From assembly GCA_030427935.1 (NCBI GenBank), contig JAUICI010000019.1, positions 1 to 32,804 on the forward strand: DNA of 32,804 bases. Reading direction: 5' to 3'. The notes beneath the pieces are model-generated. The model was not told where the DNA came from, made no database searches, and was given only the letters and a program-made list of their open reading frames with translations. The stretch comes from Bacteroidia bacterium. Lineage in GTDB: Bacteria; Bacteroidota; Bacteroidia; Flavobacteriales_D; Crocinitomicaceae. This document shows, piece after piece, positions 1 to 32,804 of the stretch; position 1 is the stretch's first letter, and every line of letters starts with the position of its first letter. The translations under genes were made by a program, and so were the position numbers.

Positions 1-1
1 C

Positions 2-1102
2 ATGAGTCGTTGTATTGAGTTGGCCCAAAAAGGTCTTGGTCACACCTACCCTAATCCATTAGTGGGTTCAATCATTGTACATGATGGCAAAATCATTGGC
101 GAAGGTTATCATCAAAAATATGGCGGACCCCATGCGGAAGTTCATGCGGTCAACTCGGTTGAAGATCAAAGTCTTTTAAAGAAATCTACGATTTATGTGA
201 CTTTGGAACCTTGTGCGCATTTCGGTAAAACGCCCCCTTGTTGCGATTTAATCATCGAAAAACAAATTCCTAAAGTTGTTGTTGGAATAGTAGATCCTTT
301 TGCTCAAGTATGTGGAGAAGGAATCAAAAGAATGCGTGAAAACGGAATTGAAGTTGTGATTGGAGTTTTAGAGGAAGCATGCACGAAATTAAATAAGCGA
401 TTTCTCTGGAACGTCAAAACAAACTTGCCCTATGTGATTTTAAAATGGGCCGAGACTAAAGACGGATTCATGGATCGCGATCGAGATTCGGAGGAACAAA
501 AAGTAAACTGGATCACATCAAAATCAACCAAAGCCATCACGCATACATGGAGACGAGAAGAAGCGGGAATTTTGGTTGGAATCAACACTTTATTAAATGA
601 CGATCCGGAGTTGACGGTTCGAGAAATTGAGGGGTTGAATCCTGTTCGAATTATTGTTGATTCCAAATTAAAAATGAACACTTCGACTTACTTCGGCTCC
701 GCTCAGCAACCACCGCTCAGTGCAGGAAATGAATACTTCGACTCCGCTCAGCACAAGAAATTCAAAATTTCTAGTCTCGACGGAAAGAATCTGGTCTACA
801 ACTCCACTAGAAATTCTGTTGAAGGTAATACCGAATACATTAAACTTGATGATTTCAGTTTGAAGAATATTCTTTCGGATTTAAACCAAAGAAATATTTC
901 TTCGATCATTGTTGAAGGTGGATCTCATACAATCAATCAATTCATCAAAGAAAATCTTTGGAATGAAGCGAGAGTTTATAAATCCAGAGAAGTTGAATTT
1001 GGTTCTGGATTAAAAGCCCCTTCCCTACCTGAGAATATGATTGTATCTATTTCGGAATTGGAAAAAGAAAATCTGATTCAATATAAAAATCAAGACAAAT
1101 AA
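2..1102 (+). CDS. ribD: Bifunctional riboflavin biosynthesis deaminase/reductase RibD (5' end cut by window)
   Basis: RibD carries out two consecutive steps of riboflavin synthesis in the cytoplasm: zinc-dependent deamination of the pyrimidine intermediate, then NADPH-dependent reduction of its ribosyl side chain. The deaminase half (about residues 1-140) shows the zinc site: HAE at 44-46, then C71 and C80 in the PC-x8-C motif with TPPC. The reductase half (about 145-366) shows the IIVD strand and a late IIVEGGSHTINQF segment. The first Met lies at base 2 and homologues usually have several residues before the MSRCIELA segment, so the true start is probably upstream of the window. Residues around 225-260 are an unusual insert encoded by two copies of a 20-base repeat (see the repeat entry). 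The family assignment is sure; activity of the reductase half with its insert is not proven. Confidence 0.95.
   Translation: MSRCIELAQKGLGHTYPNPLVGSIIVHDGKIIGEGYHQKYGGPHAEVHAVNSVEDQSLLKKSTIYVTLEPCAHFGKTPPCCDLIIEKQIPKVVVGIVDPFAQVCGEGIKRMRENGIEVVIGVLEEACTKLNKRFLWNVKTNLPYVILKWAETKDGFMDRDRDSEEQKVNWITSKSTKAITHTWRREEAGILVGINTLLNDDPELTVREIEGLNPVRIIVDSKLKMNTSTYFGSAQQPPLSAGNEYFDSAQHKKFKISSLDGKNLVYNSTRNSVEGNTEYIKLDDFSLKNILSDLNQRNISSIIVEGGSHTINQFIKENLWNEARVYKSREVEFGSGLKAPSLPENMIVSISELEKENLIQYKNQDK
689..753 (+). repeat. Pair of 20-base TACTTCGRCTCCGCTCAGCA repeats inside ribD
   Basis: TACTTCGGCTCCGCTCAGCA at 689-708 and TACTTCGACTCCGCTCAGCA at 734-753 differ by one base. A partial copy (CCGCTCAG) lies between them at 713-720. 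Both are read in the same frame and give YFGSAQ and YFDSAQ. The core CTTCGACTCCGCTCAG resembles dispersed short repeats seen in Bacteroidota genomes. They sit in a loop of the reductase domain and keep the frame open. Confidence 0.75.
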
Positions 1103-1126
1103 AAAACTAAGCAACCATCCAACTTA

Positions 1127-2161
1127 TCAAGGCGCCGGATTCGGAATCACCTTATGCACTTCTTCAATCGCATTCAATACATCTTCGCTTAATTCGATTT
1201 CTGCCGAACCAATATTTTCTTTCAATTGATCCATATTTGTTGCCCCGATGATATTCGATGTCACAAAAGGTCTAGAGCTCACCCAAGCTAGAGACATTTC
1301 AGCTAAAGTCATCCCGTTGTCTTCAGCAATCTTGAGATATCTTGCTGTGGCTTCCCAAGAGTTTTCACTTCTATATCTTGCCATTTGAGGGAATTGATTC
1401 CATCTATCATTTGGGGTATCTAACTTTTTGTGCATTTTTCCAGAAAGTAATCCGAAAGCCATGGGTGAATAGGCCAACAAACCACATTTTTCACGAATTG
1501 CCATTTCGGATAATCCTACCTCAAAAGTTCGATTCAGCAAATTATAAGGATTCTGAATACTCGCCATTCGGGGCAAACCATGCATTTCAGATAAATGCAA
1601 ATACCTACTCATCCCCCAAGGGTTTTCGTTTGAAATACCGACATGTCTCACTTTACCGGACTTGATCAATCCATCCAATGCCTCTAAAATTTGCTGAAAA
1701 TTATCCTCCCATTGATGATCGATATCCGTTACCCCACGAACACTAAACATGTTCATTTTTCGCATGGGCCAATGTAATTGATACAAATCCACATAATCGG
1801 TTTGAAGTCGTTTTAAGCTATTGTTGAGTGCTTCCATCATCACTTCAGGCTGATACCCTTTTCCATTTCGAATCCAAGTCATCACCGAAGGTCCTGTAAT
1901 CTTAGTTGCCAAAACTATTTTATCTCGATCTGAGCGATCTTTCAACCAGGTTCCGATATATTTTTCAGTAAGCCCTTGCGTCTCTTGAGTTCCCGGAACA
2001 GCATACATTTCTGCCGTATCAATAAAATTGACTCCATTCTCAAAAGCATAATTCAATTGCTCATGTGCCTCTGTCTCGGTATTCTGCTGACCAAAAGTCA
2101 TGGTACCCAAACAGATTTTACTTACTTCAATATCCGATTTACCTAGTTTGTTGTATTTCAT
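1127..2161 (-). CDS. tas: Aldo/keto reductase, Tas family
   Basis: A cytoplasmic NADPH-dependent oxidoreductase with a TIM-barrel fold, 344 residues, the usual length. The aldo/keto reductase catalytic tetrad is visible: D48 and Y53 in FIDTAEMY, K87 in LATK, and H130 in LYQLHWP. From memory the protein follows E. coli Tas nearly end to end: GLGTMTFG-type start, EMY-x-VP with ETQGLTE, SLKRLQTDY, QNPYNLLNR and a C-terminal NPAP. Tas was named for suppressing tyrosine auxotrophy, and its natural substrate is not settled. It is convergent with ribD and divergent from the ABC transporter genes, so it is probably a single-gene unit. The family is sure; the physiological substrate is unknown. Confidence 0.93.
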   Translation of the reverse strand: MKYNKLGKSDIEVSKICLGTMTFGQQNTETEAHEQLNYAFENGVNFIDTAEMYAVPGTQETQGLTEKYIGTWLKDRSDRDKIVLATKITGPSVMTWIRNGKGYQPEVMMEALNNSLKRLQTDYVDLYQLHWPMRKMNMFSVRGVTDIDHQWEDNFQQILEALDGLIKSGKVRHVGISNENPWGMSRYLHLSEMHGLPRMASIQNPYNLLNRTFEVGLSEMAIREKCGLLAYSPMAFGLLSGKMHKKLDTPNDRWNQFPQMARYRSENSWEATARYLKIAEDNGMTLAEMSLAWVSSRPFVTSNIIGATNMDQLKENIGSAEIELSEDVLNAIEEVHKVIPNPAP

Positions 2162-2322
2162 TTTTCCAATTTTGAGTTTCTAAAATAACATTTATATCAA
2201 TCACACAAGGAAATATTTGTTCATATCGTTTTAGAGGATTTGAGATTCTTTCGAAACAGTTTTCGTTGAGTAGACTTCACCAATGTTAATATTTCTTAAC
2301 AAAATCGATTTCGGCATACAAC

Positions 2323-2351
2323 TTGTTTTTCAATAATCGTTTGTATTTTCG
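2323..2351 (+). promoter_or_regulatory. Putative Bacteroidota-type promoter for the ABC transporter genes
   Basis: TATTTTCG at 2344-2351 matches the -7 consensus TAnnTTTG at 5 of its 6 fixed positions. A TTG-containing -33 box (TTGTTTTT from 2323) lies about 18 bases upstream, within the usual spacing. It precedes the ATG at 2369 by 17 bases. This is a motif match only. Confidence 0.4.
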
Positions 2352-2368
2352 AACTAATCTAAAAGAAC

Positions 2369-3010
2369 ATGAAAATTCAGTTTGACAATTTAATGCCGCA
2401 TCCTCTAAAGGAAATTCCTCATGGAGATACTAGTATCTGGAAAAACGGATTCACTGTTGAAGGTGATGAGCGCGTCATGCTGAATGCACATTCGGGTAAA
2501 GGAAAAACCACTTTTACTCATATTGTAGTCGGAATTAGAAAGGATTATGATGGCAAGTGTTTAATCAATGATCAGGACTCTAAAAACTTTAGATTGAAAG
2601 ATTGGGAAAAGATCAGAAGAGAAAAGATAAGTGTGGTTTTTCAAGACTTGCAGTTGTTTGATAAAATTACGGTCAAAGAAAACCTACTCATTAAAAACAG
2701 GTTGACCAATCATAAAACTGAAGCCGAAATCAAAGAAAGACTGGACCAATTTGGTTTACTTCATAAATGGGAAACCAAATGCGGCATCTTATCCATGGGT
2801 CAGCAACAAAGAATTGCCATTATTCGCTCTTTATTGCAGCCATTCGAAATGATGATTTTAGATGAACCCTTTTCTCATTTGGACAAAGAAAACCAGGTTA
2901 TTGGAATCAAAATGTTCAATGAAGAGGCGGAGAAAAATGGCGCTGGTTATATCTTGACTTCTCTTGGGGAAGATCATGGGAATAAATTCACTAAAACCTT
3001 ATACTTATAG
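2369..3010 (+). CDS. ABC transporter ATP-binding protein, MacB/LolD-like
   Basis: The 213-residue nucleotide-binding subunit of an ABC transporter, expected on the cytoplasmic face of the inner membrane. Visible motifs: a Walker A variant AHSGKGKTT at 40-48 (the first Gly is Ala), a Q-loop in VVFQD, the signature LSMGQ in place of LSGGQ, a Walker B MMILDEPF, and a D-loop SHLD. The H-loop His expected after Walker B is not evident; the matching stretch reads YILTSLGED. The next gene, a permease, begins two bases after the stop and is surely its partner. Substrate is unknown: the MacB superfamily includes lipoprotein extraction (LolCDE), peptide or drug export and signalling modules. The changed motifs suggest slow or altered ATP hydrolysis, which is inference. 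Confidence 0.88.
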   Translation: MKIQFDNLMPHPLKEIPHGDTSIWKNGFTVEGDERVMLNAHSGKGKTTFTHIVVGIRKDYDGKCLINDQDSKNFRLKDWEKIRREKISVVFQDLQLFDKITVKENLLIKNRLTNHKTEAEIKERLDQFGLLHKWETKCGILSMGQQQRIAIIRSLLQPFEMMILDEPFSHLDKENQVIGIKMFNEEAEKNGAGYILTSLGEDHGNKFTKTLYL

Positions 3011-3012
3011 AG

Positions 3013-4212
3013 ATGCTGAGCAAATTACTTTTTCGAAATAGAAGAAAGCTATCGCTCTACATTTCATTCATCGGAGCGATTTTAGGAATCAATTTCCTTC
3101 TTCTAACTACAGAGATTTATCAAAGAATCAACCATATCCTTGAGGCTGAAGAAGTCCTAGGAAAGAATACGGTCATGATTCACAAGATTGTTTCCGAACA
3201 ACATTTGATCGGACTGGGGTCCACCGATTTTAACGATACTGAAATCAAAGAATTAAGAGACAAAGGTTTTTTAACCAAAGTATCTCCAGTAAAACTCAAT
3301 CTTTTCAGCGCTTCAATTGGTTTGCATGAATCCATGGAAGGGACAATCCCCTATTTCAGAACCGATACTTATTTAAACGCGGTGGCAGATGAGTTTATCG
3401 ATACAGATCGATCGCAATGGCACTGGGATGAGAATTCGGATTTTGTGCCTGTAATCATGCCGAAAGTGTATATGACTATGCTGAATCATGGTTTTGCACA
3501 ATCTTATGGAATGCCTAAAATTTCGGAAGGAATTGCCAAATCCATTCTATTCAAAATCGAAATTGATTACAAAGGGAAGACGCATAAATTCACCGGGAGA
3601 TTAGTTGGTTTCTCACAGTCGATTAACTCCATCCTAGTTCCAGAATCCTTCATGGACTTTTGCAATGAGCGTTATGCTGTCAAGGATAAAATCAACCCGT
3701 CTCAGTTAATGGTTCAATTTGATGAAGGGGCTTATGGTCAGTTTTCGGACCTATTGGAAGAAAAAAGAATGGAAATTCAGAAGTCACAATTTGATTTGGC
3801 AAAATTGAAATCCATTTTAAATATGGTGATTTATTTTATTGGAATAGAGGCCTTACTCATCATCATTTTAGCCATAAATGGGATTACACTTTACAGTGAA
3901 TTAGTAATTACTAGAGCCATGTATGAAATTCGGACCTTATTGAGAATCGGTTATGGAATCAATACGATTTTGATGAAGTTTACCCTTTACTTCTTCTTGA
4001 GATTTTTGATTATTGTGGTTGCAGCCAACTTATTGGTGTTCCCAGAATTTGCATTTTTAGGTCCGAAAATCAAACAAATTGGGATGAATCCGGATTATCA
4101 AATATCCGAACTCTCCATTATCATTTCTGTTTCGATTTTAATAGGAATGGTAATTTTGAATTATATTGGAACGCGAATCACATTGGTTCGAACCGGAAAA
4201 GAAAAAAGTTAA
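3013..4212 (+). CDS. ABC transporter permease, FtsX/MacB-like topology
   Basis: A 399-residue inner-membrane protein with the topology of the MacB/FtsX superfamily: one N-terminal membrane segment (about 13-33), a large extracytoplasmic domain (about 35-265), then three hydrophobic segments near 268-290, 315-345 and 365-388. It follows the ATP-binding gene with a two-base gap, so the pair is very likely translated together. The periplasmic domain shows no motif I recognise, and the LolC/LolE hook sequence is not evident, so I do not assign it to lipoprotein export. A mechanotransmission role, in which ATP hydrolysis moves a periplasmic domain rather than passing substrate through the membrane, is plausible from the fold class. 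Substrate unknown. Confidence 0.82.
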   Translation: MLSKLLFRNRRKLSLYISFIGAILGINFLLLTTEIYQRINHILEAEEVLGKNTVMIHKIVSEQHLIGLGSTDFNDTEIKELRDKGFLTKVSPVKLNLFSASIGLHESMEGTIPYFRTDTYLNAVADEFIDTDRSQWHWDENSDFVPVIMPKVYMTMLNHGFAQSYGMPKISEGIAKSILFKIEIDYKGKTHKFTGRLVGFSQSINSILVPESFMDFCNERYAVKDKINPSQLMVQFDEGAYGQFSDLLEEKRMEIQKSQFDLAKLKSILNMVIYFIGIEALLIIILAINGITLYSELVITRAMYEIRTLLRIGYGINTILMKFTLYFFLRFLIIVVAANLLVFPEFAFLGPKIKQIGMNPDYQISELSIIISVSILIGMVILNYIGTRITLVRTGKEKS

Positions 4213-4295
4213 ATATTTGTTAATGTAAGAACGAGGCGGATTTTAGCACGTCTTATGGATATAATCTTAAAATAACAGACAAAAACTACACACTT

Positions 4296-5861
4296 ATGAA
4301 GATGAAATTTTTCTTATTGATCGCAATCGTTTTGGGAAGCTTTTCGAACTCCTTTGCACATAAGATTGAGGTGAGAATGACAGGTATGACAGATACCGTG
4401 TATTTAGCGAAATATCGCGGGAAGCAATTATTGTATGCGGATACGGCTATTTCAAAGGCAAATAAAGCCGTTTTTGATACTGGAAATCAAGAAGATTACC
4501 AACCAGGGATGATGGCTTTCCTAACAAAGGATAACAAAGGTTTTTTCCAATTCATTTATAATAATGAAGACATCACCATCGAGGCAACGCTGGATAATGC
4601 CATGCAGAATGCGAAGGTGATCAAATCAGAAGAAAACAAGCAGTTTTACCAATATTTAGCTGAGATTTCGAAAAAGAAAGAGCAGATGAAGCAAATTCAG
4701 ATGAAGCTTTCAAAAGAAAAGGATCCAGCTAAGAAAAAAGCTCTTGAAAAAGAAAGAGATGATTTTAATGAGTCGGTAAGACAATATCAATTAGACTTTG
4801 CTGCAAAGAACAAAGAAAAGTTAGTTGGTGCTTTCATTAAGATGTCAGTCGATATCAAAATCCCAGACAAACCTGAGGGAGAAAAAGATGATTGGCAATT
4901 CCAGTATTATTTGAATCACTATTGGGATCATGTGGATTTCTCCATGCCGGGGATTCAAAACGCAGAAATTTTACATGCGAAGTTTGAGTATTTCTTCGGA
5001 GATAAATTGTTATTAGCTCCTGATTCGATTATCAAATATGCAGATATTGTTGTAGGAAAAACAAAAGAAGGAACGCAGATGTTTAAGTTTGTGGTCAACT
5101 TCATCACAAGTACTTACGAGAAATCTAAGATCTTAGGAATGGATGCTGTTTTCGTTCATATGGCAGACAAATATTATTGTCCACCAGAAAACTCTAAAGC
5201 CTTTTGGATGTCGAAAGAACAATTGAAAAAATTATGCGAAAGAAAAGACAAGTGGGCACCACTTATTTTAGGAGCAAAAGCCCCTTATTTGAGACTACCA
5301 GATTCAACAGAGAATAATTGGATTGCTTTCTATGATTTAAAAGCGGACTACAAAATCCTGTATTTCTGGGATCCGGATTGTGGACATTGTAAAAAGTCGA
5401 CTCCAAAACTTCAAACCTTGTATGAAAAGAAATTCAAGGATCGAAATATTGAAATTTACTCGATCGGTAAAGCACAAGGTGAAGATTTCGATAAGTGGAA
5501 GAAATACATTCGAGATAATAATCTAACCTTCATCAATGTAGGTTTAACAAAAACTGTTTTCGAAAAAGCGACAGATGATGCCTCTGGAGGTGCAGGACAG
5601 TTCTACCCGCACTTTATCGAGAAAGGTGTAGATCAAAAAACACTTTTAAGAAGATTGAATCAGTCGATGAACTATACAACAACTTATGACATCTTCTCAA
5701 CTCCAAGAGTCTTTGTATTGGACGCGAACGACACGATTATTGCGAAGTCATTATCTATCGCTCAGCTAGAAGAATTCCTAGACAGAAAACAAGGAAAAGA
5801 AGACGCGCCTAAACTTTTCCCAATTGAAGAGGAAAAGCAGGATGAGAAAATTGAGCATTAA
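4296..5861 (+). CDS. Exported TlpA-like thioredoxin-fold protein with DUF4369/DUF5106-like N-terminal region
   Basis: A 521-residue exported protein. A signal peptide (residues 1-21, ending NSFA) is followed by a beta-rich region resembling DUF4369. Next comes a Lys/Glu-rich stretch predicted to be coiled coil (about 120-165), a helical DUF5106-like region, and a C-terminal thioredoxin fold (about 325-490). The redox motif is C362-G-H-C365 in WDPDCGHCKK, and the cis-proline side is seen in STPRVFV. Such proteins are common in Bacteroidota and are thought to reduce or rearrange disulfides in the periplasm; the substrate is not known. The gene stands alone: an 83-base gap precedes it and a strong terminator follows. 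The acidic C-terminal tail (EEEKQDEKIEH) is not part of the thioredoxin fold. Confidence 0.85.
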   Translation: MKMKFFLLIAIVLGSFSNSFAHKIEVRMTGMTDTVYLAKYRGKQLLYADTAISKANKAVFDTGNQEDYQPGMMAFLTKDNKGFFQFIYNNEDITIEATLDNAMQNAKVIKSEENKQFYQYLAEISKKKEQMKQIQMKLSKEKDPAKKKALEKERDDFNESVRQYQLDFAAKNKEKLVGAFIKMSVDIKIPDKPEGEKDDWQFQYYLNHYWDHVDFSMPGIQNAEILHAKFEYFFGDKLLLAPDSIIKYADIVVGKTKEGTQMFKFVVNFITSTYEKSKILGMDAVFVHMADKYYCPPENSKAFWMSKEQLKKLCERKDKWAPLILGAKAPYLRLPDSTENNWIAFYDLKADYKILYFWDPDCGHCKKSTPKLQTLYEKKFKDRNIEIYSIGKAQGEDFDKWKKYIRDNNLTFINVGLTKTVFEKATDDASGGAGQFYPHFIEKGVDQKTLLRRLNQSMNYTTTYDIFSTPRVFVLDANDTIIAKSLSIAQLEEFLDRKQGKEDAPKLFPIEEEKQDEKIEH

Positions 5862-5890
5862 AAGAAGCAAATAAGATATCAGATTAGAGA

Positions 5891-5918
5891 AGCCCTGACT
5901 TTTGAGTTGGGGCTTTTT
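5891..5918 (+). terminator. Intrinsic terminator after the thioredoxin-like gene
   Basis: AGCCCTGACT (5891-5900), loop TTTG and AGTTGGGGCT (5905-5914) form a 10-base-pair stem with two G-T pairs, followed by a T run. It ends the transcript of the 4296-5861 gene, and any start codon of the next gene placed inside it is doubtful. Confidence 0.85.
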
Positions 5919-5936
5919 CATAAAATTAAAACAAAA

Positions 5937-6602
5937 TTGAGCTTGCGATTCATACTTTACATAATTGGATTAAATCTCCTTATGGCTTTTACTTTTTTAG
6001 GTGAGAGGAAAATCAATTGCTCTACTATTGCTTCAATTAAAAGATATACAGACTCCCTGGAACGAAATGATTCTGCCTATTTGGAAGCAAAGAAATTAGG
6101 CTTTGAAATTGTGGGCTATGAAATCAGCTCTTGTGAGCGAGAATTCTATGATGTCAGAGGCAATCGCATTATGGAAATATCGAATAATCAAGACACGATT
6201 ATTTACGTTCTACAAATTGGTAAAAATTGCTGTGGTACGGTTCGCTATCATATCGAAATAAAAGATTCCAACACCATCAACTTCGTCACCAAAATTGCAC
6301 CCTATTCTGAAATGTGTTTTTGCGGGATGTGTTGTTTTACGGCCAAGTTTAAACTATTCAATCGATCTACACTTAACCCCAATAAATTCGAATACAACGG
6401 TATTCCTATTCCCTTTTCTGAAAATCCAATACCAGAAGAAACCTCCGATACTAGCTATTATCCTACAGGCGAAATTCACACGATTAAAAATTGCCGTTAC
6501 GATCAAATTGAACTGTATCGAGAATATGACAAAAAAGGAAAGGAAATCCAATCTGAAATGTACACGCGTCAGGGGCAACTCTTTCATTTCAAAAAAAGAT
6601 AA
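5937..6602 (+). CDS. Hypothetical exported or membrane-anchored protein with Cys cluster
   Basis: I do not recognise this protein. The frame is open from within the upstream terminator, but a start there (TTG 5907) is unlikely. I chose TTG 5937, which leaves a hydrophobic N-terminal segment (LRFILYIIGLNLLMAFTFLG) that could be a signal anchor. ATG 5982 is the only in-frame ATG nearby and would remove most of that segment. The mature part has a CC pair (GKNCCG) and a dense cluster CFCGMCC, suggesting disulfides or a metal site, and a C-terminal region with YYPTGEIHTIKN and EYDKKGKEIQSEMY. The latter resembles antitoxin-type YwqK/MORN-like repeats, but weakly. There is no operon partner: a terminator lies before it and about 118 bases separate it from the next gene. 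Coding is likely; the start is uncertain. Confidence 0.6.
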   Translation: MSLRFILYIIGLNLLMAFTFLGERKINCSTIASIKRYTDSLERNDSAYLEAKKLGFEIVGYEISSCEREFYDVRGNRIMEISNNQDTIIYVLQIGKNCCGTVRYHIEIKDSNTINFVTKIAPYSEMCFCGMCCFTAKFKLFNRSTLNPNKFEYNGIPIPFSENPIPEETSDTSYYPTGEIHTIKNCRYDQIELYREYDKKGKEIQSEMYTRQGQLFHFKKR

Positions 6603-6626
6603 AATTCTTCCTACCAAAAACGTAGA

Positions 6627-6649
6627 ACTTAGAACCCAGCACTTAGAAC
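6627..6649 (+). repeat. Short direct repeat ACTTAGAAC
   Basis: ACTTAGAAC occurs at 6627-6635 and again at 6641-6649, a 14-base period, between two genes. No function is evident. Confidence 0.45.
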
Positions 6650-6720
6650 TAATTTCCCTACACTTTCTAATTTTGACTTAAAAAAATTATATTTACCACA
6701 AATTAAAAATCAAAAGAAAC

Positions 6721-7416
6721 ATGAAGATCTCAAAACTCTTATTTGCTCTTCTAATTGGAGCGGCTTTGGTATCCTGTAAAAAGTATGGTGAAAACCATCA
6801 TGAAGTTCCACAATCAGCTAAAAATGCATTTTTAGCAGGTTATCCCGGAGCAACTGATGCAAAGTGGGAAAAAGATGGTGATATGTATGAAGTGGAATTC
6901 AATTACAATTACACAGAATACGAAGTGACTTACGACAAAGGTGGATACATCGTTGAAGTCGAATATGGAGTAGACAATAAATTTCTTCCTGCAGGTGTCC
7001 TTGAAAAAATCGAAGCGAAATACCCTGGTAAGAAAATTGAAGCAAAGTATGTTGAATACAGAAGATTTCCTTTCTATGAAGTAGAAATTTCTGACGATGC
7101 ACATCATGGAGAAGGTGAAGAGCATGCAGATGAGAAACATGAAATTGAAATGTTCTTTACTGCTTCAGGAGAAGAATTTGATGGAGAGAAAAAAGTTGCT
7201 TGTATTGAAAAATGTCATGCTGGTGTTTGCAAGCCTGTTAAATCTTGTGGAGATGAGAAAAAAGCTTGTTGCAAAAGCAAGAGCGAGAAAAATGAAAAAT
7301 GTTGTGATGGTGGAGATGCTCACAATGAAGCTCACAACCACGGTGATGTAAAAGTGGATGAGGAAAATCATGACGAGGATCATCATGAAAACAATGGAGA
7401 TGCAGATCATCATTAA
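6721..7416 (+). CDS. PepSY-like (DUF2874-type) lipoprotein with His/Cys-rich tail
   Basis: A 231-residue predicted lipoprotein with lipobox LVSC19. Residues about 28-85 and 88-150 look like two repeats of the small PepSY-like/putative beta-lactamase-inhibitor-like fold seen in Bacteroidota: P-x-x-A-K-x-A-F-x-x-x-YPGA, KWEKDGDMYEVEF, then YPGKKIEAKYVEYRRFPFYEVEI. The tail after about 155 is unusual. It has eight Cys (161, 165, 170, 176, 183, 184, 194, 195) and many His, ending in a His/Asp/Glu-rich stretch. This composition suggests binding of soft and borderline metals at the cell surface or in the periplasm, but no metal family motif is certain. The gene is monocistronic, ending in a clear terminator. 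The lipoprotein and fold calls are moderate; the metal role is inference. Confidence 0.78.
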   Translation: MKISKLLFALLIGAALVSCKKYGENHHEVPQSAKNAFLAGYPGATDAKWEKDGDMYEVEFNYNYTEYEVTYDKGGYIVEVEYGVDNKFLPAGVLEKIEAKYPGKKIEAKYVEYRRFPFYEVEISDDAHHGEGEEHADEKHEIEMFFTASGEEFDGEKKVACIEKCHAGVCKPVKSCGDEKKACCKSKSEKNEKCCDGGDAHNEAHNHGDVKVDEENHDEDHHENNGDADHH

Positions 7417-7436
7417 TCCTTTTATATAAATTATTG

Positions 7437-7468
7437 AAAAGCACCAATTTAAGTTTGGTGCTTTTTTT
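7437..7468 (+). terminator. Intrinsic terminator after the His/Cys-rich lipoprotein gene
   Basis: AAAAGCACCAA (7437-7447) pairs with TTGGTGCTTTT (7455-7465) around a seven-base loop, and a T run follows to 7468. It begins 20 bases after the stop codon. Confidence 0.88.
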
Positions 7469-7506
7469 GTTTATACCTATCTTCAATAACTCTTAATTTA
7501 AATTTT

Positions 7507-8013
7507 ATGAAAACAAAAATCTTAATGCTAGCATGCGCTATTTTCCTAATCCCTACTCTTTCACAAGCGCAAAAATGGACGAAAGTCAAATCGAAAGAAG
7601 GAAAATTCGAGATTGAATTTCCAGCTGAACCAAAATTGGATAAGAAAGAAAAAGAGGATTCTAAAACTTATCAATATCAACTTACACACAATGATGTGAT
7701 TTACATGGCGAGTGCAGTAGTTCACGATACTCCGCTTAATGTGAAGGGTTTAACCTCTGAATCTTTAGCTGAATCATCTCTAGACGCTTTTGCTGGAGTC
7801 ATGGGTGGAAAAATTACCAAAAAGGAAGACTTTACGCTTGGTAAAAACAAAGGAAAAGCCTGTACTATAGAAAACAAAGAGAAAGGATTTAAATGCTATT
7901 ACAAATGCATCATTATTGGACAAATTCAATATCAGTTCATTGTAATGAATGCACCTTCAGCAGATGATAAGAAGTCAAGAACTCAGTACTTCAAATCAAT
8001 CAAAACGAAATAG
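7507..8013 (+). CDS. Small secreted protein, first of a tandem paralogous pair
   Basis: A 168-residue exported protein with a clear signal peptide (MKTKILMLACAIFLIPTLSQA, cleaved before QKW). The mature part starts QKWTKVKSKEGKFEIEFPAEP, contains LNVKGLTSESLAESSLDAF near the middle, and ends in a strand-rich region. It matches the next gene over the whole length: QKW at the mature N-terminus, a D/EFP-x-x-P motif, SAxxxxxxLNVKGL, LA-x-(S/T)SLDAF, and a C-terminal IxVGxxxYxxxVM-like block. I do not recognise the family and no catalytic motif is visible. The mature protein has three cysteines, in a basic KACTIE and CYYKC context. It lies 20 bases upstream of its paralogue and is probably co-transcribed with it. 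Confidence 0.78.
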   Translation: MKTKILMLACAIFLIPTLSQAQKWTKVKSKEGKFEIEFPAEPKLDKKEKEDSKTYQYQLTHNDVIYMASAVVHDTPLNVKGLTSESLAESSLDAFAGVMGGKITKKEDFTLGKNKGKACTIENKEKGFKCYYKCIIIGQIQYQFIVMNAPSADDKKSRTQYFKSIKTK

Positions 8014-8033
8014 TTGAATCTCATTTTTACCAC

Positions 8034-8543
8034 ATGAAAAATTATCTAATACTTATTATTGGGCTAACATTTTTCTTTGGATCAAATGTCCATGCTCAGA
8101 AATGGATAAGATACCAAAGTAAATCAGCAAGATTACAAGCTGATTTCCCGGTAAATCCGGAAGAAAAAATTGAGGATACGGATAAGGCGAAAACTTATAC
8201 TGCTACGGTTACACACGACGGTTATGAGTTTACTGCTTCGGCGATGCTCTATAAAACAAATCTAAATGTAAAAGGGCTTTCTCAAGAAACTTTAGCCAAA
8301 ACTTCTTTGGATGCTTTCGAGAAAAACTTGGGTGCGACTAAAGTGATGAGTAAAAACTATTACTATCGGCAAGATGTTGGTTTAGACGCAGAAATTGACA
8401 CACCTGATTATGACAATACAATATTGTATAGAGTCATCGTTGTAGGTAAAACACGTTATGAAATTTCTGTGATGAAAAAATCAGGAAAAGCGAAATATGG
8501 ACTGATGAAAAAGTTCCTCAATAGCTTTAAAATATTGAAGTAA
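8034..8543 (+). CDS. Small secreted protein, second of a tandem paralogous pair
   Basis: A 169-residue exported protein with a signal peptide ending NVHA before QKW. It is homologous to the preceding gene by shared blocks in the same order: QKW, ADFPVNPEEK, ATVTHDGYEFTASAM, NLNVKGLSQETLAKTSLDAF, and YRVIVVGKTRYEISVMKK. Unlike its neighbour it has no cysteines in the mature region, so the two copies have diverged. No function is recognised. The next gene, a serine hydrolase, begins three bases after its stop codon, so the pair may be read together with the downstream operon. Confidence 0.78.
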   Translation: MKNYLILIIGLTFFFGSNVHAQKWIRYQSKSARLQADFPVNPEEKIEDTDKAKTYTATVTHDGYEFTASAMLYKTNLNVKGLSQETLAKTSLDAFEKNLGATKVMSKNYYYRQDVGLDAEIDTPDYDNTILYRVIVVGKTRYEISVMKKSGKAKYGLMKKFLNSFKILK

Positions 8544-8546
8544 TCA

Positions 8547-9602
8547 ATGAATGCAAAAAGTTTATTTCTTGCACTAACTTTTGTTTTTTCAACATTAACA
8601 TTTGGTCAAGAATTAGACTCTTTTCTTCAAAAGTATTTTCAAAAAAAAGAAATTGCCGGTGTTATAGCCGGCATTTCTATTGATGGAGAGATTCGATTTA
8701 CAGGTCAAGCCGGTTTCGCCGACATCAAAGATTCTCTTGTTTATAAGCTCGACATGCATACGAGAATTGCGTCGATCATCAAACCCATGACTGCAATAGG
8801 AATCATGCAATTAGTTGAAAAGGGGAAAATCCAATTAGATGAACCGATTTCAAAGTATATCAAAGAATATGCTGAAGGAAACAAAAGTAAAATCACCATA
8901 AGGCAAGTTCTGAGTCACACTTCTGGAATCCCTGGATACAAAAACAAAAAAGAAAAGGAGAATAAAAAAAATTACAAGAATTTAGAAAGTGCATTTACCA
9001 TTTTTAAAAATCGAGATCTAGATTTTGAACCAGGAACGAAATATGCCTATACCTCTTATGGATATGTTGTATTGGGAATCCTTATTGAGCGGGTCTCAGG
9101 GAGTTCTTACAAAAAATACATGGGGGAAAATATTTGGACACCCCTATGGATGGTTCATACACAACCTGAAAAATATAAATTCAAATACGATTCAAAAGCC
9201 AAACTCTACCACAAGGAAAATGGAAAAATAAAAGCTGTAAAACAAACAAATATAAGTGATCGAATTCCAGGAGGAGGAGTACATTCTACCTTAAGAGACG
9301 TGCTCATGTTTGGAGATGGTATCGTTCTTCAAAAATTATTGAAAGATTCTACATTTCAATTGATGACGGTAGATCCTGGATTAAAAAAAGGAGGAAACGG
9401 ATATGGTTTAGGACTGACATTATTTGGAAACAATCCGGATTTAGGTCCAATCTACGGCCATGGCGGAGCCCAAACGGGTTGTTCTGGAATTTTATTTCTC
9501 ATTCCAAAGAAAAAAGCTGTGATCGCAGTTTTATCCAATACCTCAGGGGCGAATGCAACGGTTGGACAAATAGCGGTAGAGCTACTTCAATTTTTAAAAT
9601 GA
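8547..9602 (+). CDS. Exported serine hydrolase of the beta-lactamase/class C (AmpC-like) family
   Basis: A 351-residue exported protein of the serine beta-lactamase-like superfamily, which includes D-aminopeptidases, esterases and carboxypeptidases. A signal peptide (about 1-20) precedes the hydrolase domain. The nucleophile motif is S76-I-I-K79 in ASIIKPM. The second motif, normally Y-x-N, reads Y168-T-S170 in YTSYGY, and the third is H305-G-G in YGHGGAQTG. LSHTSGIP and IPGGGVHST are also typical. Most such Bacteroidota proteins are not antibiotic-resistance enzymes; a peptidase or esterase role in the periplasm is more likely. Its stop codon overlaps the next start (ATGA), indicating translational coupling. 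The substrate is not predictable. Confidence 0.88.
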   Translation: MNAKSLFLALTFVFSTLTFGQELDSFLQKYFQKKEIAGVIAGISIDGEIRFTGQAGFADIKDSLVYKLDMHTRIASIIKPMTAIGIMQLVEKGKIQLDEPISKYIKEYAEGNKSKITIRQVLSHTSGIPGYKNKKEKENKKNYKNLESAFTIFKNRDLDFEPGTKYAYTSYGYVVLGILIERVSGSSYKKYMGENIWTPLWMVHTQPEKYKFKYDSKAKLYHKENGKIKAVKQTNISDRIPGGGVHSTLRDVLMFGDGIVLQKLLKDSTFQLMTVDPGLKKGGNGYGLGLTLFGNNPDLGPIYGHGGAQTGCSGILFLIPKKKAVIAVLSNTSGANATVGQIAVELLQFLK

Positions 9603-10069
9603 ACTATCTAATCAATTGTTTTTTACTTATTTTTCCTGTCATTCTTTGGAACTACTTCTTTTTTGAGGACTTACCTAATCCTTACCAAGAAGCCTTTTTT
9701 TGGAAAGATATTCCAGCCTACATTTCAGTTCCTGAAAATATTTTAAGAATTCCCCTTTTCGTTCTCCCATATCTAATGAAAATTCAGGCTGATGAAAAAA
9801 AATTAGTCTTCTACTTCATCACTTTAACTTTATACATGGCAAGTTGGTGCATGCAAATTTATTTTCCTGAATCTGCATGGTCAGAATCTGTCATTGGGTT
9901 CACGGCACCTGCATTTAGCGCATTATTTATAATCCTTTCGATAGGATTTATTGGAAAGCAAGCTGTCTTTGAAAAATTTCCGAGAATGGATCTTGTATAT
10001 TTTTCAATTGGAATTCCATTTATTATCTTTCATACTTGGCATGCATATTTAATTTATTCCAGATTATGA
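9599..10069 (+). CDS. Four- to five-span membrane protein of unknown function
   Basis: A 156-residue polytopic membrane protein. Hydrophobic segments lie near residues 3-21, 49-61, 68-89, 98-118 and 130-153. Start ATG 9599 overlaps the stop of the upstream hydrolase as ATGA, and its own stop overlaps the next ATG in the same way, so I chose it over the longer open frame, which reaches upstream into the hydrolase gene. It ends in a His/Trp-containing segment (FHTWHAYLIYSRL). I do not recognise the family. Coupling on both sides suggests that it works with, or is made in step with, the hydrolase and the S51 peptidase. Confidence 0.75.
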   Translation: MNYLINCFLLIFPVILWNYFFFEDLPNPYQEAFFWKDIPAYISVPENILRIPLFVLPYLMKIQADEKKLVFYFITLTLYMASWCMQIYFPESAWSESVIGFTAPAFSALFIILSIGFIGKQAVFEKFPRMDLVYFSIGIPFIIFHTWHAYLIYSRL

Positions 10070-11343
10070 AGACACTAATTCTCATTGTATCCATTCTTCT
10101 AGCAGTAAAATTAAACGCACAAAACTATGATTCCTATTACACAGGAAACACTGTAGATGCGCAAACAAATCCAACTGGAGGTATTTGCTTAATGGGAGGT
10201 GCAACCGAAAATGATGAAGCCATGAAGTGGTTTCTTCAAAGAGCTAATGGTGGAGATATTTTGGTTCTTAGAGCTTCCGGATCTGATGGTTATAATAATT
10301 ATTTCTACACCCAACTAGGTGTACCAGTAAATTCAGTTGAGACCATTGTTTTCAATAATGCACAAGCAGCCAATGATTCTTATATTCATCAAAAAATAAA
10401 CCAAGCAGAAGCCATTTGGTTTGCGGGTGGTGATCAATGGGATTATATCTCTTATTGGAGAGGAACTGCAATAGATTCCTTAATCAACCTTGGAATTCAA
10501 AATCGAAATATTGTAATTGGAGGAACAAGCGCAGGCATGGCAATTCAGGGGAAATATTATTTCACTGCTGAAAATGGAACCATAACAACGACCGATGCCT
10601 TAAATAACCCTTATCATCCGAATCTAACTGTGGATTCAGTTTCTTTTATCCAAAAAGATTATCTCAGTGATGTGATTACCGATACACACTATGATAATCC
10701 CGATAGAAAAGGAAGACATTTGACATTCATGGCTCGAGTTTATCAAGATTTAGGGACTGGCATAAAAGGAATCGCTTGTGAGGAGTACACTGCGGTTTGT
10801 ATAGACGAAAATGGAATAGCTTCTGTTTATGGAGATCATCCCAATTATGATGACTTTGCCTATTTCCTTCAACCAAATTGTGAGGTTTTAGACCCAAGTC
10901 CAGAGATTTGCAGCACTGGCATTCCTTTAACATGGTCGCATTCCTCAGAAGCCGTAAAAGTTTATAAAGTTCCAGGAACTATGAATGGAGCAAATACTTT
11001 TGATTTAAATGATTGGCAAACAGGGTCAGGAGGGATCTGGCAAAATTGGTCAGTCACACCAAATACACTAGTCGAAGCCCCTTCAATTGCACCCAACTGT
11101 AATTTATCATTATTAGAACTAAAAAGGGATTTCATCATTTATCCTAATCCTTTGCATGATGAACTAAATATCGAGCACAACTTCGGCAGTTTTCAAGTTG
11201 AGATATTAAATCTATTAGGACAGCAGGTTTTATTTTTTGAAAATCAGAAAAAATTAAATTTGAGTAATTTGGATAATGGTTCCTACATCATTCGTATTCG
11301 AGCACACAGCCATATTTTCACCAAGAAAATTATTAAAAGGTGA
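10066..11343 (+). CDS. T9SS-secreted peptidase S51 / cyanophycinase-like protein
   Basis: A 425-residue secreted protein in three parts. A signal peptide covers about 1-18 (ending LNA). The S51 peptidase domain (about 35-290) has the nucleophile elbow GGTSAGM with S155, an upstream AGGDQWDY, and THYDNPDRKGRH, in line with the Ser/His/Glu-type hydrolases that cleave beta-linked aspartyl bonds, as cyanophycinase and dipeptidase E do. The C-terminal domain (about 354-425) begins IYPNPLHDELNIE and contains NLLGQQV and LDNGSYIIRI, ending KKIIKR, a type A T9SS sorting signal. The protein should therefore be carried through the outer membrane, then released or surface-anchored. Start ATG 10066 overlaps the upstream stop. 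Whether it acts on cyanophycin, isoaspartyl peptides or another polymer cannot be told from sequence. Confidence 0.88.
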   Translation: MKTLILIVSILLAVKLNAQNYDSYYTGNTVDAQTNPTGGICLMGGATENDEAMKWFLQRANGGDILVLRASGSDGYNNYFYTQLGVPVNSVETIVFNNAQAANDSYIHQKINQAEAIWFAGGDQWDYISYWRGTAIDSLINLGIQNRNIVIGGTSAGMAIQGKYYFTAENGTITTTDALNNPYHPNLTVDSVSFIQKDYLSDVITDTHYDNPDRKGRHLTFMARVYQDLGTGIKGIACEEYTAVCIDENGIASVYGDHPNYDDFAYFLQPNCEVLDPSPEICSTGIPLTWSHSSEAVKVYKVPGTMNGANTFDLNDWQTGSGGIWQNWSVTPNTLVEAPSIAPNCNLSLLELKRDFIIYPNPLHDELNIEHNFGSFQVEILNLLGQQVLFFENQKKLNLSNLDNGSYIIRIRAHSHIFTKKIIKR

Positions 11344-11359
11344 TTTCTTATCCATTTAC

Positions 11360-11390
11360 TTTGCCAATTCAGAAAAATAGACGAATTTTG
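11360..11390 (+). promoter_or_regulatory. Putative promoter of rpsP-rimM-trmN6
   Basis: TTTG at 11360-11363 (-33) and GAATTTTG at 11383-11390 (-7, one mismatch to TAnnTTTG) are separated by 19 bases. Transcription would begin near 11396, placing both downstream hairpins inside the 5' untranslated leader. Confidence 0.55.
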
Positions 11391-11400
11391 CGCTCTTATT

Positions 11401-11453
11401 TATTAACCGAGGTTTCGTACCTCAACTATTATTAACCGGGATTTCGTATCCCA
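11401..11453 (+). promoter_or_regulatory. Two tandem covarying hairpins in the rpsP leader
   Basis: Two copies of TATTAACCG plus a hairpin lie one after the other, 29 bases apart. Copy one: GAGGT-TTCGT-ACCTC (11409-11423). Copy two: GGGAT-TTCGT-ATCCC (11438-11452). The five-base-pair stems differ at two pairs, both compensatory (A-T to G-C and G-C to A-T), while the flank TATTAACCG, the loop TTCGT and the following CAA are the same. The second hairpin ends 17 bases before the rpsP ATG. This is a candidate cis-regulatory RNA or protein-binding leader; I cannot match it to a described motif. Confidence 0.65.
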
Positions 11454-11469
11454 AACAATAAAAATAGCA

Positions 11470-12171
11470 ATGGCTACAAAAATTAGATTGCAAAGACACG
11501 GTAAGAAAGGTAAGCCGTTTTACCACATCGTGATCGCAGATTCAAGAGCAAAAAGAGACGGTAGATACATCGAGAAAATCGGTACTTACAATCCAAATGT
11601 TAACCCAGCAATTATCAACTTAGAGTTCGAAAGAGCTGTTGAGTGGTATGGAAAAGGTGCTCAACCAACTGATACAGTAAGAGCTATTCTTTCATACAAA
11701 GGGGTTCTTTACAAGTCGCACTTAAGTAAAGGCGTTGCTAAAGGAGCTTTAACAGAAGCTGAAGCTGATAAGAAATTTGATGCTTGGATGAAGGAAAAAG
11801 AAGGTAAGGTTACTGCCAAATCTGACAAATTAGCTGCTGATCAAGAAGCTGCTAAGAAAGCTGCTCTTGCTGCTGAAAAAGAAGTAAATGAAAAAAGAGC
11901 TGCAGATATCGCTGCTAAGAATGCTCCAGAAGAAATGGTAGAAGAAGCACAAGCTGAAGCTGCTGCTGAAGGAGAAGAAGCACCGGCTGCTGAAGCGTCT
12001 ACAGAAGCTGCACCGGCAGAAGAAGCTCCTACTGCTGAAGAGGCACCAGCTGAAGAAACAGCGAAAGAAGAGGCTGCTCCTGAAGCTGAAGCAAAAGCAG
12101 AGGAACCTGCAAAAGAAGAAGCTCCTGCAGAGGAAACTAAAGAAGAAGGAGAAGATAAAGCTGAAGCTTAA
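11470..12171 (+). CDS. rpsP: 30S ribosomal protein bS16 with long acidic Ala/Glu/Pro tail
   Basis: bS16 is a structural protein of the 30S subunit, acting in early assembly. Residues 1-85 are the standard domain: [35 protein letters not shown], then YNPNVNP and [12 protein letters not shown]. The protein then continues far beyond the usual 80-90 residues. It has a Lys/Ala-rich, probably helical stretch (about 95-155), then a low-complexity acidic tail (about 156-233) built of Ala, Glu and Pro, with EEAPAEE-like units. Bacteroidota bS16 proteins often carry an extension, though 233 residues is long. It is the first gene of an rpsP-rimM-trmN6 operon with only 15 bases to rimM, and is preceded by tandem leader hairpins that may control it. 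Confidence 0.96.
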
Positions 12172-12186
12172 TTTTTTCGTTCAGGA

Positions 12187-12717
12187 ATGAACAAACAGGA
12201 TTGTTATAATCTCGGACACATCGCTAAGATCGTTGGGTTCAAGGGGCAAATTTCAGCCTTTATAGATGCTACAAATCCTTATGAATATTCAGAATTGGAA
12301 TCAGTGTTTGTTGAAATCAACAATGCGCTGGTTCCTTTTTTTATTGACTCCATCTCGATCAATGACAAAGGTTTTGCCAAAATCAAATTCGAAGGTGTAG
12401 ATACTGAATCTGAGGCAAAAGCTTTGGTTAAAAAACAACTATTCCTACCCTTAACCATTCTTCCAAAATTAGAGGGCAATCATTTTTACTATCACGAAGT
12501 AGAAGGGTTTAAAGTTCAAGATAAAGCAAAAGGCTTCATTGGTGAAGTCATCAAAGTTCTTGAGGTCAATAACAATCCTCTACTAGAACTTTCATTTGAA
12601 GGAAAAGAAATATTGATCCCGCTTCAAGATGAATTTCTTCTAAATGTAGATCGCCAAAACAAGATTTTGGAGGTGAATTGTCCGGAAGGTCTTATCGATC
12701 TGTACTTGGATGACTAA
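12187..12717 (+). CDS. rimM: Ribosome maturation factor RimM
   Basis: RimM is a 176-residue cytoplasmic factor that binds bS19 and helps the 30S head mature. The N-terminal barrel domain is recognisable (YNLGHIAKIVGFKGQISAFID, then FAKIKFEGVDTESEAKALVKKQLFLP). A PRC-barrel domain follows, with YYHEVEGFKV, IGEVIKVLEVNNNPLLEL and LIPLQDEFLLNVD. The length is that of the family. It follows rpsP by 15 bases, a conserved bacterial arrangement that supports the call. Its stop overlaps the trmN6 start by eight bases, so trmN6 translation is probably coupled to it. Confidence 0.96.
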   Translation: MNKQDCYNLGHIAKIVGFKGQISAFIDATNPYEYSELESVFVEINNALVPFFIDSISINDKGFAKIKFEGVDTESEAKALVKKQLFLPLTILPKLEGNHFYYHEVEGFKVQDKAKGFIGEVIKVLEVNNNPLLELSFEGKEILIPLQDEFLLNVDRQNKILEVNCPEGLIDLYLDD

Positions 12718-13420
12718 GTCGGTCTTCAATCTCAAACAATTTAAAGTTTCTCATGGAAAAAGCTCCATGAAAGTAGGAACAGATGCCATGATTCTGGGTT
12801 CGATTGTCCAGCACGAAAAGCCACAAAGAATTCTCGATGTAGGAACCGGATCAGGTATTTTAGCACTCATGATGGCCCAAAAATTTCCGGATTCTGAAAT
12901 CTTGGGGATTGATATCCACTCCAACAGCATTGAGGAAGCAAAAGCCAATATTTGTCAATCGCCTTACGATAAAATTCAAATCCAAAAAATTGCTTTCCAA
13001 ACACTTGCTCTAGACTCGAATCAATCTTTCGATCTGATTATTTCAAATCCTCCTTTTTTCCAAGATGATCTGAAATCAATCAACGAAAACCGAAATTCTG
13101 CTAGACACAACGATCAACTTTCTTTCAATGATTTGATCGAATCCGCGAAAAAATTGCTTACTCAATCTGGAAAATTTTGGTTTATCTTACCTACTCGATA
13201 TCATTCTGAAATTTGTAGTTTGATCGAACAAAATCAATTGTATTTGAATCAATTAATCTCCTTAACAAATGACAATCAAGAAGAGCCTGTTCGATACATT
13301 TACTCCATTTCAAATCAAGAACTAGAAATCATAGAAAAATCGATGAATATCAGAATTAAAGGCCAATACAGCTTAGAGTATATCGAACTGACCAAAGATT
13401 TCCATGATCGAAAACTATAG
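12710..13420 (+). CDS. trmN6: tRNA1(Val) adenine-37 N6-methyltransferase
   Basis: A 236-residue SAM-dependent methyltransferase of the TrmN6/YfiC group, which methylates N6 of adenine 37 next to the anticodon of valine tRNA. The Rossmann motif I is ILDVGTGSGILALMM (about 41-55), motif II has LGIDIHSNSIEEA, and the catalytic motif is NPPF at 113-116. The N-terminal block (FKQFKVSHGKSSMKVGTDAMILG type) and the RHND-like segment (SARHNDQLSFNDL) are typical of the family. Its location after rpsP and rimM makes a translation-related role fitting. A different N6-methylated target cannot be excluded by sequence alone, but this is the common family call. Confidence 0.9.
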   Translation: MTKSVFNLKQFKVSHGKSSMKVGTDAMILGSIVQHEKPQRILDVGTGSGILALMMAQKFPDSEILGIDIHSNSIEEAKANICQSPYDKIQIQKIAFQTLALDSNQSFDLIISNPPFFQDDLKSINENRNSARHNDQLSFNDLIESAKKLLTQSGKFWFILPTRYHSEICSLIEQNQLYLNQLISLTNDNQEEPVRYIYSISNQELEIIEKSMNIRIKGQYSLEYIELTKDFHDRKL

Positions 13421-13456
13421 TTTTGTTTAGCTATTTTTAATTTGTTTTAAACAAAA
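13421..13456. repeat. AT-rich inverted repeat between trmN6 and the SOUL gene
   Basis: TTTTGTTTA (13421-13429) and TAAACAAAA (13448-13456) are perfect nine-base arms. Inside, TTTGTTT-T-AAACAAA (13441-13455) is a second symmetrical element. No T run follows, so a terminator is doubtful. An operator for the downstream gene is possible, but chance pairing is easy in AT-rich sequence. Confidence 0.4.
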
Positions 13457-13480
13457 TAGATTCTTTTCTGTTATAAAGGT

Positions 13481-14098
13481 ATGTTTAAACACGTTCGTAA
13501 CATGAAAATTATCTTAACATTTTTACTCAGTGTCATTGTTCTTTTCGGGACGGCTCAAGTTATTCTGCATTATAAAAACCAAAAAACTGAAAAAGTGAAA
13601 TACCAGGTTCTTAAGACGTATGATGAATTCGAAATCCGTTCCTATCCGGAAAGAATTGTTGCTTCAACGGTCTGTGGTACTGGAAAATATGAAAACAACT
13701 CAAATAAAGGATTCGGTAAAATTGCAAGTTATATTTTCGGAGGAAATGAAGAAAATATGCAAATAGCCATGACTTCTCCAGTAAAGATGACCTTGGGAGA
13801 TACTATGGAAATGAGTTTCTACATGCCGGAAGAATATGAGCCAGAAGATTTACCAAAACCCAATAATTCTGCAGTGAAAATCGACAAAGATGGGAAACAA
13901 ATAATTGCGGCAATTCAATTTGGAGGTTGGGCCAACCAGGAAAAAATCGACTTTTATAAAAACAAATTAATCAAACTGCTAAAAAAGAAAGGACTTAAAC
14001 ACAATAACGACTTTGCTTTCCTTGGATATAATGCTCCTTATGAAATGCTAAATAGACGAAATGAGGTGATTGTGAGTTTAAAGGACTATAAAGAATAG
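13481..14098 (+). CDS. SOUL family haem-binding-like protein, membrane-anchored or exported
   Basis: A 205-residue protein (198 if started at ATG 13502, MKIILTF, which gives a cleaner signal anchor). An N-terminal hydrophobic segment (about 9-27) is followed by the SOUL domain: YQVLKTYDEFEIRSYPERIVAST, then GFGKIASYIFGGNEENMQIAMTSPVKM, MEMSFYMPEEY, and a C-terminal FLGYNAPYEMLNRRNEV. These blocks are diagnostic of SOUL/HBP proteins. In animals they bind haem; bacterial members are mostly uncharacterised. It would face the periplasm. It stands alone, convergent with the SpoIIE-type phosphatase gene with 20 bases between the stop codons, and no hairpin terminator is seen there. Confidence 0.88.
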   Translation: MFKHVRNMKIILTFLLSVIVLFGTAQVILHYKNQKTEKVKYQVLKTYDEFEIRSYPERIVASTVCGTGKYENNSNKGFGKIASYIFGGNEENMQIAMTSPVKMTLGDTMEMSFYMPEEYEPEDLPKPNNSAVKIDKDGKQIIAAIQFGGWANQEKIDFYKNKLIKLLKKKGLKHNNDFAFLGYNAPYEMLNRRNEVIVSLKDYKE

Positions 14099-14118
14099 GG
14101 AATAGAAATTTATTTCAT

Positions 14119-16212
14119 TTAAATCCGAATTCCGATCACGCAAACATCGTCCAATTGCTCAAACTCTCCTCTCCATTTTTCAAATTGAGTTTGTAACAAG
14201 AATTTTTGATCTAAGATATCTTCATCCTTTATCTCGAGTAAGTACTTTTTAAAATTGGATGATTTCATTTTCTTCCCTCTATCGCCTCCAAATTGATCCG
14301 CATAACCATCAGAAAATAAATAAACCTGATCCCCTTTCTCCAATTCCAACGTATGAGTAGTGAAAGGTTCCGGCTGAGCATACTTACCTATCGGTTGTTT
14401 ATTCGCTTTTATTTCTGAAATTTCATCTGATCCTTTTCGTATAACCCAAAGTGGATTATGTGCACCAGCGTATGACAGTTTTGTGCAAGAGTTATGAGTA
14501 ACAGAATCTCCTGCCTCTTGCTGTTGCTCTAAACTGACGAGTGCTATATCCATTCCATCTTTTACTTCTTCCTCACTTTTCTGAAATTCCTCGATTACAA
14601 TTTCTCTTGTTTTATCCAAAATCTGACCTGGATCAATTAACCCAAACTCTCGAACAGCTCGATTTAATCCATTATTACATACCACCGAAACCATGGCACC
14701 TGGCACCCCATGTCCTGTGCAATCTGCAGCGGCAATCAAAATTCCCTCGGAGGCCAAAGCCTTGGCGTAGGCCTCCATCCAATAAAAATCACCCGCTACA
14801 ATATCTTTTGGCAAATACAATACAAAAGATTCCGGCAAATTCTTTTTAATGAGAGCATCCGGTGGTAAAATTGCTGTTTGAATTCTTTTGGCATAATTAA
14901 TCGAATCTAAAATCTCTTTGTTCTTTTCTTCGACCAGTTCTTTTTGCTGTTCAGCGATATTTTTTAATTCATCGGATTGTTTTTTCTGCTCCTCTATGAT
15001 TCGCTTTTGTTTTTGACTTACACGAAATCGATTAAAGATGAATATTCCAAAGACAAGAGACAGAATCAGACCTCCATAAGAGTAATAGGAGTTTCTTTTC
15101 TCTTGCTCAGCAATAAGCCGGCTTTGCTCTTTCTCCATTTCAGCCTTTGCTATTTCTGCCTCCTTCTGTTTTTTCTCAGCAGCGGCCTCTAATTCAGCCA
15201 TTTTTTTTGCGGCTCTTTCTGAACTCAAACTCTCAACTACATCAATATAAAAGGACTGATAAAAATAAGCACTATCGTAATTTAATTTACTTGCATAATA
15301 CCTCGAAAGTGCTTTACTCGATTCCTTAACTTCTTCCTTCACACCGATCTCTGTAGCAAAGATAAACGCTCTTCTATAGGTATAAAATGCTTTTTGATGT
15401 TCTCCCGTTTCATTGAAGGCCTTTGCCAATCGATTTAATGTCATGGCCTGCCCTTGAAAATCCTCAAGTTCCATTTTTAAGCTTAAAGACTTATTCAAAA
15501 ATTCAATGGCTTTCTCGTATTCCTTTTTATGCAAATGATAACCACCAAACACGTCAAAATTCATTGCTAGCAGATAAGAATCCTTATTCTCCTCGGCAAT
15601 TTTTAAGGCTTTTTGAGCATAATCAAATGCATCATCAAATGCACCCATTCGAAGATAAAGTTGGCCCAAATAAGTATAGGAATCACCTTGAGAAATTGCA
15701 TCTCCATACTCTAAACTAGATTTAAAATTTCCCTCTGCTTTTTTAAAATTTTCTTGATCCATATTGATCAAACCAAAAGAATTATAGACTTCGGCAATCC
15801 CTTTTCTGTGATCTAATTTCTTGTAGATCTCCAGCGATTTAGACAAATTATCTATTGCTGTTGCATATTCCCCAGTGTAAATATGAAGGTCTCCTAGAAG
15901 AAAATAGGCTTCGGCTAAAATAGCATCGTAGCCTCTTTCATGGCTGACTTCAATCACTTGATTCAAGCGGTCTTTTGCTTCATCGTATTTATCTAAATAA
16001 TAATTTGCTTCCGCCAGTTTATTTTGATAAACCCAATGCATTTGATCTTTTTCTTCGGTTTGATTAACCGCTTCCCGCATGACCGTTTCGGCTTTTGCGG
16101 GGTCTGATAATATGAGATTCAAATAAACTTTTACTTGTGTATCCTGATCATATTGTCCGATCAGATCTAAGGATAGATTCAAAAAAATGAAAATGATGAC
16201 AAAACTTTTCAT
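14119..16212 (-). CDS. TPR-containing membrane protein with SpoIIE/PP2C-type phosphatase domain
   Basis: A 697-residue signalling protein. A signal peptide (about 1-19) leads into TPR repeats (about 60-325, roughly seven). A charged coiled coil follows (about 330-372), then one transmembrane helix (about 377-395), a second coiled coil (398-435) and a cytoplasmic SpoIIE-like Ser/Thr phosphatase domain (about 460-697). Metal-binding segments are visible: GDFYW at 474-478, AAADCTGHGVPGAMVSV, and near the end FSDGYADQFGG and LDDVCVIGIRI. The layout suggests that the TPR domain senses a periplasmic partner and the phosphatase acts inside the cell, perhaps in an anti-sigma/anti-anti-sigma switch. 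No such partner gene lies in the window. It is 49 bases downstream of the pseudouridine synthase gene. Confidence 0.9.
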   Translation of the reverse strand: MKSFVIIFIFLNLSLDLIGQYDQDTQVKVYLNLILSDPAKAETVMREAVNQTEEKDQMHWVYQNKLAEANYYLDKYDEAKDRLNQVIEVSHERGYDAILAEAYFLLGDLHIYTGEYATAIDNLSKSLEIYKKLDHRKGIAEVYNSFGLINMDQENFKKAEGNFKSSLEYGDAISQGDSYTYLGQLYLRMGAFDDAFDYAQKALKIAEENKDSYLLAMNFDVFGGYHLHKKEYEKAIEFLNKSLSLKMELEDFQGQAMTLNRLAKAFNETGEHQKAFYTYRRAFIFATEIGVKEEVKESSKALSRYYASKLNYDSAYFYQSFYIDVVESLSSERAAKKMAELEAAAEKKQKEAEIAKAEMEKEQSRLIAEQEKRNSYYSYGGLILSLVFGIFIFNRFRVSQKQKRIIEEQKKQSDELKNIAEQQKELVEEKNKEILDSINYAKRIQTAILPPDALIKKNLPESFVLYLPKDIVAGDFYWMEAYAKALASEGILIAAADCTGHGVPGAMVSVVCNNGLNRAVREFGLIDPGQILDKTREIVIEEFQKSEEEVKDGMDIALVSLEQQQEAGDSVTHNSCTKLSYAGAHNPLWVIRKGSDEISEIKANKQPIGKYAQPEPFTTHTLELEKGDQVYLFSDGYADQFGGDRGKKMKSSNFKKYLLEIKDEDILDQKFLLQTQFEKWRGEFEQLDDVCVIGIRI

Positions 16213-16261
16213 AAAAAAAGAATATGAAAACGGAATTTAGACAATTTTTGAATCCCTTGTA

Positions 16262-17158
16262 TCACTTTTCTGTTTCTCTTATTCTCCAACGACGGTTCTC
16301 TCGATCTAATAAAGACTTAAACTTATGAGGCATGGGAATCTCCAATTTCAATTTTTCTCCCGTAATAGGATGTTCTAGCTCCAATTTAACGGATGACAGA
16401 AAAAGACCTTTACCTTTAAAAACCTCTCCATCTTTTCCATATAATTGGTCTCCAAATATCGGGTGACCAATCTCCGCTAGATGAATTCTCAGTTGATGGG
16501 TTCTACCTGTAATCGGATTTAATTCAACCAATGTAAGGTGTCCGTTTCTTAGCGAGGGAACTGATTTCAGTGCGCGAAAGAGAGTCAATGCTTCCTGACC
16601 GTTTATAGGGTTCTTGATTTTATTTTGCCCTTCGAGTTTACCCACAACAATGGCATTATAGGTCTTTCGAATTTCTTTTCTTGCAAATAAGTCTCCCAAT
16701 CGGTTCAAAGCACCATAAGTTTTGGCTATAATTAAAAGACCTGATGTGGCAGCATCCAATCTGTGAACAGGTTTGGGCCAAGCAAGTTTGTCCGGTTCAG
16801 TTGACTCCTTCAAAACTCCGATCACTGCATTCTGAATTGTCCTGTACTGATTTCCACTTACTGGTATGCCAGCGGGCTTATTGATAATCGCCATATACTC
16901 ATCTTCAAAAAGAATTTCAAGATCCAATTTATACGCTTTTGGTGCCTGTGTTTGAATGTCTTTTAATTCGATATAGTCTCCTTTCTGAACCCAATCGCCG
17001 GTTTTTCCTGGCTGACCATTCAATAGCACTTGGCCTTTCTCTATGGCTTTTTTAATCCCTTTTCGAGTTGGAATACTGATAAACTTGCCAATAAGATAGT
17101 CTGATAATCTTTCGGAAGACTCCAAGTTTTCAGCTCTATGCGACTCCAGAATGATCAA
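16262..17158 (-). CDS. RluA-family RNA pseudouridine synthase
   Basis: A 298-residue pseudouridine synthase, converting uridine to pseudouridine in rRNA or tRNA. The N-terminal S4-like RNA-binding domain (about 14-65) includes GIKKAIEKGQVLLNGQ. The catalytic domain has the family motif HRLDAATSGLL with the catalytic aspartate D135, and later ITGRTHQLRIHLAEIGHPI. The target position (RluC/RluD-type or another) cannot be told. Its start overlaps the stop of the upstream DUF1295 gene by four bases (ATGA), so it is translationally coupled to a membrane protein with no clear functional link. Confidence 0.92.
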   Translation of the reverse strand: MIILESHRAENLESSERLSDYLIGKFISIPTRKGIKKAIEKGQVLLNGQPGKTGDWVQKGDYIELKDIQTQAPKAYKLDLEILFEDEYMAIINKPAGIPVSGNQYRTIQNAVIGVLKESTEPDKLAWPKPVHRLDAATSGLLIIAKTYGALNRLGDLFARKEIRKTYNAIVVGKLEGQNKIKNPINGQEALTLFRALKSVPSLRNGHLTLVELNPITGRTHQLRIHLAEIGHPIFGDQLYGKDGEVFKGKGLFLSSVKLELEHPITGEKLKLEIPMPHKFKSLLDRENRRWRIRETEK

Positions 17159-18081
17159 AACAATCTTGGAATGAAACGCGGAATCTTCTTCTGATATTCT
17201 TTGTATTTGGGATATTTTGAAGCTGTGATTTCCTCACTGAATACCGAACTATTGTAAAATAATACGATCAGTAAGGCTACTCCAATAACAGTCCAGTTGA
17301 TCCATTGTCCACTTGCTGCGACACTAAAGAAATAAAAAGAAACCCAAATCATTTGTTCTCCAAGGTAATTAGGATGCCTCATTTTACCCCAAAGTCCCTT
17401 AGACAAAAAACCATCAGCATAAATTCCTTCCAAGTTCTCGCCAGAATTAATTTTCCTGTATTTCTCTGTTTGATACACAAAATGTTGCTGATCCGCAACT
17501 GTTTCCAAAACAATGAAAAACAACATAAATGCGGCCGCTATTAGGTCGATATAATTGATTTCAGGGTTCCTTGCATCCACAGATAATAAGACAGGCAAAG
17601 TAAACATGAATATCAAGGACATCTGATATCCACAGATGAAAAATAGGTTAAACAAAGTCCATGCAATTGGCTTGTCTTTGAATATGGCTTTATTCCTCAA
17701 CACTTCCCAGCGGTAGTCTTCTTCACCTGTCCAAAATTTCCAAGAATACCCACCTCTTCTTCCAAAGTTGTAGGTTAATCTTAGTCCCCATATCGTAACT
17801 AAGCAAGCCATAACAACACCTCTTTCTGAAAAACCATCTAAATAGACGATATTCCAAGCATAGGCTATAGGAGCAAGACTCCAAACTTTATCTACTTGAG
17901 AAGTATTCTTTGTTAGTTCACCTATGATAAAACATGCTGCGGTAAGTCCAACTAAAATATAAATCGTTTGATTTAAGATCGCTTGTTGTTTGATCGTTAA
18001 AGGATCTGAAAAATAAATGGCAACCACTGGAACAAGAACTACAGTGATTATCAAAAAAACAATGGTTCTAGCTAAATTCAT
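17155..18081 (-). CDS. DUF1295 / steroid 5-alpha-reductase-like membrane protein
   Basis: A 308-residue polytopic membrane protein. About seven hydrophobic segments are visible, starting with LARTIVFLIITVVLVPVVAIYF. The C-terminal half carries the DUF1295 hallmark GLWGKMRHPNYLGEQMIWVSFYFF, and the segment RRGGYSWKFWTGEEDYRWEVLR is also typical. The superfamily covers steroid 5-alpha reductases and isoprenylcysteine methyltransferases; bacterial DUF1295 members have no agreed role. It lies in a minus-strand series, 13 bases after the small membrane protein and overlapping the pseudouridine synthase. Confidence 0.88.
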   Translation of the reverse strand: MNLARTIVFLIITVVLVPVVAIYFSDPLTIKQQAILNQTIYILVGLTAACFIIGELTKNTSQVDKVWSLAPIAYAWNIVYLDGFSERGVVMACLVTIWGLRLTYNFGRRGGYSWKFWTGEEDYRWEVLRNKAIFKDKPIAWTLFNLFFICGYQMSLIFMFTLPVLLSVDARNPEINYIDLIAAAFMLFFIVLETVADQQHFVYQTEKYRKINSGENLEGIYADGFLSKGLWGKMRHPNYLGEQMIWVSFYFFSVAASGQWINWTVIGVALLIVLFYNSSVFSEEITASKYPKYKEYQKKIPRFIPRLF

Positions 18082-18094
18082 TTATTGTTTAATA

Positions 18095-18397
18095 TTAAGA
18101 TAATAGTTGCGTCCAAATGATCACTCCGATACCAAGAAAAACTGTAATTAAAACTAGCCCTCTGGTAAACTCATTCATTTGAAGTCTATTGTTAACAATG
18201 TAAAACAGAAATAGGTTCGGAATGATTCCGATAGTTAAGATCTTCAATCTCAAATCTGGCTGCTCCATCATTTTGTAATACAGCATTTTTAATGTTCCTC
18301 CAGTGCTTACTGCTCCTGCGTAAATGCTTAATACTAATAATGGCAACAAAACTGCAGCCAACATCCCAATAAATATGTTATCAAACTTTTCTTTCAT
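18095..18397 (-). CDS. Small three-span membrane protein
   Basis: A 100-residue hydrophobic protein with three likely membrane segments: about 10-29, 51-67 and 79-97. Short charged stretches lie between them (KMMEQPDLRLK, NNRLQMNEFTRG). I do not recognise a family. It is six bases from surE and 13 bases from the DUF1295 gene on the same strand, so it is very likely part of that transcript and is probably a real gene despite its size. Confidence 0.75.
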   Translation of the reverse strand: MKEKFDNIFIGMLAAVLLPLLVLSIYAGAVSTGGTLKMLYYKMMEQPDLRLKILTIGIIPNLFLFYIVNNRLQMNEFTRGLVLITVFLGIGVIIWTQLLS

Positions 18398-18403
18398 CTC
18401 TTT

Positions 18404-19171
18404 TTATATATCCCACTGATTGATTTCTGCTATGGCGTGGTGCGCGGTCATGTCAAACTGTGTTGGAACCACCGAAACATAGTTTTCTTCTATGGCATAA
18501 ACATCCGTATCCTCACCCCCATCATAATTTTCAAACTTTCCTGTGAGCCAGTAATAATCTTGTCCAAAAGGATCTTGTCTTTTATCAAATTTATCCTCCC
18601 AGTAAGCTCTTGCTTGTCTACAAACACGAATTCCTGAAATCTCGGTAATAGGCAATTTTGGAATATTCACGTTCAAACAAACGCCTTTTGTCATGCCATT
18701 CTTTAGTACTTCATTTGTAATCCTTTGTGCATAGTACTTCGATGCATCAAAATCTGCATCCGGATCGTGATCCAATAAGGAAAATCCAATTGATGGAATC
18801 CCCTCTAAAGCACCTTCCACTGCAGCTGACATCGTACCAGAATACAAAACATTGGTCGCATAATTAGCCCCATGGTTAATTCCTGAAACAATAATATCTG
18901 GTCTTTTATGAAGGACCTCATAAATAGCTAATTTCACGCAATCTACAGGTGTACCCGAACAGGTATAAGCTTCAACTCCTTTGTATCGGTCACTCTTTCG
19001 CAATCTCAAAGGTTTGTTTACCGTGATGGCATGCCCCATTCCGGATTGTGGTTTTTCTGGTGCTACCACCAAAATGTCTCCCAAATCTTTAACCGCATCA
19101 ATCAAGGAAGCAATTCCCTTTGCATAGATACTGTCGTCGTTTGTAACTAAGATCAATGGTTTTTTCTTCAT
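18404..19171 (-). CDS. surE: 5'/3'-nucleotidase SurE
   Basis: SurE is a 255-residue cytoplasmic, metal-dependent phosphatase acting on nucleoside 5'- and 3'-monophosphates and linked to stationary-phase survival. The metal site residues are visible: N11-D12-D13 in LVTNDDS, S43 in PQSGMGHAIT, and N99 in VSGINHGANYATNVLYSGT. AAVEGAL and the C-terminal FDMTAHHAI are also typical. The length fits the family. It is nine bases downstream of bioD and six upstream of the small membrane protein gene. Confidence 0.96.
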   Translation of the reverse strand: MKKKPLILVTNDDSIYAKGIASLIDAVKDLGDILVVAPEKPQSGMGHAITVNKPLRLRKSDRYKGVEAYTCSGTPVDCVKLAIYEVLHKRPDIIVSGINHGANYATNVLYSGTMSAAVEGALEGIPSIGFSLLDHDPDADFDASKYYAQRITNEVLKNGMTKGVCLNVNIPKLPITEISGIRVCRQARAYWEDKFDKRQDPFGQDYYWLTGKFENYDGGEDTDVYAIEENYVSVVPTQFDMTAHHAIAEINQWDI

Positions 19172-19180
19172 GATTTGAAA

Positions 19181-19801
19181 TTAGTTAAAAAAGCTTTCGA
19201 TAAAACTACAAGCTTCTTTTATTTTTAATGAATCAATGTTGGAAAGTAACGGTACTTTTCCTAAACATTTCAACTCATACTTTTCCAAAATAATTTCTTC
19301 GGTTGCCTCATTCGGTTCTCCGTTAAAAATGACTCCCTCAATTTCAATCCCTCTTGATTTTAAAGCCTCAATACTCAGCATGGTGTGATTAATTGATCCC
19401 AAGTAATTTCTAGAAACCAATATCGCTGAATCTGCAACTTTTGGAATTAAATCGATGATTAAATCACCTTTAGAATTTAAGGGAACCATCAAACCACCGG
19501 CTCCTTCGATAAGCAAATTGTTGGAGGTTTGAGGCGCTTCGAAATCTCCCAGCTCAATTTGAATTTGATCCACCTCAGCTGCAAAATGGGGTGATGCAGG
19601 TGTCTTGAGTCGATACCTCTCTTCGTGAAAAACGGAATCCTTATTTTGCACCCATTCACGAACTTTCATGGAGTCTGAATAATCCAATTCTCCTGCTTGA
19701 ACGGGTTTCCAATAATCCATTTTAAACTTCTCCACTAGGATGGCCGAGATCACGGTTTTTCCAACCTCTGTTCCAATTCCTGTCAAAAATACTTTCTTCA
19801 T
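19181..19801 (-). CDS. bioD: Dethiobiotin synthetase
   Basis: BioD is a 206-residue ATP-dependent enzyme that closes the ureido ring of dethiobiotin from 7,8-diaminopelargonate and CO2. The P-loop GIGTEVGKT is at 8-16, with K15 and T16. The substrate region YWKPVQAG, the LLIEGAGGLMVPL block and VSRNYLGSINHT are family hallmarks. No other biotin gene is in the window, although bioD is often near bioA, bioB or bioF; here it lies between uvrA and surE. The nine-base gap to surE suggests co-transcription. Confidence 0.96.
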   Translation of the reverse strand: MKKVFLTGIGTEVGKTVISAILVEKFKMDYWKPVQAGELDYSDSMKVREWVQNKDSVFHEERYRLKTPASPHFAAEVDQIQIELGDFEAPQTSNNLLIEGAGGLMVPLNSKGDLIIDLIPKVADSAILVSRNYLGSINHTMLSIEALKSRGIEIEGVIFNGEPNEATEEIILEKYELKCLGKVPLLSNIDSLKIKEACSFIESFFN

Positions 19802-19855
19802 TTTTCGGACTTTCTAAGCTTTAATTCATTCTCGAATCTACCGATTGAAAAACCT

Positions 19856-22657
19856 TTAAGTCAATTTTTCCTTCATGTATTTGGCGGTGTAAGACTTCTT
19901 GCACTTAATCAGATCTTCCGGAGTTCCTTCAAATACGATTTCTCCTCCTTCTTTACCACCTTCAGGGCCAAGATCAATGATATGATCTGCACATTTCAAT
20001 ACGTCTAAATTGTGCTCAATGACAATAAGCGAATGTCCCATTTTAACCAATTCATCAAAAGCAATCATCAATTTGGAAATATCATGAAAATGCAATCCAG
20101 TTGTCGGCTCATCAAAAATAAATAAGGTTTTTTCACTCTTTTTACCTTTAATTAAAAAGGATGCTAATTTGATCCTTTGAGCTTCTCCCCCAGAAAGGGT
20201 AGAACTGGATTGTCCTAAATTCAAATAACCTAAACCTACATTCTGCAATGGTTTCAGCTTATTGACAATCTTTTCTTCTTTGGTAATTCTTCCGCCTGTC
20301 TTTTTATGAGAGTCAAAAAAATCGATGGCTTCATCAATACTCATGGACAAAATATCCGAAATGGATTTGTCTTGGTATTTGACTTCAAGGGTTTCATTTT
20401 TATATCGGCTGCCCTTGCAGGTTTCACACTCCAAATGCACATCGGCCATGAATTGCATGGAAATAGTTACTTCTCCTTCTCCTTCGCACATTTCACATCT
20501 TCCGCCATCTACATTAAAAGAAAACCACCCGGCTTTATAACCTCTTATTTTGGATAATTGTTGTTGGGCATAAAGATCTCGGATTTCATCAAAAGCTTTT
20601 ACATAAGTGACTGGATTAGATCTGGAGCTTCTTCCAATTGGGTTTTGATCAATGAATTCAACTTTATCAAACGCTCCCTTTTTGAAGGAAACCGAATCAA
20701 AATCTCCCTTTTTATCTTTAAAAATTCCAAGTTCTCGTGAAACTCCGGTCAATAAAATATTCTTCACTAATGTTGATTTTCCAGAACCTGATACCCCGGA
20801 AACACATGTCAACACATTTAAGGGTATATCCAGAGAAATATTCTTCAAATTATTCTCGCGTGCACCCTCGATTTTGATAAATTCCTTGGTCGTTCTCCTT
20901 TTCTCTGGAACCGGAATTTCCAATTTTCGGTTTAAATAATCCGCTGTCAAAGAACCTTTTGCCTTGAGGAGTTTCTGATGATTTCCTTGAAAAACAATTT
21001 CACCTCCGTACAAACCTGCTTTTGGACCAATATCTAAAATTTCGTCCGCTGCCTTCATGATGTCTTCATCATGCTCAACCACAATTACAGTGTTTCCGAT
21101 TTCTTTGAGATTATGTAAAATATGGATCAATTTTTCGGTATCTCTAGAATGTAATCCAATCGAAGGCTCATCCAAAATATACATAGACCCCACTAAGCCT
21201 GAACCTAAATTCGTAGCCAAATTGATTCTTTGGGATTCTCCTCCAGAGAGCGAATTTGCCTGTCTGTTTAAAGTCAAATAGCCTAAACCAACTTCATCCA
21301 AATACCTCAACCTTGACTGGATCTCAACCAATAATCTTTTGGCCACTTTAGCATCGTGTTCTTCTAATTTCAATTGATCAAAAAGCACTCTCAGCTCTTT
21401 CACAGGCATCAAAACCAAATCGATCAAATTGTAATCTCCCACGCGAACGTAACTAGCGTCTTTTCGAAGTCGTGTTCCTTTACATGAAGGACATTCTGTT
21501 TTACCACGATAGCGGGATAAAAGTATTCTGTAGTGAATCTTATAAGATTTGGATTTGACATAATCGAAGAAATCATTGATTCCCTCAAAATTATGATCAC
21601 CTTCCCACATCAAATCTAATTCTTCCTGTGTGAATTCAGCAATAGGCTTGTGAATGGAAAGTCCCGATTTGGTTCCTCCCAAAATCATTTGCTGCTTCCA
21701 TTTAGACATCTTCTCGCCTTTGAACGGAGCAATAGCATCCTCATAAATCGATGCCTTTTTATTGGGAATAACCAAGTCTTTATCTATTCCGATAATCGAA
21801 CCATAGCCGTCGCATTCTTTGCAAGCTCCAACGGGATTATTGAAGGTAAAAAAGTGAACATCGGGTTCCACAAATTCAATTCCATCTAATTCAAACCTAT
21901 TCGAAAACATCTTAGTTTTTTCTTCCCCATTTCGAAGGATATGGCACTCCCCTCTTCCTTCTTCAAATGCTAATTGAACGGAATCGCCCAATCTTGAATT
22001 ATTCTCATCACTTTCCTTATCGATCGACACTCGGTCGATCACGATAAAAGAATCCTCTATATCAATCTTATCATCCTCTTTTAGATCGGACAATTTATGA
22101 ACAGCACCGTCTTTCCATAATCTTACATAACCTTGATCAATCAAAACATCCAAAAAGCGATCTCTTTTAATATCCGACTTGAAATGATTTGGAGCCAGAA
22201 TCATGAATTTTGTACCGTCATCATGAGAATTCAAATAATCCACAACATCTGTAACCCGGTGTTTCTTTACTTCTTTTCCTGTCTTAGGGGAATAGGTTCT
22301 TCCAATTCTCGCGTATAATAATTTGAGAAAATCATAGACTTCGGTTGTTGTCCCAACAGTGGATCGAGGGTTATTTGTCTTTACTTTTTGCTCGATTGCG
22401 ATAGCAGGAGAAATTCCTTTGATTTGATCAACTTCCGGCTTATCTAATCGACCTAAAAATTGTCTGGCATAGGAAGACAAACTCTCTACATAGCGTCTTT
22501 GGCCTTCCGAAAATAGAGTATCAAAAGCCAAGGAAGATTTACCCGAACCGGATAGTCCCGTAACAACCGTGAAATACTTGTGTTTGATGTTGACATCAAT
22601 ATTTTTGAGATTATGAACTCGAGCTCCCTTGATGCGAATTTCTTTGCTTTCAGACAT
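19856..22657 (-). CDS. uvrA: Excinuclease ABC subunit A
   Basis: UvrA is the 933-residue damage-recognition ATPase of nucleotide excision repair; it loads UvrB on damaged DNA. Two ABC ATPase modules are seen: Walker A GLSGSGKSS at 34-42 with signature LSGGESQR, then GVSGSGKSTL with LSGGEAQR, each with a Walker B (ILDEPS and IFDEPT). Zinc-site cysteines appear in ACKECDGYG, in ECPSCKGTRL, and in GRCEMCEGEG with CETCKGSRY. The length is normal. It begins the minus-strand block, with 54 bases between its stop and the bioD start. The gene has no overlap with others and looks intact. Confidence 0.98.
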   Translation of the reverse strand: MSESKEIRIKGARVHNLKNIDVNIKHKYFTVVTGLSGSGKSSLAFDTLFSEGQRRYVESLSSYARQFLGRLDKPEVDQIKGISPAIAIEQKVKTNNPRSTVGTTTEVYDFLKLLYARIGRTYSPKTGKEVKKHRVTDVVDYLNSHDDGTKFMILAPNHFKSDIKRDRFLDVLIDQGYVRLWKDGAVHKLSDLKEDDKIDIEDSFIVIDRVSIDKESDENNSRLGDSVQLAFEEGRGECHILRNGEEKTKMFSNRFELDGIEFVEPDVHFFTFNNPVGACKECDGYGSIIGIDKDLVIPNKKASIYEDAIAPFKGEKMSKWKQQMILGGTKSGLSIHKPIAEFTQEELDLMWEGDHNFEGINDFFDYVKSKSYKIHYRILLSRYRGKTECPSCKGTRLRKDASYVRVGDYNLIDLVLMPVKELRVLFDQLKLEEHDAKVAKRLLVEIQSRLRYLDEVGLGYLTLNRQANSLSGGESQRINLATNLGSGLVGSMYILDEPSIGLHSRDTEKLIHILHNLKEIGNTVIVVEHDEDIMKAADEILDIGPKAGLYGGEIVFQGNHQKLLKAKGSLTADYLNRKLEIPVPEKRRTTKEFIKIEGARENNLKNISLDIPLNVLTCVSGVSGSGKSTLVKNILLTGVSRELGIFKDKKGDFDSVSFKKGAFDKVEFIDQNPIGRSSRSNPVTYVKAFDEIRDLYAQQQLSKIRGYKAGWFSFNVDGGRCEMCEGEGEVTISMQFMADVHLECETCKGSRYKNETLEVKYQDKSISDILSMSIDEAIDFFDSHKKTGGRITKEEKIVNKLKPLQNVGLGYLNLGQSSSTLSGGEAQRIKLASFLIKGKKSEKTLFIFDEPTTGLHFHDISKLMIAFDELVKMGHSLIVIEHNLDVLKCADHIIDLGPEGGKEGGEIVFEGTPEDLIKCKKSYTAKYMKEKLT

Positions 22658-22744
22658 GAAAACAAAAATAAGATTTTAGACGGAGAAATAGACTTCGAGT
22701 TCACCATTTGTATCAAGACTGATAAAATTAAAAATTAAAAGCAC

Positions 22745-22752
22745 TATATTTG
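22745..22752 (+). promoter_or_regulatory. Perfect -7 box upstream of the small lipoprotein pair
   Basis: TATATTTG matches TAnnTTTG exactly and lies 20 bases before the ATG at 22773. No clear TTG is present at -33. Confidence 0.5.
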
Positions 22753-22772
22753 AGACAACAAAACTTTCCCCT

Positions 22773-23003
22773 ATGAAAAAATTTGTATTGATCGGATTAT
22801 TTGGAACAGTAGTTTTTGCATGTAAATACGACTACGATTGTTATTGTATTCAAAGCGGTTTAGGTGCTGGTGCTAAAACAATACTTAACTCAACTAGAAG
22901 TGTTGCTGAATCCGAATGCAATGCTTTCCAAATCGAACTAACGAACGATACAACGAATTTGGATACCACAGTTATCAGCTGTGATTTAGCTCAACAATAT
23001 TAG
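22773..23003 (+). CDS. Small Cys-patterned lipoprotein 1
   Basis: A 76-residue predicted lipoprotein. A signal segment ends in VFAC17, the lipidated cysteine. The short mature part has a CxC motif at C23/C25 (DCYC), then C49 and C70. The first four cysteines have the same residue numbers as in the next gene (23007-23216) and in the minus-strand gene at 25838-26050, defining a local family. Apart from the lipid-bearing Cys there are four, enough for two disulfides in the periplasm or on the cell surface. The shared S(R)S-x-A/V-x-x-x-C block lies around residue 41-49. No known family is recognised. It is three bases upstream of its paralogue. Confidence 0.75.
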   Translation: MKKFVLIGLFGTVVFACKYDYDCYCIQSGLGAGAKTILNSTRSVAESECNAFQIELTNDTTNLDTTVISCDLAQQY

Positions 23004-23006
23004 GAG

Positions 23007-23216
23007 ATGAAGAAATTCTTTTGGATTCTAGGAATATCCTATTTATTAGCTTCTTGTGGGTCGAATTATGAGTGCTTCTGCATTGCAGACGGACAAGAAG
23101 TAGGCTATCAAGAATATAATAATGTTTCCCGATCCAAAGCTGTTTCCAATTGCAAGTCTTACCAATCGGTCGTGAGATTATCACATCCAGGAGCTGTTTG
23201 CGCTTCTCCTTATTAA
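23007..23216 (+). CDS. Small Cys-patterned lipoprotein 2
   Basis: A 69-residue predicted lipoprotein with lipobox LASC17 and cysteines at 23, 25 (ECFC), 49 and 65, the same pattern as its upstream neighbour. Its start lies three bases after the neighbour's stop, with a GGAG just before the ATG, which is unusual in this AT-rich, Shine-Dalgarno-poor sequence. Shared with the neighbour: MKKF start, Y-x-C-x-CI at the mature N-terminus and a (N)xSRS-x-A block before C49. Function unknown; a small disulfide-bonded surface protein is the most that can be said. Confidence 0.75.
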   Translation: MKKFFWILGISYLLASCGSNYECFCIADGQEVGYQEYNNVSRSKAVSNCKSYQSVVRLSHPGAVCASPY

Positions 23217-23250
23217 GTTGTTTTGTTGGACGGTTTAAAGACAAAGTAAA

Positions 23251-23271
23251 GGCGAGCGTCACACTCGTATC
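23251..23271. repeat. REP-like palindrome, copy 1 (decayed)
   Basis: GGCGAGCGTCACACTCGTAT (23251-23270, followed by C) matches the unit GGTGCGAGCGTCACGCTCGTATC found near 25.56 kb and inverted near 25.81 kb. One arm carries a change that breaks the central stem. Confidence 0.65.
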
Positions 23272-23313
23272 AAACCAAATCGTAAATAACCCATCATACC
23301 AATAACCAATAAA

Positions 23314-23357
23314 TTGCTATTTTTAAGCTTCAACTATAACCAAAAGCCAAATAGCAA
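23314..23357. repeat. Nine-base inverted repeat upstream of the Rhs-tip gene
   Basis: TTGCTATTT (23314-23322) and AAATAGCAA (23349-23357) are perfect arms separated by 26 bases. They end four bases before the ATG at 23361, so the hairpin could mask the start codon region if transcribed. Confidence 0.45.
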
Positions 23358-23360
23358 ATT

Positions 23361-24272
23361 ATGTTAATCCCTACCCTTTTCTGTTTCAATTTCAATGTTG
23401 GTGGACCTTACGGAGATTTAGGTGTTTTTGGGGTTGAAAATGGCGGCTATAGATACGGCTTCCAAGGTCAAGAGAAGGATGATGAGATAAAGGGTGAAGG
23501 AAACTCTGTGAATTATAAGTATAGAATGCATGATGTGAGGATTGGAAGGTTCTTTGCTGTTGACCCGATGTATAAAGAATATTCTTATTACAGTCCTTAT
23601 GTGTTTTCAGGTAATGAAGTTATTGCAGCGGTTGAATTAGAAGGATTACAGCCATATAGGTTGTTTAACTCACCAGATGAAGCAGCTGCTAATTTTGGAC
23701 AGCAATATAACCCGGCCTCTATACTTGAAGGAAGGGAATATGGAACAAATATATATGCAGTACATTCATATAAAGATGATTATACTCGTGCAAGTCAAAC
23801 CCACTATTATTACGAAGAGCCAAATAAAGGAACAAAAGATGGTGTGACCGTACCACAAACTTGGAATAATAAAGGGGTTAGGGTAGCCACTGCACATACA
23901 CATGGTGAATATATTGCACCATGGACAGATTTCATGGGAATTAATAGAGCTTATGAGAACAATAATTTTTCAAAAACAGATAAAGAAAATGCTGAAGAAA
24001 GAAAGGTAAATAATTATGTGGTAACTCCAAATGGTTCATTAAGAAGATATAATTATTCTTCTAAATTCGATGCTTTAGTGAGGACAGATATGCCGAGTGA
24101 CCCAAAAGACCCAACACAATTAAACGATAATGACGTTATCCCTCTTTTTGAACGTATAAAAAAGGAAGAAGAAAAGAATAAAACTGAAAATTTGATTGAT
24201 AGTGAAATTCAAGTACCAAAAAATGCAAATGGGCAAAGTGCTTCTTCAAAAAACAAAACTAACACAACATAA
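23361..24272 (+). CDS. Orphan Rhs tip with DUF4329-like toxin domain
   Basis: A 303-residue protein made of the end of an Rhs-type core and a C-terminal effector domain. Residues about 28-97 are the Rhs-associated core: YRYGFQGQEKDDEIKGEGN, MHDVRIGRFFAVDPM, YSPYVFSGNEVIAAVELEG. The usual large shell-forming repeats are missing. Residues about 103-245 resemble DUF4329: DEAAANF, REYGTNIY, HTHGEY with H179 and H181, FSKTD with S204 and D207, and YVVTPNGSLRRYN. The H-x-H plus S-x-x-D layout recalls JAMM metallopeptidases, although the spacing is longer. There is no signal peptide. It is probably a displaced toxin cassette left after recombination at an rhs locus. The next gene, five bases on, looks like its immunity protein. 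Confidence 0.8.
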   Translation: MLIPTLFCFNFNVGGPYGDLGVFGVENGGYRYGFQGQEKDDEIKGEGNSVNYKYRMHDVRIGRFFAVDPMYKEYSYYSPYVFSGNEVIAAVELEGLQPYRLFNSPDEAAANFGQQYNPASILEGREYGTNIYAVHSYKDDYTRASQTHYYYEEPNKGTKDGVTVPQTWNNKGVRVATAHTHGEYIAPWTDFMGINRAYENNNFSKTDKENAEERKVNNYVVTPNGSLRRYNYSSKFDALVRTDMPSDPKDPTQLNDNDVIPLFERIKKEEEKNKTENLIDSEIQVPKNANGQSASSKNKTNTT

Positions 24273-24277
24273 AATTT

Positions 24278-24580
24278 ATGAATAAAAAAAATATCATATT
24301 ATTTTGTCTAATTATAATTTGTATAAGCCAATCTTGCAGTGATAAAGCGGAAAAACTTACGGATAAGGAAAAAAAAGCATTAAAAATTGGTGAAAAGACT
24401 ATTAAAGAAAAATTCGGTAATGCATTGTATTTAGCAAAAAGACCTTATAAAATATTGTCTAGTGGAAAGTATTGGATAGTACTGAGTGCTGACAATGATG
24501 GAAGAGAAGGAGGAGGAGGACCAGAAATAACCATAGACACTTCTACATATGAAGTTGTAAAAGCAGTTTTGGCAAAATAG
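24278..24580 (+). CDS. Predicted NTF2-like immunity lipoprotein
   Basis: A 100-residue protein. A hydrophobic leader ends QSC20, a loose lipobox of the kind tolerated in Bacteroidota. The remainder resembles the short NTF2-fold immunity proteins: A-x-KIGEKTIKEKFG, then RPYKI, KYWIVLSAD, GGGGPEITID and a final VVKAVLAK. It follows the DUF4329-type toxin gene by five bases, the usual place for a cognate immunity gene. A lipid anchor would put it at the periplasmic or outer membrane face, implying that the toxin acts in the periplasm; this is inference. The alternative is an unrelated small lipoprotein. Confidence 0.7.
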   Translation: MNKKNIILFCLIIICISQSCSDKAEKLTDKEKKALKIGEKTIKEKFGNALYLAKRPYKILSSGKYWIVLSADNDGREGGGGPEITIDTSTYEVVKAVLAK

Positions 24581-24591
24581 CTGGGTAAGGG

Positions 24592-24768
24592 AATGTTGGT
24601 CATGTTCCGAACCCAGTTCCCAACACTGACACAATTCAAAAAATCTTAGATGGTCTAAAAAATCATTCCCAAAATAAAAAGGTCAAAAATGATTTTAAAT
24701 ATTTAGAAAAGGTGGTCGGAAGACTGCCTTTTGTATTACACGCCCCTATGATAGTCGGCAATTCCTAG
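24592..24768 (+). pseudogene. Possible remnant of a second toxin-cassette reading frame
   Basis: A frame without a start codon runs 58 codons after a TAA at 24586-24588. The translation has normal coding composition: HVPNPVPNTDTIQKILDGL, then FKYLEKVVGRLPFVLHAP. No family is recognised. It may be the C-terminal remnant of a displaced Rhs toxin. It overlaps the end of the minus-strand frame at 24736-24969 by 33 bases, so at most one of the two may be real. Confidence 0.3.
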
Positions 24769-24969
24769 CTCCTCTTTGTTTTTTAGGATGAAGAAGTACA
24801 AACCACCCATTGCGAAGAACCAAAGCAAAAGATTCTCCCAGTTAAACTCCAGTACCCAAATAATCTTGTATAGCCAGTAAAAGCCATATATGTTGTAAGA
24901 AGCCACATAAAGCTTTCTAATAGCACTTACTACCCTTCTTCTTATTCTTTCCTTTCTAATTTTTCCCAT
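24736..24969 (-). CDS. Small basic membrane protein, hypothetical
   Basis: A 77-residue frame starting with a strongly basic N-terminus (MGKIRKERIRRRVVSAIRKL) followed by Trp- and aromatic-rich hydrophobic stretches (about 23-40 and 45-62), which look like one or two membrane spans. No family is recognised and no promoter is clear. It lies alone in the accessory island. The composition looks like a real small membrane protein, but a chance open frame is possible. Confidence 0.42.
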   Translation of the reverse strand: MGKIRKERIRRRVVSAIRKLYVASYNIYGFYWLYKIIWVLEFNWENLLLWFFAMGGLYFFILKNKEELGIADYHRGV

Positions 24970-25119
24970 TGCAGATATGTTTTTTGTAAAGAATATTTTG
25001 ACATGGTATTTGTATTATTCCAATAAGACAAGGTTATGATAGCGCCTAAAATGTTGAAAACAAGCGATTAAATGTGGATAACTGATGTGTTCCAGAAATG
25101 GGCTACTTTTTTTTCTCAG

Positions 25120-25127
25120 TACCTTTG
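25120..25127 (+). promoter_or_regulatory. Perfect -7 box for the KTSC-like gene leader
   Basis: TACCTTTG matches TAnnTTTG exactly. Transcription would start near 25134, giving a leader of about 135 bases before the ATG at 25271. No TTG at -33 is obvious. Confidence 0.5.
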
Positions 25128-25147
25128 TTTTGTTGTTGAAAAAACAA

Positions 25148-25246
25148 AGCCAGAGACTGAGCACTGGCTAAGTTTGGAGTTAACTCCGAAATATTTTGGT
25201 CTTTATTTCTGGAGGTAAATCTAACAATAAAGTTGAGTATGCTCAA
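25148..25246 (+). promoter_or_regulatory. Structured 5' leader with three hairpins
   Basis: Three hairpins lie in the predicted leader. AGCCAG/CTGGCT spans 25148-25169. GGAGTTAACTCC at 25176-25187 is a perfect 12-base palindrome. TTGAG-TATG-CTCAA spans 25233-25246. A GGAGG at 25211-25215 lies upstream of a three-codon frame (ATG CTC AAG, stop) at 25239. A cis-regulatory leader is possible, and a separate small RNA is an alternative. Confidence 0.4.
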
Positions 25247-25270
25247 GTAAGTACCTAAAAAATTTTTGCC

Positions 25271-25498
25271 ATGCAGAAATATAAAAATTTAGGTCACAAC
25301 TCAAATGTATATGCATTTGAGGCAGGTGCTGGCTATATATGGGTAGTCTTCAATGATGGAGGGCGTTATCTGTATAACAACAGCTGTCCAGGTCCAAATC
25401 ATGTTAATAACATGATCAGATTGGCTTACCAGGGGCAAGGTCTCAATAGCTATATCGGCAGGGTTGTGAAAAAGAACTATGCCAGAAAGGTGGCATAA
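25271..25498 (+). CDS. Small KTSC-like protein
   Basis: A 75-residue soluble protein with no signal peptide. NVYAFEAGAGYIWVVFNDGGRYLYNN and the later LAYQGQGLNSYI resemble the small KTSC-like proteins spread through bacteria and phages, whose function is unknown. The C-terminus is basic (RVVKKNYARKVA), which would suit nucleic-acid binding, though nothing proves it. The gene has its own promoter candidate, a structured leader and a strong terminator, so it appears to be an independent, actively maintained unit within the accessory island. Confidence 0.7.
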   Translation: MQKYKNLGHNSNVYAFEAGAGYIWVVFNDGGRYLYNNSCPGPNHVNNMIRLAYQGQGLNSYIGRVVKKNYARKVA

Positions 25499-25509
25499 TC
25501 TTTAATGAG

Positions 25510-25545
25510 AAAGCTGCTCCATCAGATGGGGTGGCTTTTCTTTTT
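25510..25545 (+). terminator. Intrinsic terminator after the KTSC-like gene
   Basis: A 13-base-pair stem, including G-T pairs, forms between AAAGCTGCTCCAT (25510-25522) and ATGGGGTGGCTTT (25526-25538), followed by TCTTTTT. It begins 12 bases after the stop codon. Confidence 0.88.
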
Positions 25546-25559
25546 ATATAAGTCCCCCC

Positions 25560-25586
25560 CGCTGGTGCGAGCGTCACGCTCGTATC
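25560..25586. repeat. REP-like palindrome, copy 2
   Basis: The unit starts CGCTGGTGCGAGCGTCACGC and ends TCGTATC. Its core CGAGCG-TCA-CGCTCG is a six-base-pair stem. The reverse complement of copy 3 matches over 27 bases with one mismatch. Confidence 0.8.
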
Positions 25587-25805
25587 CGAATACTCGATTG
25601 CTTACCTCGTTACCACAAGAATCTTCGCGATAGCTGTATGGACTTGTGACAAAACAACCGAAGACAAAACTAAAAATTAACTATCTTGGAGCTTAATCAA
25701 CCTTTAATGAGAAATCAATTGATGCTTTTAGAAAACTTAATTAATTGGAACACAAAGGGATTGACTTCGTCGAACTATGGTTTCGCGCACCAATCTGGAT
25801 TGTTT

Positions 25806-25832
25806 GATACGAGCGAGACGCTCGCACCAGCG
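25806..25832. repeat. REP-like palindrome, copy 3 (inverted relative to copy 2)
   Basis: GATACGAGCGAGACGCTCGC followed by ACCAGCG. The core CGAGCG-AGA-CGCTCG keeps the stem. With copy 2 it forms an inverted pair about 220 bases apart, ending six bases before the stop codon of the 25838-26050 gene. Confidence 0.8.
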
Positions 25833-25837
25833 AAGTG

Positions 25838-26050
25838 CTAATTAATTATTTTGCATTCGGTATCTCCAAACCCCCAAATGTTGTAATTTGCCTCCATTAA
25901 CTCACATGACCCTGATGCTTCTAGATAGGTTGTGTTTTCAAATATAATTGGATCATACATTACTCCTGAGTCCTGACATTGACACGTACGATCCTTTCTG
26001 CAGGAGATAAGCAATAAGCAAATTAAAGAAATTAGTATGGCTGTTTTCAT
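25838..26050 (-). CDS. Small Cys-patterned lipoprotein 3
   Basis: A 70-residue predicted lipoprotein on the opposite strand from its two relatives, about 2.7 kb away. The lipobox is LISC17. The mature cysteines are C23 and C25 (TCQC), C49 (in SGSCE) and C66. The positions 17, 23, 25 and 49 are the same as in lipoproteins 1 and 2, although the residues between have diverged widely (one further Cys, C11, is in the signal segment). Function unknown. A REP-like palindrome lies just beyond its stop codon, and icmF starts the next minus-strand unit upstream. Confidence 0.7.
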   Translation of the reverse strand: MKTAILISLICLLLISCRKDRTCQCQDSGVMYDPIIFENTTYLEASGSCELMEANYNIWGFGDTECKIIN

Positions 26051-26121
26051 AATTAGAATTATTTAGAAAGAAATTTTCCTTTTCATTAATTCTAAATTAA
26101 AATCAAACTCTAAATAAACAC

Positions 26122-26136
26122 TTGCGATTTTCGCAA
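26122..26136. repeat. Hairpin TTGCGA-TTT-TCGCAA between icmF and the small lipoprotein gene
   Basis: A perfect six-base-pair stem with a three-base loop lies 72 bases upstream of the lipoprotein 3 start and 55 bases after the icmF stop, on the minus strand. Its T run is on the wrong side for a terminator of icmF, so an operator or leader hairpin for lipoprotein 3 is as likely. Confidence 0.45.
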
Positions 26137-26190
26137 AAAATGAAAACAAGTTGACCAAACTTCTGAAACTTCAATCAAGAAAGGGTCAAA

Positions 26191-29100
26191 CTACATATTA
26201 CGCCTATACTGACCACCAACCTCAAACAATGAACTCGTAATCTGCCCTAAAGAACAATGCTTACAAGCTTCCATTAATTCCGCAAACATATTCTGATTTT
26301 GAATCGCCGCTTTTTGTACGTTTTGAATGGAATCTCCTGCTTTGCATTCTTTGGCTTTATGCAGATTATTCAGCATGTCTATTTGGTATTGCTTTTCTTC
26401 TTCTGTTGCTCTGATAACCTCTTGAGGAATAATCGTAGGCGAACCTTTCGAACTTAAGAAAGTATTTACACCAATAATTGGAAATTCTCCTGTATGCTTC
26501 AAAGTTTCGTAATAAAGTGATTCTTCCTGAATCTTGGATCTTTGATACATGGTTTCCATGGCTCCTAAAACACCACCTCTTTCAGTAATTCTATCAAATT
26601 CTGTAAGAACAGCTTCTTCAACCAATTCAGTCAATTCTTCAATGATGAATGCCCCTTGGATTGGGTTTTGATTTTTAGCTAAACCTAACTCTCTATTGAT
26701 AATCAACTGAATCGCCATGGCTCTTCTTACCGACTCTTCAGTTGGTGTAGTAATCGCTTCATCGTAAGCATTTGTATGCAAAGAGTTACAGTTGTCGTAA
26801 ATCGCATACAAAGCTTGAAGTGTCGTACGAATATCGTTAAAGTCAATCTCTTGAGCATGCAAAGACCTTCCTGAAGTTTGAATGTGATACTTCAGCATTT
26901 GTGCTCTTGAATTTGCCCCGTATTTTTTGTCTAAGGCTTTTGCCCAAATTCTTCGTGCAACTCGACCAATTACTGCGTATTCCGGATCAATTCCATTTGA
27001 GAAGAAGAAAGATAAGTTTGGCCCGAAAGCATTGATATCCATCCCTCTACTTAAATAGTACTCAACATAAGTAAAGCCATTGGCAAGCGTCAGAGCCAAC
27101 TGCGTAATCGGGTTTGCTCCTGCTTCCGCAATATGGTATCCTGAAATTGAAACCGAATAGAAGTTTCGGACTCCTTTCTCAATAAAATACTCCTGCACAT
27201 CACCCATTAATCTTAGAGCAAATTCAGTTGAGAAAATACAGGTATTCTGAGCCTGATCTTCCTTTAAAATATCTGCTTGAACAGTTCCTCTAACTTGCGT
27301 TAAAGTTTTCGCTTTAATCTCATTATAAATATTTGCTGGAAGTACTTGATCTCCTGTCAACCCCAGAAGCATCAAACCTAAACCATCATTCCCTTCTGGC
27401 AAATCACCTTGGTATTCAGGTCTAGCTAAACCATTGGCATCGTAAATTTCTTTTTTCTTCTTTTCTACCTCAGCTTCAAGTCCATTCTCCTTGATATACT
27501 TTTCACAATTCTGGTCAATTGCTGCATTCATGAAGAAACCTAGAAGCATTGGCGCTGGACCATTAATCGTCATGGAAACCGAAGTCTTTGGGTCTGATAA
27601 ATCAAATCCTGAATACAATTTCTTCGCATCATCCAAACAGCAAATTGATACTCCGGAATTCCCAATCTTACCATAAATATCTGGTCTTAAATCAGGATCA
27701 TTACCATATAAAGTCACAGAATCAAAAGCTGTAGAAAGTCTTTTCGCTGGCATTCCGAGAGATACATAATGGAACCTTCTATTGGTTCTTTCAGGACCAC
27801 CCTCTCCGGCAAACATTCTCGTCGGATCTTCACCTTCTCTCTTGAATGGGAAGAGTCCAGCCGTATAAGGAAATTTACCAGGAACATTTTCCTGTAATTG
27901 CCATTTCAATACATCTCCCCAAGCTTCATACTTTGGAAGTGCCACTTTTGGGATATCCAGATGAGAGAGCGATTTCGAATGAGTTTCAATCGACAACTCT
28001 TTATCCCGAACCATGAATTTATAAATCGGATCTTTATATCTCTTTTTAACCTCTGGCCATTCCTCAATCAGTTTCCAGTTCTTTGGATCTAGATTCAGTT
28101 TTACTTTTTCAAATGTCTCCTGAAGACCTTTAATCAACCTGTCCTTATCCTCAATTTCTGTATTTTGAAGCGTTTCGATCGATTTCTGGATACCATACAA
28201 CTCCTGAGCAACCTTTACTTGGTCCTCTACCCATTTGTCATAACCTCTATTGTTTTCTGAAATTTCAGATAAATATCTTGTTCTGTCTGGCGGTATCACA
28301 AAGATCTTTTCAGACATTTCTTTCGTTATTTCAAATGTGGACTTCAAATCAGCTCCGGTTTTTTCAACCACTTTGTCCATGATGATCTTGTACAAAGAAT
28401 TCATCCCTGGATCGTTGAATTGAGAAGCAATCGTACCGTAAACAGGCATTTCATCCAAATCCTGCTCGAACAACTGATGGTTTCTCTGATACTGCTTTTT
28501 CACATCTCTCAATGCATCCAAAGCGCCTCTTTTATCGAATTTATTTAAGGCAATTACATCGGCAAAATCCAACATATCGATCTTCTCCAACTGTGTTGCA
28601 GCACCGTATTCAGGTGTCATCACGTACAAAGAAGTATCTGAATGATCTAAAATCTCGGTATCAGACTGACCAATTCCTGAAGTTTCTAGAATAATCAAAT
28701 CGTATTTTGCGGCTTTTAGAACTTGAATCGCTTCTGCCACATGCTTGGACAAAGCTAAATTTGATTGTCTGGTTGCCAATGATCTCATATAAACACGATC
28801 ATTTTTAATCGAGTTCATCCGAATTCGGTCTCCCAAAAGTGCTCCACCTGTTTTTCTTTTGGAAGGGTCTACCGAAACAACAGCAATGGTTTTGTCTTTA
28901 AAATCAATTAAAAATCTTCGTACCAACTCATCTACTAAAGATGATTTCCCAGCTCCTCCTGTTCCCGTAATTCCTAATACTGGAGTTGCCACTTTTTCGG
29001 CCATGGTATGAACTTCATCCAATACGGCTTTCGATTCTTCAGGAAAGTTTTCTGCAGCCGAAATGACTCTTGCAATATTTGGAATACTCTTTTCCTCTAA

Positions 29101-29571
29101 CTTTTTGATTTCACCATTTAAATTTTGTCCAACCGGAAAATCAGCTTGTTGCACCAAATCATTAATCATCCCCTGCAATCCCATCTCTCTTCCATCATCT
29201 GGATGATAAATTCTGGTTATCCCATACTCTTGAAGTTCTTTAATCTCCTCCGGAAGAATAGTTCCACCACCTCCACCGAAAATCTTAATATGACCCGCAC
29301 CTTTTTCCTTCAATAAATCATACATATACTTGAAGTATTCAATATGGCCTCCTTGATAGGAAGTCATAGCGATTGCTTGAGCATCTTCCTGAATAGCACA
29401 ATTCACTACTTCTTCTACCGATCTGTCATGACCTAAATGAATCACCTCACATCCAGTAGACTGAATGATTCTCCTCATGATATTGATCGCGGCATCATGG
29501 CCATCAAATAATGAAGCTGCGGTAACAATTCTAACTTTATTCTTCGGTGTGTATGGTGCGATTTTCTCCAT
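26191..29571 (-). CDS. icmF: Fused isobutyryl-CoA mutase IcmF (B12-dependent, with built-in GTPase chaperone)
   Basis: A 1126-residue fusion enzyme that interconverts isobutyryl-CoA and n-butyryl-CoA using adenosylcobalamin. Order of domains: B12-binding domain (about 10-145) with DGHDAAI and the cobalt-ligating H25. Then comes a MeaB-like G-protein chaperone domain (about 195-400) with Walker A GTGGAGKS at 203-210, [19 protein letters not shown] and LNKFD. A linker follows, then the mutase TIM barrel (about 560-1126), containing [20 protein letters not shown] and [17 protein letters not shown] and Q at the substrate positions, where methylmalonyl-CoA mutase has Y and R, fit isobutyryl-CoA or a related acyl-CoA such as pivalyl-CoA. 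It stands 84 bases downstream of an outer-membrane protein gene. Some databases name such proteins methylmalonyl-CoA mutase; the domain order favours IcmF. Confidence 0.93.
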
Positions 29572-29655
29572 AATTAAGATTTGATATTCGATTTTTTCGA
29601 GACGCGAATATAAGCAATTTCCGATGAATTATGATAGAAAATAGGAGCTCAAATC

Positions 29656-31134
29656 CTACTCGATTTCGGCATCAGCAGGACAATCATGACATTTTTTCTT
29701 CCAATTCAATTCAACACCGAATATGAGCTTAAGATTAAAATCGTGAAGTGTACCTTCCTTTCTTTCCGCAGAATAAAATTCGTTAAGATCAGGATTAGAT
29801 AAATCGATGTACTGAACAGTTTGATTTCCAGGCGTAAAACCTAATTCTACACCCACAGAATAATGCTTCATTTTTTTATCCATGAATGTTAACCCGAATG
29901 AACCATAAAAATTACTCCAAGTGGATCCTACTTTTTTAATCTTTGCAAATTCAACTGTGCGATCCTCCGGAAAAGAAAAATTGAAATCCGTTCGAAATCC
30001 TAACATGAATTCAAATTTCTCTGAAAAGGCATGTGCATAACCAATCGCGCCATTCACAACTTGCTTTCTTCTCTCTCCGTAAGCAAGAAAGTTTTGATTA
30101 TCAAAAACGGAAGCGATCTCATCATCAGTGAGGCCTCCTGGAATTACCGTTAGATCGTTTTCAGGATTAAATAAGAGGTAATATTCCTGAGGGAAGAAAT
30201 ATTCAGAAGCTAAATGAAGCCAACCTTTCTTTCCTATTTTAATTCCAAATCCGGTAGAAATGGACCCAGGATATCTGGTTTTCATTTTAATTTTCTTTTG
30301 GGAATCGGTGAATAGAAAGTTAATTCCAGCAAACTGTGGAAAGTTCAAAACTTCGTTGTCTCGATTCACCTTTGCCTCTCCAAAAATATTGAAAGAGGGA
30401 ATAGTTCCAGATAACCCCCATCTAAATTTGGGTAAACTAACAGCAATCGATGGTTTGAAAATTCCTTTGAAGTTGAAATAAGAGAAATCGACATTCGTTC
30501 TCAATGACGCATAATTTATGCCTCCGCCACTACTTGGAATCACTCTAAAACTTAAATTGTTAATCACGCGTTCTTCTGTAAAGGATAGGAAAAATGAACA
30601 ACCAACAGAAAAAATATCGGTCACTTTATATGCCACGCTACCTCCTCCCCAAATTTCTGTGAATCTGTGAGAAGATTGATAAGAACTCGTAAAAGTTTCA
30701 CTACCTCCGATACTATCAATATAATTCTCTTGTCCACTAAAACTGACCGTATAATCACTATTGAAAGCCTCTTTGGCCATTAAGATATAGCCAACCTTTA
30801 ACTTTTTCGCTTTTTTGATTTTCAACATTCCCGCGATCAACTGAGGAAGAATGGTGAAATTGGTGGTATTTAGATTTAGATTCTGACCTAGTCCATCTTG
30901 TATTCGAATAAAACGCAAAGCAAAAGTATTCGCTGAAACACTTAAACCACTTCCGTTAACAAAAGCTAAAGATGCAGGATTGTAATAAATACTGGTATTG
31001 TCTTCGATCGAGCCAACTGCTGCTCCACTCAAAAAACTCCCACGAATCCCATACTGATTCGCCCAATAAGAAAATCCCTGAGTAAAACTTAATGAACTTA
31101 GAATAAAAGTAAGTATGAAAAGCGTCGATCGCAT
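29656..31134 (-). CDS. Outer-membrane beta-barrel protein, FadL/OmpP1-like
   Basis: A 492-residue exported protein with a signal peptide (about 1-20, ending FTQG). The mature N-terminus has GIRGSFLSGAAVGSIEDNTSIYYNPASLAF, which recalls the FadL/OmpP1 N-terminal hatch with its NPA motif. The rest alternates aromatic and polar residues in about fourteen amphipathic strands with short turns (for example KLKVGYILMAK, FEFMLGFRTDFNFSF, KHYSVGVELGF). It probably takes up hydrophobic or other small compounds across the outer membrane. The last predicted strand (KLIFGVELNW) is followed by an odd hydrophilic tail, KKKCHDCPADAEIE, with a C-x-x-C pair, rather than ending at an aromatic residue. It starts nine bases after the glycosyltransferase stop, so the two genes are probably co-transcribed. 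Confidence 0.78.
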   Translation of the reverse strand: MRSTLFILTFILSSLSFTQGFSYWANQYGIRGSFLSGAAVGSIEDNTSIYYNPASLAFVNGSGLSVSANTFALRFIRIQDGLGQNLNLNTTNFTILPQLIAGMLKIKKAKKLKVGYILMAKEAFNSDYTVSFSGQENYIDSIGGSETFTSSYQSSHRFTEIWGGGSVAYKVTDIFSVGCSFFLSFTEERVINNLSFRVIPSSGGGINYASLRTNVDFSYFNFKGIFKPSIAVSLPKFRWGLSGTIPSFNIFGEAKVNRDNEVLNFPQFAGINFLFTDSQKKIKMKTRYPGSISTGFGIKIGKKGWLHLASEYFFPQEYYLLFNPENDLTVIPGGLTDDEIASVFDNQNFLAYGERRKQVVNGAIGYAHAFSEKFEFMLGFRTDFNFSFPEDRTVEFAKIKKVGSTWSNFYGSFGLTFMDKKMKHYSVGVELGFTPGNQTVQYIDLSNPDLNEFYSAERKEGTLHDFNLKLIFGVELNWKKKCHDCPADAEIE

Positions 31135-31143
31135 TCCACTAAT

Positions 31144-32094
31144 TTACATTTCTTTCTCGACTAGATAATTATTCCGGGTTGAAGAATTCCGATTAACCAA
31201 TTCAGCTATGAATCCGGTTAAAAACATTTGCGAACCAATAATCATAAAACTCAAAGCAATGTAAAACTCTGTTCTTTGAGCAATTAATTTTCCATCTGTA
31301 TCGATAAAAAGCTTCATCACTCCAAGGTAAATTGCTAAAATAAACCCAAGAATAAACATTAAAGTACCCATGGCTCCAAAGAAATGCATCGGTTTTTTTC
31401 CGAATCGACCCATGAAGGTAACTGTAATCAAGTCCAAAAACCCATTCATGAAACGATTCATTCCGAACTTGGTCTTTCCATATTTTCTGGCCTGATGTTG
31501 AACGACCTTTTCTCCAATATTTTTAAATCCAGCAAACTTTGCTAAAACTGGAATATAGCGATGCATCTCACCATAAACCTCAACACTTTTTACGACGGAT
31601 TTCTTGTAGGCTTTCAATCCACAGTTAAAATCATTCAAATAAATTCCAGAAAGCTTTCTTGTTGCCCAATTGAACAATTTTGTAGGGATGGTTTTCATCA
31701 GAGGATCATACCTTTTTTTCTTCCAACCACTCACCAAATCAAAACCATCAACAGTGATCATTTTATACAAATCTGGAATTTCATCCGGAGAGTCTTGAAG
31801 GTCTGCATCCATCGTTATCACAACATCTCCCACCACTTTTTGAAAACCCATGTACAAGGCAGCTGATTTTCCGTAGTTTCTCTGAAATTTTATTCCATGG
31901 ACATTCTCATCTTTTGCTTGAAGCTCTTCAATGATTTCCCACGATTTATCAGTAGATCCATCGTCTATAAATACAACTTCATAAGAGAACTGATTTTCCT
32001 GCATTACTTTTTGAATCCATGCATGTAATTCTGGAAGCGATTCTTCCTCATTCAAAAGAGGTACAACTACTGAAATATTTTTTGAAATGCTCAC
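31144..32094 (-). CDS. Family 2 glycosyltransferase, polyprenol-phosphate type (GtrB/DPM1-like)
   Basis: A 316-residue membrane-bound glycosyltransferase that would move a sugar from a nucleotide donor to a lipid carrier on the cytoplasmic face. The GT2 fold is clear: ISVVVPLLNEEESLPEL at the start, VVFIDDGSTDKSWE, the D96-A-D98 metal motif in MDADLQDSPDE, and FNCGLKAYKK. Two C-terminal membrane segments (about 236-260 and 278-300) are typical of the GtrB group. The frame is open back to a TTG at 32163, but that codon lies inside a perfect -7 box, so I chose GTG 32094, which begins just before the conserved N-terminus. The donor sugar is unknown. It precedes the outer-membrane protein gene by nine bases. 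Confidence 0.88.
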   Translation of the reverse strand: MSISKNISVVVPLLNEEESLPELHAWIQKVMQENQFSYEVVFIDDGSTDKSWEIIEELQAKDENVHGIKFQRNYGKSAALYMGFQKVVGDVVITMDADLQDSPDEIPDLYKMITVDGFDLVSGWKKKRYDPLMKTIPTKLFNWATRKLSGIYLNDFNCGLKAYKKSVVKSVEVYGEMHRYIPVLAKFAGFKNIGEKVVQHQARKYGKTKFGMNRFMNGFLDLITVTFMGRFGKKPMHFFGAMGTLMFILGFILAIYLGVMKLFIDTDGKLIAQRTEFYIALSFMIIGSQMFLTGFIAELVNRNSSTRNNYLVEKEM

Positions 32095-32140
32095 GCGATA
32101 ATTTATTTCTTTTTTCGGCTTTTCCCTGTTAATCAAATCC

Positions 32141-32168
32141 TTTATCTGACAACTGTCAGACAAATATA
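32141..32168 (-). promoter_or_regulatory. Promoter of the glycosyltransferase gene with overlapping palindrome
   Basis: On the minus strand TATATTTG (32168-32161) matches TAnnTTTG exactly. Directly downstream, TCTGACA-AC-TGTCAGA (32145-32160, plus-strand reading) is a palindrome with seven-base arms, extended by outer TTT/AAA to about 24 bases. It covers the expected start of transcription (near 32154), which is a good place for a repressor operator; a leader hairpin is the alternative. Confidence 0.55.
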
Positions 32169-32220
32169 AAGGAATACGAAAAATAATGAGGAAGGATACT
32201 GATTTTTATGATTTATTTAA

Positions 32221-32228
32221 TACTTTTG
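32221..32228 (+). promoter_or_regulatory. -7 box of the SRP RNA gene
   Basis: TACTTTTG matches TAnnTTTG exactly and lies six bases before the 5' end of the RNA. It is divergent from the glycosyltransferase promoter about 53 bases away. Confidence 0.6.
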
Positions 32229-32233
32229 CGCCT

Positions 32234-32331
32234 CGGGTAAGTCTTGTACGACCAGCTCCTGCTGAATCCCCCAGGATGGGAACATAGCAAGGGTAGGCGG
32301 TTGTAGCGGTGCGATGCAAGTAGCTTACCCG
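32234..32331 (+). ncRNA. ffs: Signal recognition particle RNA, small bacterial type
   Basis: The RNA folds as one long hairpin. The outer helix pairs CGGGTAAG (32234-32241) with CTTACCCG (32324-32331). The domain IV tip is recognisable: CCCCC (32268-32272), then AGG, an ATG-GGAA-CAT tetraloop stem (32276-32285), AGCA and GGG. This keeps the AGG/AGCA asymmetric loop and the GGAA tetraloop that bind Ffh. It is about 98 bases, the size of the 4.5S-type RNA. A run of ten T (32332-32341) after the closing helix serves as the terminator and touches the stop codon of the convergent thioesterase gene. Confidence 0.93.
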
Positions 32332-32339
32332 TTTTTTTT

Positions 32340-32774
32340 TTACAAATAACTTTCTACCTGTTCTAAAGGCATCTTACTTTTAAAAAACTGACCTGTACCA
32401 GTTGCAGCAATATTTCCATGAGTATCGTATAGTGTACTTTTTGCAAAATATTCGTCAAACGACAATCGGATAACTTCTCCCACTGCTTTTATACGCCCAG
32501 ATTTTATTGGTCTTTTTAAGTCAATATGAAACTTACCGGTAACTATGAATTGTTCGCTCAATTCTGACTGACAAGCAAAATAGGCGGCGTCGTCCAATAA
32601 TTTAAAAAATACTGAACCATGCAAAAATCCTCCTGCATGAAAATATTTTTCCTCAACATCCAGTTCAATTTCGCATAAACCTTTAGAGATCTTAATTGAA
32701 AGAGTGTCGTAAAATTCATGCAATGGAGCAGAATAATACATTTTTTCAAGCTTTGAGTAGTGTTCTTTAGACAT
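32340..32774 (-). CDS. PaaI-type hotdog thioesterase
   Basis: A 144-residue cytoplasmic protein with the hotdog fold, expected to hydrolyse acyl-CoA or aryl-CoA thioesters. The central helix carries AGGFLHGSVFFKLLDDAAYFACQS, where HG and the following acidic Asp pair mark the PaaI-like active site. The strand FHIDLKRPIKSGRIKAVGEVIR is the usual neighbour. The natural substrate is unknown. It is convergent with the SRP RNA gene, and its stop codon overlaps that gene's T run by two bases. Confidence 0.85.
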   Translation of the reverse strand: MSKEHYSKLEKMYYSAPLHEFYDTLSIKISKGLCEIELDVEEKYFHAGGFLHGSVFFKLLDDAAYFACQSELSEQFIVTGKFHIDLKRPIKSGRIKAVGEVIRLSFDEYFAKSTLYDTHGNIAATGTGQFFKSKMPLEQVESYL

Positions 32775-32804
32775 GAGTTGTTTTTTAAAATTCCCTTCTT
32801 GCTT

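Follow-up and report, generated by a model that had tools for sequence, protein, structure and literature searches.

The closest described counterpart of the element analysed here is the Rfam family RF03138, the "S16-Flavobacteria ribosomal protein leader", for which Eckert and Weinberg (2020; PMC7247131) predicted a regulatory role at rpsP and rimM of Flavobacteria and named bS16 as the likely ligand. How the E. coli rpsP (trmD) operon is regulated was still unknown according to a 2024 review (PMC10931766), and bS16 autoregulation was met in the literature as a prediction only, with no demonstration found for any bacterium. In Bacteroidota, translation initiation proceeds without a Shine-Dalgarno (SD) sequence and is tuned by local structure, promoters follow the consensus TTTG/TANNTTTG, and the -7 element of F. 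johnsoniae promoters is spaced 4-5 nt from the start site (PMC6847099).

The window, a stretch of 32,804 nt from a member of the Crocinitomicaceae, carries an rpsP-rimM operon on the forward strand. The rpsP gene (11470-12171) encodes a bS16 of 233 aa, assigned by matches over cut-off to Pfam PF00886 and NCBIfam NF011094; the S16 domain is followed by an acidic, Ala/Glu-rich C-terminal tail, with more than 100 Ala/Glu/Lys-rich residues. It is followed directly by rimM (12187-12717; TIGR02273, over cut-off), the second gene of the operon. The third gene (12710-13420) resembles a TrmN-type tRNA methyltransferase, with a match to NF047853 below cut-off, whereas the E. coli operon has TrmD at this place. 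A small SRP RNA gene was found elsewhere in the window (32228-32334; Rfam RF04183, 106 bits). Upstream of rpsP lies a gene (10036-11343) for a cyanophycinase-like S51 peptidase that is T9SS-sorted. Between the two genes, an earlier note on this DNA had placed a promoter candidate ahead of two hairpins, and the candidate proved to have the right form for a Bacteroidota sigma-A promoter (consensus from PMC6847099). A -33 element, TTTG (11360-11363, forward strand), is separated by 19 nt from a -7 element, GAATTTTG (11383-11390, forward strand), and the same promoter letters are kept in the genus-mate G003. The -7 element of both genomes reads GAnnTTTG, and the consensus form, TAnnTTTG, was present at the corresponding place in 131 of 134 distinct rpsP leaders of the family. 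Since the -7 element ends at 11390, the published 4-5 nt spacing (PMC6847099) predicts a transcript start near 11395-11396 and an rpsP 5′-UTR of about 75 nt, which would include both hairpins. No promoter-like element was found downstream of 11453.

The two hairpins were confirmed in the sequence as the earlier note had described them, adjacent, with a common loop and with stems that differ at two compensated pairs. Hairpin 1 (11409-11423, forward strand; S16-leader core copy 1, GAGGU-UUCGU-ACCUC) is formed by the stem 11409-11413/11419-11423 (GAGGT/ACCTC in the DNA) and the loop 11414-11418 (TTCGT). Hairpin 2 (11438-11452, forward strand; core copy 2, GGGAU-UUCGU-AUCCC) is formed by the stem 11438-11442/11448-11452 (GGGAT/ATCCC) and an identical loop (11443-11447). 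Both are embedded in a 26-nt repeat with 85% identity and a period of 29 nt. The inner stems have predicted pair probabilities of 0.97-1.0. Around hairpin 2, an outer helix of five consecutive pairs is predicted between UUAUU (11429-11433) and AAUAA (11457-11461), with a probability of about 0.4-0.5, and the corresponding helix of copy 1 is broken and formed in part only. The 81-nt leader as a whole folds better than its own shuffles (z -1.98). When 11344-11469 was shuffled 20,000 times with its dinucleotide composition kept, two perfect hairpins of 5 bp and 5 nt, with any loop, appeared in 347 cases and such a pair with the same loop in one, which ruled out a chance origin of the pair. It is also the only same-loop hairpin pair within 60 nt in the whole window.

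A covariance model of the family leader, R1, scored 40.4 bits on copy 1 alone (11392-11440) and 52.9 bits on copy 2 alone (11421-11469). When the genome of the window was searched with R1, the rpsP leader was the single credible site (E 4.2e-5; next match E 7.7), and a mobile or dispersed repeat was rejected, because no further copy is present in this genome. The hairpins lie 66 nt after the stop codon of the upstream gene and are short, G+C-richer inverted repeats, as might be expected of its terminator or of a chance or mobile repeat. However, a U-run is absent after either hairpin on both strands, the promoter precedes them, and they are conserved together with rpsP and have no counterpart at other sites in the genome. 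A terminator was rejected on the first two of these grounds, and the whole group of explanations can be considered highly improbable.

Evidence for a selected RNA structure comes from the relatives. Each of the approximately 134 distinct rpsP leaders that were sampled from Crocinitomicaceae, and whose rpsP start could be located, carried the start-proximal hairpin, which has a UU[CUA]GN loop closed by a U-A pair; the closing pair was part of the extraction rule, so that its invariance is not evidence. The distance from the hairpin end to the AUG was 13-21 nt in every leader, and is 17 nt in the window. In an ungapped alignment (A1) of 116 family sequences, 110 of them distinct, 87.5% of the cells were paired, compared with 40-49% when the partner was slid by 1-3 columns. 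Cells changed on both sides numbered 121 against 54 in shuffles, a count that overstates significance for related sequences, and the evidence lies in the pairs that switch and in the comparison with slid partners. Two stem pairs switch between G-C and A-U, namely 19-31 (GC 59, AU 47, GU 4) and 20-30 (GC 68, AU 36, GU 6), and neither was unpaired in any of the 110 sequences. The outer helix was paired in 79% of cells across the family, with one pair switching from U-A to A-U in 28 sequences. The related hairpins expected upstream of rpsP in relatives were present in every family leader examined, and covariation was seen among them. These data show, at the level of sequence comparison, the hairpin to be an RNA structure conserved in Crocinitomicaceae, tied to rpsP and held at a near-fixed distance from the start codon.

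A search of Rfam matched copy 2 end to end with RF03138 (11428-11462), though at 25.6 bits, below the gathering cut-off of 35.7 bits. This cut-off was passed by none of 200 sampled family genomes, in which the best sub-threshold matches were again the rpsP leaders; the current Rfam model therefore misses a whole family of carriers. In the f17 genomes, the matches over cut-off also sit upstream of rpsP. The window element shares with RF03138 its position directly upstream of rpsP(-rimM), a covarying inner stem of 5 bp, a 5-nt loop, an A-rich internal loop, and a near-identical consensus, AUUAAUAACCGAGGU[5]ACCUCAAAAAUUAAU; a counterpart of the A/U outer helix is predicted for copy 2, at the moderate probability given above, and only in part for copy 1. 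The window element differs in the loop, which is UUYGN in the family (UUCGU in the window) and CGNGN in the over-cut-off f17 loci, in a shifted outer helix, and in the presence of two tandem copies. On this likeness, the element is treated as a divergent, homologous variant of the RF03138 kind and not as a formal member. Elements of this kind are already known, and the novelty lies in the variant of this lineage and in its tandem copy. In a phylum-wide search at E 0.5, R1 matched no more than 4 of 395 genomes and so reaches little beyond the family.

Taken as an rpsP leader, as had been proposed, the element is supported by the covariation across the family and by the sub-threshold RF03138 match. 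The hairpins most likely act as a tandem bS16 leader in the 5′-UTR of the rpsP-rimM mRNA, to which bS16 is presumed to bind. In such a scheme, free bS16 in excess over 16S rRNA would bind the hairpin, with recognition possibly directed to the closing U-A pair, the G-C pair below it, and a YNNGN loop. Bound bS16 might then block or stall 30S loading and so lower translation of rpsP-rimM, given that the gene lacks a Shine-Dalgarno sequence and that 17 nt separate the end of the site from its AUG. A site for a different ligand, either RimM or another RNA-binding protein, could also be imagined, since rimM lies directly behind rpsP on the same strand, but we regard it as quite improbable: no ribosomal protein gene other than rpsP is present there, and RimM, a maturation factor, is not an rRNA-binding ribosomal protein. 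Although rimM was noted under the RF03138 motif, the known r-leaders bind a protein encoded by a gene that they regulate (Eckert and Weinberg; PMC7247131). The approximately 134 leaders, their natural compensatory variants, and their single and double versions make bS16 binding, and the effect of doubling, directly testable.

Clear mimicry of 16S rRNA by the bS16 leader was considered and rejected. The 16S rRNA of two genomes (G004 and G077; loci L255 and L256) yielded no convincing hairpin that has the complete GU-YNNGN-AC core, and the assembly of the window contains no 16S rRNA. In both molecules, the hairpin CUA-CGUG-UAG, located where h17 is expected (about E. coli position 468), has a YNNG loop resembling the f17 leader loops, possibly by coincidence; YNNG loops are common in 16S rRNA, so this likeness is not evidence.

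The slot between the promoter and the start-proximal hairpin, which copy 1 occupies in the window, is filled variously among the relatives. In some it is a short stretch without structure, and in others it holds a hairpin specific to the lineage, such as CCYGUCU-CGNGA-AGGCRGG in g18, CUGUUUA-UUCGY-UAAACAG in g10, and others in g4, g11, and g20. The g18 hairpin had 100% paired cells, and in 12 sequences two of its pairs carry changes on both sides. The CGNGA-type hairpin was seen directly after the promoter at several g18 loci (L086, L089, L090, L092, L095, L099, and others), and CGAGA-loop 5′ hairpins were seen in two f17 genomes (L229 and L231). Because of this variety, the 5′ hairpin is a common but not a universal part of the leader, and its slot tolerates different hairpins; the relatives that have a single hairpin, or an unrelated 5′ hairpin, show that a second S16-type copy is not required. 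That unrelated stable hairpins follow the predicted start would fit a generic role for hairpin 1, and the hairpins could have been selected mainly to stabilise the mRNA 5′ end, or as spacers keeping the start region open, without bS16. This explanation is unlikely, however, since the start-proximal hairpin is limited to rpsP and has an invariant loop, invariant closing positions (the invariance of the U-A pair following from the extraction rule), and a near-fixed distance to the AUG, none of which a generic stabiliser would need. A bS16 leader remains the preferred reading, although the RF03138 score below cut-off, the relatives that do without a second S16-type copy, the departure of each window copy from the consensus, and the failure to find clear rRNA mimicry weigh against it.

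Within this proposed bS16 leader, the second copy has a restricted distribution. Two S16-type hairpins were found in both sampled genomes of g1, the genus of the window, and in 8 of 12 examined g2 genomes; the other family members examined have a single one. In a tree of S16 and RimM, g1 groups with g4, g20, g23, and g24 (support 100), whose leaders carry a single S16-type copy, and lies far from g2. This placement makes at least two origins of the doubling probable, the alternative being many losses. The extra copy probably stems from a local duplication older than the divergence of the two sampled g1 species, and could either add a second bS16 site or serve as a 5′-end structure. The two copies of g2 and of G003 differ in their flanks but have mostly identical 15-nt cores, a pattern suggestive of selection on both cores.

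Since both copies of G003 read GAGGT/ACCTC, the two stem differences in the window are true compensatory changes, as the earlier note had claimed. Each hairpin of the window departs from the consensus, copy 1 in its poor outer helix and copy 2 in an otherwise invariant pair, which is A-U here, whereas all the remaining 109 of the 110 distinct sequences have G-C. The arms of the two hairpins are predicted to be about equally stable (-5.4 and -5.5 kcal/mol), and the changes in copy 2 are predicted to hold cross-pairing between the copies to -0.9 and -2.0 kcal/mol. Avoidance of mispairing is one possible reason for the changes in copy 2, and relaxed constraint after duplication is another.

A tandem of this kind has a formal parallel in the guanidine-II (mini-ykkC) riboswitch, in which a gene is preceded by two short hairpins, side by side, that have the same loop and stems that covary. 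The window leader likewise has paired, short, same-loop hairpins with covarying stems before a gene. It differs in the loop, the gene, and the presumed ligand, which would be a protein, and in that most of its relatives have a single hairpin. In a broader and tentative proposal, which we think more doubtful than probable, the tandem would be a two-site bS16 sensor, evolved independently in at least two genera, that gives steeper or graded autoregulation. Compensatory change would have made the stems in the window diverge, preventing the hairpins from mispairing, with the loop recognised by bS16 being kept, and a GU-YNNRN-AC core would be the common bS16 recognition element of Bacteroidota, shared with the Flavobacteriaceae-type leaders and perhaps with Sphingobacteriales.

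In Sphingobacteriales (L003-L081), a different and almost invariant leader was observed about 60 nt before rpsP (for example, L004:1435-1492). It consists of TAnnTTTG, a CCCC(G)...(C)GGGG stem, and UAUGU-UGAAU-ACAUA shortly before the AUG. Like the Flavobacteriales leader, it lies before rpsP and behind TAnnTTTG, and its 5′ stem is followed by a hairpin with a GU-YNNRN-AC core near the AUG. It differs in being almost invariant and without covariation, and the likeness falls short of established homology. Scans of four loci at loose thresholds returned nothing relevant in Rfam, and the element is a candidate new S16 leader. A related hairpin with a UUAGG loop (for example, GGGU-UUAGG-ACCC, after AAUUAAC) was seen just before rpsP in other Flavobacteriales/Bacteroidetes MAGs (L023, L044, L052, L033, L036, and L002), and weak R1 matches were obtained before rpsP in L023, L044, L052, and L036.
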